From Henriciella pelagia (GTDB lineage: Bacteria; Pseudomonadota; Alphaproteobacteria; Caulobacterales; Hyphomonadaceae), in NCBI RefSeq assembly GCF_002088945.1, contig NZ_NCSU01000007.1, positions 682,001 through 746,000 on the forward strand: DNA of 64,000 bases, in the 5' to 3' direction. The notes below the pieces were generated by a model that worked only from the letters and a program-made list of their open reading frames with translations, did no database searches and had not been told where the DNA came from. The translations under genes were made by a program, and so were the position numbers. Positions 1 through 64,000 of the stretch are shown piece by piece. Each line of letters begins with the position of its first letter. Position 1 is the stretch's first letter.

Positions 1-648
1 TTCGCCGTCCCGGCTTGCCATGACGCGGTCCTCGGTGACGGAATTTTCGTCTTCCAGCAGGTCCTGCCACTGGGCTTCGCTATCGGTGCTGAGCGGCGCA
101 TTGAGCGAACGGTCGGATGCTGACAGGCGCGAAGCCATCGTCTCGACCTCGCGCTCCTTGACGCCGAGATGTGTTGCGATCCAGGTCTTGTTCTCCGGCG
201 TCAATGTGCCATCGCCAGTATCATCAATCTTCGCGCGCAAACGCTTGAGGTTAAAGAAGAGGGATTTTTGCGCAGCGGTGGTGCCAGTGCGGACGATCGA
301 CCAGTTGCGAAGGACAAAGTCCTGGATGGATGAGCGTATCCACCAGGAAGCATAGGTCGAGAAACGAACTTCGCGGTCTGGATCAAATCGGGCAGCGGCC
401 TGCATCAGGCCGACATTGCCTTCCTGCACCAGGTCCGGAAGGGCAAGGCCATAATGACGGAACTTTGACGCCATGGAGATGACAAGGCGCATATAGGCGC
501 TGGTCAGCTCGTGCAGCGCCTCTTCATCGCGGTCATCACGCCACCGGAGGGCAAGGTCGTGCTCATGCTCGGCGCTGAGCATTGGTTTGTTCATGGCCTT
601 TCGGACGAAACGACGGTCTGCGTTTTCCGAGGTTCGGGATGTGGCCAT
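1..648 (-). CDS. rpoH: RNA polymerase sigma factor RpoH (sigma-32), 3' end outside window
   Basis: Heat-shock sigma factor that directs RNA polymerase to stress promoters. I translated the complement of 648-1 by hand: 216 codons without a stop, running off the window edge (the family is about 290-300 aa, so regions 3-4 are partly missing). Region 2 is clear at residues 71-110 (PDLVQEGNVGLMQAAARFDP, then RFSTYASWWIRSSIQ). The RpoH-box QKSLFFNLK at about 127-135 separates sigma-32 from housekeeping sigma-70. The ATG at 648 is preceded by GGGAGC. It lies downstream of carD but a strong terminator (741-773) separates them, so it probably has its own promoter between 649 and 740. Confidence 0.93.
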   Translation of the reverse strand, partial: MATSRTSENADRRFVRKAMNKPMLSAEHEHDLALRWRDDRDEEALHELTSAYMRLVISMASKFRHYGLALPDLVQEGNVGLMQAAARFDPDREVRFSTYASWWIRSSIQDFVLRNWSIVRTGTTAAQKSLFFNLKRLRAKIDDTGDGTLTPENKTWIATHLGVKEREVETMASRLSASDRSLNAPLSTDSEAQWQDLLEDENSVTEDRVMASRDGE

Positions 649-740
649 GTTTTTGCTCCCAACTTGCGCACTTGCTTTACCGCTTTTACGCGAGAGCCCG
701 CCTGGTGGATCACTGGCCTCAACAATTTTTCAGAAACTAC

Positions 741-773
741 AAAGAAAAAGCCCCGCCGGTGAGGCAGGGCTTT
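741..773 (-). terminator. Rho-independent terminator of carD
   Basis: Read on the minus strand there is a stem AAAGCCC-t-GCC / GGC-g-GGGCTTT around a five-base loop, followed directly by TTTTTCTTT. It lies 30 bases after the carD stop and before the rpoH promoter region. Confidence 0.85.
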
Positions 774-801
774 CCTTCAGTCTGTTGTCTCTAGTCTTCG
801 A

Positions 802-1329
802 CTAGGCCGCTTTTTTTTTGGCCAGCGACTTGGCAAGACGTTCCATTGCAGTGTCGTGATCGGTGTTCTCGACAGCAGCCAGTTCGCGGGCCATCCGGTC
901 GAGCGCACTCTCGTAAAGCTGGCGCTCGGAATAGGACTGCTCAGGCTGGTCGTCGCCGCGGTGAAGGTCGCGGACGACTTCGGCGATGGAGATCAGGTTG
1001 CCGGAATTGATCTTGGCTTCGTATTCCTGTGCGCGGCGCGACCACATGGTGCGCTTGATGCGGGCCTTGCCGCCAAGCGTCTTCAGCGCATCGTCGACGA
1101 GTTTCGAGCCGGCCAGAGAACGCATGCCGGAGGCTTCGGCGCGGTTGGTCGGAACGCGAAGGATCATCTTGTCCTGATCGAATGAGACGACATAGACTTC
1201 AAGTGACATTCCAGCGACGGTCTGCTTCTCAATCGCCGTGATCTTGCCAACACCATGTGCCGGATAGACGACGGACTGACCGACCTCAAACGTGAGTTCC
1301 TGAGTATCACCCTGTGCCTTGGTTGCCAT
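802..1329 (-). CDS. carD: CarD family transcriptional regulator
   Basis: CarD/CdnL proteins bind the RNA polymerase beta subunit and stabilise open promoter complexes. The 175-aa product has the N-terminal CarD_CdnL_TRCF beta-domain (about residues 13-70, with VGQSVVYPAHGVGKITAIEK and the conserved VPTNRAE) and a helical DNA-binding C-terminus ending in a Lys/Ala tail. An upstream in-frame ATG at 1356 would add nine residues (MLRRKAIRN). I prefer the ATG at 1329 because AGGA sits eight to nine bases before it and the family normally starts close to the beta-domain. It is the last gene of the minus-strand group before terminator 741-773. Confidence 0.93.
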   Translation of the reverse strand: MATKAQGDTQELTFEVGQSVVYPAHGVGKITAIEKQTVAGMSLEVYVVSFDQDKMILRVPTNRAEASGMRSLAGSKLVDDALKTLGGKARIKRTMWSRRAQEYEAKINSGNLISIAEVVRDLHRGDDQPEQSYSERQLYESALDRMARELAAVENTDHDTAMERLAKSLAKKKAA

Positions 1330-1483
1330 GTTCCTGATTGCCTTTCTACGCAACAAGAGCCCGCTTCCCCCGGTGACAGATAAAGTCGGTCCGGAGATGT
1401 AAGCAGGCTCCCTATAAGTTTGACTGTAAATATATATCAGAAAAACGACTATTTAACAACTGTGCCGTGACACGGGTCGATTG

Positions 1484-1825
1484 TCAGTCGCCTTCGCCTG
1501 GCTTTTCGCTGAAATACTTTTCAAGCTTTCCGGTCTCTTGCGCGAACGCTTCGCGGTCGGCCGGAGGCTCCTTCATGCGGGTAATATTTGGCCATATCTT
1601 GGCGTACTCAGTATTGAGTTTCAGCCATTTGGAGTCCGGGTCGTCTTCGGTGTCGGGCTTGATCGCCTCGACAGGGCATTCCGGCTCGCACACGCCGCAA
1701 TCGATGCACTCATCCGGGTGGATGACGAGCATGTTCTCGCCCTCATAGAAGCAGTCGACCGGACAAACCTCGACACAATCCATGTATTTGCAGCGGATGC
1801 AGGCGTCGACAACGATATAGGTCAT
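1484..1825 (-). CDS. fdxA: Seven-iron ferredoxin FdxA
   Basis: Soluble electron carrier with one 3Fe-4S and one 4Fe-4S cluster. The 113-aa length and cysteine pattern match the Azotobacter-type FdI family: C9, C12, C17, C21 and C25 in the first motif, and C40-x2-C43-x2-C46-x3-C50 in the second ([16 protein letters not shown]). The C-terminal extension ([17 protein letters not shown]) is typical of alphaproteobacterial FdxA. It lies 64 bases after the TerB-like gene on the same strand. The helicase / S4 / fdxA / carD order is one I associate with alphaproteobacterial genomes. Confidence 0.95.
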
Positions 1826-1889
1826 TCAGAATTCCGGGAGGCTGTTGATTTGACAGGCTGCATTTGGAGGGGATCGACGTTCAAGTCAA

Positions 1890-2333
1890 TCACCGCGGCT
1901 GGCGCGATTCAGCGCGGCGGCGCGCCTGGGCCCGCCTGATGTCGTCCACATGCAGGAGGCTGGCAACGTGCCGGATGAAGGCTTCCTCGAACTTGCAGGC
2001 GGCGCCATCCGCCATGGAAACGAGGTACAGCCCTTCGATGACGCGCACGCGTTCAAGCAGGGGGAGCTTCTTGACCTGATGGGTGAATTCGTGGGCGCCT
2101 GTCGCTTCTTCCGCCAGCTCCTCGCCCTGTTCCAGCACCTCATCCACACGGTCGGCATCCAGGCCAAGGCTGTCGAGCAGGATTTCGGCGATCTGGTCGC
2201 TTTCGAGATTGGCATAGACCCCGTCAACCAGGGCGGCCTGTACCAGCAGGGCGGCCGCCGCGACTTGCGGGTCTATATCGCGATTGACCGGACCCGGTCG
2301 CCGCGAAAACAGTCGTCTCAAGGCATCAAGCAT
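1890..2333 (-). CDS. TerB-like (tellurite resistance TerB family) cytoplasmic protein
   Basis: The 147-aa protein is mostly helical and acidic. It resembles the TerB / DjlA-N domain: VAAAALLVQAALVDGVYANLESDQ with an acidic metal-binding loop, and a second half (RVRVIEGLYLVSMADGAA, EEAFIRHVASLLHV) repeating the pattern. TerB domains bind divalent metal; the role of stand-alone copies is not settled. I start at ATG 2333, preceded by GGGGGA, rather than at an in-frame ATG 66 bases upstream that lies inside the S4 gene. The start overlaps the S4 stop by eight bases, suggesting coupled translation. Confidence 0.8.
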   Translation of the reverse strand: MLDALRRLFSRRPGPVNRDIDPQVAAAALLVQAALVDGVYANLESDQIAEILLDSLGLDADRVDEVLEQGEELAEEATGAHEFTHQVKKLPLLERVRVIEGLYLVSMADGAACKFEEAFIRHVASLLHVDDIRRAQARRRAESRQPR

Positions 2334-2625
2334 CTTGGTTTCCCCCAGATTCCTGGACCAGCGTTTCATATAGGGTTTGCGCTTCTGCGGCCGGGCCACG
2401 ACGTGTGCCAGCCTGCAGGACCCTGACGGTCACAATGTTGGTCCGCAAGGCAAAACTTACAACATCTCCCGCCACGACCCGCATGCCCGGCTTGTTCACC
2501 TTGCGGGTTTCGAGCCCGCGCGAGATGCGCACGCCTCGCTTTGAGACAAAATCTGCAGAGATGGCGCGCGTCTTGAAGAAGCGCGCGCGCCAGAGCCAGA
2601 CATCGAGCCGGATGTCCTCGCTTAT
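2326..2625 (-). CDS. S4-domain RNA-binding protein (Hsp15/HslR-like), apparent ATA start
   Basis: Small RNA-binding protein of the S4 superfamily; the Hsp15 branch binds 50S subunits carrying stalled nascent chains. The core is clear: RLDVWLWRARFFKTR, then SKRGVRISRGLETRKVNKPG and the beta-strand VVAGDVVSFAL. No ATG, GTG, TTG or CTG exists in frame near the domain; the first in-frame ATG is at 2961, deep inside the helicase tail. The best start is ATA at 2623-2625, with GGAG eight bases upstream. It overlaps the helicase stop as A-TAA where ATGA would be usual, and gives a 99-aa product starting (M)SEDIRLD. The 3' end overlaps the TerB-like gene by eight bases. Confidence 0.8.
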   Translation of the reverse strand: MSEDIRLDVWLWRARFFKTRAISADFVSKRGVRISRGLETRKVNKPGMRVVAGDVVSFALRTNIVTVRVLQAGTRRGPAAEAQTLYETLVQESGGNQDA

Positions 2626-5351
2626 GACGATTGCTCCGGTGGGCGGTCCGGTTTTGCGGGATCTGCAGGTGGTTCTGTCGGCTTTGCAACACCCTCCGGC
2701 TTCTGGGCGGCAGGCCTGCTTTTTTTCTTTTTCTTCTTCGGTTTCGGCGGGGGTGGGGGCGGCGGCAGCAAGGCTGCGAGCGCCGCGAATGGACTGTTCG
2801 GGTCTGGCTGCTTTTCGGGCCGCCGAGGGCCTTGCCCGCCGCTGCGGGTCTCGTGACGAGGCTTGCCGCCCTTGCCCTTGGGGGGGCGATTTGCAGGCTT
2901 TCCGCCGGTCTTGCGATTGCGGGACGGCGCCTCCTGACGATGCCGCGACAGAAACCGCCACTTGGTGATCGCGCCTGTTTCGGCATCCTTTTCGGCAGGC
3001 GCCAGGCCGAAGCCTTTCAATATGGCCGGGAACTCCTCTCCCGGGCAGGACACGATGGAGGCGAGTTCTGCGGGAAGTTCGAAAGTCGGGGTGCCAGCTT
3101 CACGGCGGCGTTTGGAGACTTCCCAGCCGAGGCGTTCGGCAAGGTCAGCCCGCACCGCGCGGGGCCCGAAACGGATATAGCCCTGAGAATTGAGCTCGCT
3201 TTCGGCCCACTCGCCGTCCAGCGGAAAGGAGCCGGCCCCCTCAGGAGCGACGCGGCGGGTCTCGCCGGTCTGGCTCGCCTGCAGAATGGCGATCATGCGC
3301 TGCGCCGCAGGCTTCTGGGCGTCCGGAATGTGCGCGGCAACGCGGCCGGTGCGGAGTCCAGCCGCTTTCATCGCTTCGCGCTGCTCTGGCGTGATCTGCC
3401 CGGAAGTCTTGTCCTGACGAAGGTCCACTGCGGCGCCACTCTCGAGCAACTGGAAAGCAAGGCCTCGCGCCATGCCCTCAAGTTCCTTGCCGGTTTCCCC
3501 GGTTTTCAGTTTCGCGTGCGTAGGAAGCACTCGAAGCATCTCAGCGCCGAGCCATTCTTCAACTCGTTTCAGCGCAGCATCCTTGCGGTGATTTTCGGCG
3601 TCTTCAGCGCCGATCAGTTCAAGGCGTGGGGCGAGCCAGTCGGGACCTGGCTTGAGGCGCGCAATCTCGGCCTCTTTCCAGGTGATGGTGCCTGCGTCCG
3701 ACAGGGCGAAAGCTTCGGCCGGGGCACCGGCAATCTCTCCGAGGCGTTCGGCCAGGATTGGCCCAAGCGCTGTTACTGCGGCAGTCCGTACAGCCTTGCC
3801 TTCCAGCGTCTGCGCTGTCGATGCAGGCTCGAACTGCAGGCCTACAAGTTTGCCGACGACATGGCCCTCGACGGTTACTTCTCCAGTGTCGGACAATTCG
3901 GTCACAAGAAGGTCTTCCCTTTTCAGCCCAGCCAGCAGGGCCGTCGTTCGGCGGTCAACAAAGCGCAATGTGAGGGCGGCGTGAAGGGCATCTGACAACC
4001 TGTCTTCAATTTCCCTTGTCCGTTCGCGCCAATAGGCCGGGTTTTCCAGCCAGTCTTCACGATGGGCGGCATAGGTCCAAGTGCGGATCATGGCAAGCCG
4101 CTGTTGGAGGCTGGCAATGTCCGGCACATTGGCCTCAAGGTTCTCCATCCGAATCGACATGGCCGTATCGCCAAGGCGTGCGTCGGGATCGGCGAGTGTT
4201 TCGGCGAGGCCGAGGACAAGCCTGCCATGGCCTTCATGGCCGGCCTTGCGAAAGTCCGGCAGGCGAGCAAGATCCCACAGACGGCGGACTTTCCGTTCGC
4301 CGCGTATCTCCGGCCCGATATCGGCATCCTCCGCCATCCTTCGCAGGACCCATTCATCAAGTGCATGCGGGTTCTGCCTTAGCGTCGGGCGTCCGGACGG
4401 ACGGGCCAGGCTGGCGATCAGTGTCCTGATCGAGCGGTAGTCGAGATCGGAATTGCGCCATTGCAGCTCGTCGACCGGATCGAAGCGATTTTCCTCGATG
4501 GCGCGCCAGGTCTCGTCCTCGAAAGGCGGGCAGTCGCCCGTCTCGCCAAATTCCCCATCGGTCCTGAAACGTCCGGCGCGCCCTGCAATCTGTCCGCACT
4601 CGGCATCGGTCAGCCAGCGATGCTGGCGCCCGTCAAATTTGGAGCGGGCTGCAAAGGCGATACGCTCGACATCGAGATTAAGCCCCATGCCGATGGCATC
4701 CGTGGCGACCAGATAGTCGACCTCTCCCGACTGGTAGAGCGCGACCTGCGCGTTTCGGGTGCGCGGGCTAAGCGCGCCCATGACAATCGCCGCGCCGCCT
4801 TTCTGGCGCTTCAGCAGCTCGCCAATGGCGTAGACCTGCTCGGTCGAGAAGGCGACGATAGCCGTGCGCTTGGGCAGTTTGGTGACCTTGGCCGGGCCGG
4901 CATAGTGCAGCTGCGAGAAGCGCTCTCGCGTATCGGTGGAGACGTCGAGATCGAGCTCACGAAGGACGCCCCGCATCGTCTCGGCACCGAGCAGCATGGT
5001 TTCGGAAGTGCCCCGTGCGTGCAGGATGCGGTCGGTGAAGACGTGGCCGCGATCATCATCCTCGGCAAGCTGGATCTCATCAATGGCGAGGAAGTCCACG
5101 CGCTTGTGGACCGGCATGGATTCGACGGTGCAGATCCAGTAGCGCGCCTGTGGCGGCTCGATCCGTTCCTCGCCTGTGATCAGCGCGACGGCTTTTTCGC
5201 CCTTTGCCTTGACGACCCGGTCATAGACCTCGCGCGCAAGCAGGCGAAGCGGCAGGCCGATCATGCCCGTGCCGTGTCCCATCATGCGTTCGATGGCGTA
5301 GTGAGTCTTGCCGGTATTGGTCGGCCCGAGAACGGCCTTCAGGGTGCCCAT
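2622..5351 (-). CDS. SUV3-like DExH-box RNA helicase
   Basis: A 909-aa superfamily 2 helicase resembling mitochondrial SUV3, which unwinds RNA for degradation. Visible motifs: Walker A GPTNTGKT (about residues 9-16), the DExH variant DEIQ, the second RecA-like domain (IVAFSTEQVYAIGELL, VATDAIGMGLNLDVERIAF) and motif VI QIAGRAGRF. The C-terminal ~150 residues are low complexity: an S/R/K/P-rich linker with eight prolines then six lysines, a probable flexible RNA-contact tail. First gene of a tight minus-strand run: its stop overlaps the S4 start. The ATG at 5351 places Walker A almost at the N-terminus, as expected for the family. Confidence 0.9.
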   Translation of the reverse strand: MGTLKAVLGPTNTGKTHYAIERMMGHGTGMIGLPLRLLAREVYDRVVKAKGEKAVALITGEERIEPPQARYWICTVESMPVHKRVDFLAIDEIQLAEDDDRGHVFTDRILHARGTSETMLLGAETMRGVLRELDLDVSTDTRERFSQLHYAGPAKVTKLPKRTAIVAFSTEQVYAIGELLKRQKGGAAIVMGALSPRTRNAQVALYQSGEVDYLVATDAIGMGLNLDVERIAFAARSKFDGRQHRWLTDAECGQIAGRAGRFRTDGEFGETGDCPPFEDETWRAIEENRFDPVDELQWRNSDLDYRSIRTLIASLARPSGRPTLRQNPHALDEWVLRRMAEDADIGPEIRGERKVRRLWDLARLPDFRKAGHEGHGRLVLGLAETLADPDARLGDTAMSIRMENLEANVPDIASLQQRLAMIRTWTYAAHREDWLENPAYWRERTREIEDRLSDALHAALTLRFVDRRTTALLAGLKREDLLVTELSDTGEVTVEGHVVGKLVGLQFEPASTAQTLEGKAVRTAAVTALGPILAERLGEIAGAPAEAFALSDAGTITWKEAEIARLKPGPDWLAPRLELIGAEDAENHRKDAALKRVEEWLGAEMLRVLPTHAKLKTGETGKELEGMARGLAFQLLESGAAVDLRQDKTSGQITPEQREAMKAAGLRTGRVAAHIPDAQKPAAQRMIAILQASQTGETRRVAPEGAGSFPLDGEWAESELNSQGYIRFGPRAVRADLAERLGWEVSKRRREAGTPTFELPAELASIVSCPGEEFPAILKGFGLAPAEKDAETGAITKWRFLSRHRQEAPSRNRKTGGKPANRPPKGKGGKPRHETRSGGQGPRRPEKQPDPNSPFAALAALLPPPPPPPKPKKKKKKSRPAAQKPEGVAKPTEPPADPAKPDRPPEQSS

Positions 5352-5400
5352 ATGACTGCACCTGCCAGAAATTGAGGAGAAGCTTCAAGCGATGTGGCGT

Positions 5401-7122
5401 CTATTCGTTCGTCGGGCAAGGCTCTGGCGCATCAAGCGTCTCGCCGTCGAACCGGTCGACCCAGTCCTGTGACCGTGGCAGCGGGTCGAAGCCGGACGCC
5501 CGGTAGAGTACCAGCTGCCGCGTCAATGGGCATCCATTCGAACGCTCACCCAGGTCGACGCTGACGTCTCCGACCTTTTCGAACCTCTCGAAATCGGCGG
5601 CAATGGCCGGGCGGCGATTGGGGCGATAGCTGGCAATGAGGACATCACCGTCCAGTGCATCCGTCATCGGCTGCTGCTCGGCAAAGCTGTGCGCCCCTTC
5701 ATTGTAGCGCCACAGGATGAGCGGCGCGTCGATACGGTCCTTGAGATAGAAATCGAGGCCATGCCAGATTTCCCGTTCATCGACCATGACAGCGCTCGGC
5801 GTGCCGGACTGTTCGACGAAAGCTGCCAGTTTGTCTGAGAGCTCGTCCCAGCCCCGCGTGCGCTTGAACGCATTGTCGAGGCCGAGCGGGCCGGAAAGCG
5901 CATTGGCAAATGTCATGGCGACCACCATGCCTAGGCCCAGTGCAGCGTGCAGGCCAAGTCCCGTCCAGAAGAGGCCTTCCGGCTTGAACCTCGACACATA
6001 GGCCGCACCCATGATCGCGCCCGCCCAGACAAGACCTGCGACAAGTCTTGTTACGACCGTAAAATCGGGAATGAGAAGGAAACAGAGCCCTGTGACGCCG
6101 GCGATCCAGTACCAGAGCTGCCGGTTGGGCTGCGCCCTCACCAGCAGGAGGGCGACGAGCACCGAGGCGGCCGGATAGGCCGTCGCTGCCCAGTTGGCGT
6201 GGGCGCGCGACAGGATCGACTGACCGAAAATAATGATCAGGACAGGCAGGGTGAAGCAGGCGAGCCAGAGCTCCAGCCTGGCCTGCTCGCCTTTCGCGGT
6301 CCGGCGCATGAAGATGAGGCCGCCAATCAGGGCCAGGAAGCTGATCGGTCCGAAGACGCCCATCTGGTCGGCCAGGAATTTGAGGGCATTTTCAGGGTTG
6401 AACAGCTCCCCGCCGAGATTGGCATTGTCCACCGTGTGCCCGACAGTCGCAAAATCATTCTGCGCGTTCCAGGCAAGGTGCGGCGCGATGATGATGAGCG
6501 CCGTCAGCAGTGCCGCGACGCCTTTGAGGTTGAGCAGCGACCGTCGCGTCGGCCTGTCGATGAGTGCCGCCAACGCGGCACCGATCGCAAAGTAGAGCAT
6601 CGCATACTTGGCGAGGAAGCCGAGGCCGACTGCGCCGCCGAGCGCAATGTACACGCCCCATCCGGTGCCACCTTCGCGAACGCGCCACAACAGGTAGAGG
6701 GCGCTCGCCCAGACCGGCATCAGGACGCCATCGGTCGACAGGACTGTCGAGGACAGCCATACAGCCGGCATCAGCGCATAGCCGACGGCTGCCATCAGTC
6801 CGATCCTGGCACTCGCCATTCTTCGCCCGAGGAGGAAGAGGACATAAGCGGCAATGGTGTGCAGGAAGGGCGCGGGCACCCGCACTGCCCAGGCGGAATC
6901 GCCGAAGGTTGCCGTGCTCGCATGGATGACCCAGGCGATCAGGGGCGGTTTGGAGTAATAACCCCAGTCCAGAGACTGCCCCCATCGCCAGTACTGGGCT
7001 TCGTCCGCATACAGTTCGAGTGGGGAGAGCAGGACACAGACTAACCTTAACGCCAAAAGGCCAATAAGAATCAGAGCCGTAAGGCGCGCATATTTTGGAC
7101 TGTCAGCATCGGCATAAAACAT
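5401..7122 (-). CDS. GT39 / ArnT-like integral membrane glycosyltransferase
   Basis: A 573-aa polytopic protein of the PMT/ArnT (GT-C) superfamily, which transfers sugars from polyprenyl-phosphate donors in the periplasm. The first transmembrane helix is followed by the diagnostic loop LELYADEAQYWRWGQSLDWG and YYSKPPLIAWV; roughly ten further hydrophobic helices follow, then a soluble C-terminal domain of about 150 aa. The acceptor (lipid A, protein or glycan) cannot be deduced. The start at 7122 has GGCAGGTGAG just before it. It ends 49 bases before the helicase start on the same strand, and is divergent from the TonB receptor at 7337. Confidence 0.85.
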   Translation of the reverse strand: MFYADADSPKYARLTALILIGLLALRLVCVLLSPLELYADEAQYWRWGQSLDWGYYSKPPLIAWVIHASTATFGDSAWAVRVPAPFLHTIAAYVLFLLGRRMASARIGLMAAVGYALMPAVWLSSTVLSTDGVLMPVWASALYLLWRVREGGTGWGVYIALGGAVGLGFLAKYAMLYFAIGAALAALIDRPTRRSLLNLKGVAALLTALIIIAPHLAWNAQNDFATVGHTVDNANLGGELFNPENALKFLADQMGVFGPISFLALIGGLIFMRRTAKGEQARLELWLACFTLPVLIIIFGQSILSRAHANWAATAYPAASVLVALLLVRAQPNRQLWYWIAGVTGLCFLLIPDFTVVTRLVAGLVWAGAIMGAAYVSRFKPEGLFWTGLGLHAALGLGMVVAMTFANALSGPLGLDNAFKRTRGWDELSDKLAAFVEQSGTPSAVMVDEREIWHGLDFYLKDRIDAPLILWRYNEGAHSFAEQQPMTDALDGDVLIASYRPNRRPAIAADFERFEKVGDVSVDLGERSNGCPLTRQLVLYRASGFDPLPRSQDWVDRFDGETLDAPEPCPTNE

Positions 7123-7336
7123 CTCACCTGCCTGCTAGCGCGCGGCGTGCGAGTTGACCAGCGGCGCCATCCAACTGTTGCCTTTTTGCAAGCATTTTCG
7201 GTGCAATGTTGCAGTGCACAGAAGAGTAACAGGAGTGTCACAAAACTGTTGCGAACGGACAATAGAGGCGCGGTTAATTGGCTTCGGCATTGTAAGTGAT
7301 GGCCGCTGAAGCTGTGCAACCGAAGAGGGGTTCTTC
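7123..7336. promoter_or_regulatory. Divergent intergenic region with a TGC-rich palindrome
   Basis: 214 bases between the GT39 gene and the TonB receptor. No gene was found. It contains TTGCAGTGCA at 7209-7218, flanked by further TGC/GCA repeats. A similar block (TGCTGCAGTGCAA, 13058-13070) precedes the phasin-like gene. Receptor translation is served by GAGGGG six bases before its ATG. I cannot place a convincing -35/-10 pair by eye. Confidence 0.4.
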
Positions 7337-10300
7337 ATGTCCAACTGGAAACTATTGTCCGGTGTAGCAGCAGCATCGCTGTTCACCGCCGCGATCATCG
7401 CACCTGCAGAAGCACAGGTCACGACCTCCAGCGTCCGCGGTAATGTCACCGACGCAGCCGGCGCACCTGTCGCGAATGCGGACGTTTATGTCCGCGACGC
7501 ATCAACTGGCCTTGTCCGTACAACGACGACCACCACCAGCGGACAATTTGTCGTCCGTAACCTGCCAGCTGGCGGGGTCTACTCGGTGTCCGTCATGGCC
7601 GACGAGTTCCAGAGCCAGGAAGTCAACGACGTGGCGCTGAGCCTCGGCGACGCGTCGGAAGTCAACTTTGTCCTGTCCGATGGCAACCGCACCATGGAAA
7701 CCGTTGTTGTGACGGGCTCTACCGCGGGTCTCGCTCAGGTCGCAGTCGGCCCATCGGCAACTTTCTCCCGCGAAACGCTCGAGAAAGCGCCAGCCATCAA
7801 CCGCAACATCACCGACGTTCTGCGGATCGACCCGCGCGTTTTTGTTGACGAGTCCCGCGGCGACATCAACGCTGTGCAGTGTGCCGGCAAGAACTCGCGC
7901 TTCAACTCGTTGACCGTCGACGGCGTGAAGCTGAACGACAATTTCGGCCTCAACTCCAACGGTTATCCGACAGAGCGCATCCCCTTCTCTTACGACGCGA
8001 TTGACCAGGTCTCCGTAGAGCTGGCACCGTTCGACGTCCAGTATGGCGGATTCTCGGCCTGTAACATCAACGCTGTGACCAAGTCCGGTACGAATGAATT
8101 CCACGGATATGTCTTCGGGGATTACACCAGCAACGACCTGCGCGGTGACAGCCTGGAAGGTGACGAAATCGTCGGCGGTGACTATGACGAGTATCGCTAC
8201 GGCTTCGGTATCGGCGGCCCGATCGTCAAGGACAAGCTGTTCTTCTTCGCTGCCTATGAAAAACTGGAAGGGGCCAATCTGTTTGACCGTGGCCCGATCG
8301 GCTCAGGTGCGGTCAACGAGGTGGACATCACCCAGGCCGAAGTCGATGAGATTGCCCGCATCGCGCGCGAGATCTATGGCTATGAGCCAGGCACGATCCC
8401 ATCAAGCTTCAGCAACGAAGACGAAAAAATCCTCGTCAAGCTCGACTGGAACATCAACGAGAACCATCGTGCAGCCTTCACCTATAACTGGAATGACGGT
8501 TTCAACATCGTTCCGTCCGATGGTGACCTGTCCGAGCTGGAATTCTCCAACCACCTTTATGAGCGCGGTGCAGAGCTGACGGCTTATGTCGGGTCGCTCT
8601 ACTCTGACTGGACCGATAACTTCTCGACTGAAGTCCGCATTGGCTATTCCGAACTTGACAACCGTCAGCAGTCACTGGGCGGCACCGATTTTGGTGAAAT
8701 CACGATCGAGACTGACGATGTCGACGTCTATCTTGGTGGCGACGATTCCCGTCAGGCCAACAAGCTGTACTATGAGACGTTCAACCTCGCCCTGAAAGGT
8801 TTCTACACCGCAGGCAGCCACAACATCTCGTTCGGTTATGAGCGCGAAGACCTCGATGTCTTCAACCTCTTCGTCCAGCATGTTGAAACCGAGATCGACT
8901 TCGACGCGTCAAGCGGTTACCCGCTTCCAGGCGTGTTCGACCCGGCAATCGAGAACTTTGCACTCGGTTATGCTGACAACATCAACTACAACAACGCGCC
9001 TTCAGGCGACCCGAATGACGCGGCTGCGGACTGGGGTTACTCGATCAACACGCTCTATGCGCAAGACGAGTATGACTTCGGCACCGGTTTCGTCCTGACT
9101 GCCGGGCTGCGTTATGACTGGTACACAACTGACGACAAGCCAGCCGAAAATGCTGATTTCCTCGCTGACTATGGTTTCTCCAACTCGCAAAACCTGGATG
9201 GCGAAGGCCTGCTTCAGCCGCGCGTTGGCTTTACCTGGGACGTGAACGACGATCTCGATCTTCGCGGCGGTATCGGTGTCTACTCTGGCGGTAACCCGAA
9301 TGTCTGGCTGTCGAACACCTTCTCTGCGAACAACGTTCTGCAGTTTGGTGCAGACGGCGGTGCATTCGGCCTCGAGCAGAATAGCGGTCCATCGATCTTC
9401 ACCATTCCTTACGGCATGTGTGAGGATGGTGTCCCAACCGGCCCGGGCTATTGTGTGCCGCAAGCCATGATTGACGCTGTCGCCGCTGGGCAAGGCTCGA
9501 ACTTCGAGATCAACTACCTCGATCCGGACTTCAAGCTTCCATACGAAGTGAAGATGGCTCTTGGCGCGACGAAATTTGTCGACCTGCCAGCACTTGGCGG
9601 CGAGTATGTCGTGTCTGCAGATGCCCTCTACACGATCACCGAGAACAGCGCTGTCTGGATCCGCGGTGACCTGGAAGCTTCGGGCACGACGACTGGCCCA
9701 GACGGCCGCGTCTACACGACCTATTCCAGCGTTCGTGAACCGGCCTTCGTCCTGACCAACTCAAACGACGATGCGCATTCACTGCTTCTGTCCGCTGCGG
9801 TGTCGAAGGATTACGATTTCGGTCTCGACTGGTCGTTTGGCTATGCCTACTCGGATGCAGAAGATGTTCACCCGATGACGTCGTCGGTGGCCTTCTCCAA
9901 CTATGTGAACCGCGCCTTCGCGGAACCACAGGATGTGAGCTCGGCCGTTTCCGACTACAACATCAAGCACCGCTTCACCGCGCTCGTGAACTATGAGAAA
10001 GCGTTCTTCGGTGACAATGCGACGCGCTTCTCCCTGTTTGCGCAGGCCAATTCTGGCCTTCCATACAGCCTTGTCATTGACGAGGGTGCCAACAACATTT
10101 CGGGCTTCACCCCGTTCCTCGAAGGTAATCCGTATCTGGCTGCCGGACAGGTCCGGAACGGCGAGGAAGGCTCCTGGTGGGCGAAAGCTGACATCAAGAT
10201 CGAGCAGGAATTCCTGCTGCCGAACGACCATGTTGCGTCTGGCTTCGTTGTCATCGACAACTTTACCAACCTGCTCAACGACGAATGGGGCATCCTGCGT

Positions 10301-10423
10301 CAACCAGGCTTCCCGCGTCAGTGTACCGTCGATGCGACCGGTACCCCAACCGAGCGTTGCGAAGGTCGTGTGGGCGATGCATCACGCTACGAAATCCGCT
10401 TCGGACTTCGCTACGAGTTCTAG
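7337..10423 (+). CDS. TonB-dependent receptor with N-terminal carboxypeptidase-regulatory-like domain
   Basis: A 1028-aa outer-membrane receptor. It has a signal peptide (about 1-26, cleavage after APAEA), a carboxypeptidase-regulatory-like beta-sandwich (about 28-115: VRGNVTDAAGAPVANADVYV, then VVRNLPAGGVYSVSV), a TonB-box-like ETVVVTGS, a plug domain and a 22-strand-type barrel ending in the aromatic residue of RFGLRYEF. This architecture is common among large alphaproteobacterial receptors for peptides or glycans; the substrate is unknown. The ATG follows GAGGGG. A hairpin terminator at 10448-10475 isolates it from aguA. Its codon use is noticeably AAC/GAC/CTG-biased, consistent with high expression. 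Confidence 0.93.
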   Translation: MSNWKLLSGVAAASLFTAAIIAPAEAQVTTSSVRGNVTDAAGAPVANADVYVRDASTGLVRTTTTTTSGQFVVRNLPAGGVYSVSVMADEFQSQEVNDVALSLGDASEVNFVLSDGNRTMETVVVTGSTAGLAQVAVGPSATFSRETLEKAPAINRNITDVLRIDPRVFVDESRGDINAVQCAGKNSRFNSLTVDGVKLNDNFGLNSNGYPTERIPFSYDAIDQVSVELAPFDVQYGGFSACNINAVTKSGTNEFHGYVFGDYTSNDLRGDSLEGDEIVGGDYDEYRYGFGIGGPIVKDKLFFFAAYEKLEGANLFDRGPIGSGAVNEVDITQAEVDEIARIAREIYGYEPGTIPSSFSNEDEKILVKLDWNINENHRAAFTYNWNDGFNIVPSDGDLSELEFSNHLYERGAELTAYVGSLYSDWTDNFSTEVRIGYSELDNRQQSLGGTDFGEITIETDDVDVYLGGDDSRQANKLYYETFNLALKGFYTAGSHNISFGYEREDLDVFNLFVQHVETEIDFDASSGYPLPGVFDPAIENFALGYADNINYNNAPSGDPNDAAADWGYSINTLYAQDEYDFGTGFVLTAGLRYDWYTTDDKPAENADFLADYGFSNSQNLDGEGLLQPRVGFTWDVNDDLDLRGGIGVYSGGNPNVWLSNTFSANNVLQFGADGGAFGLEQNSGPSIFTIPYGMCEDGVPTGPGYCVPQAMIDAVAAGQGSNFEINYLDPDFKLPYEVKMALGATKFVDLPALGGEYVVSADALYTITENSAVWIRGDLEASGTTTGPDGRVYTTYSSVREPAFVLTNSNDDAHSLLLSAAVSKDYDFGLDWSFGYAYSDAEDVHPMTSSVAFSNYVNRAFAEPQDVSSAVSDYNIKHRFTALVNYEKAFFGDNATRFSLFAQANSGLPYSLVIDEGANNISGFTPFLEGNPYLAAGQVRNGEEGSWWAKADIKIEQEFLLPNDHVASGFVVIDNFTNLLNDEWGILRQPGFPRQCTVDATGTPTERCEGRVGDASRYEIRFGLRYEF

Positions 10424-10447
10424 GAACTCCAGCGATACAAACTCCGG

Positions 10448-10480
10448 AAGGGCGGCTCCATGTGGGCCGCCCTTTCTCTT
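10448..10480 (+). terminator. Rho-independent terminator of the TonB receptor
   Basis: Perfect stem AAGGGCGGC / GCCGCCCTT at 10448-10456 and 10466-10474 around a nine-base loop, followed by TCTCTTT. It lies 25 bases after the receptor stop. Confidence 0.8.
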
Positions 10481-10508
10481 TGGGCTGCTCTATGGCACAT
10501 CGCGCGAT

Positions 10509-11516
10509 ATGACCGATACGACCATCGCCTTTACCCCGCCTGAATGGGCCCCGCAGTCTTCTGTCTGGGTTGGCTGGCCACATCTCAAGGATGCGTGGGC
10601 CGAAGATTATGACGGCGCCCAGCGCGAGATTGCGGCGCTGGTGAAGGCGCTCTCGCCTGTGGTGAAGGTCAAGCTGGTCATTGGCGACCCGGCGTCGAGG
10701 GCTGAGGCGGCCGACCTGATCGGCGATCTTGCCGAGATGTATGATGCGCCAATGGGTGACATCTGGCTGCGCGATATCGGCCCGGTCTTTGTGAAATATC
10801 TGAACCGGCTGGAAGGGCTCGGCTTCGAGTTCAATGGCTGGGGCGGGAAGTATGAGCTGGAGGGCGACACCGAAACCGCTGCGGCGATTGCGCGCCTTGA
10901 GGGCCATCCCCTGAAGCGCCTGCCTTTCGTTCTCGAGGGCGGGGCTGTCGAGCAGGACGGCGACGGCAACCTGATCACGACGCGCCAGTGCGTGCTCAAC
11001 CCCAATCGCAATGAGGGGTGGACCGAAAAGACGGCTGAGGAGAATTTGAAGCTCGCCTTCAATGTAAGCCGCATCATCTGGCTCGGCGATGGCCTGCTGG
11101 GTGACCACACCGATGGCCATGTCGACAATATTGCGCGCTTCATCGGGCCGGGACACGTGCTCTGCCAGACGCCGTCGGGCGATGATGATCCGAATGCGGA
11201 CATTCTGCGCGCGATCGAGGATGAGCTCCGCTCGGTCGAACTCGAAGTCTCGACCATCCCCTCGCCAGGCCGACTTGAGGATGAGGACGGCGAGCCGATC
11301 CCGGCCAGCCATATGAACTTCCTGATCTCCAATGGTCGCGTGATACTGCCGGTCTATGAAGACACATATTCGAAGATTGCAGAAGCCGAGCTGCAGGCGC
11401 TGATGCCGGACCACGAGGTTATCGCGCTTCCGGCCAACCATATCCTGACCGGCGGCGGCAGTTTCCACTGCATGACGCAGCAGGTCCCAGAAATTGACGA
11501 AGGATTGTCCACATGA
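10509..11516 (+). CDS. aguA: Agmatine deiminase
   Basis: Converts agmatine to N-carbamoylputrescine, the first step of the two-step plant/bacterial putrescine route. The 335-aa product has the guanidino-modifying-enzyme signatures MGDIWLRDIGPVFV, FVLEGGAVEQDGDGNLITT, GDHTDGHVDNIARF and the catalytic-cysteine motif GGGSFHCMTQQVP near the C-terminus. The reading frame stays open upstream into the TonB receptor, but homology starts at ATG 10509 (MTDTTIAFTPPEWAPQ). No good Shine-Dalgarno is visible for this start. The stop overlaps the aguB start by four bases (ATGA). Confidence 0.93.
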   Translation: MTDTTIAFTPPEWAPQSSVWVGWPHLKDAWAEDYDGAQREIAALVKALSPVVKVKLVIGDPASRAEAADLIGDLAEMYDAPMGDIWLRDIGPVFVKYLNRLEGLGFEFNGWGGKYELEGDTETAAAIARLEGHPLKRLPFVLEGGAVEQDGDGNLITTRQCVLNPNRNEGWTEKTAEENLKLAFNVSRIIWLGDGLLGDHTDGHVDNIARFIGPGHVLCQTPSGDDDPNADILRAIEDELRSVELEVSTIPSPGRLEDEDGEPIPASHMNFLISNGRVILPVYEDTYSKIAEAELQALMPDHEVIALPANHILTGGGSFHCMTQQVPEIDEGLST

Positions 11517-12355
11517 GCCGTACCCTGAAAGTCGCTGCGATCCAGGCCAGCCTCAGCCAGGACATGCAGGCCAATATCGACAAGGTGAAGGGGCTGGTGC
11601 GCGAAGCGGCCGCGCAGGGCGCAGACATCATCCTGCCGTCAGAACTCTTCTGCGACCATTATTTCTGCAAGGTTCAGGATGAGAAGTTCTTTGCCACCGC
11701 CTATCCGTGGGCAGAGCACCCGGCAGTCGAACAGCTGGCGGAGCTGGCTGGTGAGCTCGGTGTCGTCATCCCGGTCTCGATCTATGAGAAGGATGGGCCG
11801 GAATACTATAATTCCATCGTTATTATCGATGCGGACGGCACCCCGCTTGGCGTCTATCGAAAGAGCCATATTCCGGATGGCCCCGGCTATATGGAGAAAT
11901 TCTATTTCCGCCCCGGCAATACAGGGTTCCGCGTCTGGGAGACGATGAAGGGCACGATTGGCGTTGGCATCTGCTGGGACCAGTGGTTCCCCGAAGCGGC
12001 ACGCGCCATGGCTCTGATGGGGGCGGACGTGCTTTTTTACCCCACGGCGATAGGGTCAGAGCCGCATGATGACAGCCTCGATACGGCGGCGCGCTGGCGG
12101 CGGGCGATGCAGGGCCATGCCGTTTCGAACGTCACCCCTGTCGTCGCGGCGAACCGGACGGGCGACGAAGAGGGGCAGGTGTTCTATGGCACCAGCTTCA
12201 TTGCCGACCATGCTGGCGAAATCGTATCCGAGCTGGGCCGGACGGATGAAGGCGTCATCACAGCCGAGTTCGACCTCGACTTCCTGGACCGCCACCGCGC
12301 CGCCTGGGGTTTCTTCCGTGACAGGCGCACTGATCTTTATGATGTGCTGGGGTAA
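11513..12355 (+). CDS. aguB: N-carbamoylputrescine amidase
   Basis: Nitrilase-superfamily enzyme that hydrolyses N-carbamoylputrescine to putrescine, CO2 and ammonia, completing the pathway started by the overlapping aguA. The 280-aa product carries the Glu-Lys-Cys triad in nitrilase context: ILPSELF (Glu), YRKSHIPDGPGY (Lys) and GIGVGICWDQWFPEAAR-type motif (Cys). Length and motifs match AguB/CPA rather than a generic nitrilase. The four-base overlap with aguA indicates one transcript and coupled translation. Confidence 0.95.
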   Translation: MSRTLKVAAIQASLSQDMQANIDKVKGLVREAAAQGADIILPSELFCDHYFCKVQDEKFFATAYPWAEHPAVEQLAELAGELGVVIPVSIYEKDGPEYYNSIVIIDADGTPLGVYRKSHIPDGPGYMEKFYFRPGNTGFRVWETMKGTIGVGICWDQWFPEAARAMALMGADVLFYPTAIGSEPHDDSLDTAARWRRAMQGHAVSNVTPVVAANRTGDEEGQVFYGTSFIADHAGEIVSELGRTDEGVITAEFDLDFLDRHRAAWGFFRDRRTDLYDVLG

Positions 12356-12387
12356 AGCAAAACGGGCCAGTCGATGACCAGCCCGTT
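12352..12387 (-). terminator. Terminator between convergent aguB and phasin-like gene
   Basis: Stem AACGGGC / GCCCGTT at 12361-12367 and 12381-12387. Read on the minus strand it is followed by TTTTGCTTT, so it mainly serves the minus-strand gene at 12413; on the plus strand it may still act as a weak stop for aguB. Confidence 0.65.
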
Positions 12388-12412
12388 CGCAGACTGAATT
12401 GCCGTGGCAAGA

Positions 12413-13036
12413 CTAGTGCAGTGAGCCGTTCGCGGCGAATTTCTGCGCTTGCTCGATCCATTGCTCACGCGCGACGCGACCCTTGAAGGCGAGGAAGTCG
12501 TCAATCCACTTGGCTTCGGCGTCCTGCCAGGCGGCGATCTGCTTGAAGTGGAAGATACCGAGATCGTTCAGCGTCTGCGACAGTTTTGGGCCAATACCCT
12601 TGATGCGGGTGAGGTCGTCAGGCGTGCCGTCGGGCGCGTCAAGTCCAGCCGGACGCTGGAGCGCGTTGGTCGGCATGCCACCGGCAAACTTCTCGAAATC
12701 GAAGAAGTTGGTGTACGCATCGAAATCCATCGGGCGCCGCATCTGGTCGAACCAGTCTGTCATGACGCCGCCAGGAACAGTCTGCGGCCATTTCATCCAG
12801 CCCGGAAGGGTTTCGACGAGTTTGGCGGCATGTTCCCAGTGCTGCAGATTAAGATCAGCGAGCTTGCGGAACACGTCGCGGGTCATGTCTTCCGAGGTGG
12901 CAGTTTCGGCGTTGGCGCCGATCGACATCACGGTTTCAAGCCAGGCTTCACTGGCACTGCGACCGAGATCGCCCCAGGCCGTCAGCGATTCGGTGAAAAG
13001 CTCAATTGGGTTCAGTTTCGTTTCAGCGGTTGTCAT
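12413..13036 (-). CDS. Phasin-like protein fused to a helix-hairpin-helix domain
   Basis: 207 aa with two parts. The N-terminal ~130 residues are amphipathic helices rich in Trp/Phe, with a pattern like granule-associated phasin or PhaE-type proteins (PIELFTESLTAWGDLGRSA, MKWPQTVPGGVMTDWFDQM); this part is a weak call. The C-terminal ~60 residues are a clear helix-hairpin-helix domain (DDLTRIKGIGPKLSQTLNDL, then FHFKQIAAW and FLAFKGRVAREQWIEQAQ), the type found as C-terminal extensions of NuoE and L21 in alphaproteobacteria. The upstream region carries a TGC-rich palindrome like those bound by PhaR. Function unknown; polyhydroxyalkanoate granule association is an inference. Confidence 0.65.
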   Translation of the reverse strand: MTTAETKLNPIELFTESLTAWGDLGRSASEAWLETVMSIGANAETATSEDMTRDVFRKLADLNLQHWEHAAKLVETLPGWMKWPQTVPGGVMTDWFDQMRRPMDFDAYTNFFDFEKFAGGMPTNALQRPAGLDAPDGTPDDLTRIKGIGPKLSQTLNDLGIFHFKQIAAWQDAEAKWIDDFLAFKGRVAREQWIEQAQKFAANGSLH

Positions 13037-13266
13037 TTCAGCGCTCCTTTGCGCGTATGCTGCAGTGCAACATAGCGACTTTTGGCCGCTATTTCAAGCA
13101 TTGGGGGTAATGCGCACTCCTGGCCGTGTTGCGGTGCAGCGTAACTGGGGCGGGCCGGACAGGCTCTGTGGGCCGCAATGAGCACTGCGGCGAGACTTAT
13201 TTTTGAGCCGCGAACGCCATATTAACGCCCAAGGCGAACCATCCTATGCTCGCGAAGGATCGCATC
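13037..13266. promoter_or_regulatory. Divergent intergenic region, TGC-rich palindrome
   Basis: About 230 bases between the phasin-like gene and murI. TGCTGCAGTGCAA at 13058-13070 is a TGC/GCA palindrome close to the phasin-like gene start; TTGCGGTGCAG follows near 13127. No small gene was recognised. Confidence 0.4.
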
Positions 13267-14151
13267 ATGCCAATGGACAGGACCCTTGCCAGCCGCCTTG
13301 TGCCCGTCCCGGAATCGGGGCGCGTGCTGGTCTTTGATTCCGGCATGGGCGGGCTCACCGTGGCGCGGGAAATCATGGCGCGAGCACCGCAGATTGCCGT
13401 CGACTATGCCGCCGATACCGGTTTCTTTCCCTATGGCGACAAGTCAGACGCCGAATTGCGCGAACGTCTGCCACGGATCGCCGCCAGTCTCGTCAGCAGA
13501 TCCCGCCCGGATGTCTTCGTGATTGCCTGCAATACGGCGAGCACGCTGGCGCTGGAGGAGGTTCGTGCTGCGCTTGATATTCCTGTCATCGGCACGGTGC
13601 CTGCCATCAAGCCGGCCGTGGCGGAAACACGGACGGGCGTGATCGGGCTCCTTGCCACGCCGGGCACCATCCGCCGGGCCTATACGGCGCGCTTGATCAA
13701 GGAATTTGCGCAGGATGTGTCGGTTATCCTGCATGGAAGCATTGATCTCGTCCGTCTCGCCGAGGCGCATGCCGCAGGTGAGCGTGTGGATGCCGCCGCA
13801 ATCGGCGATGCACAAGCGCCGATCTTTGAAGCCGAGGGCGGGCGGCAGGTTGATACTGTCGTTCTGGCCTGCACGCATTTTCCGCTGGTACGCGAGCAAT
13901 TGGCCGCCACGGCGCCGAGGCCGGTAAAATATATCGACTCCGGGGCAGCGATCGCGCGACAGACCCTGCGCGTTCTGGCCCGCGAGACGGCCAATCGCAA
14001 TCCTGTCGACCGGCCTGGCGGGCATGTCTGGCTGACCAATGATCCGGCGCTGAACCAGCGCCTCGTGAAAGTCTGCCGCCGCTTCGGTTTCCCGAATGTC
14101 CGCACTGTCTCAGACAGCACAGATGCAGAAAGTGCTTCGGCGCGCATGTGA
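13267..14151 (+). CDS. murI: Glutamate racemase
   Basis: Interconverts L- and D-glutamate, supplying D-Glu for peptidoglycan. The 294-aa product has the Asp/Glu racemase fold motifs: VFDSGMGGLTVAREI at the N-terminus, the first catalytic cysteine in FVIACNTASTLALEE and the second in VVLACTHFPLVREQL. I chose ATG 13267, which has AAGGA seven to eight bases upstream; an in-frame ATG at 13246 would add seven residues with a poorly placed Shine-Dalgarno. It is monocistronic, with its promoter in the region shared with the phasin-like gene. Confidence 0.93.
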   Translation: MPMDRTLASRLVPVPESGRVLVFDSGMGGLTVAREIMARAPQIAVDYAADTGFFPYGDKSDAELRERLPRIAASLVSRSRPDVFVIACNTASTLALEEVRAALDIPVIGTVPAIKPAVAETRTGVIGLLATPGTIRRAYTARLIKEFAQDVSVILHGSIDLVRLAEAHAAGERVDAAAIGDAQAPIFEAEGGRQVDTVVLACTHFPLVREQLAATAPRPVKYIDSGAAIARQTLRVLARETANRNPVDRPGGHVWLTNDPALNQRLVKVCRRFGFPNVRTVSDSTDAESASARM

Positions 14152-14204
14152 CTGTCACAAAACTTCGATAATTCATCTCGCAGTGAATCAATCGGGGGCC
14201 TTCC

Positions 14205-15296
14205 ATGCGGTCAGTACTCGCCATCCTAACAGCCGGTTTCGTTCTCGCAGCCTGTGCGCCGGAAACGGACCTTTCCCAAATTGATGCCAGCACTGGCACC
14301 GTGCCTGTGCTCGCTGCGTCACCGGATGAGAAGATCAAGATTGTCGGCTCGTCGACCGTCGCGCCGTTCTCGACCACCGTGGCGGAGCAGTTCGGAGCGA
14401 TCTCGGAATTCCCAACCCCGATTGTCGAGACCACCGGCACAGGCGGCGGGTTCAAGGCCTTCTGCAATGGCATTGGCCCTGACCAGCCCTCCATTTCCAA
14501 TGCGTCGCGGCCGATCAAACCGTCCGAGGTCGAGCTTTGTGCGAAAGCCGGGATCACCCAGCTCGTTGAAGTGAAGATCGGCTATGACGGTATCGTGCTC
14601 GCCAATGCCAAGGGTTCGCCCGAACTCGACCTGTCCAAGGAGGAAATCTTCCGTGCGCTCGCCGCTGAACTGCCAGATGGCAAGGGCGGCTGGATCAAGA
14701 ATCCTCACCAGACCTGGAAGGATGTGGCTGATCACCTGCCTGACATGCAGATTCTGGTTTCCGGTCCGCCACCGACATCAGGAACGCGTGACGCCTTCGC
14801 AGAACTCGCAATGGAAGGCGGCGCGGAAGAAGTGGCCGAACTTGCGGCCCTGAAGGAGAGCGACAAGGATGATTTCGTCAAGAAGGCGACAACGATCCGC
14901 AATGATGGCAAGTGGATCGACTCCGGCGAGAACGATACGGCCATTGTCCAGACCCTGATGAAAAACCCCGACAGTATCGGCATCATGGGCTATTCCTTCC
15001 TTGAGCAGAACCTCGACCGGCTCAAAGGCGCGCACATAGAAGGTACCGACCCGACCTTCGAGCAGATCGCAAGCGGGGAGTACGGAATCTCTCGCTCCAT
15101 GTTCTTCTATGTGAAGAAACAGAATGTGAGCCTCGTGCCCGGAATTCCGGAATTCATCTCCGAGTTTACCCAGGAAGACGCATGGGGACCGACCGGTTAT
15201 CTCGTCGAAAAGGGGCTCATTCCGCTGCAGGAAGATGAACGGATTGCGACGCGGGAGAAAGCCCTTGCGCTCGAAATCATGGCTTCTGAAAGCTAG
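14205..15296 (+). CDS. PstS-type phosphate-binding lipoprotein
   Basis: A 363-aa periplasmic phosphate-binding protein of the PstS/SphX family. The N-terminal signal ends in a lipobox (VLAAC|APE, Cys at about residue 17). Characteristic segments: IKIVGSSTVAPFSTTVAEQF, ETTGTGGGFKAFCNG, NASRPIKPSE, SGPPPTSGTRDAFAELA and SIGIMGYSFLEQN. No pstC, pstA, pstB or phoU gene is adjacent, so it works as an orphan or with a transporter encoded elsewhere. GGGGG precedes the ATG. The stop codon shares CTAG with the convergent kinase gene. Confidence 0.9.
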   Translation: MRSVLAILTAGFVLAACAPETDLSQIDASTGTVPVLAASPDEKIKIVGSSTVAPFSTTVAEQFGAISEFPTPIVETTGTGGGFKAFCNGIGPDQPSISNASRPIKPSEVELCAKAGITQLVEVKIGYDGIVLANAKGSPELDLSKEEIFRALAAELPDGKGGWIKNPHQTWKDVADHLPDMQILVSGPPPTSGTRDAFAELAMEGGAEEVAELAALKESDKDDFVKKATTIRNDGKWIDSGENDTAIVQTLMKNPDSIGIMGYSFLEQNLDRLKGAHIEGTDPTFEQIASGEYGISRSMFFYVKKQNVSLVPGIPEFISEFTQEDAWGPTGYLVEKGLIPLQEDERIATREKALALEIMASES

Positions 15297-16177
15297 GCTG
15301 TTTCAGCCAGCAGATTCTGAAGGATTGCCCGCGACCGCGCCACGATTGGCGTGTCGCCTCCGCGATAGTGGGCCAGGGCAATCACGGAGGTCGAAAGAGC
15401 CCAGCCGCGCCCGCGCAGCCAGTCAGCCTCGCTTGCCTTCATGGCGTTTGCGAACGCATCTCGGGCGGCGCCTTCGAACACGGTGAAACCTGCCATCAGG
15501 TCGCATGCCGGGTCCCCGATTGCGCTGAGGCCCCAGTCGATTACGCCTGTCAGTGCGCCCTCGCTGACCACCAGATTACCGGTGTGCAGGTCGCCATGGA
15601 TCCAGGTGTAGTCCCGGCGAGGACAGCTCGCGGCATTGACCGAGGCATGCCACAGGCGGCGGAGTTTCGCCGCATCGAACTCATCTGACAGGGTGACGAT
15701 GGCCTTTCGGGTAGGGGTGTCTCGCTTGGCAAGACCGACGCCGCGCCAGTGATTGTCCGGAGCTGGCTCGCTCGCCGGTTCCTTCCTGCACCCTTGCAGG
15801 TCAAGCAGGAAGAGGGCGAGGCGTTTCGCATCGGCTTCTGTCGCCTTGTAAGCTGCCAGTTCGGCGCTCTTGCCCTCTAGCCAGGTGCAGATCACCCACG
15901 GCCGATTGTCCGGCTTCGGCAACAGACCGCGCGCGAGGAATTTTGGCGTTTGAAGCGAAAGGTCGTTCAGCTCTTTCAGCGCCACCTGTTCGCGGCAGAT
16001 GAGGGCGGGGGCACTTTCATCGGACCTCGCAATGCGCAGGGCGAGGTCGTTATCGATGCGGTAGATGTAATTGTCGGTCCCGTGTGTGCGGGCAGACCGG
16101 ATCTTCGCATGCGCCAGGTCGGGAAAGCTGGACTGGACCAGCGCACGGATCAGCCTGATGTCCGGCCGATTACTCAC
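15293..16177 (-). CDS. Aminoglycoside-phosphotransferase-family kinase
   Basis: A 294-aa APH/ChoK-fold kinase, phosphorylating an unknown small molecule. The catalytic loop WIHGDLHTGNLVV and metal-binding segment GVIDWGLSAIGDPACDLMAG are intact, and the N-lobe has NYIYRIDNDLALRIAR. Nothing marks it as a resistance gene; such proteins are common in alphaproteobacterial chromosomes. Its ATG overlaps the stop of the upstream glycosyltransferase by four bases (ATGA), so the two are probably co-translated. Its stop overlaps pstS tail to tail on CTAG. Confidence 0.85.
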   Translation of the reverse strand: MSNRPDIRLIRALVQSSFPDLAHAKIRSARTHGTDNYIYRIDNDLALRIARSDESAPALICREQVALKELNDLSLQTPKFLARGLLPKPDNRPWVICTWLEGKSAELAAYKATEADAKRLALFLLDLQGCRKEPASEPAPDNHWRGVGLAKRDTPTRKAIVTLSDEFDAAKLRRLWHASVNAASCPRRDYTWIHGDLHTGNLVVSEGALTGVIDWGLSAIGDPACDLMAGFTVFEGAARDAFANAMKASEADWLRGRGWALSTSVIALAHYRGGDTPIVARSRAILQNLLAETA

Positions 16178-17283
16178 TCGCTACCCGTGGGCCCTGCAGT
16201 CGCTCTCTTCTTGCGCCGGCGCAGGCGAATCTTCTGCCAAAAGCGTTTGCGCTCTGGCACCGGCAATGGATCGAGGTTTTCGATGAAGGCTTCGGCGCAG
16301 GCCCGCCAGCTATAGCCTTCGGCATAGGTCCGGGCTGTGTCCCGCGACAGCTTGAGGCAGTCGAGACAGGCCTGCTTCAGGTCCTCGCTGATCACGCCGG
16401 CATCCGAGCCCGGGATGATATCACGCGGGCCGGGAGCGTCGAAGGCGGCAACGGGCGTTCCGGCCGCCATGGCCTCGAGAATCACCAGACCGAACGTGTC
16501 GGTGAGGCTCGGAAAGCAGAAGACATCCGCGCTCGCAAAACAGGTTGCGAGGTCCTCGCCAAATTTTGCGCCGAGGAAATGGACCTTCGGATATTTCTTT
16601 TTCAGCTCGGCAAGCTGCGGGCCCTCGCCGACAACCACTTTGGAGCCGGGTAGGTCCAGTTCGACAAAGGCTTCGATATTCTTCTCGACGGCAACACGGC
16701 CGACATTCAGGAAGATCGGGCGCGGCAATCCCGCAAAGGGATCGCCCGGCTGGCCTTCCTCGATCCGGCGCGACGGGTTGAACAGTTCGGTGTCGACCCC
16801 GCGCGTCCACGAGACGACATTGTTGAAGCGGTGCTCTTCCAGCTCCTTGCGCATGGACGGTGTCGCGACCATCACCTTGCCGGAATATTTGTGGAACCAG
16901 CGTACATAGCCATAGCCCCAGGCTGTCGGAATCGGGATTCGCGCCGACACATATTCGGGAAAGCGCGTGTGATAGGACGTCGAGAAGGGGTGTTTTTCCT
17001 TCAGGCACATGGCCCGGCCCGCAAGGCCCAGCGTGCCTTCCGTCGCGATGTGCACGGCATCCGGCTGGAAGCTCTCAAAGCGCTCGGTGATCTGTTTGCG
17101 CGCAAACAGGGCGAGCTTGATTTCGCTATAGGTCGGCAAGGGAACAGTTGTGAAGCCATCGGCGGGTGAGACAACTTCCCACTCATGGCCCATTTTCTCA
17201 CACTCGGCGATTACCCGCTTCATGGTGCGTACTACTCCGTTTACCTGTGGCTCCCAGGCGTCGGTAATCAGCATAATACGCAT
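16174..17283 (-). CDS. GT4-type family 1 glycosyltransferase (SqdX/DgdA-like)
   Basis: A 369-aa GT-B enzyme transferring a sugar from a nucleotide donor. The N-terminal domain starts with RIMLITDAWEPQVNGVVRTM, a signature of the alpha-mannosyl/sulfoquinovosyl/glucosyl-diacylglycerol branch (MgtA, SqdX, DgdA). The donor site shows FLNVGRVAVEKNIEAFV and SLTDTFGLVILEAMAAGTPV (E-x7-E type). A basic C-terminal tail (RKRFWQKIRLRRRKKR) suggests membrane association. A glycolipid product is inferred from the branch. AGGAGAGCC precedes the ATG. Confidence 0.87.
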   Translation of the reverse strand: MRIMLITDAWEPQVNGVVRTMKRVIAECEKMGHEWEVVSPADGFTTVPLPTYSEIKLALFARKQITERFESFQPDAVHIATEGTLGLAGRAMCLKEKHPFSTSYHTRFPEYVSARIPIPTAWGYGYVRWFHKYSGKVMVATPSMRKELEEHRFNNVVSWTRGVDTELFNPSRRIEEGQPGDPFAGLPRPIFLNVGRVAVEKNIEAFVELDLPGSKVVVGEGPQLAELKKKYPKVHFLGAKFGEDLATCFASADVFCFPSLTDTFGLVILEAMAAGTPVAAFDAPGPRDIIPGSDAGVISEDLKQACLDCLKLSRDTARTYAEGYSWRACAEAFIENLDPLPVPERKRFWQKIRLRRRKKRATAGPTGSE

Positions 17284-17402
17284 TGGCTCTCCTTGTGACT
17301 GGGCCCGATCGAGACAGTTTTAGGTGTATTCGAGCAGGCGTAAACCCGCCATACTGTTGTATGTGAAACTGGTTGAGTGCGCTTTCGACAGGAGACTAGA
17401 GC

Positions 17403-20400
17403 ATGCCAGATTTCGGAGAGAAGGTGATGACAGGCTGGGACGAGATCGACGAGATCAAATTCGCCGACGAGGAAGCGCTCGTTGCCGATATCCTGAAGAA
17501 ACTGCCGCTCGACGAGCGTGCACGGGCGAGCGCCGTGCGGCGCGGTCGGGAGCTGGTGAAGATCGCCCGTGCCGCTGGCCGTCCCAAGGGCATGATGGAA
17601 AGCTTTCTGGAGGAGTTCGGCCTGTCCAACTCGGAAGGGCTGGCGCTGATGTGCCTTGCCGAAGCCCTGCTTCGTGTCCCTGACGCTGAAACCCGCGACG
17701 ATCTCATTGCCGAGAAGATCCGGTCGGGCGACTGGGGTGCCCATAAGGGCCAGTCCGACAGCTGGCTGGTCAACGCCTCGACCTGGGGCCTCATGCTGAC
17801 CGGCAAGGTGATCGGCGCGCCGTCGGACGCCCGGAAAGGCCCGTCAGCATTCATTTCAGGGCTGATCCGCGAGAGCGGCGAGCCCGTCATCCGCACTGCC
17901 ATGATGCAGGCCATGCGGATCATGGGCGAACAGTTCGTCCTCGGTCGGACAGTCAAGGAAGCGCTGCGGCGTGGTTCCAAGATGGTGAAGTCCGGGGACG
18001 CCGCCAATTTCAGCTTTGACATGCTGGGCGAGGGGGCCCGGACAGCTGATGATGCCGAGCGCTATTACGAGGCCTATGCGAAGGCAATCGATGCAGTCGG
18101 CCAGCATGGCGACAAAGCGACACCGCCTGAGAACAAGAATGGCATTTCGGTCAAACTGTCGGCGCTGCATCCGCGGTATGAGGCGGTCAACGAAGCCCGC
18201 GTCATGGCAGAGCTTTATCCAAAGCTCAAAGCGCTCTGCGAGCAGGCGGCTGGCCACAATATAAATCTCTGCCTCGATGCGGAAGAAGCCGACCGGCTGG
18301 TGATTTCGCTCAAACTGCTGGAGCGGTTGATGCGGGAGCCGAGCCTCAAGGGCTGGGATGGGCTCGGGCTCGCCGTGCAGGCCTATCAGAAGCGCTGTCC
18401 GCTCGTCATTGAGCGGCTGTCCAGGCTCGCTGGCGAGACCGGCATGCGTCTGATGGTCCGTCTTGTGAAGGGCGCCTATTGGGACACCGAGATCAAGCAT
18501 GCCCAGGAAGACGGGATGCGCAACTTCCCAGTCTTCACCACCAAGCACAATACCGATCTCAACTATCTCTCCTGCGCGCATGCCCTTCTGCAGGCCAGCC
18601 CGCGCATCTATCCGCAGTTTGCAACCCACAATGCCCACTCGCTTGCAACCATCCTGATGATGGCCGAGGCGGAAGGTGTCGAGACTTACGAGTTCCAGCG
18701 CCTGCACGGCATGGGTGAGCCGCTCTACGCGGCAGCCGAAAAAGGCAGCAAGGTCCGCGTCTATGCGCCGGTTGGCGCGCACAAGGACCTGCTGCCCTAT
18801 CTTGTTCGACGCCTGCTGGAAAACGGCGCAAATACAAGCTTTGTCCATTCCTTCCTCGACCCGGATGTGCCGGTGGAGAAGGTTGTCGACGATCCGATTG
18901 CCAAGGTGGAGGCAGGTCCTCGCCGGCACCCGCGCATCCCGACGCCTCCGCGCCTTTACGGCCCGATGCGCAAGAACTCGATTGGCGTGGACCTTTCTCA
19001 GTCAGGTGAGCGGGGCGTCCTTGAAGAGAATGTCGCGCGGCTGGAAAAGGAGAGCCCGCTGGCGGCCGGCCCCATAATCTCTGGGAAACCGGCCACGGAA
19101 GGCGGCGCAGATGTGTTTGCGCCTTTCGATACGGCCCGCAAGATCGGCACAGTGCTCAATGCGGGCGAGGCCGACGTTGACGCCGCCCTTGATGTTGCCG
19201 TGAAATTCCAGCCCGAATGGGACCGCCTTGGCGGCGCGGCGCGCGCAAAAATCCTCTCCGACATGGGAGACGCGCTGGAAGCCAATATGGACCGCCTCTG
19301 TGCGATCCTCGCCGAAGAAGCCGGCAAGACGTTCGGGGACGGCATTGCAGAGGTCCGTGAGGCGGTGGATTTCTGTCGCTATTATGCGGTTCAGGCGGAA
19401 GAGAAGTTCGAGGGGCGCACCCGCCTTCCGGGGCCAGCCGGGGAAACCAATCATATCTCGCTGCACGGACGCGGCGTCTTCGCCTGCATCTCGCCCTGGA
19501 ATTTCCCGCTTGCGATTTTCACGGGCCAGATCACGGCCGCCCTCGGCGCAGGCAATACCGTCATTGCCAAACCGGCCGAACAGACGCCGCTCATTGCCTA
19601 TGAGGCGGTGCGTATCTGGCAGGCCGCCGGCTTGCCGGGCGAGGCGCTACACCTCCTGCCAGGACGCGGCGAGACGGTCGGTGCCCGACTGACGAGCGAT
19701 TTGCGTGTGGCAGGTGTGTGCTTTACCGGCGGCACCGATACGGCCCGGATCATCAACAAGACACTGGCGGGGCGTGAGGGGCCGATCATTCCGCTGATTG
19801 CGGAGACGGGCGGTCTCAACGGCATGTTTGTCGACACGACGGCGCTGCGCGAGCAGGTGGTCGATGATGTCATCGTCTCCGCCTTTGGCTCTGCGGGGCA
19901 GCGCTGTTCGGCGTTGCGTATCCTGTTCCTGCCCAACGACACGGCGGATGCGCTGATCGAGGGCCTGTGCGGGGCGATGGATGAGCTCAAGATCGGCCAT
20001 CCCGGCAAGGCCGAAACGGATGTGGGGCCGGTCATTGATGATGACGCGCTTGGTATCCTCGTTGATTATGTCGCGCGGATGAAGGAAGAGGCGACGCTCA
20101 TCAAGCAGCTCGACGCACCCTCTGGCGGCCACTTCTTCGGGCCCACCGTGATCGAGCTGGACTCGCTCGACCAGATCGAGAAGGAGACCTTTGGCCCCGT
20201 CCTGCACATTGTCCGGTATGATCCTGACAATATCGAAAAGGTGGGCGCGGCGCTCGAGGCAAAGGGCTATGGCCTCACCCTTGGCGTCCATTCACGTCTG
20301 GAAAGTTTCGCGAAAAAGGTTCAGGCCGCCGTCCATGCCGGTAACACATATGTTAACCGATCCATGACAGGAGCAGTGGTCGGTGTGCAGCCTTTTGGCG

Positions 20401-20528
20401 GTGAAGGTCTCTCCGGGACCGGGCCGAAGGCCGGCGGACCGCATTACATGTTGCGATTTGCGGCAGAACGTGTGTTAACAGTGAATATCACGGCTCAGGG
20501 GGGTGATCCGGAACTCCTGAGCCTGTGA
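17403..20528 (+). CDS. putA: Bifunctional proline dehydrogenase / P5C dehydrogenase
   Basis: Oxidises proline to glutamate in two steps, FAD- then NAD-dependent, at the membrane. The 1041-aa product has a PRODH barrel (about 110-480; [39 protein letters not shown]) and an ALDH domain (about 520-1000; [14 protein letters not shown], general base in [12 protein letters not shown], catalytic Cys in [15 protein letters not shown]). The N-terminal ribbon-helix-helix DNA-binding domain of enteric PutA is absent, so this version cannot repress its own gene; no Lrp-type regulator is adjacent. AGGAGAC precedes the ATG. Confidence 0.96.
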
Positions 20529-20543
20529 CAGAGGGCCTGGATT

Positions 20544-21428
20544 GTGAACTGCTTAAGCGTTTCGAACTGGACGCCGACTTTCGCGTGGCTGTCTGCGGGC
20601 ATCGTGCTACTAGTCGGCTGTGGCGCGGAACCGGCAAATGAGCCAGCTCCCCCGTCAACGCGGGTCGACGAACGCCCCGTCGGCACCCAGGATCTCGACA
20701 ACGCCTTCGCGACGCCTCCCGGCGAAGGGATCGCCATCGTCAATGGCAGCCAGGCGGCGGCGATCAACGTCACCATGCCGGATGATTTCGACTCCCTTCC
20801 GCAAAACCTGCGCGATGAGCTGAGCGCACGCGCCAATGCGGGCACGGAGGCCTTTATCGCAGCCGCCGAAGCCGATCAGGAATCCGCCCGCAATGAGGGA
20901 TTCGAATTTCGCCCGCACGCCCTTGATGTTGTCTGGAAGAGAAGCGGTCCCACAGAAGGCGTCCTCACCGGCTTTGTTGGCACTTACACGATCTATACGG
21001 GCGGCGCGCATCCCAACCTGTCCTTCGACAAGGTGAACTGGGATGTCGAGGCCGATCAGCCCGTCAGTTTCGAAGACATATTCGATGATGCTGACGCGGC
21101 GCATGCGCGAATCTCGGACCTTCTGAAAACCAGATTGCTGGCCCAGAAGCGCGAACGCCTCGGTGATACCGAGTCCAGCGATGAGGAAATCCTCGAAACA
21201 TGGGTCGATCCGGCGCTTGAGGCCGGATCTGCCTTGTTCGACCATTTCAGCATTGCCGCATCCACCGAGCCGGACAAGGCTGGAGGCATTGTCTACCACT
21301 TCGCGCCTTATGAAGTCGGCGCGTACGCCGAAGGGGTGTACGTCGTCTCACTGCCTTATGGCGAGTTCGAGGACTTTCTCGGCGAAGCCTATGGCGAGGA
21401 TTTTGGCGGAGAGCTTCTCGCCCCCTAG
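20544..21428 (+). CDS. DUF3298-domain lipoprotein
   Basis: A 294-aa protein with a GTG start preceded by GAGGG. The signal peptide ends in a lipobox (LLVGC|GAE, Cys at about 27), followed by a Pro/Thr linker. The C-terminal half matches DUF3298/DUF4163: GTYTIYTGGAHPNLSFDKVNWD, the RsiV-like signature, then FAPYEVGAYAEGVYVVSLPY. In RsiV this region binds lysozyme; here the function is unknown. It follows putA by 15 bases and could be read through from it. Its stop overlaps a convergent gene on CTAG. Confidence 0.78.
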   Translation: MNCLSVSNWTPTFAWLSAGIVLLVGCGAEPANEPAPPSTRVDERPVGTQDLDNAFATPPGEGIAIVNGSQAAAINVTMPDDFDSLPQNLRDELSARANAGTEAFIAAAEADQESARNEGFEFRPHALDVVWKRSGPTEGVLTGFVGTYTIYTGGAHPNLSFDKVNWDVEADQPVSFEDIFDDADAAHARISDLLKTRLLAQKRERLGDTESSDEEILETWVDPALEAGSALFDHFSIAASTEPDKAGGIVYHFAPYEVGAYAEGVYVVSLPYGEFEDFLGEAYGEDFGGELLAP

Positions 21429-21742
21429 GTCGAAGGCCTGAGCGTGCAGCCAAGGCCCGGTTCGTAAAAAGCCGTCGCGCTCACATAACCGGATGCAGCG
21501 CTCGCCCTGATCGACTGGTCCTGCTCGGTGAAGGTGATGGCGCTGAAATCGTCGGTGAAATCCCCACGGCAGCTCGCCATCTCGCGCCCGGCAACGAAGC
21601 GGCATGAGCACACCATCTTGGCGCCGTAGGCCGTAGCGACCTTGCCGAACGCCACCTGATCCTTCAGCCAGAACTGCCAGACCAGCACCGCCATCACGCC
21701 GGCAGCAATGGTCATGACCGCAAAGGCTTTGACGAGTTTCAT
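21425..21742 (-). CDS. Small membrane-anchored protein of unknown function
   Basis: 105 aa: one N-terminal membrane segment or signal anchor (about 5-24), then a short extracytoplasmic domain with four cysteines (MVCSCRF, MASCRG, GLGCTL). The cysteine-rich pattern suggests a disulfide-bonded periplasmic domain. AGAGGC precedes the ATG. It is divergent from the beta-lactamase-like hydrolase at 22062; I suspect a functional pair but have no direct support. No family recognised. Confidence 0.6.
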   Translation of the reverse strand: MKLVKAFAVMTIAAGVMAVLVWQFWLKDQVAFGKVATAYGAKMVCSCRFVAGREMASCRGDFTDDFSAITFTEQDQSIRASAASGYVSATAFYEPGLGCTLRPST

Positions 21743-21845
21743 GGCCTGCCTCTAGTGTCCGCTGACGCAAGGGATAGGGAGCGCGGCCATGTTCGGCAAG
21801 TGGTTTGGAATGAGCGGGCATACGGTATCCTCCTGCAACGGAGCC

Positions 21846-22066
21846 CTCATGGTGAGCGAAGTCGAACCAGGAGGGCCTGCTTCCGAGGAAGCGTCATCCT
21901 CGACCGCGAAACGGTCTGAGGATCCATCTCCCGGCCTCGACAGATTCGCCTGTGGATCGGGTTGGAGATGGGCGCTCAGACGGGCAATGCCCGTCGAGCG
22001 AGACGCCGCATTGAGGCGGTCCCGTGACAGATATCCGCTTCGTGGTTCGACTTCGCTCACCATGAG
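21846..22066. repeat. 221-bp structured element with perfect 24-bp terminal inverted repeats
   Basis: Bases 21846-21869 (beginning CTCATGGTGAGCGAAGTC) are the exact reverse complement of 22043-22066. Inside are several nested stem-loops: GCTTCC-GA-GGAAGC, a GACCG/CGGTC stem with flanking ATCCTC/GAGGAT, CCATCTCC paired with GGAGATGG, and GGGCAATGCCC. This looks like a non-autonomous palindromic (MITE/REP-like) element; 'CTCATGGTGAGC...' ends are familiar from dispersed alphaproteobacterial repeats. Only one copy is in this window and no target-site duplication is obvious. The right end contains the start codon of the hydrolase. Confidence 0.75.
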
Positions 22067-23375
22067 GCTGCTGGGAGGTCTGCTTGTCTGGTCGGCATGC
22101 GGGGCGACGGCGTCCGCGCAAGACCTTGTCGCGCTGCTGCCGCAGCCTGAGGGACTGGCCTGGCCAACTGAGGGCTGGGAGGTGGGCTCGCTGCCGGAGG
22201 AGATTGCCGCTGATGTTCAGGCGCATGTCGACGACGTCATGGCACGCCAGCGAGGCGACGAGCTGGGAGAGACCCGCGCCGTGGTCATCATTCATCGCGG
22301 CAAGCTGGTGCTGGAGGCGTATCGCGATGGCTTCGGGCCGGACACCAAACAGGTGTCATGGTCGATGGCGAAATCGATCACGAGCGCGCTTGTGGGACGC
22401 TCGGTGCAACTCGGCCTCATCGATGACATCGACTATCCCATGCCGTCGCCCTTCGCCGAGGATGATCCGCGTAGAGAGATCACCTGGCGCCAGTGGCTGA
22501 CCATGACGGACGGGCTCGACTATCTGGAGATCGGCGCGGAAACAATGGCGGAGAATGACGTCATCCAGATGACCTATGGGCCGGGCCGGTATGACGTTAT
22601 CCAGTACATCGTCGATGAGCTGCCGCCCGCCCATGAACCCGGCATGCACTGGAACTATTCGACGGCTGGGTTTCACCTCATTGGACGGGCTCTGCTTGAG
22701 CTGTCTCGCTCAACCGAGAACGTCAAACCGGTCGAAGATCCAATCGTAGAGGCTGAGGACCTGACGCCGACGTCGGTACAATTTATCGAGCGCTGTTTGT
22801 CAGGCGTCATGAACGCCACCGAGGGTCAAATGTCAGACCCCCTTCCGGTGATGCAGCAGGGGCCATGCGCGCTTGGTCGGCACATGCGGCTGTTTGATAG
22901 ACTGGGAATGGACGCCCAGCCGGAATTCGACGCCGCTGGAAACTTTCTCGGCGGCTCGCTCGTCTGGGCCTCGGCGCGGGACTTTGCGAAGTTTGGATAT
23001 CTCTATCTGCGCGACGGCGTCTGGGAGGGCGATCGCCTCCTGCCGGAAGGCTGGGTGGATTTCTCCCGCACTGGCGCGCTCGGTGATGATGGCAATGTCT
23101 ATGGCGCGGGCTGGTGGATCACCACCGGGGGCGAAGAGCCTTCGCCTGACTACCAGCTTCGAACATCACCACCCTGGGACAGTTTCGCCGCCGAAGGCCA
23201 TGAAGGGCAGACACTATATGTTGTGCCATCACGCGACCTCGTCATCGTTCGTCTGGGCCTCATGCGGAACGGTGGGAACAACTGGCCGGCGCTCTTCCAG
23301 TGGAATCAGAAGCTCGCTTCCATGTTCCCCGAAACCCGATTCGCATCGACTCCCGATAATGCGAACATGCCCTGA
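22062..23375 (+). CDS. Class C beta-lactamase-like serine hydrolase
   Basis: A periplasmic penicillin-binding-protein-fold hydrolase (beta-lactamase/esterase/NylB-like group). From ATG 22062 the product is 437 aa with a signal peptide (MRLLGGLLVWSACGATASAQ). The catalytic SxxK is S101-M-A-K104, the second motif is YST in WNYSTAGF, and the third region is GHEGQTLY. The frame stays open 91 codons further upstream to ATG 21789, which has a good GGGAG, but those codons run through the inverted-repeat element and would bury the signal peptide. ATG 22062 lies inside the repeat and lacks a Shine-Dalgarno. Confidence 0.8.
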   Translation: MRLLGGLLVWSACGATASAQDLVALLPQPEGLAWPTEGWEVGSLPEEIAADVQAHVDDVMARQRGDELGETRAVVIIHRGKLVLEAYRDGFGPDTKQVSWSMAKSITSALVGRSVQLGLIDDIDYPMPSPFAEDDPRREITWRQWLTMTDGLDYLEIGAETMAENDVIQMTYGPGRYDVIQYIVDELPPAHEPGMHWNYSTAGFHLIGRALLELSRSTENVKPVEDPIVEAEDLTPTSVQFIERCLSGVMNATEGQMSDPLPVMQQGPCALGRHMRLFDRLGMDAQPEFDAAGNFLGGSLVWASARDFAKFGYLYLRDGVWEGDRLLPEGWVDFSRTGALGDDGNVYGAGWWITTGGEEPSPDYQLRTSPPWDSFAAEGHEGQTLYVVPSRDLVIVRLGLMRNGGNNWPALFQWNQKLASMFPETRFASTPDNANMP

Positions 23376-23647
23376 GGCCGGACCCTGAAATTTTTTTCAT
23401 TCCAATCCACAGGCTGGTGAAAAACTGTGTACGGCGGAAGTCCAATTGTGGCGGGCATGGGGCGGGTGTGTTAACCTTCCGTTTACAGGTTTTCCACGGC
23501 TTAGGTGTTGAATCTTCGGGAACCCCCATTGACCAAGCATTAACCTTAGGACCACTATATCTAGTATTGGGGAAGGGCTGAAGCACCGCATATGGCGCTT
23601 GAGGGGCTAGATCCCTATATTTATTGGGCCGTCTGAGAGGTTTTGAC
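23376..23647. promoter_or_regulatory. nrdA promoter region
   Basis: 272 bases without a gene. Besides the NrdR box (23552-23567) it holds a GANTC site (GAATC at about 23509, the CcrM methylation motif) and TTAA-N7-TTTA near 23473, close to the CtrA consensus TTAA-N7-TTAA. These motif calls are by eye. GAGAGG lies just before the nrdA ATG. Confidence 0.45.
23552..23567 (+). promoter_or_regulatory. NrdR box upstream of nrdA
   Basis: CCACTATATCTAGTAT matches 14 of 16 positions of the NrdR consensus ACACWATATMTWGTGT as I know it. It lies 80 bases before the nrdA ATG. NrdR usually binds two tandem boxes; a second site here is poor (near 23585-23600), although a further ATAT-centred sequence lies about 60 bases downstream. 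Confidence 0.65.
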
Positions 23648-25519
23648 ATGTCTGCGAGCAATGCTGCCACCACTACGAAAGCCGCCCTTCGCCGGGGCAA
23701 GCCTAAGGGGCAGATGAAGCCGGACCTGAAGCTTGTCACCGATTGGGAAATCAAGATCGACCCGGCGCGCGATGCCAACCTCACCGAGTTCGGCAAGAAG
23801 ACGCTTGAGGATCGCTATCTCCTGCCGGGTGAAACCTATCAGGGCATGTTCGCCCGTGTCGCGAAAGCCTTTGCCGACGACCAGGATCACGCCCAGCGCA
23901 TCTATGACTACATGTCGAATCTCTGGTTCATGCCGGCGACGCCAGTTCTCTCGAATGGCGGCGCAGATCGCGGCTTGCCGATTTCCTGCTTCCTGAACCA
24001 GGTTGGCGACTCGCTCGACGACATTGTCGAGACTTGGACCGAGAATGTCTGGCTCGCCTCGAATGGCGGCGGCATCGGCACCTATTGGGGCCATGTCCGC
24101 TCCATCGGTGAGAAAGTCGGCCAGAACGGACAGACTTCCGGAATCATTCCTTTCATCCGCGTGATGGACTCTCTGACCCTCGCGATCAGCCAGGGCTCGC
24201 TGCGCCGTGGTTCGGCTGCCTGCTATCTCGACATCCACCACCCGGAAATCGAGGAATTCCTCGAAATTCGCAAAGCCTCGGGTGACTTCAACCGCAAGTC
24301 CCTCAACCTGCACCATGGCATCAACATCACCGATGAGTTCATGGAAGCGGTGCGCAATGATGCCGAGTTCGGCCTGCGCTCGCCCAAGTCTGGTGAAGTG
24401 CTGCGCACGGTCAATGCCCGCAAGATCTGGCAGAAGATCCTTGAACTGCGCATCCAGACTGGTGAGCCATACCTGCTGTTCACGGATACGGTGAACAACG
24501 CCATGCCAGCGCACCAGCGCAAGCTCGGCCTCAAGGTTCACCAGTCCAACCTCTGCTCGGAAATCACCCTTCCAACCGGTGTCGACCATAATGGCGAGGA
24601 CCGCACGGCTGTCTGCTGCCTGTCATCGGTCAATGCCGAGAAGTTCCTTGAGTGGTCGAAGAATGAGGACTTCCTGGAAGACATTTTCCGCTTCCTCGAT
24701 AATGTGCTCGAAGACTTCATCAACCGCGCGCCGGACGAGATGGCCCGCGCGGTCTACTCGGCAAAACGCGAGCGCTCTGTTGGCCTCGGCCTGATGGGCT
24801 TTCACTCCTTCCTGCAGACGATGAACGTGCCGATCGAAAGCGCGATGTCGAAAGTCTGGAACGAGAAGATGTTCAAGCATATCCGTGCTGGTGCGGATGC
24901 GGCTTCGGTCAAGCTCGCCAAGGAGCGCGGGCCCTGTGAAGACGCCCGCGATGCTGGCATGATGGCTCGCTTCAGCCACAAGATGGCCGTGGCGCCAACC
25001 GCTTCGATCTCGATCATCTGCGGCGGCACGTCGGCAGGCATCGAACCGATCCCGGCCAATGTCTACACGCACAAGACGCTGTCTGGCTCCTTCACGGTGA
25101 AGAACCAGCAGCTGCAGAAGCTGCTCGCCTCGAAGGACATGGACACTGACGAGACCTGGAACTCGATCCTTGAGAATGAAGGCTCCGTCCAGCATCTCGA
25201 CTGCCTGGACGAGCATGAGAAGTCTGTCTTCAAGACGGCCTTCGAGCTCGACCAGCGGTGGATCATCGAACTGGCCGCAGATCGCACGCCTTACATCTGC
25301 CAGAGCCAGTCGCTGAACGTCTTCCTGCCGGCAGATATCAACAAGTGGGACCTTCACATGCTGCATTGGACGGCGTGGGAGAAGGGTCTCAAGTCGCTCT
25401 ATTACTGTCGCTCCAAATCGGTGCAGCGCGCAGGCTTTGCAGGCGCCGCCGACAAGGAAAAGGCGCAAGGCATGGAAGTGCCAAAGACCGATTATGACGA
25501 GTGCCTCGCCTGTCAGTAA
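23648..25519 (+). CDS. nrdA: Class Ia ribonucleotide reductase, alpha subunit (no ATP cone)
   Basis: Reduces ribonucleoside diphosphates to deoxy forms, with NrdB as radical-generating partner. The 623-aa product shows LPISCFLNQVGDS, GSLRRGSAACYLDIHHPEIE, the substrate-site motif SNLCSEITLP, the Tyr pair of the radical path in SLYYCRSKS, and the C-terminal redox cysteines CLAC four residues from the end. It begins at the catalytic barrel and lacks the ~100-residue N-terminal ATP cone of E. coli NrdA, so overall dATP feedback is expected to be absent. GAGAGG precedes ATG 23648. Confidence 0.95.
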   Translation: MSASNAATTTKAALRRGKPKGQMKPDLKLVTDWEIKIDPARDANLTEFGKKTLEDRYLLPGETYQGMFARVAKAFADDQDHAQRIYDYMSNLWFMPATPVLSNGGADRGLPISCFLNQVGDSLDDIVETWTENVWLASNGGGIGTYWGHVRSIGEKVGQNGQTSGIIPFIRVMDSLTLAISQGSLRRGSAACYLDIHHPEIEEFLEIRKASGDFNRKSLNLHHGINITDEFMEAVRNDAEFGLRSPKSGEVLRTVNARKIWQKILELRIQTGEPYLLFTDTVNNAMPAHQRKLGLKVHQSNLCSEITLPTGVDHNGEDRTAVCCLSSVNAEKFLEWSKNEDFLEDIFRFLDNVLEDFINRAPDEMARAVYSAKRERSVGLGLMGFHSFLQTMNVPIESAMSKVWNEKMFKHIRAGADAASVKLAKERGPCEDARDAGMMARFSHKMAVAPTASISIICGGTSAGIEPIPANVYTHKTLSGSFTVKNQQLQKLLASKDMDTDETWNSILENEGSVQHLDCLDEHEKSVFKTAFELDQRWIIELAADRTPYICQSQSLNVFLPADINKWDLHMLHWTAWEKGLKSLYYCRSKSVQRAGFAGAADKEKAQGMEVPKTDYDECLACQ

Positions 25520-25545
25520 TCACCAGTCTTAGGGATGAGACTGCG

Positions 25546-25577
25546 AACCCCGGCCCCGGTGGCCGGGGTTTTCTTTT
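25546..25577 (+). terminator. Rho-independent terminator of nrdA
   Basis: Perfect ten-base stem AACCCCGGCC / GGCCGGGGTT (25546-25555 and 25561-25570) with a CCGGT loop, followed by TTCTTTT. It shows that nrdA is not transcribed onward to nrdB. Confidence 0.9.
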
Positions 25578-25675
25578 GGCCGGGAAGGATTCTGACAAGC
25601 GCTCCAGTTGTCTGTGGGTAATCCGTGAGACAGAATGATAGTTAACTACAATAATCGCCTTGGGAGGCCCAGCCC

Positions 25676-26222
25676 GTGAAACCTGACTTCTCACTCAATC
25701 GCCGCGTTTTCCTGATGTCGTCAGCCTCCGTGCTCGGGGGTTGGAACGCTCGCGCGCCCCGCCTGGGCTCGCCGTGAGCGTTTCCCGGTCGTCGAGACGT
25801 CGAACGGCAAGCTTATAGGTGCCCGTTCTGGTGGCATGCACAGCTTCATGGGCATTCGCTATGGTGCACCGACCAGTGGTACCAATCGTTTCATGCCGCC
25901 CCAGCCTGTCGAGAAGTGGGCGGGCGTAAAGGAAGCTCTTGCTTTCAGCGATGCTGCGCCGCAAATGCCGGGCAATCGCAGCTTCGATTATGGCGATCTC
26001 ATCGTGTTTGACCGTCACCCCTCGGGTCTCGGTGAGGACTGCCTTGCGCTCAATCTCTGGACATCGCTCGCCGCGACGGGCGATCCGAACAATGAGCGCC
26101 TGGCCGACTGGCCTGTCTATACGCAGGACGCGCGTGCGACCATGGTTTTTGACGTCGACACGCGGGTCGAGAATGACCCGCGCGCCGACATCAGGGCGTT
26201 CTGGGAGGGAATTGACGCCTAG
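25676..26222 (+). pseudogene. Type B carboxylesterase remnant (frameshift plus internal deletion)
   Basis: The start (GTG 25676 after GGGAGG) encodes a Tat-like signal, RRVFLMSSASVLG. The frame then stops at 25776. Removing one G from the GGGGG run near 25737 restores a continuous reading: LGVGTLARPAWARRERFPVV, followed in frame by ETSNGKLIGARSGGMHSFMG. The N-terminal esterase core (GIRYGAPTSGTNRFMPPQPV, GEDCLALNLWT) is joined directly to a C-terminal segment (DPNNERLADWPVYTQDAR, TMVFDV). The whole catalytic middle, roughly 300 residues with the Ser-Glu-His triad, is missing. The stop shares CTAG with the convergent TonB receptor gene. Confidence 0.85.
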
Positions 26223-28375
26223 AAAACGAGGCGGATTCCGCCGCGAATATTCCGGCCCGGTGCTGGGACCGTGTCCTTGAGGACGGACGTGGCGTAGCGC
26301 ACGTCCTCATCGGTCACGTTCCGCGCTTCAAGGAAAAGCTCCGTGCCCTCCTGTCCGACACCGACTTCGGCCAGCGAGAAGGCCGTCCTGAGATCGAGCG
26401 TGGTATAGCCGTCGGTTGGAAGTTCGCCCGCGCCCGGCTCATCCTGTTCTGCTGCCACAGTGATGCCCGCGCCCGCGCTCCAGAGACCCCAGTCGGCATC
26501 CAGCGATGCGTTGAAGGTCATCGGAGGAATGAGCGGCAGGTTTCCGCCGCCATCAAGTTCTGCGGAAACGAAGTCGACATTCGCCTCTGCGCGCCAGTCC
26601 GCGCCAAGTGCGCCGTCCATCATGACGTAATCGGCGTAGATCTCGCCGCCCGTGAAGCTCGCATCCTGCTGCACGAAATTGTAGACGGGCAGCTCGTCGA
26701 CCTCATCGACCACGATGCCGTCCACAATCGTTGTGCCCGGCGCCAGATAGATGAAGCCGTCAAACTCGGTGTGGAACAGGTTCGCACCAAATCCAAAGCC
26801 GTTGTCACCGCGCCAGCGGACCGTTCCCTCGAAGGTGACGCCGCGTTCCTTGTCCAGCGTGTCGTCGCCGACTTCATATTGCGCCGTCGCAAGGTGGGCG
26901 CCGTCAGCAAAAAGTTCGCTTTCATTCGGCGCGCGTTCCGTCAAACTGACCTGGCCGCCAATGAAGAGGCCGCTGTCCCAGTGCTGGTGGAGGCCGAACG
27001 ACCCGGAATAGAGGTCGAACTCGCGTGATCCGGCTAGGATATTTTCGAGTTCAGTCGTGTCATAGCGAAGACCGCCTTCCACGCCGAAACCATTGTCCCA
27101 TTCGCGGGTCTGATAGGCGAACAGGCCGGTCGATCTGGTATCAGTCTTCGTGATGAACGCCTCATCCCCAAAGGCATCGAGTGTCTTGTCGAGCATCTGG
27201 ATGCCGACAGCGCCTTCAAAGCCGGCAAAATCCGTTCCGAGCTCGACGCGGCCTTCCGTACCATCGCTTTCATATACGGTGCCCGGTTCGCCGGGCGCTT
27301 CAAACTCGACATGTTCATAGTCGGCGATCGAAACATTGCCGGCAATGCGGGTGAATGGGCCTGCATCAATGTCGGCGCCCGCGCGGATATCGTAACGGGT
27401 CTGTTCTAGGTCGATGAAGGGTGATTCTTCTTCGTGCTCCTCCTCTTCCTCGCCTTCTTCTTCGTCCTCATGCTCATGAGCATGGCTATGGCCGGGCAGG
27501 CCGTAGAGCGCCGTCTGCTGGCGAATCGCAATCCCGACGAAGGCTGAATCGCCAATCCAGGAGAGACCGGCCGCAAGCGAGTCGGTTTCCACGAAGGAAT
27601 TTTCGAGCGTGTCACGAACGTCCTCATGCTCCTCATGGTCTTCCTCCTCGCCTTCCTCTTCTTCGTGCTCCGCCTCTTCAAGGGCATGCAGGCGGGACGA
27701 TTCAGCGAAGCCCGGAATATCGTAATCGTCGAAATCGCGTGTACTGCCGGATAGGGAAAGGACAAAGGGGCCAGCAACAAATTTGGCCTTGGCGCCGCCC
27801 TCGGTGCCGCCATCATTCACGCTGTTGAGCGCCCCATAGGCCTCGCCGGATACGGGCTCGTCCGGGAGGTCTTCTGCGATCAGTCCGTCGATCACATTGA
27901 CCACGCCGCCAATCGCCTGGCCGCCATAGGCCAGTGCGGCCGGCCCGCGAAGGATCTCGATCTTTTCGGCGTCGATCCCGTCCGCGGCCACCTGATGGTC
28001 AGGCGAAGCGGCCGACGCATCAATGACGCCGATGCCATTGGTCAGCACCAGGACACGTTCCGCGCCAAGTCCGCGCAGCACCGGACGGCTCGCCGCCTGT
28101 CCGAAATGGGTGGTGGACACGCCGGGCTGGCTGTCTAGCGAGTTGCCGAGCGAGGCTTGAAGGTTCTGTACGATGTCATCGCGTGAAACAGCCGTGGCAT
28201 TGCCGATCATCTCATCGGTGGAGCGCTGAGGCCCCACACCGGTGACGATGACAGTCGATAGTCTTTCATCGCGTCCATCAGGCGTGTCGGGACTGGATTG
28301 TTGTGCGAGTGCCAGGGGGCAGGTGCCCACAAGCAGGGTTGCCGCAAGCGTGCGGCGCAGGGTCTGGAGTTTCAT
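26219..28375 (-). CDS. TonB-dependent receptor with His/Glu-rich loops, probable zinc receptor
   Basis: A 718-aa outer-membrane receptor with signal peptide (1-24), TonB box STVIVTGVG, plug (RPVLRGLGAERVLVLTNGIG, IEILRGPAALAYGGQAIGGVVNVID split over about 97-162) and barrel ending in GGIRLVF. Two extracellular-type loops at about 230-254 and 295-318 consist almost entirely of His, Glu and Asp (EEAEHEEEEGEEEDHEEHED; HSHAHEHEDEEE), a feature of ZnuD-like zinc receptors. It follows a small His-containing protein gene (28439-28741) with a Zur-like palindrome upstream. Zinc is inferred, not shown. Confidence 0.85.
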   Translation of the reverse strand: MKLQTLRRTLAATLLVGTCPLALAQQSSPDTPDGRDERLSTVIVTGVGPQRSTDEMIGNATAVSRDDIVQNLQASLGNSLDSQPGVSTTHFGQAASRPVLRGLGAERVLVLTNGIGVIDASAASPDHQVAADGIDAEKIEILRGPAALAYGGQAIGGVVNVIDGLIAEDLPDEPVSGEAYGALNSVNDGGTEGGAKAKFVAGPFVLSLSGSTRDFDDYDIPGFAESSRLHALEEAEHEEEEGEEEDHEEHEDVRDTLENSFVETDSLAAGLSWIGDSAFVGIAIRQQTALYGLPGHSHAHEHEDEEEGEEEEEHEEESPFIDLEQTRYDIRAGADIDAGPFTRIAGNVSIADYEHVEFEAPGEPGTVYESDGTEGRVELGTDFAGFEGAVGIQMLDKTLDAFGDEAFITKTDTRSTGLFAYQTREWDNGFGVEGGLRYDTTELENILAGSREFDLYSGSFGLHQHWDSGLFIGGQVSLTERAPNESELFADGAHLATAQYEVGDDTLDKERGVTFEGTVRWRGDNGFGFGANLFHTEFDGFIYLAPGTTIVDGIVVDEVDELPVYNFVQQDASFTGGEIYADYVMMDGALGADWRAEANVDFVSAELDGGGNLPLIPPMTFNASLDADWGLWSAGAGITVAAEQDEPGAGELPTDGYTTLDLRTAFSLAEVGVGQEGTELFLEARNVTDEDVRYATSVLKDTVPAPGRNIRGGIRLVF

Positions 28376-28438
28376 CAGGGTGTCTTTCTTCTATCAACAG
28401 GAATATCGCCCGCGCCGGTTGGCGGGGCGTTTGAACGA

Positions 28439-28741
28439 CTATTGAAGGAAGACGGGCGGACTTCGCGGCGGTGGGGCACGGCCGGGTGGACGCGACCAGG
28501 CGCGATAATCCGAGACGGGCTGTTCAGTGGTCCCGAAAAAGCGCGGTGGTTCCGGCAGGTCCGGTGAGAGCGGCAGCGGCGCAACATCATGCGCAACGGC
28601 CTTCAGGTCACAGCTGATGCCATAATGGTCGTGCGGTTGGTCGCCATGCGCTGCAGCGTCGAACAAGGCAGCGCCCTGCACCCACAGGAAGAGGGCGGCA
28701 ATCGCGGCCTTGACCATGAAAGACGTTGAACTCACGCGCAT
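28439..28741 (-). CDS. Small exported protein of the metal-receptor operon
   Basis: 100 aa from ATG 28741: an N-terminal signal or membrane helix (MVKAAIAALFLWVQGAALFD), then a His/Asp-containing segment (AAAHGDQPHDHYGISCDLK) and a proline-rich tail. It resembles the short DUF2946-type proteins found next to metal transport genes, but I am not certain of the family. An upstream in-frame ATG at 28777 would add 12 residues; none of the candidate starts has a strong Shine-Dalgarno. It lies 63 bases before the His-rich TonB receptor, so the two probably form an operon. Confidence 0.6.
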   Translation of the reverse strand: MRVSSTSFMVKAAIAALFLWVQGAALFDAAAHGDQPHDHYGISCDLKAVAHDVAPLPLSPDLPEPPRFFGTTEQPVSDYRAWSRPPGRAPPPRSPPVFLQ

Positions 28742-28743
28742 GG

Positions 28744-28758
28744 GGTTATGAAGTAACA
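28744..28758. promoter_or_regulatory. Zur-like palindrome upstream of the metal-receptor operon
   Basis: GGTTATGAAGTAACA contains GTTA-N5-TAAC. On the minus strand, TGTTACTTCATAACC matches about 10 of 15 positions of the alphaproteobacterial Zur palindrome (TGTTATAATATAACA) as I remember it. It sits very close to the proposed start codon at 28741. Weak on its own; more credible because both flanking genes look zinc-related. Confidence 0.35.
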
Positions 28759-28800
28759 ACTCGTATTGCTGGCGCAAGTTCGGAATTTCGCATCTCCTGC

Positions 28801-28832
28801 AAAAAAAGCCCCGCGATGTCTCGCGGGGCTTT
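28801..28832 (-). terminator. Rho-independent terminator of the serine protease gene
   Basis: Stem GCCCCGCGA / TCGCGGGGC (28808-28816 and 28821-28829) with loop TGTC and flanking AAA/TTT. On the minus strand it is followed by seven T. It lies 27 bases beyond the protease stop and faces the start of the next minus-strand operon. Confidence 0.92.
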
Positions 28833-28858
28833 GTCGAATTGAGAGGGCGGCACTGAGC

Positions 28859-30337
28859 CTAGCAGCCGTCGACCGAGATGCCGGCCTGACCGTCGCCGGT
28901 GAGTACGTTATTGAAAGGGGTCGATACGGCTTCATCGAACACACATTGCGCCGACGTTCCGTTCAGTTTTGGCCCAGCCATGCCGGGTGAGCCATTATAG
29001 CCCCAGGAATTGACGGAAATGATGGGCCCGGTTCCATTGCTAAGTGGCTGGATCCAGGGGCCGCCTGACGATCCGCCGGACAGGCCGCAGCCTGGCAGCC
29101 ACCAGTTATCAGAGCCTTCGGTCGTCATGTCTTCGGCGCAGTACATGAAATACGGATCGTCCGAATAGGAATAGCCGAGCGCATGGGTAAAGTCTGCGGA
29201 CGTCGCACCATCATTGCCGTCATTGACGGCGGGTGGACTGAAGTCGATGCCGAGGCTTCCGACGGCAGTATCCAGGGCATCGGACGTCGATGCGCTGCCG
29301 GAGTGTGCGCCGCTATCCTCCACGACGTAGTATGCGTAGTCCCAAGGAATATTGTCCGGGAAGGAGCGGGTAGTCCAGTTGACGTCTACCGCACCGAATG
29401 TGGGTGCCCAGCAGCCGACCGGATCATTCGCACAATTGGTGTCAGTACCGCTGCCCGTCGTCTGGTCCTGATTCGGGATGAAGAGTACGTTGCGGGCGAA
29501 TTTCTTGCTCACATCATCGAACACGCAGTGGGCGGCTGTGATGATGACGGAACGGCTGGATGCTCCATCGGTCGCAACCGTGCCAGAGCAGACATAGGCG
29601 GCCCAGCGCGTGCCACGGCGATTGGTCGGCATTTCGTAGAGCAGGCGCCCCGTCACGTCTTGTATCGGCCCGCCGTCGCTCCAGCGCTCGTTGGCGACTG
29701 TATCCCCACCCGGACCAGGGTCTCCGCCGCCGCCGACCGTGAACGCATAAGAACTGGATGTGGCGGAATTGCCGCCGCGTTTTGCGGTGTCGGTTGCCGT
29801 TACCGTCCAACTTCCCGGGCCGGTTGGGAACCCGGACAGGCTTACCTCATAGGTATCGCCGCCGACCAGCGTGCCGGAAAAGCTCTGCGAGCCTCCCGTG
29901 TAGTTGATGTTGAAGGTCACGGATTTTACGCCGCTCGCATCCGTCACTTCGGCGGAAAAGACCTGAGCTGTTCCTATCGTTGCCCCATCTGATGGCGACC
30001 GGCCCGATATTGTGGGAGGCGTGGTGTCATTGTTGGAGGGTGGTTTGGCCTGCGGTGCCGGTGCTGGCTTGACCGCTTTGACCTTCAGTTCATAGGGACG
30101 ATTGTGGCCGTGGCCTCGCAAAACGCCGTTGGCGTCGCGCATATAGGCAACGCCCCTGTGGTCAAGGACCAGGTCGCGGGGAATCGCGCTGTCGATCCGT
30201 TCCTGCGTCCAGTGCGCGAAGACACCATTTGCGCGGGCGTTCGGATTGGCGTTCTCACTCTGAGCGTTAGCTGCAAAGCCGCACAGGGTCACAGATATGG
30301 CAGCTGCACCGAGCAGCCGTCCGGTTGTAAACGTCAT
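28859..30337 (-). CDS. Secreted trypsin-like serine protease with Ig-like domain
   Basis: A 492-aa exported protein. It has a signal peptide (1-25, AANAQ), a Pro-rich segment (APAPQAKPPSNNDTTPP), a beta-sandwich Ig-like domain (about 105-195, SPSDGATIGTAQVFSAEVTD), a glycine linker, then an S1-type protease domain. The catalytic triad is visible: His in VIITAAHCVFDD, Asp in NIPWDYAYYVVED and Ser in GLSGGSSGGPWIQPL. Paired cysteines are frequent, as expected outside the cytoplasm. AGGGGAG precedes the ATG. Substrate unknown. Confidence 0.88.
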   Translation of the reverse strand: MTFTTGRLLGAAAISVTLCGFAANAQSENANPNARANGVFAHWTQERIDSAIPRDLVLDHRGVAYMRDANGVLRGHGHNRPYELKVKAVKPAPAPQAKPPSNNDTTPPTISGRSPSDGATIGTAQVFSAEVTDASGVKSVTFNINYTGGSQSFSGTLVGGDTYEVSLSGFPTGPGSWTVTATDTAKRGGNSATSSSYAFTVGGGGDPGPGGDTVANERWSDGGPIQDVTGRLLYEMPTNRRGTRWAAYVCSGTVATDGASSRSVIITAAHCVFDDVSKKFARNVLFIPNQDQTTGSGTDTNCANDPVGCWAPTFGAVDVNWTTRSFPDNIPWDYAYYVVEDSGAHSGSASTSDALDTAVGSLGIDFSPPAVNDGNDGATSADFTHALGYSYSDDPYFMYCAEDMTTEGSDNWWLPGCGLSGGSSGGPWIQPLSNGTGPIISVNSWGYNGSPGMAGPKLNGTSAQCVFDEAVSTPFNNVLTGDGQAGISVDGC

Positions 30338-30610
30338 GGAATACTCCCCTTCTGTGCGACCCTGACTGACGCCTTGAGCCGCAGTGAAGCTGGCAGTTGA
30401 TGTGCGCGATTGATGCGTGTCAACGGTCCCAAGTCATGACAATTTGTAATCTAGAGGTTTGCAAAGTCGTGGATCGGGACGGGTTTTGCAAAAACGTTCC
30501 GTTTTCTAGAGCGGATTGTAAGAAAGCGGAAGAATATTGCCGTGGAATAGGATACCGAGACGCCGATATTTCATTTCAACGGAAACCGTTTGCGTCCGCG
30601 CCGGCCGACT
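30338..30610. other. Intergenic region, no supported gene
   Basis: 273 bases between two minus-strand genes. An 82-codon plus-strand frame (30397-30645) has no recognisable domain or Shine-Dalgarno and runs into the next gene, so I do not call it. The stretch is AT-richer than its surroundings and contains CTAGAG twice (about 30452 and 30508). Presumably it holds the protease promoter. Confidence 0.4.
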
Positions 30611-31273
30611 TCATCGGGCGCTGGATTGAGAAGGATCGGAGATGAATGTGTCTAGAACCTCCACTTCCTTCGCGAGCGGATGCAGCGAAAGGTCGGACAG
30701 GGCGATGTAGGTGCGGCCCATGGACCGGCTCTTGTCGGGTATGGCATCGCGCCTGAGCGCGATGGACATGCCGCGCCAGACGAGTTCAGTGCAATAGAGA
30801 TTGTTCTCGCTCTCGATCGAGTATCCGCGATCAAATGGTATGCGCGCCCTTGCTTGCGCGTCCACCCACTCCACCATGCGCTGGCGCGCGTCGCCATCCA
30901 TGTCGAGGCGGTAAAGCCCTGCCTGGTCGACATCGCTGAGAAATGTCTCGAGGGAGACGGCGCGGACTTCTCCAATTTCCTCGCCGGGGGCGCCATCGCC
31001 GGTATCGGCGTGTACAACGAGGATCGGCGCGCAGCATGTTTCAGGCACGTGCGTGACGATCCCGACATGGCCCCAGCGCTTGTCACCGGTTGACCAGCGC
31101 GCGGCAAGTTCGGTCCAGACCGCTGTGCTCGCCCCCTTGAAGAGGAGGTCGCCCTCCTGGGCGATGGGTGAGATGGCATCCAGCATGGCGCTGGTCCGGC
31201 CTGGGTCGGTTTCAGCGCTGCCCTGCCACGTTGTGGCCAGGAGGCCGAGCAGGATTATCGTTTGGCGAAACAC
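30611..31273 (-). CDS. YiiX/YebB-like NlpC/P60-fold cysteine hydrolase, exported
   Basis: 220 aa from GTG 31273. A signal peptide (ILLGLLATTWQGSA) is followed by a circularly permuted NlpC/P60 domain: FKGASTAVWTELAARWS, the catalytic-type His in RWGHVGIVTHV and the catalytic-type Cys in NLYCTELVWRG. The family includes YiiX-like putative amidases acting on peptidoglycan or lipids. The frame is open further upstream, but that part lies inside the preceding lipoprotein gene; the GTG start overlaps that gene by 19 bases. The Shine-Dalgarno is weak, so expression may depend on coupling. Confidence 0.75.
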   Translation of the reverse strand: MFRQTIILLGLLATTWQGSAETDPGRTSAMLDAISPIAQEGDLLFKGASTAVWTELAARWSTGDKRWGHVGIVTHVPETCCAPILVVHADTGDGAPGEEIGEVRAVSLETFLSDVDQAGLYRLDMDGDARQRMVEWVDAQARARIPFDRGYSIESENNLYCTELVWRGMSIALRRDAIPDKSRSMGRTYIALSDLSLHPLAKEVEVLDTFISDPSQSSAR

Positions 31274-31635
31274 GTATTGACCGAATTGGACGATGGAACG
31301 CTGATCTTGCTGCGAGCCTCCTCCAGACCTTCGGCAAAGGTTGCGCCCTTGTTGATCGCCGCAGCGATGGCCTTCGCGTCCTTGATCGGCATTGGTGCGC
31401 CGGAATAGGACGAGTTTTCGTCGGACCAGAGCGGCGTCGTGATCCGCCCGGCGACGCATTCGCACGTCCCCAGATCATAATCATAGTCGCCGGCGGCGCG
31501 TGACCGGCGGATGGAGCCGTCACAACCGGAAAGTGCGCGCGCCTGAATGTCGGCGAGGCGTTCTGGCTCGGTGCTTGCACAGGCTGGCACAAGACAGCAG
31601 CCGGCAATGATGGCGGCGGCAAAGTGAAGTTTCAT
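31255..31635 (-). CDS. Small lipoprotein of unknown function
   Basis: 126 aa. The signal ends in a lipobox (CLVPAC|AST, Cys at about 19). The mature part has several cysteines (ALSGCDGSIR, LGTCECVAG, NTCFAKR) and no family I recognise. GAGGGG precedes ATG 31635. It overlaps the YiiX-like hydrolase by 19 bases, so it is probably its partner or co-regulated. Confidence 0.65.
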   Translation of the reverse strand: MKLHFAAAIIAGCCLVPACASTEPERLADIQARALSGCDGSIRRSRAAGDYDYDLGTCECVAGRITTPLWSDENSSYSGAPMPIKDAKAIAAAINKGATFAEGLEEARSKISVPSSNSVNTCFAKR

Positions 31636-31926
31636 GGCGTCCCCTCAAACGTAATGAGGGCTACAGGAATAGACCCCGCAGACGCGGGACGCAATCGACC
31701 AGGACAAGGGATGGTTAAAGAAAAATCGGCACGCGTTAACCTTATTTTTGACGCACCTGACAGGCTAGAATCGGCGAAAATACAACAGTCGGGAACCAAA
31801 ATGCGTGTGTGGAATTAAAACTATGTAGGTTAAGCATGAATACCCGGACCAGGGACTCGGAAGGGGTTTGTGTTCATGTTAAGTTAAACGTGTAGGGTCA
31901 GGCTTTCCCCAGAGTACGGGGAGAAA
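31636..31926. promoter_or_regulatory. Divergent intergenic region rich in TTAA motifs
   Basis: 291 bases between the small lipoprotein gene and the plus-strand LpxR-like gene. It is AT-rich, with TTAA at about 31712, 31737, 31815, 31832, 31880 and 31885. Some are embedded in TTAACC or TTAAG contexts like CtrA half-sites, but none forms a clean TTAA-N7-TTAA. A 64-codon frame at 31624-31818 overlaps the gene start and looks spurious. Confidence 0.4.
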
Positions 31927-32736
31927 ATGACCGTGAGAGGTGTCAGGAAAGCCATGTTGATCGCTGCTTCAACATTTGCGTTTATCGGCTGTCAGGGGTG
32001 CCAGCAGGTCCCGGAGCTGCGGTCTCACGCGCCTATCAACCGGTTCGAGGCCGTCTCCGGCCAGGACCGCCCTCTCCCTCTGGTTGATGCCGAATCAAAG
32101 CTCGCCTTCCAGAGATCTGAGACAACGAATGTTGAAGGCTTGTCATTGGCACCGGTGCCTTCGGGCGTGCCGGCCCTGAACATTGATTTCGCGACCGCCG
32201 GCCAGCTTTCCACCATGCGCATCTCCAATGCGCAGGGTATCCGTAACTTCGAAGGCCGCCGCGCGGCTTCCAACCTCACCAATCCAGTCCGCAATGTACG
32301 CGACTTTGGGGCGTCGCTAGCCTTTTCAGCAGCTGACGCGCAGACCGGCCTCGGCTTTGACCTCGGCTTTGTTCCCCGTGTGAGCGTTTCGACAGATGGT
32401 CAGTTCGAACAGCGCCGCGTTGGTGGTGAACTCCGCATCGGTCAGAATTTCGACCAGCGGGGCAAGGACGTCGAAGCCACCGGCTGGTACCTGTTTGCAG
32501 GCGCGGATGGCGAAGCGCTCGTCTACGAGCCTGACCAGGACCGCAATTTCACCAATCGCATGGCGCTTCGCGACCAGGTCACGGTTGGCGACATGCAGGC
32601 CGGCGTTTCCTTTACCCGCGGCGATGGCCAGCTTTCACTGAGCTATATCCGGCGGGAAGTTGAATATCGCGAGCGTGGCGTGCGCGGCGAGGAAACCGAA
32701 GATTTCGCTGGTGTCAGCTTCACCATCCGCAAATAA
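31927..32736 (+). CDS. LpxR-related outer-membrane protein, short paralogue
   Basis: 269 aa. An N-terminal membrane segment with cysteines (FIGCQGCQ; possible lipobox), then a beta-rich region. Its C-terminal half aligns by eye with the next gene product: GWYLFAGADGEALVYEPDQD against GYLFAGVDSRFVFRDMFLDG, VGDMQAGVSFTRGD against VGDIQAGAAVHISN, and LSYIRREVEYRERG against FTYVHRTEEFARQD. The N-terminal LpxR catalytic region (ENDLFGGTDRNYTNG) is not found here, so it may be a divergent or inactive relative. GGGGAG precedes the ATG. Confidence 0.65.
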   Translation: MTVRGVRKAMLIAASTFAFIGCQGCQQVPELRSHAPINRFEAVSGQDRPLPLVDAESKLAFQRSETTNVEGLSLAPVPSGVPALNIDFATAGQLSTMRISNAQGIRNFEGRRAASNLTNPVRNVRDFGASLAFSAADAQTGLGFDLGFVPRVSVSTDGQFEQRRVGGELRIGQNFDQRGKDVEATGWYLFAGADGEALVYEPDQDRNFTNRMALRDQVTVGDMQAGVSFTRGDGQLSLSYIRREVEYRERGVRGEETEDFAGVSFTIRK

Positions 32737-32881
32737 GGCCGGCGCGGACGTGCCACTGCCTTCGCAGGCTGGACGCGATTCTGTCACAAAATGACCACAG
32801 CCAATGTCAGCATTGTAAGCTGACGGGTCGTATGCATGAGCGCTATAGCGCTGCACACCAATCTTTCAGTGCGCACCGCTC

Positions 32882-33913
32882 ATGCCTTCACGCCACATCC
32901 TGATTTCCGTCCTGTCCGCAGGGATGCTGTACACAACAGGCAGTGCGACTGCGCAGGGTGTCGAGGTGCCCGAAGATGCGCCGTCCTACCTGCTCAATCG
33001 CGGCGTCTGGTCGGTTACTTCCGAGAATGACCTCTTTGGCGGTACTGACCGCAACTACACAAATGGCCTTCGGATTGAGCGCGTGTCGCCGGCCAATCAT
33101 GTCTCGCCGGTGCTGCGCTGGGCCGCCGATCAGCTGCCTTTCCTGGATCTTGACCGCAAACGCCTGCGCCAGGGGCTTGCTCTATCGCACGCCATTTTCA
33201 CGCCGGAAGACATTACGGCCACCGTGCCAGACCCGGACGACCGGCCTTATGCGGGCTGGCTTTACATGTCGGGCACTGCCGTCGCGTCGGATGACCACAT
33301 TCAGGATAGCCTGCAGCTCAATCTCGGCGTGGTCGGCCCATCCGCGGCAGGTGATTACGTCCAGAGCCAGTGGCATGACCTCATCAACTACCAGAAGCCG
33401 ATGGGCTGGGACTATCAGCTGAAGGACGAAATCGGCATCGAGCTTGTGGCGCAACGTATGGCTCTGTTTGACGGGCCCAGCCTGCCTTTCGGAATAGAGA
33501 CTGACTACGGCGTGTATGGCGGCGGCGCGCTTGGCAATGTGCGCACCTATGCTGGCACAGGCCTTGTTGGCCGCATCGGCTGGGATCTCGAATCTGACTT
33601 TGGGCCGCCGCGCATCCGACCGGCCCTGACGGGGGCCGGCACCTTCTCGCCTGCCCAGGCCTTCGGTGGCTACCTCTTTGCTGGCGTTGATTCGCGCTTT
33701 GTCTTCCGCGACATGTTCCTTGATGGCAATGCGTTCAGGGATGGCGCGCGTGTCGCTGATCGCAACAAGGTTGTCGGCGACATCCAGGCGGGGGCGGCGG
33801 TCCATATCTCCAATGTGCAATTGGCTTTTACCTATGTGCACCGCACTGAGGAGTTTGCGCGTCAGGACGGCGCACAACGTTTCGGTGCCGTTTCCGTCTC
33901 GATTGCCTACTAG
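32882..33913 (+). CDS. LpxR-family lipid A 3'-O-deacylase (DUF2219)
   Basis: A 343-aa outer-membrane barrel enzyme of the LpxR family, which removes the 3'-acyloxyacyl chain of lipid A. It has a signal peptide (1-24), the family motif SENDLFGGTDRNYTNGLRIE with the conserved Asn/Asp/Arg-type residues, DDRPYAGWLYMS, and a C-terminal beta strand ending SIAY. 145 bases separate it from its shorter paralogue. The Shine-Dalgarno is poor. Whether it acts on lipid A in this organism is inferred from the family. Confidence 0.85.
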   Translation: MPSRHILISVLSAGMLYTTGSATAQGVEVPEDAPSYLLNRGVWSVTSENDLFGGTDRNYTNGLRIERVSPANHVSPVLRWAADQLPFLDLDRKRLRQGLALSHAIFTPEDITATVPDPDDRPYAGWLYMSGTAVASDDHIQDSLQLNLGVVGPSAAGDYVQSQWHDLINYQKPMGWDYQLKDEIGIELVAQRMALFDGPSLPFGIETDYGVYGGGALGNVRTYAGTGLVGRIGWDLESDFGPPRIRPALTGAGTFSPAQAFGGYLFAGVDSRFVFRDMFLDGNAFRDGARVADRNKVVGDIQAGAAVHISNVQLAFTYVHRTEEFARQDGAQRFGAVSVSIAY

Positions 33914-34028
33914 TCCACAGCCCTCCCATTCGCTGTGGAAAGCGTTAACCAGTGACAGTATATATCTTGCGGTTAATGGATAGTTTTGGCACTATATGTG
34001 GTGCTGATGAGACAGAAAGGGCATCCCC
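33914..34028 (+). promoter_or_regulatory. nrdB promoter region with two NrdR-box-like sites
   Basis: Two ATAT-centred sites lie about 32 bases apart centre to centre: AGTATATATCTTGCGG (33957-33972, weak left half) and GCACTATATGTGGTGC (33989-34004, symmetrical GCAC/GTGC ends). A spacing of about three helical turns is what NrdR operators use. A hairpin TCCACAG/CTGTGGA (33914-33939) without a T run directly follows the LpxR gene. Confidence 0.6.
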
Positions 34029-35054
34029 ATGGCAGACGGAATTATCAAGGTCCCCGGCCTTCTGCAGCCAAGCAAGGCATATAAGCCGTTTCGTTATCCG
34101 TGGGCGTATGATTTCTGGAAGATCCAGCAGCAGGTTCACTGGCTGCCGGAAGAGGTTCCGCTCGGCGAGGACTGCAAGGACTGGTCGAACAAGCTGACCG
34201 ACAAGGAGCGCAACCTCCTTACACAGATTTTCCGTTTCTTCACACAGTCCGACGTCGAGGTCGGCGCGAACTACATGGAAAACTACATGCCGCTCTTCAA
34301 GCCGGTTGAAGTGCGCATGATGCTTGCCGCCTTCTCGAACATGGAGACGGTTCACATCGCGGCCTATGCGCTGCTGCTCGAGACGATCGGCATGCCGGAC
34401 AGCGAGTTTGGCGCCTTCATGGAATATGAGGAGATGGCCGCCAAGCACGACTATCTTGGCCAGTTCGGCGTCGAAACCGAAAAGGACATCCTGACCTCGA
34501 TGGCGGTGTTCGGCGGATTCACCGAAGGGCTCCAGCTGTTTGCCTCCTTCGCGATGCTGATGAACTTCCCGCGCTTCAACAAGATGAAGGGCATGGGGCA
34601 GATCGTTTCCTGGTCCGTGCGCGACGAGTCGCTCCACTGCGAAGGCATGATGAAGATGTTCCACACCTTCGCTGAAGAGACCGGCGCGCTGACCAAGTCC
34701 GTGAAGGACGATATCGCAGACTGCTGCCAGACGGTCGTCAAGCTCGAGGACAAGTTCATCGACCTCGCCTTCGAGGCCGGAGAAGTGCAGGGCATGACGC
34801 CGCAGGATATCAAGAACTATATCCGCTACATCGCCGACTGGCGCATGGGGCAGCTCAAGCTTGACCCGATCTACGGGGTCGACAAGCACCCGATCCCGTG
34901 GCTGACGGAAATCCTGAACGGTGTCGAGCACGCCAACTTCTTCGAGGCCCGCGCCACAGAATACTCCAAGGGCGCAACCTCGGGTGAGTGGCACGGTGAT
35001 GAGGGTGTCTGGTCGATGTTCGACAAGCAGAAAAAGACGGTCGCGGCCGAATAG
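34029..35054 (+). CDS. nrdB: Class Ia ribonucleotide reductase, beta subunit
   Basis: A 341-aa ferritin-like R2 subunit that holds the diiron-tyrosyl radical cofactor used by NrdA. Visible elements: FRYPWAYDFWKIQQQVHWLP, NFFTQS-type helix FRFFTQSDVEVGANYMENY, iron ligands in SNMETVHIAAYALLLETIG and SWSVRDESLHCEGMMKMFH, and the acidic C-terminus ending KKTVAAE that docks on NrdA. GAAAGG precedes the ATG. It has its own promoter and terminator and lies 8.5 kb from nrdA. Confidence 0.95.
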   Translation: MADGIIKVPGLLQPSKAYKPFRYPWAYDFWKIQQQVHWLPEEVPLGEDCKDWSNKLTDKERNLLTQIFRFFTQSDVEVGANYMENYMPLFKPVEVRMMLAAFSNMETVHIAAYALLLETIGMPDSEFGAFMEYEEMAAKHDYLGQFGVETEKDILTSMAVFGGFTEGLQLFASFAMLMNFPRFNKMKGMGQIVSWSVRDESLHCEGMMKMFHTFAEETGALTKSVKDDIADCCQTVVKLEDKFIDLAFEAGEVQGMTPQDIKNYIRYIADWRMGQLKLDPIYGVDKHPIPWLTEILNGVEHANFFEARATEYSKGATSGEWHGDEGVWSMFDKQKKTVAAE

Positions 35055-35077
35055 GGCGCCGCGATCAGGCCAAACAG

Positions 35078-35106
35078 AAAAGGGCGCCTTTCGGGGCGCC
35101 CTTTAT
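35078..35106 (+). terminator. Rho-independent terminator of nrdB
   Basis: Stem AAAGGGCGCC / GGCGCCCTTT (35079-35088 and 35095-35104) with a six-base loop, between nrdB and the convergent DUF4167 gene. The T run is short (TTTATT). Confidence 0.8.
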
Positions 35107-35132
35107 TCATTCCGGATATAAAGAAGACGAGA

Positions 35133-35765
35133 CTATTCGGCAGCCTCTTTCGGGCTCGTATCCTCGCGGCCGCGCGACAGGGTCGACATTACGCCATCAT
35201 TCTCGCCCGCTGTTGCCTCGGCCTCGGCCTTCTTGCGATAAGTGCGGCGGCGCGGTTTGGCGGTTTCTTCGCCCGAAGCAGAAGCAGCTGCCTCCTCGGA
35301 CGCATTGTCATTTTCGCCTTCAGAAGACGCAGCGGTACGATCTCTGTCAGCGTCGTCATTGTCGCGCGACTTGCGGGAATTGCGGCGCGGCTTCTTTTCC
35401 GACTGGTTGTTGTCGTTTTCAGACGAATTGTCGCTCGACTGATTGTCACTGTCGTCCGACGCATCATTGTCCGACTCATTGTCATTATCGTCGGATGTAT
35501 TGTCGTCATTCTTGCTGCGCTGCTTGTCCTTCTGGAAGGAGGCGACGATGCGCGCATAGTGTTCGGCGTGCTGGAAGTGGGCTTCAGCCTTCACCCGGTC
35601 GCCAGCGGTCAGCGCGTCACGGGCATATTGCTGGTACTTGTCCAGAATCTGCTGCGCCGAGCCACGGATTTTCACGTCCGGACCGGTGCTTTCATAATGC
35701 CGGTTAGGGTTGTTGCTGTTATTGTTTCCGCCAGACCGACGTCCACGTCCGCGCTTGCGTTGCAT
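35133..35765 (-). CDS. DUF4167-domain protein with Asp/Asn/Ser-rich tail
   Basis: 210 aa. The N-terminal ~80 residues are the alphaproteobacterial DUF4167 domain: a basic start (RKRGRGRRSGG), then VKIRGSAQQILDKYQQYARD and AEAHFQHAEHYARIVA. After that comes low complexity: about 60 residues of mostly D/N/S (DDNTSDDNDNESDNDASDDS), then basic K/R/E repeats. The architecture suggests an RNA- or nucleic-acid-associated, intrinsically disordered protein; the function is unknown. AGGAA precedes the ATG. No gene was found in the ~180 bases between it and prmC. Confidence 0.88.
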   Translation of the reverse strand: MQRKRGRGRRSGGNNNSNNPNRHYESTGPDVKIRGSAQQILDKYQQYARDALTAGDRVKAEAHFQHAEHYARIVASFQKDKQRSKNDDNTSDDNDNESDNDASDDSDNQSSDNSSENDNNQSEKKPRRNSRKSRDNDDADRDRTAASSEGENDNASEEAAASASGEETAKPRRRTYRKKAEAEATAGENDGVMSTLSRGREDTSPKEAAE

Positions 35766-35944
35766 ACGCTAAATTCCTGATCCCGTTTTTTTGTCCGTTA
35801 AGTCAGACCCTGCGCGTCACATCCCAATCGGGAAATACGGAAATGTGTCGCTTGCTCCCGGCGGGGCTCCTGCAAGAATGGAGCCGCCTGCCCGATCTCT
35901 GCTGTAGCGCGCATTTGCGGCTTCGCCAAGCCCCTTGCTGCGCT

Positions 35945-36799
35945 TCATCTGCGGGCTGAGACAACCCGGTCCCGCTGGCCATGGTCCTGTCCACAGGAAA
36001 TGGCGCTGAAACCGGCCTTATCAAGGAGTGCCGTTACAGCGGCGCGCTGGTCAAAGCCGATCTCGAAGACAAGCCACGCGCCCGGCTTCATATGTGCCGC
36101 CGCAAGATCAATGATGCTGCGATAGGCATCGAGGCCGTCTCGGCCGCCATCAAGTGCCGAATGCGGTTCAAAGCTTCGCACACTTGCGTCGAGCGTGGGA
36201 ATGACATCGCTTGCAATATAAGGTGGATTGGAAATGACGAGGTCGACTTCGTCCCAGCCCATCCAGTCTTCCCAGCTTCGGCATCGAATGACTGCCCTGT
36301 CGGAGAGGCCGAGTCGTTCCATGTTCGAATAGGCCACTTCAGCGGCCCGCTTTGACCGTTCGATGCCAAGGCCCCTGGCGCCTGGGTGATTGGCCAGGAG
36401 CGCCGCCAGCAGGCAGCCGCTGCCCGTGCCGAGATCGGCAATGCTGGGCGGGTGTCCGAGAGGCAGGCGCGCCAGCGCTTCATCCACGACGACCTCGCTG
36501 TCGGCGCGAGGGATCAGCGTGTCCTTTGTGATGCGGAAGTCCAGACCGTAGAAATGCGCTTCGCCGGTCAGGTGTTCGAAGGGCTCTCCGACAGCCAGAC
36601 GTTCGACAAGGTCGAAGAAGGCGGCGCGGGTGCGGGCTGGGATCTCGTCACCTTCATCGCGAATGAGCTCTGCCGCCGTCAGGCCGCTGACATGCTGCAT
36701 GAGGTGACGCGCATCGCGGGCACCGTGCGCCATGCCGGCCGATTTCAGGCGGCGCGCCGCAATGGCGAGGGCCGTCTTGTATGTTGCATCCTCATGCAT
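35945..36799 (-). CDS. prmC: Release factor glutamine methyltransferase
   Basis: Methylates the glutamine of the GGQ motif in release factors RF1/RF2. The 284-aa product has the SAM-binding motif [17 protein letters not shown] and the catalytic [13 protein letters not shown] motif that binds the target glutamine, plus the helical N-terminal RF-recognition domain. I start at ATG 36799, which overlaps the end of prfA by eight bases; an in-frame ATG at 36841 is inside prfA. Adjacency to its substrate gene is the classical arrangement. Confidence 0.94.
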
Positions 36800-37868
36800 T
36801 CTCGTCCATCGCAGCCAGCTTGCGTGCCTGGTCTTCGGCAATCAGTGCCTTGATGACATCGTCCAGCTTGTCGCCGGTGATGATCTTGTCGAGCGAGTAG
36901 AGCGTCAGATTGATACGGTGGTCACTGACGCGGTTCTCCGGGAAATTGTAGGTCCGTACCTTCTGCGAGCGGTCTCCCGAGCCGATTTGTTCGGCGCGGG
37001 CCTCTGCGCGGGCGGCGTCCTTTTCAGCGCGTTCGCGCTCATACAGGCGGATCTTCAGCTGCTCCATCGCCTTCTCGCGGTTTACGTGCTGAGACTTTTC
37101 CGAACTCGTCGTGACGATGCCGGTGGGCAGGTGGGTGATGCGCACGGCCGAGTCAGTCGTGTTGACGTGCTGGCCGCCCGCGCCGGATGAACGCATCGTG
37201 TCGATCCGGATGTCTTCCTGGCGGATATCGATCTCGATATTCTCAGGCGCGGGAAGCACGGCGACCGTGGCCGCGGATGTATGGATGCGCCCGCCGCTCT
37301 CGGTTTCCGGAACGCGCTGGACGCGGTGCACACCGCTTTCCCATTTCATGCGGCCAAAGACACCATCGCCTTCGATACTGGCGATGATTTCCTTGTATCC
37401 GCCGACATCGCCTTCAGAGACGGAAACGACATCCACTTTCCAGCCTTCCAGCTGGGCGTAGCGTGAATACATACGAAACAGGTCGCCAGCGAACAGGGCG
37501 GCCTCGTCGCCGCCGGTCCCGGCGCGCACTTCGAGCACGATGTTCGCCTTGTCATCGACATCCTTCGGGATGAGGAGGAGCTGGACTTCCTTTTCGAGTG
37601 CAGGAAGCTGTTCCTTGATCTCGTAATATTCCTCCGAGGCCAGTTCTGCCATTTCCTTGTCCGGACCCTTCATCAGGGCTTCGGCATCTTTCAGCTGCTG
37701 GCGAAGATCGGCAAGCTCCCGGGCCTTGTCGGCAACGGGCTTGAGGTCAGCATGCTCACGTGACAGCGCAACGATCTCGTCGCTGTCTGTCACAGAGCCC
37801 ATACGGGCTTCTACTTCGTCAAACCGGTCGATGACCTGTTCGAGGCGGGACATTGGAATATTGGCCAT
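36792..37868 (-). CDS. prfA: Peptide chain release factor 1
   Basis: Terminates translation at UAA and UAG. The 358-aa product has the anticodon-like tripeptide region ([20 protein letters not shown], PxT = PET) and the peptidyl-transferase GGQ motif ([18 protein letters not shown]). The N-terminal helical domain ([20 protein letters not shown]) is complete. GAGGCGGGGC precedes the ATG. Confidence 0.97.
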
Positions 37869-37909
37869 GCCCCGCCTCTAAACCGGATTGGCTAGCGGGG
37901 GAAGCGGGC

Positions 37910-38584
37910 TCATGCGGTCATCGGCTGGCAGTAGGTCCGGTCGAGGTAGGTCAGGATCGATAGCGCGCCGGTCTGTGTTTCACCCGTATTCGGATCTTTG
38001 AGTTTCAGGCCTGCCCCGTCGGTGTGAGAGGTCCAGAGGTAGGCGAGTTCATGGGTCGAGAGCGCTTCACGGATGATGCGGGCGGCCGGCGAATTCTCTG
38101 CGCCCTGGAATTCAAGTCGCTGATCTGGTTGACGCGACGGTCTCACCATCATCCCGCGCATCAGGCGTGGCCAGACAAGCGCGATGGAGGTGAGGAGGTT
38201 GAGCGGTCCAAGCCGGTGCATGAACGGCTTCGCATCAGGCGCATAAGTTTCGCGGACATAGCGGGCAATGTCGGCACTTTCATACATGGCGACATCGGTG
38301 TTTGGGTCGATGAGATAGGGAAACATGGACTTTCCACCGAGTTCGATCGCCCTGGGACGATACCTCGTCCCGCCCTTCGGGCATGGCCGGACTTCGACTG
38401 GGACACCTGTTACCGAGATCGCTTCGCGGGCAATGCGGCAGAACGGGCAGTTCTCGAACTCGTATAGAATGAGCGGCTTTTCAGGTGTGACCGCGGGTTT
38501 GCCGGGTCCTCCAGCGCCCAGCCGCAGGACGCTGCCGATCAGCGACAGCGTCCAGTCGAGCGGAAAGAGCAATCGCCGGATCAT
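37910..38584 (-). CDS. Glutathione S-transferase N-terminal / glutaredoxin-like protein
   Basis: 224 aa. A hydrophobic N-terminal segment (LLFPLDWTLSLIGSVLRLG) precedes a thioredoxin-fold GST-N domain with a CPFC redox motif (C46, C49 in YEFENCPFCRIAREAI), the cis-Pro region FPYLIDPNTDVAMYESADIA and a second GST-N-like segment near the C-terminus (AYLWTSHTDG, LKDPNTGETQTGALSILTYL). The repeat suggests two thioredoxin folds, as in plant and cyanobacterial GST_N_3 proteins. It starts two bases after the MAPEG stop, so both are in one operon, which fits a shared glutathione role. Confidence 0.75.
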   Translation of the reverse strand: MIRRLLFPLDWTLSLIGSVLRLGAGGPGKPAVTPEKPLILYEFENCPFCRIAREAISVTGVPVEVRPCPKGGTRYRPRAIELGGKSMFPYLIDPNTDVAMYESADIARYVRETYAPDAKPFMHRLGPLNLLTSIALVWPRLMRGMMVRPSRQPDQRLEFQGAENSPAARIIREALSTHELAYLWTSHTDGAGLKLKDPNTGETQTGALSILTYLDRTYCQPMTA

Positions 38585-38586
38585 TC

Positions 38587-39036
38587 CTATGCGCCGATTG
38601 CCGAGCTGGTCAGCACGCGGATGACTTCCTTGCCGGCCATCACCATCAGAATGATCGAGCTCAGCGCAAAGACAAGGAAACGCTGCGTTACCTTGCTCGA
38701 CAGGATCTGTACCAGAGAATGCACAACACGAAGGCCGACATAGGCCCAGGCGAGATACATGAAGATACTGTCCCCGCCGCCGGTGAGCGCAGCAAAGAAG
38801 ACCAAGGCATAGAAGATGGTCGGCTGTTCGTGCAGGTGATTGTAATTGTCAGCGACCGAACGGGTGCTGGCGGGGATCTTTTCATTATAGGGGCTGCCCG
38901 GGTGGCGGGCGTCATCGGGATTGATGCCGGCCTTCTGCATGGCCGGAATACGCGTCGCATACATCCAGACCCACATGATGAGTGTCCAGACGATCAGTGC
39001 CAGTACCGGCAGCAGATCCTGCATTTGATATGTCAT
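38587..39036 (-). CDS. MAPEG family membrane protein
   Basis: 149 aa with four transmembrane helices (about 5-25, 75-95, 100-115 and 120-140). It matches the MAPEG fold of glutathione-dependent microsomal enzymes: MYATRIPAMQKAGINPDDAR, NYNHLHEQPTIFYALVFFAA and YVGLRVVHSLVQ. I start at ATG 39036, with GGGAGG seven bases upstream; two other in-frame starts lie just before it. Tight coupling to the GST-like gene supports a role in glutathione-linked detoxification. Confidence 0.85.
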   Translation of the reverse strand: MTYQMQDLLPVLALIVWTLIMWVWMYATRIPAMQKAGINPDDARHPGSPYNEKIPASTRSVADNYNHLHEQPTIFYALVFFAALTGGGDSIFMYLAWAYVGLRVVHSLVQILSSKVTQRFLVFALSSIILMVMAGKEVIRVLTSSAIGA

Positions 39037-39053
39037 TATCATGCCTCCCAAAC

Positions 39054-40373
39054 TTATTTGGCGGGGGCAACTTTAACCCTGTTCGTCGGCGTTGGCACCT
39101 CATCTCCTCGCGCCATGACATTATCCAGCCAGTCGAGCCAGAAATCCCAGTCGCGCTGGGTGATCGAATGGCCGCCGGGCCGCATCCAGAAGACGAGGTC
39201 GGCCTCGACCGGCGCATCCTGCATATTCTCTTGCTGCAGGCCGCCTGTTCCTGCAGCAGCATAGATCGGGGCGGCTTCCAGCGTCGCGCGCCAGGACCCG
39301 TTCGGATCTGACCAGACATCGCGCCGGCCATTTCCGATGAGCAGCGGCGTCGGTGCGTTGAGCGCAATCAGCGCATGCATGTCGACCGGCGTCGTGTTGA
39401 GGCCTCTGGCGTCAAAATTGGCATAGTTTGGCGCGAACCAGTGCGGGTATTGCTTGGCCATGCCGGCCACAGTTTCCCCCGGCTTGTTGCGGCTGAGGGC
39501 TGTGCCGCCGGTGCCGGCCTGATGAGCAACAATGGCATCGATGCGGCTCTCGTAGATGCCAGCGACGAGCGCTGACTTCGCCGAGCGTGAATGACCCATG
39601 ATGGCTTCGCGGTCGGTGTCGACGCGCGGATCGGCTTCCAGAACGTCGAGCGCGGCAGTCCAGGCGGCGGCCCAGCCGGAGACCGCTCCGGAAATCTCTC
39701 CGCGCGGACCGTGCGGGAAGTCCGGCAGGAGCGCGCGCGCTGGCTCTTTTGAGTCCGGGATCACTTCAGACGTGTAATAGCTGGCATAGGCATAGCCGCG
39801 ATCGAGCACCTGCTGCATGGGCGGGGTTGAGATGAAGCGTCCGAATACCTTCTGGACCATGCTGCCCATGAACGAGGGCTCGCCGCCTCCGCAGAAATCG
39901 TCCAGCGCCTCCGGCAGGGGCGGGGTGAGCGCGGGATAGTTGAACGCCGTCTGGTTGCCGCAGAAGGACTGGCTGATGATGATCGGGTGCGGACCGTCAG
40001 ATTTCGGCCAGGCCACGGCCAGCACGAAGTCGCGCCGCTTGCCTGAGCCTTCAATGGCAATGACAAACTCTTCCAGAATGCCGTGACCGTCCCAATAAGC
40101 CTCGTCCACAACGCGGTGCTCGATCAGCCGGCCGCTCACACCTTCCGGAATTGGTCCTGTAATGTGGGTCTCGATCCGCTGGATCCAGTCTTCGCGCCGG
40201 TCGAGAAAGTCCTCGGCATCATGGGCAATTGGCGGATACGCGGCGGGTTTTCCCTCGACATCGAGGCTGGCATAGTTGAGCCCGAGCTGAGTGCAGTTTG
40301 CCATGCCGACGAGCAGGATGCCGATGACAATCAACCGGCCGACCGAGCTCAGAATGCCCAGCACAATGTTCAT
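39054..40373 (-). CDS. CE15-like alpha/beta hydrolase lipoprotein
   Basis: A 439-aa exported esterase. The N-terminal helix ends in a possible lipobox (VGMANC). The nucleophile motif EAIMGHSRSAKSALVAG matches the G-x-S-R-x-x-K pattern of glucuronoyl esterases (CE15), and the C-terminal HSITQRDWDFWLDWLD carries the catalytic His. The segment MAKQYPHWFAPNYANF is also CE15-like. Substrates of bacterial homologues are plant or algal uronic-acid esters; that role here is inferred. GGAGG precedes the ATG. It ends 18 bases before the MAPEG start on the same strand. Confidence 0.75.
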   Translation of the reverse strand: MNIVLGILSSVGRLIVIGILLVGMANCTQLGLNYASLDVEGKPAAYPPIAHDAEDFLDRREDWIQRIETHITGPIPEGVSGRLIEHRVVDEAYWDGHGILEEFVIAIEGSGKRRDFVLAVAWPKSDGPHPIIISQSFCGNQTAFNYPALTPPLPEALDDFCGGGEPSFMGSMVQKVFGRFISTPPMQQVLDRGYAYASYYTSEVIPDSKEPARALLPDFPHGPRGEISGAVSGWAAAWTAALDVLEADPRVDTDREAIMGHSRSAKSALVAGIYESRIDAIVAHQAGTGGTALSRNKPGETVAGMAKQYPHWFAPNYANFDARGLNTTPVDMHALIALNAPTPLLIGNGRRDVWSDPNGSWRATLEAAPIYAAAGTGGLQQENMQDAPVEADLVFWMRPGGHSITQRDWDFWLDWLDNVMARGDEVPTPTNRVKVAPAK

Positions 40374-40431
40374 GATTGCATGCCTCCGGACCAGCTTCCC
40401 GATAACAGGTGACAGGATTGCGGCCCAGAGG

Positions 40432-41304
40432 CTAGGGCAATGTTTCCCCAGATTGTGAGGCAGCGACCGGCAAGCGGCCGCGATATCCGCGAGAGCCGGG
40501 GATCTGCTCTCCTGTATCCAGCCTGATCATGACATTGCCGTCTCCCGTCGGCGTGATCTCGCTTATGTGCCCGCCATGGACCAGGAATGAGCGATGCACC
40601 CGTATGTGGCTTCCCCCCGCCGCTGACAGAAGCTTTTCAAGCGCGCTCAGCGTTGAGCGGGCGAGATAGGTCCGTCCGGGTGTTGCGACTTCGACATAAT
40701 TGGATGCCGCCTTTGCCCAGATGACGTCGGCGGCATCGACGAGAAAGACGCGGCCGCCCGATTTCAGGGTCAGGCGTTGGCGACTGCTGGCTTCGCTTTC
40801 AGCAGCCCTCGCTTCCAGCCCGCGCTGTTCGACAAGCCGGTTGAGCGCAAAGATCGCGGCAATGAGGGTGTAGCTCAGAACGTCCTTGCGGTACTCATAC
40901 AGCCAGATGGAAGGGTCGGCCAAACCGAACTCGTAAGCCTGTCCCAGAAACCCGAGATGAAGTGCTTTTCTTAGCGCCACCATGGACAGGACATGCGCGG
41001 CGGAAAAGACGACCGTCGCCGCAAGATGAATGGGAAGGGCCTTGCGCCAACTGTCACCGGTAATCGGAAACCGGCTCAACATGAATGTGATGAACGGCGT
41101 CAAGGCGAAGATCATGAGATGCGAGGTCGCCTGGGAAATCCACGGCGCGGCAATGACGGGTTGGCCGATGCGATAGTGATCATACTGGTCCGACAGCGCT
41201 TCCACGAAGAAGGAAACGGTCAGGAAAGCTGCCAGCATCAGCCAGGTTCGCCGATCGGCCCGGTGATCGGCATCAAGTTCGGGATGGTGGGCGCGGTCAG
41301 CCAT
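40432..41304 (-). CDS. Membrane-anchored LytTR transcriptional regulator
   Basis: 290 aa from ATG 41304 (GGAAAG upstream; the longer frame to 41424 runs into the divergent promoter). The N-terminal half has four hydrophobic helices (WLMLAAFLTVSFFVEALS to TLIAAIFALNRLVE), followed by a short coiled-coil linker. The C-terminal ~100 residues are a LytTR DNA-binding domain (LKSGGRVFLVDAADVIWAKA, SNYVEVATPGRTYLARSTLS, IRVHRSFLVHGGHI). No receiver domain: it probably senses a membrane signal directly. It is divergent from the acyltransferase gene, a likely target. Confidence 0.87.
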   Translation of the reverse strand: MADRAHHPELDADHRADRRTWLMLAAFLTVSFFVEALSDQYDHYRIGQPVIAAPWISQATSHLMIFALTPFITFMLSRFPITGDSWRKALPIHLAATVVFSAAHVLSMVALRKALHLGFLGQAYEFGLADPSIWLYEYRKDVLSYTLIAAIFALNRLVEQRGLEARAAESEASSRQRLTLKSGGRVFLVDAADVIWAKAASNYVEVATPGRTYLARSTLSALEKLLSAAGGSHIRVHRSFLVHGGHISEITPTGDGNVMIRLDTGEQIPGSRGYRGRLPVAASQSGETLP

Positions 41305-41491
41305 CTGCTTTCCATGCCATAGCCGGGGCGAGCGGCGAAGCGGCGAGGGCGAATTTCGTCCCTCCCCAATGGTATTCGTCCCAGGAAGCCAGATTTCATC
41401 CCGCCGATGTGCGCCTCGTGGCATGGCGCGTGACGTATGCCGGTGCGGTCACCATCAAGGGGCGTAGCGTAACCCGAATACGAGGCCTCAC

Positions 41492-42676
41492 ATGACGCAG
41501 CTTTCCTCCCGCAGACATGATCTCGACTGGCTTCGGATCATCGCGTTCATGATCCTGATTTTCTACCACACGGGCATGTTTTACGTGAGTTGGGATTTTC
41601 ACGTCAAAAGCGCCCATGCTGGCCCCGACGCCGAATGGCTGATGCTGCTGTCCAATCCCTGGCGACTGTCGCTGCTCTTCCTGATCTCCGGCATCGCTAT
41701 CCGTTTTGCCACCGACAAGACGCCCGCGTGGGAGATGGTGAAGAGCCGTCTTGTCCGTCTCGGCCTGCCGATCCTTACCGGAATGGTCCTGATCGTGGCG
41801 CCGCAAAGCTATCTGGAGCTGATCGAGAAGGGTGAATTCGCCGGCAGTTTCACCGCCTTCTATCCGCTCTATCTCGATTTCGGGTCCAGCTTCTCAATCA
41901 TCACGCCGACCTGGAACCATCTCTGGTACGTCGTCTACCTGCTCGCCTATACGCTGATCCTTGTTCCGCTGGCCGGGCCGGTTCGTCGCGTGATGGATGG
42001 CGTGGGCGGGCGCATGACTGAGGTGCTGTTTCGCGGGCGACGGGGTGTGCTGGCGCTTCTTGTGCTCCCGGTCCTGCCGCATTGGCTTTTCAACATCGCC
42101 CTGGACCCCTTCTTTCCGACCACGCACAATTTTGTCTGGGATTTCGCTAACCACGCCCACAGCTTCACTGTCCTCCTGACCGGCTTTGTGCTGGCGAAGG
42201 ACGAGGCCTTCTGGAGTGCCGTCCACCGGGCCTTTCCACTTGCGCTTGTCCTGATGCTTGTCCTCGCCCTCTCAACGACGCCCATCCGGCACCACTGGGA
42301 GTATGTCGGTGTGCAGGCGCCGTGGCTGGCCGTTCCCCTCAAACTCGCCACAACCGCTTTCGCCTGGCTTGTGATCGTGTGCTTCTTCGGTTTTGGCCAG
42401 CGTTTCCTGAACCGGTCGGGCAAAGCACTTGCCTATATGACGGAGGCGATTTTCCCCTGGTATATACTGCACCAGACGCTGATTATCATGGCTGGCTTCT
42501 GGTTGACGCGTCAGGGCCTGAATGTCTGGGTTGAGTTTGCCGGGGTACTGATCGCCACGATCGGTGGTTGCGCCCTGTTGCACGAGTTTGTCATTCGACG
42601 GTCGAGTGTCCTCAGACCGCTCTTTGGGCTCAAACCGAAGCGGTTGCCAGCATCAGCCGTACAGCCTGCTGAGTAG
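41492..42676 (+). CDS. Acyltransferase 3 family membrane protein (OpgC-like)
   Basis: A 394-aa protein with about ten transmembrane helices. The N-terminal motif RRHDLDWLRIIAFMILIFYH carries the conserved His/Asp/Arg of the AT3 family; later segments (TWNHLWYVVYLLAYTLIL, FPWYILHQTLIIMAGF) match the OpgC/glucan-modifying branch. It transfers acyl groups to an exported glycan; the acceptor is unknown. GAGG precedes the ATG. It is controlled, probably, by the divergent LytTR protein. Its stop is one base from the convergent ispG stop. Confidence 0.87.
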   Translation: MTQLSSRRHDLDWLRIIAFMILIFYHTGMFYVSWDFHVKSAHAGPDAEWLMLLSNPWRLSLLFLISGIAIRFATDKTPAWEMVKSRLVRLGLPILTGMVLIVAPQSYLELIEKGEFAGSFTAFYPLYLDFGSSFSIITPTWNHLWYVVYLLAYTLILVPLAGPVRRVMDGVGGRMTEVLFRGRRGVLALLVLPVLPHWLFNIALDPFFPTTHNFVWDFANHAHSFTVLLTGFVLAKDEAFWSAVHRAFPLALVLMLVLALSTTPIRHHWEYVGVQAPWLAVPLKLATTAFAWLVIVCFFGFGQRFLNRSGKALAYMTEAIFPWYILHQTLIIMAGFWLTRQGLNVWVEFAGVLIATIGGCALLHEFVIRRSSVLRPLFGLKPKRLPASAVQPAE

Positions 42677-42677
42677 T

Positions 42678-43811
42678 CTACTCCGCTGCGGCCATTTCGG
42701 CTTCGCGTTGATCGCGGAGCCGTTCGGCTTTCTGCTCGACGAGGTCGACAATGTGATCGATCATGTCGGCATTCGAGACATTGTGGTCTGCCTTGCCTGA
42801 GATGAACATCTTGCCGCTCTCCTTGCCACCTCCGGTGAAGCCGAGATCGGTGAGGGCCGCTTCGCCGGGGCCATTGACCACGCAGCCAATGATGGAGAGC
42901 GATATCGGCTCTGAAATATGGGCGAGGCGCTGTTCGAGGATCTCGACCGTCTTGATGACATCGAAACCCTGACGCGCGCAGCTCGGGCAGGCGACGATGT
43001 TCACGCCGCGGGTCCTGAGCCCCAGCGATTTCAGCATTTCATAGCCGACTTTGACTTCCTCGACCGGGTCAGCTGACAGCGAGACACGGATCGTGTCGCC
43101 GATGCCCATCCAGAGGAGGTTTCCCATGCCGATGGAGGATTTCACCGTGCCGGTGCGCAGGCCGCCAGCTTCCGTGATGCCGAGGTGAAGCGGCGCGTCG
43201 GTCGCCTCCGCCAGCTGCTGATAGGCCGCCACGGTGAGGAACATGTCCGAGGCTTTCACCGAAATCTTGTAGTCATGAAACCCAAGATCATCGAGAATGC
43301 GGGCATGCGCGAGCGCGCTCTCGACCATGGCTTCGGGGCAGGGTTCGCCATATTTCTCAAGGAGGTGGCGCTCCAGCGATCCGCCATTAACCCCGATCCG
43401 CATCGAGCAGCCATTCGCACGGGCGGCGGCGACGACTTCCTTCACCCTGTCGTGACTGCCGATATTGCCAGGGTTAATGCGCAGGCAGGCAGCGCCGGCA
43501 TCGGCCGCTTCGATCCCCCGCTTATAATGAAAATGGATGTCCGCCACGATCGGCACAGGGCTTTCGCGGCAGATGTCAGGCATGGCGGCGGTGGAGTCCT
43601 CGGTCGGGCAGGAAACGCGCACAATGTCTGCCCCAGCTTCTGCCGCGCGGTTGATCTGCTCGATCGTCGCGGCGGCATCCTCGGTGGGGGTATTGGTCAT
43701 GGTCTGCACCGCAATCGGGGCATCTCCGCCGATTTCAACGGATCCGACGCGGATCTTGCGGGACGGCCTGCGCTCGATGGACCGCCAGGGTCTGACCGGA
43801 TTGTGGCTCAT
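42678..43811 (-). CDS. ispG: 4-hydroxy-3-methylbut-2-en-1-yl diphosphate synthase
   Basis: MEP-pathway iron-sulfur enzyme converting MEcPP to HMBPP. The 377-aa product shows [17 protein letters not shown]-type TIM-barrel start, [21 protein letters not shown], and the 4Fe-4S ligands in [12 protein letters not shown] and [11 protein letters not shown]. Length matches the short bacterial form. AGAGGTATCC precedes the ATG. Confidence 0.96.
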
Positions 43812-44015
43812 GGATACCTCTGATCTCGCCTCCTTCTAGCATGTGGCGTTCCATTTTGGCGAGGTAAAGGCGGCGGGCGCAGACCAGATGTCACGCCTTC
43901 CGGCTGTCGGGCGAAATAGATCAAATTTCATACATCGCTTGAACGGGACCGAAACGCAGCTCTGTTAACCAGAATAATCAAGAGAGGCGTGCCGGATCAG
44001 AGCGCGTAAGGAATT
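43812..44015. promoter_or_regulatory. Divergent region between ispG and the TadE pair
   Basis: 204 bases, no gene seen. TTAACCAGAATAATC near 43964 has a CtrA-like TTAACC half-site upstream of the pilin genes; in Caulobacter, pilus genes are CtrA-controlled. Weak evidence. Confidence 0.3.
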
Positions 44016-44582
44016 ATGACAGACCAGATTTTTCCAGGCGTGCTAGCGCCCAGATATCTTCGGAAGCTCAAATCATGGGCGCAAGACAGGCGTGGAATCG
44101 CGGCTGTCGAGTTCGCCATGATTGCCGTTCCGTTCTTCTTCCTCATATTCGGACTGCTTGAGATCTGCGTGATCTTCATCATGTCTTCTGTCCTCGAGCA
44201 TGGCATCAACGAAGCGGCACGCGGTATCCGGACCGGACAGCTGCAGCAGACAGCGGATTTCGAACGCGACGATTTTGAGAAGGTCATCTGCGCGGAAATC
44301 TTCGACATGTTCCAGTGTGAGGGCAAGATCCAGATTGATGTGAAGACCTTTGACGACTTCGCCTCGACGAGCAATCCAAGCCCGATCAATGACGATGGTG
44401 AACTCGACACGACGAGCTTCGACTTCGATCCGGGTGAAGCCAATGACATCGTGGTCGTCCGCGTCTTCTATGAGTGGGAGCTGATGACCCCGATCCTGAG
44501 CGCGCCGCTTGCCAATCTGAAGGACAATAAGCGCCTCCTGCAATCGACCGTCGTGTTCCGCAACGAGCCATTCGGAAACTAA
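44016..44582 (+). CDS. TadE-like pseudopilin
   Basis: 188 aa. A short cytoplasmic leader (RKLKSWAQDRRGIAAVEFAM) precedes a single transmembrane helix with the TadE signature G-x-A-x-V-E-F (RRGIAAVEFAMIAVPFFFLI), then a periplasmic domain with YEWELMTPIL. TadE-type proteins are minor pseudopilins of tight-adherence (Flp) pili. AAGGAA precedes the ATG. It is followed three bases later by a second TadE-like gene; no other tad gene is in the window. Confidence 0.87.
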   Translation: MTDQIFPGVLAPRYLRKLKSWAQDRRGIAAVEFAMIAVPFFFLIFGLLEICVIFIMSSVLEHGINEAARGIRTGQLQQTADFERDDFEKVICAEIFDMFQCEGKIQIDVKTFDDFASTSNPSPINDDGELDTTSFDFDPGEANDIVVVRVFYEWELMTPILSAPLANLKDNKRLLQSTVVFRNEPFGN

Positions 44583-44585
44583 GCC

Positions 44586-45125
44586 ATGATGTACTTTTCC
44601 CGCCGCCTCCGTCAGTTCCGTGCCGCGAACAAGGGCATTTCCGCTGTCGAATTCGCGCTCATCGCACCGCTGATGATCCTGATCTACTTTGCCTGTATCG
44701 AGCTGTCATTCATGATGGTGCTCGATCGCAAGGTGACGAGCTCGGCCGCTGCCCTGGGCGATCTTGTGGCCCGGGCCTCGACAATCGATGATGACGATCT
44801 GGCTGATGTCTTCGAGGCGACCCGGATGATTTTCCAGCCAAACCCGATCGCTGAGGCCCGCATGCGGATTTCGAGCCTTTATGACGATGAGGGCACGATC
44901 AAGGTTGCCTGGAGCGATGGCTACAACATGGTTGCCTATTCTGAAGACCAGGTGAAAGTCGTGCCAGACGATCTGGTGCCAGCTGGCGGTTCGGTGATCT
45001 ATGCCGAGATCGAGTATGACTATGAGTCGACGCTTGGCTATCTCTTCACCACGAAGAAGACCCTGTCTGACGAGTTCTATCTGCGTCCACGCCGGACTGA
45101 CTTTGTCGCCCGGGTCCGCGACTAG
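44586..45125 (+). CDS. TadE/TadG-like pseudopilin
   Basis: 179 aa with the same layout as its neighbour: leader, then NKGISAVEFALIAPLMILIY with the G-x-S-A-V-E-F motif, one membrane helix and a periplasmic domain (ALGDLVARASTIDDDDLADV). It starts at ATG 44586, three bases after the previous stop, so both are in one operon. A perfect palindrome CCTGATCC-c-GGATCAGG (45128-45144) just after the stop overlaps the end of the convergent MFS gene. Confidence 0.87.
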   Translation: MMYFSRRLRQFRAANKGISAVEFALIAPLMILIYFACIELSFMMVLDRKVTSSAAALGDLVARASTIDDDDLADVFEATRMIFQPNPIAEARMRISSLYDDEGTIKVAWSDGYNMVAYSEDQVKVVPDDLVPAGGSVIYAEIEYDYESTLGYLFTTKKTLSDEFYLRPRRTDFVARVRD

Positions 45126-45127
45126 GG

Positions 45128-45144
45128 CCTGATCCCGGATCAGG
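45128..45144. repeat. Perfect palindrome at the tail-to-tail junction
   Basis: CCTGATCC/GGATCAGG separated by one base, spanning the stop region of the convergent TadE-like and MFS genes. There is no T run, so it is at most a weak terminator; it could be a fragment of a dispersed palindrome. Confidence 0.45.
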
Positions 45145-46621
45145 TCTCGGTCGCCGGGTGCTTGCCTGACTTCACAGTGGTGAGCACCGCAAGGCCGAGG
45201 ATGAAGAGCAGGCCGATCGCACTCATACCGACGCGCTGGTCGCCCGACCAGGTTGTGAAGAGTTCGACCAGCAACGGACCGAGCCAGACCGTCACCGTGC
45301 CTGCAATCGCATAAAGCCCGAAGAATTCGCCGACCCGTTCTTTCGGCGCGAGATGGACCAGAAGCGTGCGGCTGGACGAAATGCTGGCGGTTGCCGTCAC
45401 GGCGATGAACGCGGCGGTACAGAGATAAACGACGTCCGAAAAAGTATTGAAGACCGGCCCGTCCCAGATCTCGAACCCCTGCACCAGGCCGAACAGGATG
45501 GCATCCGGTGTTATCGACAGCTGGAAGGCCAGCGTTGCGAGCATGCCGAGGATTTCGACCATGAGGGCACGCTTGGGCCCCAGCAGGCCATCCAGCCAGC
45601 CGCCAACCAGTCCGCCGCCGAAGGCGAAAAAGGATGCCAGGATGGCATAGGCCGACAGCTCGACCACATTCCATTGCAGGTATAGGCCGATATAGACGCC
45701 GCCGAGCGCGAGGAGGGCAGCCATGCCATCGGCATACAGCATGCGGGCACCGAGATATTTCAGGATCTCCTTGTTGTCCGACGCCTTCTTCACTGTGTTG
45801 AACAGGCCAAGGGCGCCATTGCGCGCAGCCTTTGCCCAGCTTGCGCCTTTGGTGCCGCCATCCTCGGAATAGAGAAAGAAGGGGATGGAAAACACAGCCA
45901 GCCAGACCGCTGCGAGTGGTCCGACGAGCCGTTGGTGTTCACCGCTTGCGACATCGAGCCCGAAGAGCGGCGCGCTGAATGGCCACCCCATCAGCGCGGG
46001 CATCGCGAAGGCGAGCACGATGAACAGCATCAGGAGCGCGCCGGCGAGGTTTCCCAGCGCAAGGCCGAGCCCGGAAATGGCGGGCAGGGACCGCGCCCTG
46101 CCGTTTACGCTCAGCATCGCATTGTGGGTGACTTCGGAATAGGTGTAGCCAACGGACGCAAGGACGAGGGCTGTCATCCCCATCCAGATGGGCATGCCGG
46201 TCCCATCGGCTTTCACCCACCAGAGCGAAAAGGACATGACGGCGATCAGGCCGAGGAAGACAGCAAGAATTGGCTTGCGCCGGCCGCCCCTGTCCAGCGC
46301 TGCGCCAAGGAAGGGTGCGGTGAAGGCTGCAACGAAGCCTGCATATTTGACCAGGGAAGAAATCGTGGCTTGCCCTTCGGCATTTGCCGCGCGCCGGGCC
46401 GCTTCACCGTCGAGGCCGGAAAGCTCGCCGCTGGCCAGAAGATTATTGCCGATCACGCCCGCAAAGTATGGCGCAAAAAGGTAGATAATGACGAGGATAT
46501 AGTAGGGATTGCGCGCCCATTCGAAGATTGCCCAGGCAAAGCCTCTCTTGTCGAGCGCGCCCCCAAGATCGATTCGAGGTTCTACTATCGGTTCTGCCGG
46601 TGCCGGGGTCGCATCGCTCAT
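45140..46621 (-). CDS. MFS transporter, UMF1 (Atg22-like) family
   Basis: 493 aa with about twelve transmembrane helices. DKRGFAWAIFEWARNPYYIL at the N-terminus and the paired halves fit the UMF1/Atg22-like family, which contains predicted efflux or amino-acid transporters. The first ATG in frame (46678) is rejected: ATG 46621 (MSDATPAPAEP) has GGAGG six bases upstream. Substrate unknown. Confidence 0.85.
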   Translation of the reverse strand: MSDATPAPAEPIVEPRIDLGGALDKRGFAWAIFEWARNPYYILVIIYLFAPYFAGVIGNNLLASGELSGLDGEAARRAANAEGQATISSLVKYAGFVAAFTAPFLGAALDRGGRRKPILAVFLGLIAVMSFSLWWVKADGTGMPIWMGMTALVLASVGYTYSEVTHNAMLSVNGRARSLPAISGLGLALGNLAGALLMLFIVLAFAMPALMGWPFSAPLFGLDVASGEHQRLVGPLAAVWLAVFSIPFFLYSEDGGTKGASWAKAARNGALGLFNTVKKASDNKEILKYLGARMLYADGMAALLALGGVYIGLYLQWNVVELSAYAILASFFAFGGGLVGGWLDGLLGPKRALMVEILGMLATLAFQLSITPDAILFGLVQGFEIWDGPVFNTFSDVVYLCTAAFIAVTATASISSSRTLLVHLAPKERVGEFFGLYAIAGTVTVWLGPLLVELFTTWSGDQRVGMSAIGLLFILGLAVLTTVKSGKHPATET

Positions 46622-46745
46622 ACATTTCCTCCGTGCAGCGCTCTTGGATGGCGCTTGAATGCGTCCAGCCTTGATCAAAACTGCGGAGAGGGGAAGAGTT
46701 AGTTTTGCTTGCCGCCGCGTAAGTCAGACGGAGGCGAAGGCCCGG

Positions 46746-47528
46746 TCAATCGAGAAGATTCTCGCGGATTGCGTGGCGTCGGGACGGACCGACAGCGAGG
46801 GCTTCTTCCAGATAAGTGTCCAGCGATCCCGACTTTTCCTCGATCGAGGCAATGGCCGCTTCAAGGAATTCCCGTTCGACGCCGAGAAAAGGCTTGTAGA
46901 TTTCGCCGTCATAGCTCTTGCCGAGCATGGAGTTGAAATAGTCGCGCGCTTCCGGCAGGCGCTCCTCGGCCCGGGCAGCGGTATTGGTCAGCTCATAGTC
47001 GACGAAAATATCGTCCATGGACACGCCCAGCACGTGATGGGTCAGGGCGCAGAGAATGCCGGTGCGGTCCTTGCCGGCTGCGCAATTGACGAGCGCGGCG
47101 TCCTCGGTCGGTAGGGTTTCAAGCATTTCGAACCAGGCGGTATAGGTCGGTACGAGCGACTGGCGGTATGGCGCTTCGACGTAATAGTTGCGCATCCAGC
47201 CCTTGGAGGCTTCAGCATCGACGGCGACCTGCTTCAGGAAGTTGACATGCGGGGCTTCTGTCTCGCGGCCATGGTCGGAAAAAAGCTTCTGGACACCGCT
47301 CACCGGCCACTTGTCACCATGGCGCTCGCGCTCATCCGGGCGACGCAAATCTGCCTGCACCTTGATGTTGAGAAGTTCGATGCCCGTCAGGTCCTGATCG
47401 GTAGCTTCGCCAAAATGTCCCGAGCGGTACAGCTTGCCTGTCTTGATGCGTGCGCCATCAGCGCCTTCATAGCCGCCAAAGTCGCGGAAATTGCGCACGC
47501 CTTCAAATGGTTTGACCCGGTCGTCCAT
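46746..47528 (-). CDS. Tyrosine/dual-specificity protein phosphatase
   Basis: 260 aa of the bacterial PTP family (Mycobacterium PtpB/Y_phosphatase3-like). N-terminal EGVRNFRDFGGYEGADG and KLYRSGHF are the family signature; the P-loop is VNCAAGKDRTGIL, i.e. C-x5-R with Asn where His usually precedes the Cys, while the AGKDRTG part is intact. Lys and Asp in the P-loop fit lipid or protein phosphatase activity. An alternative GTG start two codons earlier exists. It follows AMP nucleosidase by 72 bases on the same strand. Confidence 0.87.
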   Translation of the reverse strand: MDDRVKPFEGVRNFRDFGGYEGADGARIKTGKLYRSGHFGEATDQDLTGIELLNIKVQADLRRPDERERHGDKWPVSGVQKLFSDHGRETEAPHVNFLKQVAVDAEASKGWMRNYYVEAPYRQSLVPTYTAWFEMLETLPTEDAALVNCAAGKDRTGILCALTHHVLGVSMDDIFVDYELTNTAARAEERLPEARDYFNSMLGKSYDGEIYKPFLGVEREFLEAAIASIEEKSGSLDTYLEEALAVGPSRRHAIRENLLD

Positions 47529-47600
47529 TATCACTCTCGCATTCTGCTTGCCGTACCGGGCTTCAGCTAGGGCGTTTGGACGGCGAGGTCCACCCGCAAC

Positions 47601-49052
47601 CTAACGGAAAGGCGGTTCGTCAAAGGCGCGCAGCTTGCGTGAGTGCAGGGCAGCACCGCCATCCCGGGCGAGACGCTCCAGCGTCTCGATGCCGATGCGG
47701 ATATGCTCACCAATCGCGCGCTCATAGAAGCGGTTGGCCGCGCCCGGCAGCTTGATCTCGCCATGCAGCGGCTTGTCCGATACGCATAGCAGGACGCCAT
47801 AAGGCACACGCAGGCGATATCCATTTGCCGCAATCGTTGCGCTCTCCATGTCGATACCGATGGCGCGCGACTGGTTGAAGCGGCGCGCGGTCTCCGTGAA
47901 ACGAAGCTCCCAGTTGCGGTCGTCCGTGGTGACGACAGTGCCGGTTCGCAGCCGCTTCTTCAGCGCATCACCCTTTTCGCCGGTCACATCGGCGGCGGCC
48001 TGCTGTAGCGCGATCTGCACTTCGGCAATTGGCGGAACAGGAATGTCGGGTGGAAGGACACCGTCAAGTACGTGGTCATCGCGCAGATAGGCGTGCGCCA
48101 GCACATAGTCGCCGATCTGCTGGGAGTGGCGCAGGCCGCCGCAATGGCCAACCATGAGCCAGCATTCCGGCCTGAGCACGGCGAGATGGTCTGTGATCGT
48201 CTTCGCATTGGACGGGCCGACCCCGATATTCACTAGCGTGATGCCTGTGCGGTTCTCAGCCATAAGGTGGTAGGCTGGCATCTGGAAACGCCGCCAGGGC
48301 GCGGCATCGATGGCCGCTTTCGCATTGGCTGTTGTTGCGTCCACCTGCAGGCCGCCAGCCACTGACAGCCCGGTATAGCGCCCGCCCTGCTGCAGCTGGG
48401 CAACGCCCCATTCGCAGAATGCATCGACATAGCGGTGATAATTGGTGAACAGCACATAGCGCTGCATGTGGTCGACCGGCGTACCAGTATAGTGGGCGAG
48501 CCGCTTCAGCGAGAAGTCGGTGCGCGGTGCATCGAACAGTGAGAGCGGCCGGTTGCTGCCGGGTTCATAGAGCTCGCCATCGGCGATTTCGTCGCCAATT
48601 GCGCTAAGTGTCGGTGCCGGGAACCATTTGGCGAGCTCTGCGGGGCTGACTTCTTCGAGGCCCGCCGCTTCCGCCTGATCCCAGACATAAGCGTAAGGGA
48701 TTTCAGAGCCGGACAGGCGCACGTCCACGTCGACCGGATAGTCTCGCATTAGCGGTCGCAGCTGCTCGATCAGGTAGGGTCGGAAATAGTCCGGCCGGGT
48801 GATGGTTGTAATGTAGGTGCCAGGTTCCGACATCTTGCCGAATGCGCGCGATATCGGCGGTGGCGGCCCATCCGGGTCATAGCGCACAATGAGGGCCGGG
48901 TAACAGAAGGAGCGCGAGGTCCGCATGTCCGCCGTCGGGGGCGTGCCATCCTTCAGATAGCGCTCGAGGCTCGACGTCAGCGCCGTGACCGCAGCATTGT
49001 ACAGCTCTTCCAGCGCATCGACGACTTTTTCAGGGGTATCCAGTTTTGACAT
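47601..49052 (-). CDS. amn: AMP nucleosidase
   Basis: Hydrolyses AMP to adenine and ribose 5-phosphate, adjusting the adenylate pool. The 483-aa length equals that of the E. coli enzyme. It has an N-terminal regulatory domain (SRSFCYPALIVRYDPDGPPP) and a C-terminal nucleoside-phosphorylase-like domain (ITLVNIGVGPSNAKTITDHL, LMVGHCGGLRHSQQIGDYVL, AIGIDMESATIAANGYRLRV, SDKPLHGEIKLP). GGGGGGC precedes the ATG. It is probably co-transcribed with the phosphatase gene. Confidence 0.96.
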   Translation of the reverse strand: MSKLDTPEKVVDALEELYNAAVTALTSSLERYLKDGTPPTADMRTSRSFCYPALIVRYDPDGPPPPISRAFGKMSEPGTYITTITRPDYFRPYLIEQLRPLMRDYPVDVDVRLSGSEIPYAYVWDQAEAAGLEEVSPAELAKWFPAPTLSAIGDEIADGELYEPGSNRPLSLFDAPRTDFSLKRLAHYTGTPVDHMQRYVLFTNYHRYVDAFCEWGVAQLQQGGRYTGLSVAGGLQVDATTANAKAAIDAAPWRRFQMPAYHLMAENRTGITLVNIGVGPSNAKTITDHLAVLRPECWLMVGHCGGLRHSQQIGDYVLAHAYLRDDHVLDGVLPPDIPVPPIAEVQIALQQAAADVTGEKGDALKKRLRTGTVVTTDDRNWELRFTETARRFNQSRAIGIDMESATIAANGYRLRVPYGVLLCVSDKPLHGEIKLPGAANRFYERAIGEHIRIGIETLERLARDGGAALHSRKLRAFDEPPFR

Positions 49053-49082
49053 GCCCCCCGTTGCCGCAAAGCGGTTCGCCCG

Positions 49083-50912
49083 TCAATTCTGCTCGAAGGA
49101 GATGGTGTAGATGACAGGCCCGCTTTCGCCGTCCACAGGAGCGGTCAGCGGCACCAGCCAGTCGGGCAGATTTCCGCTCTCGAGATCAGCGGCAAATCCA
49201 TCTGGAGAGCGCTCGGCATAGGTTTCCAGTTCGCCGAGGCCGGGACAGTAGAGAAGATGGGTTGCGCCGGTCATCGATATCTTGCGGCGTGCCGTGTCGG
49301 TGGATCCGCCAAACACCGAGAGTGTCATTTCGATGGATGACGGATTGCGATGATAGGGCGCTGCGCTCGCATAGTGGCGCGTGTGATAGATCAGCGGGGC
49401 TCCAAGGTCGATTGGTGTGAACACGATCATGCGCGGCGCAGCAGCGATGGCCTGGAATGCGTCACCGGACTTGCAGTCGGTGATGACGTCATTCGTCGTC
49501 TCTGCGCGGGCTTTGAGCTGCTTCGGCACCTGCCAGAACAAGGGGGACACGGCCAGCGCGCCGATGAAAAGGGCGAGTGCTGGCATGGCGCCTCGCTTCC
49601 TGAGCCAGCCAGTAAACAGGAAACCGAACAGCCAGCCTGCCGCAATCGCGGCTGCGGCATGCGCCAGCGTCGCGCCGCGTAATTGCCAGGCAGAAAGCAG
49701 GAAGCCAGCAAGGCAGAGGACAAGCAGGCTGGCGCGCGCAAACCGCTCACCCTTGCGAGCGAGATACAGCGAGACCGCAGCTGCGCAGAGGCCAGCGATC
49801 GCGAAGCCGTAGTAATAGAAGCCGCCGGGCAAGTCTGTCGACAGGACCGTGGAGAGGCTGCGTGCTTCCGAAACGACGCTCAGCCAGCCCGATTGCACAT
49901 CGCCGGACAGGCGCGAATAGGGATCGGCAAGGCAGTCTGGCCGCGTGCCATCGAAATTGATCGGGTTGGTAGCGACAAAGCTCGCCATGGTCATGAGGCC
50001 AACTACCCCCATCGTGACAAACCGCATCCTCCAGTCCGGTGTGCGCGGCATTGCTGTTCCGATTGCAGACAGGCCCGAGCCGGCGACCAGCAGGGCCACG
50101 AAATGCGACTGGCCGAACGCATCGCAGACATAACGCATGCCGCCCGCGCCGGGCGCGTCGAATATGTAGACGATGAGACCGACCACAATCAGCGTCGCCC
50201 CGAAGGAGCGAAGACGCCGGGCTTCGGCCTCTCCGCGAATGATCCAGGCCATGGCAAATCCGGTGATCGCCAGCAGGGCGGCCGGCAGATTCTCGACTGC
50301 CACCGTCAGCATGGCCGCGACGCAGGCGCCTGCCACCAGGCCGGACCGGATGGTCATTTGCGGCGACAGAAGGCAAGCCAGCGTGGTCAGCGTCAGGACG
50401 AGGCCAAGCGAATGATGGTCGACCCGGCCCGGCATGAAGTTCGCCGCAGCAAAGGATGTGATGAAGAAGAACAGGCCCGCAACCTGACCACTCAGCGGCG
50501 CATTGAGACGGCGAAGGCAGACACCTACCGCAACGAGTGCCCACACCATCAGGAATATCGGCCAGGTGGTGACAGCAATGCCTTCGGCCATCTCCCGGCC
50601 AAAGAGGGGCTGCAGCATCCACACGGTTCCTGCCAGGAACAGGTCGGGCAGCCGCGACCAGTGCATCGCTCCCCCCTCCGGGGTGAGCAGGCGGCTCTGA
50701 TTGACATCATACCAGCTATTGGTCCCGGTGATGAGGTCGCGCACCTGCTGCATCCGCATCATATCGTCACTTCCCAGCAGGTCGCCGCCAAATGCGGGTC
50801 CAGCTTTCAGCAGCGTCAGCAGGACGGCAAGGCCTCCGAAAACCAGGAGTGGCCAGACAGGTGTGCGCGCATGCGGTGCCATCACTGCGGCTTGGTCCCC
50901 ATGAAAACTCAT
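49083..50912 (-). CDS. GT-C-type integral membrane protein (STT3/oligosaccharyltransferase-like)
   Basis: 609 aa with roughly 12 membrane helices and a C-terminal soluble domain. After the first helix comes an acidic loop, LLGSDDMMRMQQVRDLITGT, followed by WYDVNQSRLLTPEGGAMHWS and PGRVDHHSLGLVLTL. The DD and DHH motifs in periplasmic loops resemble the metal-binding Asp/His of GT-C transferases such as STT3/PglB-like and ArnT-like enzymes. No WWDYG motif was seen, so it is not called an oligosaccharyltransferase. It is divergent from a GT2 / GtrA pair, consistent with a polyprenyl-phosphate-sugar pathway. Confidence 0.72.
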   Translation of the reverse strand: MSFHGDQAAVMAPHARTPVWPLLVFGGLAVLLTLLKAGPAFGGDLLGSDDMMRMQQVRDLITGTNSWYDVNQSRLLTPEGGAMHWSRLPDLFLAGTVWMLQPLFGREMAEGIAVTTWPIFLMVWALVAVGVCLRRLNAPLSGQVAGLFFFITSFAAANFMPGRVDHHSLGLVLTLTTLACLLSPQMTIRSGLVAGACVAAMLTVAVENLPAALLAITGFAMAWIIRGEAEARRLRSFGATLIVVGLIVYIFDAPGAGGMRYVCDAFGQSHFVALLVAGSGLSAIGTAMPRTPDWRMRFVTMGVVGLMTMASFVATNPINFDGTRPDCLADPYSRLSGDVQSGWLSVVSEARSLSTVLSTDLPGGFYYYGFAIAGLCAAAVSLYLARKGERFARASLLVLCLAGFLLSAWQLRGATLAHAAAAIAAGWLFGFLFTGWLRKRGAMPALALFIGALAVSPLFWQVPKQLKARAETTNDVITDCKSGDAFQAIAAAPRMIVFTPIDLGAPLIYHTRHYASAAPYHRNPSSIEMTLSVFGGSTDTARRKISMTGATHLLYCPGLGELETYAERSPDGFAADLESGNLPDWLVPLTAPVDGESGPVIYTISFEQN

Positions 50913-50977
50913 CGTGCTAACTCGTCATTCACCAGAGTTTGTTATGGCCAGATTGTGGTTACTGAAAGGCTGACTCG

Positions 50978-51958
50978 ATGAGTAGCGTATCTGTCGGGAC
51001 ATTTAATCCTGGTCAACGCAGCGAGCAGGCTGAGGCGCGCATCGCTGTCGTCCTGCCCTGCTACAATGAGGCAGCGACCATTGCGTCCGTCATCGACAGT
51101 TTCCGAAAATCCCTGCCAGACGCGACCATTTATGTCTTCGACAACAATTCCAGTGATGCGACCGCAAACATTGCGCGCAGGGCAGGCGCCATTGTCCGGT
51201 CCGAGACCCGTCAGGGTAAAGGCCATGTGGTGCGCCGCATCTTCGCTGATGTGGAGGCCGACATCTATGTCATGGCCGATGGCGACGGGACGTATGATGC
51301 GACGCTCGCGCCAACCCTGATCGAGCTGATGAAGCGCAACCATGTCGACATGGTGGTCGGCACGCGCGCCGACGTGACCAAGGATGCTGGCCGCGGCGGC
51401 CACGCTTTCGGCAACAAGATCTTCAACAGGCTGTTCAGCGCCATGTTCGGGCGCCAGTTCACCGACATTTTTTCCGGCTACCGCGTCTTTTCGCGCCGGT
51501 TTGCGAAATCCTTCCCGGCCGTGTCCGGTGGCTTCGAGATCGAGACGGAAATGTCCGTTCATTCCTGCCAGCTTGGTATTCCAACGCTTGAACGTCCGAC
51601 GCCGTACGGTGTCCGCCCGGAAGATTCTGCGTCCAAGCTGCGAACGTTCAGGGACGGCTTCCGCATCCTAGGCATGTTCTTCATGCTGGCCAAGGAAACA
51701 AGGCCTGCGGCCTTCTTCGGCGCAATCGGCATGCTGCTGACCCTGATTGCACTTGGCCTGTCGATGCCGCTAGTCCTGACCTATCTGGAGACCGGTCTGG
51801 TGCCGCGCCTGCCGACGGCGATCCTTTCTGTCGGCCTGATCATGGTTGCCACTGTCACGGCGGTATGCGGGCTGATCCTCGACAGCCTCGCCCGCGCACG
51901 CGTCGAAGCGAAGCGGTCTGTATTCCTGTCCTATCCGGCAGCTGACTGGTCGAAATGA
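50978..51958 (+). CDS. GT2 glycosyltransferase (polyprenyl-phosphate sugar synthase-like)
   Basis: 326 aa: a GT-A catalytic domain (RIAVVLPCYNEAATIASVID, DNNSSDATANIARRAGAIV, metal site YVMADGDGTYD, FSGYRVFSRRFAKSFP, GGFEIETEM) followed by two C-terminal transmembrane helices (about 235-258 and 270-295). It resembles DPM1/GtrB enzymes that load a sugar on undecaprenyl phosphate. Its stop overlaps the gtrA-like start by four bases. Confidence 0.9.
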   Translation: MSSVSVGTFNPGQRSEQAEARIAVVLPCYNEAATIASVIDSFRKSLPDATIYVFDNNSSDATANIARRAGAIVRSETRQGKGHVVRRIFADVEADIYVMADGDGTYDATLAPTLIELMKRNHVDMVVGTRADVTKDAGRGGHAFGNKIFNRLFSAMFGRQFTDIFSGYRVFSRRFAKSFPAVSGGFEIETEMSVHSCQLGIPTLERPTPYGVRPEDSASKLRTFRDGFRILGMFFMLAKETRPAAFFGAIGMLLTLIALGLSMPLVLTYLETGLVPRLPTAILSVGLIMVATVTAVCGLILDSLARARVEAKRSVFLSYPAADWSK

Positions 51959-52350
51959 TGGCAGCGCGGACCGGCCTGTCCAGACTTGTCCGCTTCGGCC
52001 TGATTGGCGGGTTAGGATTCATCGTCGATGCCGGCCTGCTGGCGCTGCTCATCCAATCAGGAAGTGACCCATTCCTTGCGCGGCTCGTATCCATTCTGGC
52101 GGCGATGGTCGTTACCTGGCGTCTCAACCGCTCGCTGACCTTTGGCGCGAGCGCAGACGGCCAGGTGCGCGAGGCCGGCCGCTATTTCACGATTGCGATT
52201 GGTGTCGCCATTCTCAATTACGCGATCTATTCAGCCATCCTGCTGATGCTTCCCGCCTGTCCGCCCGTGCTGGCCACAGCGATTGCGACGGCGATCTGCA
52301 CGATCGCCTCCTTCTTCGGCTATGGAAGGTTCGCCTTCAGGACGGCCTAG
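51955..52350 (+). CDS. GtrA family protein
   Basis: 131 aa with four transmembrane helices and the GtrA signature (LVRFGLIGGLGFIVDAGLLA, VVTWRLNRSLTFG, FFGYGRFAF). GtrA proteins are thought to flip or help flip lipid-linked sugars; here the partner is the overlapping GT2 gene (ATGA overlap). Its stop shares CTAG with the convergent gene. Confidence 0.92.
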   Translation: MMAARTGLSRLVRFGLIGGLGFIVDAGLLALLIQSGSDPFLARLVSILAAMVVTWRLNRSLTFGASADGQVREAGRYFTIAIGVAILNYAIYSAILLMLPACPPVLATAIATAICTIASFFGYGRFAFRTA

Positions 52351-52619
52351 AGCCCGGTGACCTGCAGGACGAGGAAGGCAATCCCGTAAACCTGCAACGC
52401 CACCACCAGCAGACCCACAGCAAACGCCAGGAAAAAACGCATCCAGCTTCCCCGCTGGCTGAGGGCGAGCACGCCTGCCCCCGCGCCGCCAATCAGGGTC
52501 GAAAGTGTCAGAGGGTCGGTGCGTCCGAGCCCGACCAGCGAATCCACCCCATAGATGACCAGCGGCGCGCAGATCAGCGCCGCGCCAAGGATAAGCAGAC
52601 TGTTGTCGATACGGGTCAT
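52347..52619 (-). CDS. Small membrane protein of unknown function
   Basis: 90 aa with three hydrophobic segments (SLLILGAALICAPLVIYGVD, STLIGGAGAGVLALS, FFLAFAVGLLVVALQVYGIA). No family recognised. I start at ATG 52619; a longer frame to 52757 is probably untranslated leader. It is convergent with gtrA, overlapping by four bases at CTAG. Confidence 0.6.
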   Translation of the reverse strand: MTRIDNSLLILGAALICAPLVIYGVDSLVGLGRTDPLTLSTLIGGAGAGVLALSQRGSWMRFFLAFAVGLLVVALQVYGIAFLVLQVTGL

Positions 52620-52790
52620 CGTGTCTTCGAAACGCAAAAGAACAGGTTTCGCTCCTCCTTGAGGGCAGGGAATTCCTGACCGGGTCCGGGGCTGCACTGT
52701 GGCACATCCTGATGCAGAACGGGTGAGCATCTGGACAGTCTTACTGTTTATCGGCAAAAACGAGGCAAATCATTTCCCGAAAGGACCATC

Positions 52791-55034
52791 ATGACCTTGA
52801 AGTCTATTCTCATGGGCGGCGCAGCTGCCCTCGCGCTCGTCGTCTCTGCCTGCTCGCCTCCCGATGGTGAGGCTGGTTCGGCGACCACTGAGGCGACCCT
52901 GGAAGCCGATACGCCCGCCGCGGCCGGCGCCGAGGCTGCAACGGCAGAGCCGGGTGCCCTTCAGGAAATCAGCGTCAGCGATGCGGAGCTTGAGGGCAAT
53001 CCATTCCTCGAAGAGTGGGAGACGCCGTACGGGGTCCCTCCCTTTGCCGAGATCGAAGACGAGCACTATCTGCCTGCGGTCAAGAAGGGCATACTGGAGG
53101 CCCGTGCCGGCATCGAAGCGATCACCAGTAATGCAGACGCGCCAACCTTCGAGAACACCATCGTCGCCCTCGACCAGAACGCAGAGCTGGCGACCAAGGT
53201 CCTGCTCGTCTTCGGCAACATTACCGGCACCGACACCAATGACCGCCTGCGCGAGCTGGAGGGCATCATCTATCCGATGGTCACCCGTGAGCAGGATGCA
53301 ATCGTGTTCAACAATGATCTCTGGCAGCGCGTCAAAACGGTCTATGAGGCGCGTGATACGCTCGGGCTCGACGAACAGGATGCCCGCCTGCTCGAGCTCA
53401 CCCATCGCCAGTTTACCCGCGCGGGCGCTGACCTGCCGCAGGATGTGAAAGATCAGATCGCCGACATAAACTCGCAGATATCCTCCCTGACGACCAAATT
53501 CGGCCAGAACCTGCTGCGCTCGACCAAGGCGTTCCGGATCGAGGTGACCGACGAGGCAGACCTCGCCGGCCTGTCGCAGGACTTTAAGGACGCCATCAGG
53601 ATGGATGGTGACGAGGACAAGTGGCTGCTGACGGTCGACCGCTCTGTCTATGAGACCTTCATGACCCAGTCCGAGAACCGTGACCTTCGCAAGAAGATGT
53701 TCGATGGCTACCGGCTTCGCGCGTCAGAGGGCGAATTCGACAATGGCCCTATCGCCATCGAGATCGCGCAGCTTCGTGCCAAACGCGCCGAACTGATGGG
53801 ATATCCGAACCACGCCGCCTACGTGCTGGAGACAAACATGGCGAAGACGCCTGAAGGAGCCGAGGAATTCCTCCTCCGCGTCTGGCGTCCGGGCCTGGCT
53901 CAGGCAAAGGCCGAGCGCGCGGAGATGCAGGCGCTGATCGGCGACGAGTTTACCTTCGCCGGGCATGACTGGTGGCACTATTCTGAGAAGGTCCGGCAGA
54001 ACAAGTATGCCTTCGATGACAATGCGCTGAAGCCTTATTTCGAACTCGGTGCCGTGCAAAAGGGAGCGTTCGACGTCTCCAGCAAGCTGTTCAACATCGA
54101 GATTACCCCGGTCGACGTCGAGGGGTGGAATGAGGTGGTCAACGCTTTCGAGGTCACCGATGCCGAGACTGGAGACTTCCTCGGCCTCTTCATGTCCGAC
54201 ATGTATGCCCGCGATTCCAAGCGCGGAGGTGCCTGGATGAGCAGCTTCCGCACGGCGTCCAATGTGAATGGCCAGGATATTCGCCCGATCGTGGCCAATA
54301 ATATGAACCTGATCCAGCCGCCAGAGGGCCAGCCGACGCTAATGCGCTTTGACGAGGTCACGACCCTCTTTCATGAATTCGGCCACGGCCTGCACGGCCT
54401 GCTGACGCAGATTCGCTACCAGAATTTTTCAGGTGTGGACGGACCACGCGACTATACCGAATTCCCGGCCCAGATTCTCGAACACTGGGCCAGTGCACCG
54501 GAAGTGCTCGAAGACTATGCCAAACACTATCAGACAGGTGAGACAATTCCGCTTGAACTCATTGAGCGGATGAATGAGGCAGCGAACCATAATCAGGGCT
54601 TCGCGACGACGGAGTATATCGCGGCCTCACTACTCGATCTCAACTGGCACATGCTGTCTTATGACGAAGCCATGGCGATTGAGGATGCACGGGCATTTGA
54701 AAAGTCCGTGCTCGATAAATACGGCCTCATTGAAGAGATCGAACCGCGTTATCGGTCCAACTATTTCAGCCACATCTTCGCTGGTGGATATTCAGCAGGA
54801 TACTATGCCTATCTCTGGTCCGAAATTCTCGATGCGGATGGCTTCGAAGCGTTCAGGGAAGCCGGCGACATTTTCGACCCGGAGTTGGCTGCGAAACTGA
54901 AGCGCTGGGTGTATGAAAGCGGCGGCCTGCGGGAGGCGGACGAACTCTATCGCAACTTCCGCGGATCTGATCCGACCATCGAGCCGCTGCTGCGAAATCG
55001 AGGCTTCGATGTGACCGAGCAGGGCGACGGCTAG
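52791..55034 (+). CDS. dcp: M3 family metallopeptidase lipoprotein (peptidyl-dipeptidase Dcp-like)
   Basis: 747 aa. A lipobox (LVVSAC|SPP, Cys about 22) and an Ala/Glu/Thr linker precede the M3 thimet-like domain. The zinc site is H528-E-F-G-H532 in TTLFHEFGHGLHGLLTQIRY; the third ligand lies in the downstream ERMNEAANHNQGF / LSYDEA region typical of Dcp. Cytosolic Dcp in E. coli lacks a lipoprotein signal, so this copy acts on peptides in the periplasm, probably recycling dipeptides. AAAGGA precedes the ATG, and a strong terminator follows. Confidence 0.92.
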   Translation: MTLKSILMGGAAALALVVSACSPPDGEAGSATTEATLEADTPAAAGAEAATAEPGALQEISVSDAELEGNPFLEEWETPYGVPPFAEIEDEHYLPAVKKGILEARAGIEAITSNADAPTFENTIVALDQNAELATKVLLVFGNITGTDTNDRLRELEGIIYPMVTREQDAIVFNNDLWQRVKTVYEARDTLGLDEQDARLLELTHRQFTRAGADLPQDVKDQIADINSQISSLTTKFGQNLLRSTKAFRIEVTDEADLAGLSQDFKDAIRMDGDEDKWLLTVDRSVYETFMTQSENRDLRKKMFDGYRLRASEGEFDNGPIAIEIAQLRAKRAELMGYPNHAAYVLETNMAKTPEGAEEFLLRVWRPGLAQAKAERAEMQALIGDEFTFAGHDWWHYSEKVRQNKYAFDDNALKPYFELGAVQKGAFDVSSKLFNIEITPVDVEGWNEVVNAFEVTDAETGDFLGLFMSDMYARDSKRGGAWMSSFRTASNVNGQDIRPIVANNMNLIQPPEGQPTLMRFDEVTTLFHEFGHGLHGLLTQIRYQNFSGVDGPRDYTEFPAQILEHWASAPEVLEDYAKHYQTGETIPLELIERMNEAANHNQGFATTEYIAASLLDLNWHMLSYDEAMAIEDARAFEKSVLDKYGLIEEIEPRYRSNYFSHIFAGGYSAGYYAYLWSEILDADGFEAFREAGDIFDPELAAKLKRWVYESGGLREADELYRNFRGSDPTIEPLLRNRGFDVTEQGDG

Positions 55035-55059
55035 CGCCCAGATAGTCAGCATACATAAC

Positions 55060-55096
55060 AAAGCCTCCCGGACCTCGGCGTTCGGGAGGCTTTTTC
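55060..55096 (+). terminator. Rho-independent terminator of the M3 peptidase gene
   Basis: Stem AAAGCCTCCCG / CGGGAGGCTTT (55060-55070 and 55083-55093), loop GACCTCGGCGTT, followed by TTC. Perfect 11-base pairing. Confidence 0.92.
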
Positions 55097-55210
55097 TATG
55101 GGCTGAATCCCGGCTATGAAAAACGCCAATATCTCGAATTTACCGCTTGTTAGCTTTCCCGGTTTGTTCCAGCCTTATCCACAGGCCGGGTCATCAGCAG
55201 GGAGGTCTGA

Positions 55211-56674
55211 ATGTCGAGAACCGACACGCTGCCCACCACTTATAGTCCTTTTCGCGACCACGATGGAGAAAGCATCGTGCTCGGATGGCAGACGCCGTCC
55301 GATCAGGCCTCAGGCATGGGGTTTTCCCAGCCGCCGGGCGATGCAGGTAGCCCGCCTGCCGAACCCGTGGAGATGGGCGGAGACGGCCACATCCTCACCA
55401 TTGCACCCACCGGGTCCGGCAAAGGGGTGAGCTGCATCATTCCGACGCTGCTGACCTATACCGGCCCCGTCATTGTCATCGACCCGAAGGGCGAAAATGC
55501 TGCCGTCACGGCGGAGCGACGCCGCCAGATGGGGCAGCAGGTGCACGTCATCGATCCATTCGGCATCAGCGGCGAGGAGCCCGCCCGGTTCAATCCGCTG
55601 GAGCTGGTCAACCCCCGCTATGCCGATTGTACCGATGACGCCGCCATGATTGCGAGCATGATCACGCCGGTTCTCAAGAACGATCCGTACTGGTCAAACC
55701 GGGCCAAGCAGCTCATCACCGGTCTCATCCTGCATGTCTGTCACGACATGCCCGCATCGGATCGCAACCTGCTCAAGGTGCGCGAGATCCTGCACAGGGC
55801 TTCGCTTGAAGAAGAGTCCGTGATTGAGGCGCTGAGGACATCTCGCCACCATGAGGTGCGTATCACGCATGCTGGCATCAGTGGTCCGGCCGAGCGGACG
55901 CGCCAGTCCATCGTGTCCATCGCGGCAGACGCGCTCGATGTCTTCCGCGGCGATTCCATGATGCACAGCCTTTACGCTTCGTCATTCGACATTAATGGCG
56001 TGACGCGCGGCGACCCGATGACGATCTATCTCGTCCTGCCGCCGCACATGATGGAATCGCACGGACCGGTGCTGCGCATGTGGGTGGGCGCCCTGTTCTC
56101 GCTGATGTGCCGGCGGCGCAAGCGCCCGGACATGCACACGCTCTTCCTCATCGACGAAGCCGCGCAGCTTGGCACGTTCGAACCCCTGCGTTCAGCGTTG
56201 ACGCTTCTGCGCGGCTACGGGGTACGCACCTGGAGCTTCTGGCAGGACCTGCCACAGCTCAAGCGGCTCTACCCTGACTGGGAGACCCTGCTCACCAATT
56301 GCCGCGCCGTGCAGATCTTCGGGCGACTTGGTGCCCGCAGTGCCAAGGGGGCGGCCGAAGCGCTCGGCGTCGACAATCCTTCGATCTTCCGCGACCTGAA
56401 CCGGGACCAGATGGTTGTGGCCATGAATGGTGATGATCCGAAGCTCTGCCACCGCCCAAACTATCTGAATGATCGCATCCTGGCGAAACTGGCCCAGCAA
56501 AACCCGTTCTTCAGTGATGACATGCCGGGTGAGTGCCGACGGCCTGCGCATATGGAATGCTCAGCGTTTGACGATGAACGCCAGTCCACCCTGTTTCCGC
56601 TGGAGGTATATCCCCCCTGGCGGCTCAAGCAGGACGAACGCAAGAAGATCAGGCCTCGCCGTCGGGCGAGCTGA
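55211..56674 (+). CDS. Orphan VirD4/TraG-family ATPase, no membrane anchor
   Basis: A 487-aa FtsK/HerA-type ATPase of the type IV coupling protein family. Walker A is IAPTGSGKG (about 64-72), followed by VIVIDPKGENAAVTAERRRQ (TraG signature); Walker B is TLFLIDEAAQLG, with the all-alpha-domain-like FNPLELVNPRY and DPYWSNRAKQLITGLILH. VirD4 normally starts with two membrane helices; none is present here, and the protein begins with a soluble ~60-residue segment. No relaxase, VirB or mating-pair genes are nearby. GGGAGG precedes the ATG. Confidence 0.87.
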   Translation: MSRTDTLPTTYSPFRDHDGESIVLGWQTPSDQASGMGFSQPPGDAGSPPAEPVEMGGDGHILTIAPTGSGKGVSCIIPTLLTYTGPVIVIDPKGENAAVTAERRRQMGQQVHVIDPFGISGEEPARFNPLELVNPRYADCTDDAAMIASMITPVLKNDPYWSNRAKQLITGLILHVCHDMPASDRNLLKVREILHRASLEEESVIEALRTSRHHEVRITHAGISGPAERTRQSIVSIAADALDVFRGDSMMHSLYASSFDINGVTRGDPMTIYLVLPPHMMESHGPVLRMWVGALFSLMCRRRKRPDMHTLFLIDEAAQLGTFEPLRSALTLLRGYGVRTWSFWQDLPQLKRLYPDWETLLTNCRAVQIFGRLGARSAKGAAEALGVDNPSIFRDLNRDQMVVAMNGDDPKLCHRPNYLNDRILAKLAQQNPFFSDDMPGECRRPAHMECSAFDDERQSTLFPLEVYPPWRLKQDERKKIRPRRRAS

Positions 56675-56683
56675 GCGCTTCGC

Positions 56684-57550
56684 CTACTGGATGGCGACAG
56701 CGTTGCCGAGAGAGATTTCCGGCAGCATGCGCGCGGCAAAGAGGCAGCTCTCAATCTTGCCAGGCTTCGGCACATCGGGATCTGCCAGATAGGCTGAGAG
56801 AGCTGCTTTCGCCGTTGCTGCCACGTCTTCGTCCGAAACCGGCGTTGCACTGCGGCCAAGCAGCTTGCGGCTGGTACAGCGATAGAGCCGGATCATGTGA
56901 AGGTCGCGGGCGCTGTCGCCGGCGCGCAGCCGGTGCAGCGTGTTGAGCTGGCGATCCGACGACACGGTGAGGGCCGCCGGCCACCCCGCGCCGCCGGGCT
57001 TTGCGATCCAGAGGGTGGACTGGCGATTGTCCTTGTTCGCCATGTGGAAATTGATCGAGATCAGCTGGCCATTGTCCAGCTGGTCGATCTCGATGTCGCC
57101 AATGCCCTGACGGGACAGGCGGACCAGCCAGAATTCGATGGCGGCATCTCTCAGGTGCCAGGCCTGTTGCTTGTCGCCAAGGGCGAGCCGGACGGCCGCG
57201 TGCATGAACAGGGAGTCCACGTCTGTGATATGACCTGCCAGCTCAAAGTGGGTTGCTGCTGCCTCGATATTCTTACCCCAGCCAGCCGCAAGACCGGCGA
57301 TGCGGTGGGCTTCTGAAACCTCCGGCCGGTTCGGGCAGGCAGCGATAAACGCTTCAGACACACGCTGCACATAAGCGGGCGTGGCTTCTTCTTCAGGGCT
57401 TTCAAGCCGCTGCTGCCAGCTGAAAACGTCGTTCAGGCTGCAGTCTGCGACCGGTTCGGTTTGCGCCAGCGCGGTGCGTTGCATGCCGGTATAGGTACAG
57501 ATCACCGACACGATAAGCGCGCTCAGATAGCGGAGAAGCCGTTTTCGCAT
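56684..57550 (-). CDS. Exported protein of unknown function
   Basis: 288 aa with a signal peptide (about 1-29, ending ALAQ). The mature part is mostly helical in its first half (TPAYVQRVSEAFIAACPNRP, HRIAGLAAGWGKNIEAAATH, a TPR-like pattern) and beta-rich later (GDIEIDQLDNGQLISINFHM). Cys pairs suggest a periplasmic protein. No family recognised. It is convergent with the VirD4-like gene, nine bases apart. Confidence 0.7.
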   Translation of the reverse strand: MRKRLLRYLSALIVSVICTYTGMQRTALAQTEPVADCSLNDVFSWQQRLESPEEEATPAYVQRVSEAFIAACPNRPEVSEAHRIAGLAAGWGKNIEAAATHFELAGHITDVDSLFMHAAVRLALGDKQQAWHLRDAAIEFWLVRLSRQGIGDIEIDQLDNGQLISINFHMANKDNRQSTLWIAKPGGAGWPAALTVSSDRQLNTLHRLRAGDSARDLHMIRLYRCTSRKLLGRSATPVSDEDVAATAKAALSAYLADPDVPKPGKIESCLFAARMLPEISLGNAVAIQ

Positions 57551-57621
57551 TGCAGACCCTGCTGGTTACCATTTGATAACCAAGGCGAGTTGCAAATCTG
57601 GTGCCGGACGGGGCGGAGCGG

Positions 57622-58479
57622 TCACCCGTAGAGGCGCTGGAAAGTCCAGATGAGACCCGTCACGCCAATCACAAGCGATGCCGGTATGACAATCAGGGGC
57701 CGGTACAGATCCATGCGGGAAGCCTGCTTGAGCGTACCCCGGAAATAGAGCGAAGCGGCAAAGGCAAGCCCGACAACAGCGAGCTGCCCGATCTCGACAC
57801 CGATATTGAAGCCGATCAGTGCGCTCCAGAACTGGCCCTCCGGCAGGCCGAGCTCTCCGAAGAAGCCGGCAAACCCCATGCCGTGGATGAGGCCGAAGGC
57901 AAAGACAATGAATGGCCTCAGCCGCGTCATCCGCCCGAACAATATGTTTTCGAACGCGGCGAAGGCGATCGTCGCTGCGATGAGCGGCTCCACCACGGAA
58001 GCCTGAGGGGTAATCACGCCGGCAGCGGCCAGCGCAAGCGTGATGGTATGCGCGACGGTGAAGCAGGAAATCTGGATGACCAGCGGATTCATGCGCGGCG
58101 ATGCGAGGAAGATCGCGAGCACGAACAGGATGTGATCATAGCCGCCCGGCAGGATGTGACGCACGCCGATGGAGATATAGGTCGTGAAGGTGGAGAGGAC
58201 GGATCGGTCCATGTCGACGGACGGCGTGCCGGTAAACTGTGTCGGTTGCGCAATCTCGGCGGTGCTGCCGGCGCCTGGTGCACGGTCAAGGTCCGACAGT
58301 GCGCGGCAGAGTTCCGGGTCGAGCCCGCCGCCCGGTGTGCAGAATTCATCTTCAGGATGCGCTGCTGCGAAGGGCTGAAGCAGGCTGAGCGCGATCCATC
58401 CAAGAACCAGGATCAATCCGATACGGCGCCAGGTGGCAAAGCCGGAATGCGCCTGTTCAGCTGCGGCGTATCTCATCAT
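57622..58479 (-). CDS. HupE/UreJ-like membrane protein
   Basis: 285 aa: an N-terminal membrane helix or signal, a short periplasmic loop with cysteines (HPEDEFCTPGGGLDPELC), then a C-terminal HupE/UreJ_2 domain with six helices (YISIGVRHILPGGYDHILFV, CFTVAHTITLALAAAGVI, FGLIHGMGFAGFFGELGL). The His/Asp motifs match metal-permease-like HupE proteins. I start at ATG 58479, with AGGG about six bases upstream; it overlaps the ZIP gene by 23 bases, implying coupling. In this setting a zinc or nickel role is likely. Confidence 0.8.
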   Translation of the reverse strand: MMRYAAAEQAHSGFATWRRIGLILVLGWIALSLLQPFAAAHPEDEFCTPGGGLDPELCRALSDLDRAPGAGSTAEIAQPTQFTGTPSVDMDRSVLSTFTTYISIGVRHILPGGYDHILFVLAIFLASPRMNPLVIQISCFTVAHTITLALAAAGVITPQASVVEPLIAATIAFAAFENILFGRMTRLRPFIVFAFGLIHGMGFAGFFGELGLPEGQFWSALIGFNIGVEIGQLAVVGLAFAASLYFRGTLKQASRMDLYRPLIVIPASLVIGVTGLIWTFQRLYG

Positions 58480-59284
58480 GCGAACCCTCACTCGCATGGC
58501 CAGGTGCAGGCACAACAAGCCCGCCATCATGGCCGTCTGAATGACCATCATCGTGGATCGGGGCGAGAACAAGCAGGATCGCGGCCCCGGCACCAGCGGC
58601 AATGGCTGTCAGTCCGCGAACTGGCTGCATTTCCTTCAGCGGGGCCATGAGCGGACCGGTCGCCACAAAGAGCAGCAGGCCTGCTGACACCGCAAAGAGC
58701 GAGCCGATCGTGTCATGATCCAGCCCGTACATGAACGGGCCCGAGACAATGACACCGAGCGGCGTCGTCGCTGCGGCTGCCAGAAAGGCCAGCCAAAACG
58801 CATGGACGTTGCGGATACCGTAGCGGCGCAGGATTGCAAAAGCGATAACACCTTCGGGGAATTCGTGCAGAGTAAGGCCGATGGCGGCATAGACGCCCGA
58901 CGCAAAGCTCGCGGCGAAGGTGACCGAATAGATCACGCCATCAATGAAGGAGTGCACGGCAATGGCGAGGATCGGTGTCAGCGCCTCGTGGCGGTGCGGT
59001 ATCCCCTCCTCGCTGGGGAAAACCGCCTTCACGCCATTGTGCAGCAAAAGACCGCTGAAAAAGCCGACGGCGAGCCAGACTGGTGCGTTCATCGAGAAGT
59101 GAAATGCTTCGGGTATGATGTGCAGGAAGGCCAGCGTCGTCAGCATGCCAGCTGCGGCGAGACCGAAGAGCGAGGCGTTGCGCTGGCTCCAGATTGCACG
59201 CTGGGCAACCAGTATCAGTCCGACAGTCGTGCAGAAGCAGGCAATCAGCCCGAAGAATAGCGGCGCCTGAAGCGATGACCACAT
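58457..59284 (-). CDS. ZIP family metal transporter
   Basis: A 275-aa importer of divalent metals, probably Zn2+. It has eight helices, with the metal-site motifs AVHSFIDGVIYSVTF (helix 4, HS-x3-G) and GLTLHEFPEGVIAFAIL (helix 5, HEFPEG). The C-terminal tail is rich in His and Asp (IHDDGHSDGHDGG), as often seen in metal chaperone-like ends. It is divergently arranged with the DUF2796-ABC operon at 59442, and a Zur-like site lies between. Confidence 0.9.
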   Translation of the reverse strand: MWSSLQAPLFFGLIACFCTTVGLILVAQRAIWSQRNASLFGLAAAGMLTTLAFLHIIPEAFHFSMNAPVWLAVGFFSGLLLHNGVKAVFPSEEGIPHRHEALTPILAIAVHSFIDGVIYSVTFAASFASGVYAAIGLTLHEFPEGVIAFAILRRYGIRNVHAFWLAFLAAAATTPLGVIVSGPFMYGLDHDTIGSLFAVSAGLLLFVATGPLMAPLKEMQPVRGLTAIAAGAGAAILLVLAPIHDDGHSDGHDGGLVVPAPGHASEGSHDEIRRS

Positions 59285-59365
59285 AGCCTGAATAATGCCT
59301 TGTCAGTGTTGCGCCGCAGGATCTGCCGCTGATAATTCGGCTGGACCGAATTGTTTGAACGGGTA

Positions 59366-59380
59366 CGTTATAGTATCTCA
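59366..59380. promoter_or_regulatory. Candidate Zur operator between the divergent metal-uptake operons
   Basis: CGTTATAGTATCTCA matches about 11 of 15 positions of TGTTATAATATAACA, the alphaproteobacterial Zur palindrome as I recall it. It is centred in the 157-base region between the ZIP gene and the DUF2796 gene, so one site could control both. Confidence 0.45.
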
Positions 59381-59441
59381 TTTTCAGAATGCGACCTGTT
59401 TTTGCAAGTTGCCTCACCCTCCGCTGCGAAAGGCCTGAAGC

Positions 59442-60080
59442 ATGAAACCCTCCGTGACGATTGCAGGTGCGAGCCTGGCTGGTCTCCTCATCCTCTCTGC
59501 ATGTGGGAAAACCGAGCCTGCTGAGAAGGACATGGTTGCGCCAGTCACCTCGCAGACCCCAGACGATTCAGGTGAGGCTGCTGACGCCGGCATGGACCGC
59601 GCCCTGCCGCCCGAAGGCAGTGCGCACGACCCGGCTGAATCCGAGCGCCTGGAAGCCCATGTCCATGGCTCGGCAACCCTGGCCGCAGGCGTCGACGGGG
59701 ACGCGTTGACGATTGCTTTCGAAGCCCCGCTCATGTCGATGGTCGGCTTCGAACATGAGCCTGAAACGCCAGAGCAGACCGAAGCGCTGACTGCCCTGAA
59801 AGATGCCTTCACTATTCCGGGGGGTATGGTGGAGATCAGGGGCGCTGCCGGCTGTCTTCCCCTGATGACCACGTCAGGCACGCACTTTGCCAATGGTCAT
59901 GGGGCGCTTGAGGTGGAACATGTCTACACCTGTGAAAAGCCGGACGACATCAGCCGCATCGACTTTAAAAGGATGAGCGATTATCCCGGACTGGAAACGA
60001 TTGATGCTGTGTTTGTCTCCGACACTGACCAGATTGTCGGGGAGCTGACGCCGTCGAACCCGTCACTGGAGCTTCGCTAG
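59442..60080 (+). CDS. DUF2796 lipoprotein, ZrgA-like zinc-binding component
   Basis: 212 aa with a lipobox (LLILSAC|GKT, Cys about 21) and a short linker. The mature domain matches DUF2796: LEAHVHGSATLAAGVDGDAL, the core HVHG motif, then FEAPLMSMVGFEHEPETPEQ and EVEHVYTCEKPDDISRIDF. In Vibrio, ZrgA of this family is the periplasmic zinc-binding part of an unusual importer. The His-rich linker of ZrgA is short here (only a few His). AAAGG precedes the ATG. First gene of a four-gene operon. Confidence 0.85.
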   Translation: MKPSVTIAGASLAGLLILSACGKTEPAEKDMVAPVTSQTPDDSGEAADAGMDRALPPEGSAHDPAESERLEAHVHGSATLAAGVDGDALTIAFEAPLMSMVGFEHEPETPEQTEALTALKDAFTIPGGMVEIRGAAGCLPLMTTSGTHFANGHGALEVEHVYTCEKPDDISRIDFKRMSDYPGLETIDAVFVSDTDQIVGELTPSNPSLELR

Positions 60081-60084
60081 CCTG

Positions 60085-60792
60085 TTGACCGATCAGCCTG
60101 CCATTGAAATCCGGGATCTGCGCTTCGCCTGGGATGGCGGGTCTACGCCCCTGCTTGACATCCCGGCCTTCGACATGGGCGCCGATGAGCGGCTCTTCCT
60201 TCGCGGACCAAGCGGGTCTGGCAAGTCGACCCTGCTCGGACTGATCGCCGGCGTGCTGGAGCCTCAGTCCGGCAGCATACGTGTCCTCGGCGAGGACATG
60301 TCATCTCTCAGTGGTGCAAAGCGGGACCGTATGCGCGCCGATCATCTCGGTGTGATCTTCCAGATGTTCAATCTCGTGCCATACCTGTCCGTTGTCCAGA
60401 ACGTGACATTGCCATGCCGGTTCTCACAGGCGCGCCGCGCCGCCATCGCGGCAGCAGGCGGACCGGTCGAAGAAGCGCGCAGGCTGCTCGCCCGCCTCGG
60501 CCTCACCGACGAAAAACTGCTCGCCCGCCCTGTAACGGAATTGTCCGTCGGCCAGCAGCAGCGTGTTGCGGTGGCCCGGGCGCTGATTGGCGGGCCGAAC
60601 CTGCTCATCGCCGATGAGCCGACATCTGCACTCGATGCCGATGCGCGCGACCGTTTCATCGAACTGCTGAACGAGGAAGCCTCCCAGTCGGGCGCAGCGC
60701 TCCTCTTCGTCAGCCATGATGGCGCTCTGGCTTCGCATTTTGACCGCAGTGTCGACCTTTCCGAACTGAACAGGGCGGGGGTCGCGGCATGA
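60085..60792 (+). CDS. ABC transporter ATP-binding protein (MacB/LolD type)
   Basis: 235 aa: Walker A FLRGPSGSGKSTLLGLIAG, Q-loop GVIFQMFNLVPYLSVVQNV, signature TELSVGQQQRVAVARALIGG and Walker B LLIADEPTSALDADARDRF. The start appears to be TTG at 60085, five bases after the DUF2796 stop, with no good Shine-Dalgarno, so translation probably depends on the upstream gene. It overlaps the permease start by four bases. Confidence 0.93.
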   Translation: MTDQPAIEIRDLRFAWDGGSTPLLDIPAFDMGADERLFLRGPSGSGKSTLLGLIAGVLEPQSGSIRVLGEDMSSLSGAKRDRMRADHLGVIFQMFNLVPYLSVVQNVTLPCRFSQARRAAIAAAGGPVEEARRLLARLGLTDEKLLARPVTELSVGQQQRVAVARALIGGPNLLIADEPTSALDADARDRFIELLNEEASQSGAALLFVSHDGALASHFDRSVDLSELNRAGVAA

Positions 60793-62060
60793 GCGGTGGA
60801 TCCATTCTCGGCCTGGCCTGGCGCAGCCTGATGAACCGCAAGGGATCTGCCTTGCTGACCCTGCTGGCCGTCGCCCTTTCGGTTGCGCTCTTTCTTGGCG
60901 TGGACAAGGCCCGCAACGGTGCCCGAGCCGGTTTCGACAATACGATATCCGGCACAGATCTTATCGTCGGCGCCCCCACGGGCCAGATCAATCTATTGCT
61001 CTATTCGGTCTTCAGGCTCGGCAATGCGACAGCCGAAATCAGCTGGCCCACATATCAGGACATTGCAGGCCGCAGCGATGTGGCCTGGACCATCCCGGTA
61101 TCGCTCGGTGACAGCCATCGCGGATTTCGGGTCATGGGAACGAATGCGGCTTATTTTGAGCACTACAAATATGGCAGCGGAACAGCGCTGGAGATCGCCG
61201 AAGGCCGCAGGTTCGACGACATCTATGAAGCCGTGCTTGGAGCCAGTGTTGCGCGTGAGCTTGGCTATGGGCTTGGCAGTGAGATTGTCCTCACCCATGG
61301 TCTCGGGGCGGGCGGCCTCACCGATCATGACGACAAGCCCTTCATCGTCACGGGGGTCCTTGCGCCAACGGGAACACCGGTTGACCAGACGATTCACATT
61401 CCGCTGGAAGGCATGACGGCCATCCATGTCGGCTGGGAAACCGGCACAAAAAGCCCGCTCGCCGACACGATTACGGAAGACATGATCCGCAGCTTCGATC
61501 TTACGCCAAAGACGATAACCGCCGTCTTCCTTGGTCTCGAACGGCGAGGCACGATCCTTACCACCCAGCGCGCTCTCAACACCAGGGCCGGTGAGCCCCT
61601 GCTCGCAATTATTCCCGGCGTTGCGCTCGGCGAACTCTGGCAGGTGACCAGCGTCGTTGAACGGGCGCTGATCGCCGTCTCTATCTTCGTCATTGCGGTG
61701 GGGCTGGTGTCTGTCCTGATCAGCATCCTGACCAGCCTCAATGAGCGCAGGCGCGAAATGTCCATCCTTCGAGCCACGGGCGCGCGGCCCGGCCACATCT
61801 TTTTCCTGATGGTGGCGGAAGCGGGCCTGCTGGGATTTGTCGGTGCGCTGCTCGGCGTCCTCATTGTGCAGGCCGGACTTTTTGTGCTCGGCCCCATGCT
61901 CGCATCGAGTTATGGGGTGAAATTACAGGGGCTCGGGCTCGCCGCGATCGACCTATGGACGATCCTTGCCGTGACAGCAGCGGCCATATTCATCGGATTT
62001 ATACCCGCCATCATGGCGCTTCGCCGGTCGCTCGCCGATGGACTCACTGTGAAGCTTTAG
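60789..62060 (+). CDS. ABC transporter permease (FtsX/MacB-like)
   Basis: 423 aa. One N-terminal helix (KGSALLTLLAVALSVALFLG), a large periplasmic domain (about 45-285), then three C-terminal helices (IAVSIFVIAVGLVSVLISIL, LLGFVGALLGVLIVQAGLFV, LWTILAVTAAAIFIGFIPAI). This is the type VII / mechanotransmission topology of MacB, FtsX and LolCE rather than a classical importer. The association with a DUF2796 protein is what ties it to zinc handling. Confidence 0.9.
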   Translation: MSGGSILGLAWRSLMNRKGSALLTLLAVALSVALFLGVDKARNGARAGFDNTISGTDLIVGAPTGQINLLLYSVFRLGNATAEISWPTYQDIAGRSDVAWTIPVSLGDSHRGFRVMGTNAAYFEHYKYGSGTALEIAEGRRFDDIYEAVLGASVARELGYGLGSEIVLTHGLGAGGLTDHDDKPFIVTGVLAPTGTPVDQTIHIPLEGMTAIHVGWETGTKSPLADTITEDMIRSFDLTPKTITAVFLGLERRGTILTTQRALNTRAGEPLLAIIPGVALGELWQVTSVVERALIAVSIFVIAVGLVSVLISILTSLNERRREMSILRATGARPGHIFFLMVAEAGLLGFVGALLGVLIVQAGLFVLGPMLASSYGVKLQGLGLAAIDLWTILAVTAAAIFIGFIPAIMALRRSLADGLTVKL

Positions 62061-62106
62061 AAAGATTGGTGAAAAAGGCATGGATGCACACCAGCAGAGG
62101 CCCTAG

Positions 62107-62862
62107 ATGTACGGCATGAAAGCATTGTTCCTCAGCGCCAGCGCGCTTAGCCTCCTCGCATTTTCCGCTTGCGGCGGTCCGCAGGAGGACGTTCCCGACC
62201 CAGCCATCCCCGAGCAGGCGGGCAGTGCGGGCCTCGATGCCGCCAAGGACGCCATACTCGCCAAGGCGGAAAGCGGAGACGGCCCACAGATCGGCGACAG
62301 AATCCCTGATCCGGCGCCTGCAGCTGAACCTTCAGGGAGCGAAAGCTCGATAGCGCAGGCTGGCGCGGAAGAGAAAGCGAAGGCTGACGCTGTTGCTGCA
62401 CGCGGTGTTACTGAAATCGGCTGGGAAGAGCTGATGCCGGAAGGCGAAGAAGAGCGGCTCGCGGAAATGTACCAGGCTCAGATGGCCATGCTGTACTCAG
62501 GGTCTGGCGTTGCCGAAGGGTCGGCCGCCGACCAGGCCATCCAGATCGGGACCTTCAACACCGTCAAGGAACTCGACGGGATGAAAGTCCGGCTGCCAGG
62601 CTACACCGTGCCGTTCGAATACGGCAAGGACGCCAATATCCGTGAATTCCTGCTGGTGCCGTATTATGGTGCCTGCCTTCACGCGCCGCCGCCACCGCCG
62701 AACCAGACCGTCTTTGTGAAGGCTGAAAAAGAGATCAAGCTCAAGGATCTCTCCCAGGCGGTGTGGATCGAGGGCACGCTGCGAACCCAGACGCAGACGT
62801 CAGATCTGGCCGATGCGGCCTACACGATCGAGATGACGAACTGGGAAGTCTACGAATACTAG
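62107..62862 (+). CDS. DUF3299-domain lipoprotein
   Basis: 251 aa with a lipobox (LLAFSAC|GGP). A low-complexity Ala/Glu/Ser linker (about 25-100) precedes a C-terminal DUF3299 domain: VKELDGMKVRLPGYTVPFEY and FLLVPYYGACLHAPPPPPNQ, with one Cys and one His in a conserved motif (YYGACLHAPPPPPNQ). DUF3299 proteins accompany ZrgA-type operons. AGAGG precedes ATG 62107. Last gene of the operon. Confidence 0.85.
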   Translation: MYGMKALFLSASALSLLAFSACGGPQEDVPDPAIPEQAGSAGLDAAKDAILAKAESGDGPQIGDRIPDPAPAAEPSGSESSIAQAGAEEKAKADAVAARGVTEIGWEELMPEGEEERLAEMYQAQMAMLYSGSGVAEGSAADQAIQIGTFNTVKELDGMKVRLPGYTVPFEYGKDANIREFLLVPYYGACLHAPPPPPNQTVFVKAEKEIKLKDLSQAVWIEGTLRTQTQTSDLADAAYTIEMTNWEVYEY

Positions 62863-62904
62863 AGGGGGCGCTCATCGCCCTGTTGCCGGCTGATAGGTCG
62901 ACAA

Positions 62905-62940
62905 CAAAAAAGGGCGGTGTCTGATCAGACGCCGCCCCGG
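62905..62940 (-). terminator. Terminator between the zinc operon and mscL
   Basis: Interrupted stem GGGCGG-t-GTCTGATCAGAC-g-CCGCCC (62912-62937). On the minus strand it is followed by TTTTTTG, so it serves mscL. On the plus strand it lies after a run of A (62903-62911), so it could also stop the zinc operon. Confidence 0.85.
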
Positions 62941-62989
62941 ACGCAACTAACTCTACTGGAGAGCCTTGTCGCGTAGATTGGTTAAGAGA

Positions 62990-63403
62990 TTACGACTGCT
63001 TCGCCAGCAGGTTGCGGATTTCTTCAAGCAGGACTTCCTGACGCGGCGGTGCTGGCGGTTCAGCCGGAGCTTCCTCTTCTTTCGCCATCATCCGGTTCAT
63101 GCCTTTGATGATCAGGAACATCACGAATGCAACAATGATGAAGGAAATGAGAGCGGCAATAAAGTTGCCGAGCTCGATAATGGCAGCTTCCTTGACGACT
63201 TCGCCGTTTTCGACAACAGCCGGAACAATTGTGTACTTGATGGCCGAAAGGTCGACGCCGCCCATGATCGGTGCCAGCACTGGCAGAAACACGCCTTGGA
63301 TGAAAGCGGTGACAACGGTCGCGAATGCGCCGCCCATTACGAAGCCGACGGCCATGTCGACGAGGTTGCCCTTCATGGCAAACTCTTTGAATTCCTTGAA
63401 CAT
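62990..63403 (-). CDS. mscL: Large-conductance mechanosensitive channel
   Basis: 137 aa; opens under hypo-osmotic stress to release solutes. The N-terminal MFKEFKEFAMKGNLVDMAVG and VMGGAFATVVTAFIQGVFLP, second helix NFIAALISFIIVAFVMFLII and the C-terminal helical bundle (EEAPAEPPAPPRQEVLLEEI) are all typical. The in-frame extension to 63475 is rejected: AGGAGGGG lies just before ATG 63403. Confidence 0.96.
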   Translation of the reverse strand: MFKEFKEFAMKGNLVDMAVGFVMGGAFATVVTAFIQGVFLPVLAPIMGGVDLSAIKYTIVPAVVENGEVVKEAAIIELGNFIAALISFIIVAFVMFLIIKGMNRMMAKEEEAPAEPPAPPRQEVLLEEIRNLLAKQS

Positions 63404-63527
63404 GTAACCCCTCCTGTATCGTACGGCCCTGACCGACCGCGCAGGAACAATCCGGTGCTTCTTACCTGTGGTCAATATGCAACACGCACAGGTGCTGTGA
63501 TAGCTCTAGATGAGAGTGAGTGTGGAA

Positions 63528-63827
63528 TCAGCGGGCTTCGGGATCGATACCGCCATTGACGCGGGCGCGTAGCTCCTTGCCGGGGCGGAAGAACGGGACC
63601 GCCTTGGCCTCGACCATGACCTTCTCACCCGTGCGGGGATTGCGGCCGACGCGGGGCTTGCGCTCCCGCACTGAAAAGGCTCCGAACCCCCTCAGTTCAA
63701 CACGGTCGCCATTGGCCAGAGCTTCTGCAATCTCATCAAGAATAACCGCGACGATCTTCTCAAGATCGTCGTGTTTGAGATGAGCGTACTCAAGCGCCAG
63801 GCGGGAGATGAGTTCCGATCTAAGCAT
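63528..63827 (-). CDS. ihfB: Integration host factor subunit beta
   Basis: 99-aa DNA-bending HU-family protein. Signature [20 protein letters not shown] with the DNA-intercalating Pro in the beta-arm, plus the IHF-beta start [18 protein letters not shown] start at ATG 63827; an extension to 63878 lies in the hairpin region. IHF is a global architectural factor. The upstream partial gene is probably rpsA, the usual neighbour of ihfB. Confidence 0.95.
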
Positions 63828-63846
63828 AGCTTTGAATGTAAACGAA

Positions 63847-63880
63847 ATTTGGGGCGAAAACCAGTGTCTTCGCCCCAAAT
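63847..63880 (-). terminator. Perfect 12-base stem hairpin between rpsA-like gene and ihfB
   Basis: ATTTGGGGCGAA (63847-63858) pairs exactly with TTCGCCCCAAAT (63869-63880) around a ten-base loop. On the minus strand it is followed by TTCGTTT, a weak T tract. It may be a terminator of the upstream gene or an attenuator or processing site before ihfB. Confidence 0.6.
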
Positions 63881-63929
63881 AGAGTCTTGAATTTTTGTAA
63901 TTTTCTACTTCGCGCAGAAAAAGAGGCGT

Positions 63930-64000
63930 TTATTCGCCGTCATCGTCCTTCTTGGCGGTCGATTTCTTTGCGGCGGGTTTCTTGGCAGCAGCCTTCTTCG
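63930..64000 (-). CDS. C-terminal end of a Lys/Ala-rich protein, probably ribosomal protein S1
   Basis: Only the last 23 codons are in the window: KKAAAKKPAAKKSTAKKDDD then GE and the TAA stop. The K/A-rich tail itself is not diagnostic. Position just upstream of ihfB suggests rpsA (S1), which is adjacent to ihfB in many proteobacteria. A histone-like Lys/Ala tail on another protein is the alternative. Confidence 0.55.
   Translation of the reverse strand, partial: KKAAAKKPAAKKSTAKKDDDGE

Follow-up and report, generated by a model that had tools for sequence, protein, structure and literature searches.

A divergent ZIP carrier beside the Zrg module of Hyphomonadaceae: possible ATP-driven zinc hand-off by a MacB/LolC-type ABC system

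How an ABC permease of the MacB/LolC type supports zinc uptake is a point of contradiction between the Vibrio work, which describes an importer, and the Pseudomonas work, which describes an exporter. The question is raised anew by a locus of Henriciella pelagia in which such a permease gene lies beside a divergently transcribed ZIP gene. The locus belongs to a window of 64,000 nucleotides (the whole stretch of DNA that was analysed) and comprises the following features.

56684-57550, minus strand: conserved protein without family (no Pfam match at E<=0.01)
57622-58602, minus strand: HupE/UreJ_2-family inner-membrane metal carrier (PF13795, E=5.2e-46)
58457-59284, minus strand: ZIP-family carrier (PF02535, E=4.1e-17; motifs HSFIDG at 111 and HEFPEG at 140)
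59285-59441: divergent promoter gap of 157 bp between ZIP (minus strand) and zrgA (plus strand)
59367-59379: predicted Zur-like operator, GTTATAGTATCTC, with 2 mismatches to GTTATANNATAAC
59442-60080, plus strand: zrgA, DUF2796/ZrgA zinc-binding protein (PF10986, E=1.1e-30)
60085-60792, plus strand: zrgC, ABC ATPase of the LolD/MacB/FtsE group (PF00005, E=2e-31)
60789-62060, plus strand: zrgB, four-TM MacB/LolC-type permease (PF12704, E=4e-15; PF02687 (FtsX), E=7e-14)
62107-62862, plus strand: zrgE, DUF3299 protein with an N-terminal hydrophobic segment (PF11736, E=1.3e-43)

A sequence-only reading of this DNA had placed six genes around a divergent gap of 157 bases, and reading frames, order and gap length are all as it claimed. 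The families that it named are confirmed by Pfam matches for all six genes, in a scan that covered eight window proteins (the six and two neighbours). The arrangement is not a chance one, because it recurs across the Hyphomonadaceae, a marine alphaproteobacterial family. ZIP carriers are recognized by two metal motifs, and both HSFIDG and HEFPEG are present in the ZIP protein (62.8 bits, cut-off 35.1), which had no match among PDB sequences at E<=0.1. The predicted HupE frame (156.6 bits, cut-off 24.5) runs 146 nt into ZIP, and its translation suggests that the true start is likely at 58479 (MMRYAAAEQ...). HupE/UreJ carriers share an HX5DH motif; the exact pattern did not match here, and by eye the protein has HX6DH, one residue longer. 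HupE is an optional member, found in 23 of 58 Hyphomonadaceae zrg loci. The product of 56684-57550 is encoded within 5 kb of ZrgB at 35 of the 58, its family keeps C225 and C269 in 45/45 aligned rows, and a homologue adjoins ZIP in a locus that has no zrg genes (L186); this gene thus accompanies ZIP(-HupE), also after Zrg loss. By eye only, its product appears exported. The proposal of a complete outer-to-inner route is not supported: Pfam finds no outer-membrane protein among the six genes, no outer-membrane component was found in the locus, ZIP and HupE are inner-membrane carrier families, and HupE is present at a minority of loci. A sigma-70 promoter scan was uninformative (1 found, 1.4 expected).

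The four plus-strand genes agree with the Zrg set of Vibrio, as had been proposed: the available part of PMC9817125 lists as zinc-starvation genes zrgA (DUF2796), the ATPase zrgC, the permease zrgB and zrgE (DUF3299). The locus is a Zrg module with a predicted role in zinc starvation; the kind is known from Vibrio (zrg) and Pseudomonas (PA4063-4066), and what has been added is specific to this lineage. ZrgA matches PF10986 at 107 bits (cut-off 27.4) and stays below the cut-off of the NCBIfam equivalog NF047873 (83 vs 185 bits). Its site-1 zinc ligands H73, H75 and E104 are kept in the alignment to 8ezw and 7ahw and in the family alignment; they correspond without gaps to HVHG and GFEH of 8ezw (by count His35, His37 and Glu66), and for the fourth ligand there, His184, H153 is a candidate counterpart. 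A simple lipobox pattern (LLILSAC) makes window ZrgA a probable lipoprotein. The lipobox is not constant, because the pattern fits just 36/81 family and class ZrgA ORFs and 3/65 in the named loci L110-L179. ZrgC has Walker A, signature and SHD motifs, and its second best NCBIfam match is LolD, far under the cut-off (151 vs 308 bits). ZrgE (PF11736, 149 bits, cut-off 22) is homologous to PA4066 (PDB 4hsp, E=1.7e-30); its FSAC is a near-lipobox by eye, and the lipobox pattern itself did not match. Second zrgA-zrgE copies exist without zrgB and zrgC.

The permease had been said to have mechanotransmission topology, and hydropathy, fold matches and a structure model all bear this out. ABC systems of the mechanotransmission class are also called type VII. 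Four TM segments are predicted, together with a periplasmic domain, and fold and topology are those of MacB, LolC and FtsX, in a model of moderate quality (pLDDT 75) whose listed matches have TM-scores of 0.23-0.59. Among the matches listed, the closest solved relatives are MacB, LolCDE, HrtBA, YtrF, YbbP, FtsX and BceAB, none of which has importer in its title. The LolCE equivalog of NCBIfam is not reached (21.5 vs 362 bits). In ZrgB alignments (124 of 131 ORFs after a length filter) the periplasmic domain has invariant histidines H110, H170, H180 and H213; set A3, among the bases for these residues, left out L169 and entered L241 twice. In the loci from one search with two patterns, the invariance of H213 is partly built in, because this residue sits within one of the two.

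What is new here is that ZnuB is nearly absent from the Hyphomonadaceae and that ZrgB stands beside a divergent ZIP in most genomes. The ZnuB permease (PF00950) was found in 5/105 genomes (best E 1.7e-11), and the genome of the window has no PF00950 match. Of 14 control genomes, 13 match; the exception is Caulobacter, the sole alphaproteobacterium among them, so the absence is not special to this family. ZrgB is present in 88 of the 105 genomes and has a divergent ZIP beside it in 79 of these 88 (77 with ZIP within 6 kb by Pfam, and G032 and G034 by our own profile). The 6-kb count left out the ZIPs of genus g10, G001 and G086 and further second matches (off the ZrgB contig, or second copies). 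Another adjacency count took one fragment per gene and disregarded second ZIP matches under the cut-off, and dropping the weak ZIP of G068 gives 99 rather than 100 genomes with ZIP. Three of the nine exceptions are contig edges; no ZIP adjoins the ZrgB of G086, G093 and G100, and G015 has zrgABCE with HupE, MerC elsewhere, and neither ZIP nor ZnuB. ZIP without Zrg occurs in G020 and G001.

ZIP is a stable added part of the locus. At 50/58 family loci and 72/80 named loci ZrgA is encoded no more than 5 kb from ZrgB, and zrgCBE stays with ZIP in five genomes without a PF10986 match (G002, G012, G032, G033, G034); in a sixth such genome (G003) ZIP and zrgC lie at a contig edge. The arrangement without detected ZrgA spans three lineages, one of which carries another ZIP group. 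In the ZIP tree the g3 ZIPs (three rows, one of them, L233, a long branch) cluster with ZIPs unlinked to zrg, apart from the main ZIPs (100/99 split), and the pairing therefore probably arose at least twice. ZIP-zrgACBE is also found in another family (L203).

A link to zinc had been proposed as well; a conserved Zur-like box speaks for it, and so do zinc-related genes near some of the loci outside the family. Of 22 aligned gaps, 18 keep the block of the box and 4 end before it, and with <=2 mismatches the box occurs in 44/54 gap regions against 10/810 control windows. The genome encodes a FUR-family protein that fits a Zur-like profile. By comparison, Zur control of the cluster is predicted and a role in zinc starvation is suggested. 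Outside the family, the neighbours within 5 kb of ZrgB (33 loci, 30 class genomes) include Zur-like (11), ZnuA, ZnuB, MerC and CobW (4 each) and ZIP (1); of the 38 class genomes, the weak matches G193, G214, G220, G284, G468 and G521 and a second match of G278 were not taken in.

We propose, with a probability of about 0.42, that the locus forms a zinc-starvation unit of the Zur type, with ZIP as the zinc importer and ZrgBC as a machine that uses ATP to deliver zinc to it in the periplasm. To the observed gene content, conserved pairing, conserved box and fold, this reading adds ZIP as a partner of ZrgBC, which comparison suggests, and an ATP-driven hand-off from ZrgBC to ZIP, which we infer. 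Zinc shortage would lift the repression at the shared gap, and both arms would be made. ZrgA, tethered in the periplasm, would bind zinc, and ZIP would move it across the inner membrane. ZrgBC would not be a channel; as in MacB and LolCDE, ATP hydrolysis in the cytoplasm would drive motion of the periplasmic domain, which via its invariant histidines might take zinc off ZrgA or off further zinc binders of the periplasm and pass it to ZIP. ZrgE would assist, and HupE may be an optional second carrier. That ZrgBC would feed ZIP rather than import is suggested by the near-constant pairing and by known relatives, which act at the outer face of the membrane.

The hand-off reading is favoured by the zinc context (Zur-like box, zinc-gene neighbours), by the coupling to ZIP, which probably arose at least twice and persists where ZrgA is undetected, by the near absence of ZnuB from the family and by the lack of an importer title among the closest solved relatives. 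It is also favoured by ZIP being commoner among named ZrgB genomes without ZnuB (above cut-off in 13/17, against 10/32 with ZnuB; Fisher p=0.006, kinship ignored; 50 of the 80 named loci taken, many Vibrio left out, and 49 searched). It is weakened because most zrg loci outside the Hyphomonadaceae have no adjacent carrier: ZIP, MerC or ZnuB lies near ZrgB at 9/33 class loci. ZIP adjoins zrg at 1/33 class loci outside the family. ZIP occurs at 9/80 named zrg loci, all titled Henriciella or Hyphomonas except L102 (Alphaproteobacteria bacterium). The occurrence of ZIP without Zrg, the three genomes with ZrgB and no adjacent ZIP, and the retention of Zrg in G015, G121 and G129 without ZIP or ZnuB weaken the reading further. 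G121 and G129, both MAGs, show no MerC either, and the G129 locus is without ZrgA and DUF3299; G133 has ZIP below cut-off only and neither ZnuB nor MerC. The carrier content of G121, G129 and G133 is compatible with Zrg acting on its own. A swap of MerC for ZIP was considered, as G015, G021 and G024 show no ZIP and all have MerC; it proves nothing, because ZIP-bearing sister genomes carry MerC too. In these three genomes MerC adjoins a large ORF whose start, by eye, reads like a TonB receptor. An apparent MerC-ZrgA fusion (L045) was discarded: an apparent ZrgA signal peptide lies within the frame, MerC breaks off at 81-82 of 108 positions, and adjacent genes with a frameshift are likely.

The strongest alternative, though we think it rather improbable, is a canonical importer with ZrgA as solute-binding protein, ZrgBC moving zinc inward and ZIP as a co-regulated low-affinity second importer. 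This is the Vibrio model; according to the accessible part of PMC9820375, zrgA is needed in a znuA-deleted strain for normal growth in zinc-poor medium, and the frequent proximity of ZrgA to ZrgB fits it. Because znuA is the deleted gene named there, ZnuBC may still have been present; all listed ZrgB fold matches are MacB/LolCDE/FtsX/BceAB-type systems, zrgCB stays with ZIP where ZrgA is undetected, and zrgA-zrgE copies exist without BC. It is unlikely that ZIP and zrg are mere neighbours that share their promoter through a common response to zinc and have no joint mechanism: ZIP alone in two genomes, and zrg elsewhere with other carriers or none, would agree with this, but zrg pairs with two ZIP groups and keeps the pairing where ZrgA is undetected. 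As this explanation overlaps the importer model, our odds do not add to one. Quite improbable, to our mind, is export, in which ZrgBC would be a MacB-type pump for a metal bound to a metallophore, the role proposed for PA4064-PA4065 with pyochelin-cobalt. According to the consulted portion of PMC11481552, PA4065 mutants build up intracellular pyochelin and cobalt, the AlphaFold model is MacB-like and the genes are Zur-regulated, but a relevant zinc change is absent and the mutant has other pyochelin export routes; here, the eight scanned proteins include no metallophore enzyme, MacA or outer-membrane factor, and the near-constant ZIP and the zinc-binding ZrgA speak against export. Least probable is a Lol-like sorter that shifts zinc-loaded lipoproteins ZrgA and ZrgE between membranes, for which the ZrgA lipobox, the ZrgE near-lipobox, the LolD match and the LolC/E structure matches speak, but the lipobox is inconstant, LolD and LolCE scores are far under their cut-offs, and the invariant periplasmic histidines are left unaccounted for.

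More broadly, and doubtfully, Zrg may be no importer at all and may load separate carriers by ATP-driven periplasmic zinc delivery, ZIP in the Hyphomonadaceae and possibly MerC, HupE or ZnuB elsewhere. If true, a mechanotransmission ABC system would drive the import of ions by way of a partner carrier, and the zinc-import phenotype of Vibrio would be reconciled with a MacB-like structure. In the Hyphomonadaceae, nearly without ZnuB and with ZIP and ZrgBC together even where ZrgA is undetected, the genetic background is simple, and the outcomes expected from the importer, exporter and hand-off models differ.

Among the matches listed (titles and abstract starts), literature on Zrg proteins including DUF2796 and DUF3299, on PA4063 and PA4065, on mechanotransmission ABC transporters and zinc, on HupE, on ZIP, ZupT and MerC in periplasmic zinc supply or on Hyphomonadaceae zinc contains no ZIP-Zrg link. 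In Francisella novicida, ZupT is a ZIP-type carrier under Zur control and the primary zinc importer, as is proposed for the ZIP of the window; the available part of PMC5786701 mentions no Zrg module. Vibrio zrgABCDE (ZrgA, PDB 8ezw) shares with the window ZrgA, the ATPase, a four-TM MacB-like permease, DUF3299 and the HxH and Glu of site 1; Zur-type control, as predicted here, would be shared too. The window differs in its added divergent ZIP and HupE, in a ZrgA that is probably a lipoprotein, in a genome in which ZnuB was not found, and in having no DUF2607 ZrgD among the eight scanned proteins, whereas Vibrio locus L112 has ZrgD. Pseudomonas aeruginosa PA4063-PA4066 is likewise described without ZrgD, so its absence does not disqualify the window from Zrg membership. 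The Pseudomonas four-gene set is homologous (7ahw, 4hsp); it is proposed to export pyochelin-cobalt, unlike the hand-off suggested here, and at eight Pseudomonas-titled loci (P. aeruginosa not among them) no ZIP gene was found in the 5 kb to either side of ZrgB. From MacB, LolCDE and FtsEX, whose equivalog cut-offs it does not reach, the window ZrgB is set apart by the invariant histidines of its periplasmic domain.

By its parts, the window locus is an ordinary Zrg module. The sequence-only reading had described six genes around a divergent gap of 157 bp; the ORFs read from the window give the same genes, order and gap, and Pfam matches bear out the family assigned to each of the six.

56684-57550, minus strand, gene beyond HupE
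57622-58602, minus strand, HupE/UreJ_2
58457-59284, minus strand, ZIP
59285-59441, divergent gap
59442-60080, plus strand, zrgA (DUF2796)
60085-60792, plus strand, zrgC, ATPase
60789-62060, plus strand, zrgB, permease
62107-62862, plus strand, zrgE (DUF3299)

The ORFs of ZrgC and ZrgB overlap by 4 bp, and HupE also overlaps ZIP. None of the NCBIfam models displayed reached its cut-off (those for the ATPase being the top 25 among 190 matches), the ZrgA, LolD, LolCE and ZupT scores lying well under. In alignments to PDB sequences, the window ZrgA matched 8ezw, the V. cholerae ZrgA, at E=7e-11 and 7ahw, PA4063, at E=5e-8; the match of the DUF3299 protein was 4hsp, PA4066, at E=2e-30. His35, His37 and Glu66, described in PMC9820375 as the site-1 zinc ligands of V. 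cholerae ZrgA, correspond to H73, H75 and E104 in the window protein. The gene at 56684-57550 has no Pfam match, contains two invariant cysteines and is kept adjoining ZIP(-HupE) across Hyphomonadaceae; among 58 fetched loci of the family its homologue lies within 5 kb of ZrgB in 35, and HupE does so in 23. By eye, the ORF at 55211-56674 resembles a VirD4/TraG-type coupling ATPase (PTGSGKG).

The association of ZIP with the zrg genes recurs through the family. PF10986 is present in 83 of the 105 Hyphomonadaceae genomes compared, and 76 of these carry a divergent ZIP within 3 kb. ZrgB is present in 88, with a divergent ZIP recognised at Pfam level within 6 kb in 77; a purpose-built profile recognised the ZIP of two more (G032 and G034), bringing the total to 79/88. 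The other nine comprise three contig edges (G059, G068, G073), one genome with HupE beside ZrgB in which ZIP was not found (G015), two with MerC at the zrg genes (G077, G091) and three whose ZrgB has no adjoining ZIP (G086, G093, G100). ZIP matches occur in 100/105 genomes. In five genomes (G002, G012, G032, G033, G034), all of them lacking any PF10986 match, the genes zrgC-zrgB-zrgE run divergently to ZIP, and in G003 a contig edge carries ZIP and zrgC. G020 keeps ZIP and the 56684-57550 homologue, and zrg genes were not found there; ZIP therefore does not require Zrg. In a ZIP tree of 33 rows, the three ZIPs of the genus-level group g3 fall with zrg-unlinked ZIPs, apart from the main ZIPs (100/99), and because of this split ZIP probably joined zrgCB at least twice. 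One of this group (locus L233) forms a long branch, which leaves a small chance that it is instead a main ZIP copy that changed fast.

ZnuB (PF00950), the permease of the ZnuABC zinc importer, gave matches in 5/105 family genomes, the best in G104 (E=1.7e-11) and the others at 2.5e-6 or weaker; the profile search found none in the own genome. It matched 13 of 14 control genomes. The exception is Caulobacter, so the lack extends beyond Hyphomonadaceae.

Of 385 genomes drawn evenly from the class, 38 have ZrgB at E<=1e-40, the own genome and G035 included, and 33 loci outside the family were fetched from 30 other genomes. Counted within 5 kb of ZrgB, their neighbours are ZrgC (32), ZrgE (30), ZrgA (22), Zur-like genes (11), ZnuB, ZnuA, MerC and CobW (4 each) and ZIP (1). 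In L203, from another family, the arrangement is ZIP-zrgACBE, with its ZIP on a long branch. Among 80 loci on title-bearing contigs, ZrgB has ZrgA nearby in 72, ZrgE in 73, a TonB receptor in 7, a Zur-like gene in 4, MerC in 2 and ZIP in 9, the last all titled Henriciella or Hyphomonas except L102 (Alphaproteobacteria bacterium). A genome-wide carrier check covered 49 of these genomes (50 of 80 requested) and found ZnuB in 32 and ZIP above the cut-off in 23; ZIP occurs in 13/17 ZnuB-negative versus 10/32 ZnuB-positive genomes (p=0.006, kinship ignored). ZnuB, ZIP and MerC all went undetected in G121 and G129, and G133 has ZIP solely below the cut-off.

Several loci differ in composition. In L158 and L175 one gene run joins zrg, znuA and a Zur-like gene, with an ATPase and znuB also in the former and a TonB receptor in the latter. 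Hyphomonas loci (g4; L040-L043, L048) hold a second cluster with zrgA and zrgE and without zrgBC, in which DUF1826, CobW and MerC lie on one strand and the Zur-like gene, zrgA and zrgE on the opposite one. L118, L139, L145 and L147 have ZrgCB-like pairs, with ZrgA and DUF3299 absent within 5 kb; in L118 and L145 a DUF547 protein is encoded upstream and, by eye, a LysR-like regulator downstream. The contig titled Candidatus Sulfopaludibacter (L106/L240) shares its gene order with contig C13 of the Hyphomonadaceae genome G073, its ZrgB is 68% identical to that of the window, and it is probably a mislabelled bin. The title of the MAG contig L117, Klebsiella pneumoniae, looks wrong: its zrg surroundings resemble those of Nevskiaceae L120, TonB receptor included.

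The divergent gap carries a Zur-like box. According to PMC4176598, Zur sites in many proteobacteria conserve the motif GTTA-N5-TAAC; from it we derived the search pattern GTTATANNATAAC. The box GTTATAGTATCTC at 59367-59379 has two mismatches to GTTATANNATAAC, and its stretch forms a conserved block in 18 of 22 aligned gaps (two as variants), the remaining sequence having diverged; the other four rows stop before the block in the alignment, and a separate scan gives a two-mismatch box in them. At up to two mismatches the box occurs in 44/54 ZIP-zrg gap regions versus 10/810 control windows from the same loci, a contrast whose p-value should be read with caution, related sequences having been counted separately. 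The own genome has two FUR-family genes, the second matching a Zur-like profile. Its sole mismatch-free GTTATANNATAAC box immediately precedes a methyltransferase gene (L033:1501-1513; C14:472532).

The mechanotransmission topology proposed for the permease is upheld by hydropathy, with four strong TM segments, the first and second being separated by a large domain. The closest PDB sequences and folds to ZrgB (model pLDDT 75) are MacB, LolCDE, HrtBA, YtrF, YbbP, FtsX and BceAB. H110, H170, H180 and H213 are identical in 117/117 ZrgB with ZrgA nearby and in 5/5 of a group without it, and are thus independent of ZrgA presence; in a broader set of 54 rows, one of which is a duplicate, H170, H180 and H213 are invariant and H110 reaches at least 90%. 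Mechanotransmission ABC systems do their work in the periplasm and are not known to move substrates across the inner membrane. Since ZrgB is of this type and an importing carrier is fixed alongside, the best single reading, to which we give a probability of about 0.42, is that ZrgBC would use ATP to hand periplasmic zinc to ZIP.

The importer and exporter models in print are in conflict, and the lineage-wide coupling of ZIP and zrg, of which we found no report in the literature searched, renders an open question testable. Next after the hand-off to ZIP comes the importer model, with ZrgA as binding protein of an importing system (PMC9820375, PMC9817125). PMC9820375 itself remarks on the MacB-like topology of ZrgB, and PMC8561739 does not decide between a PA4063 partner from the same operon and one from a different zinc system. 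The exporter model makes ZrgBC a MacB exporter of pyochelin-cobalt (PMC11481552, PMC13083405), and the first of these also describes MacB mechanotransmission. For the preferred hand-off to ZIP, a precedent for the carrier's part exists in Francisella novicida, where a ZIP-type carrier under Zur control is described as the main zinc importer (PMC5786701).
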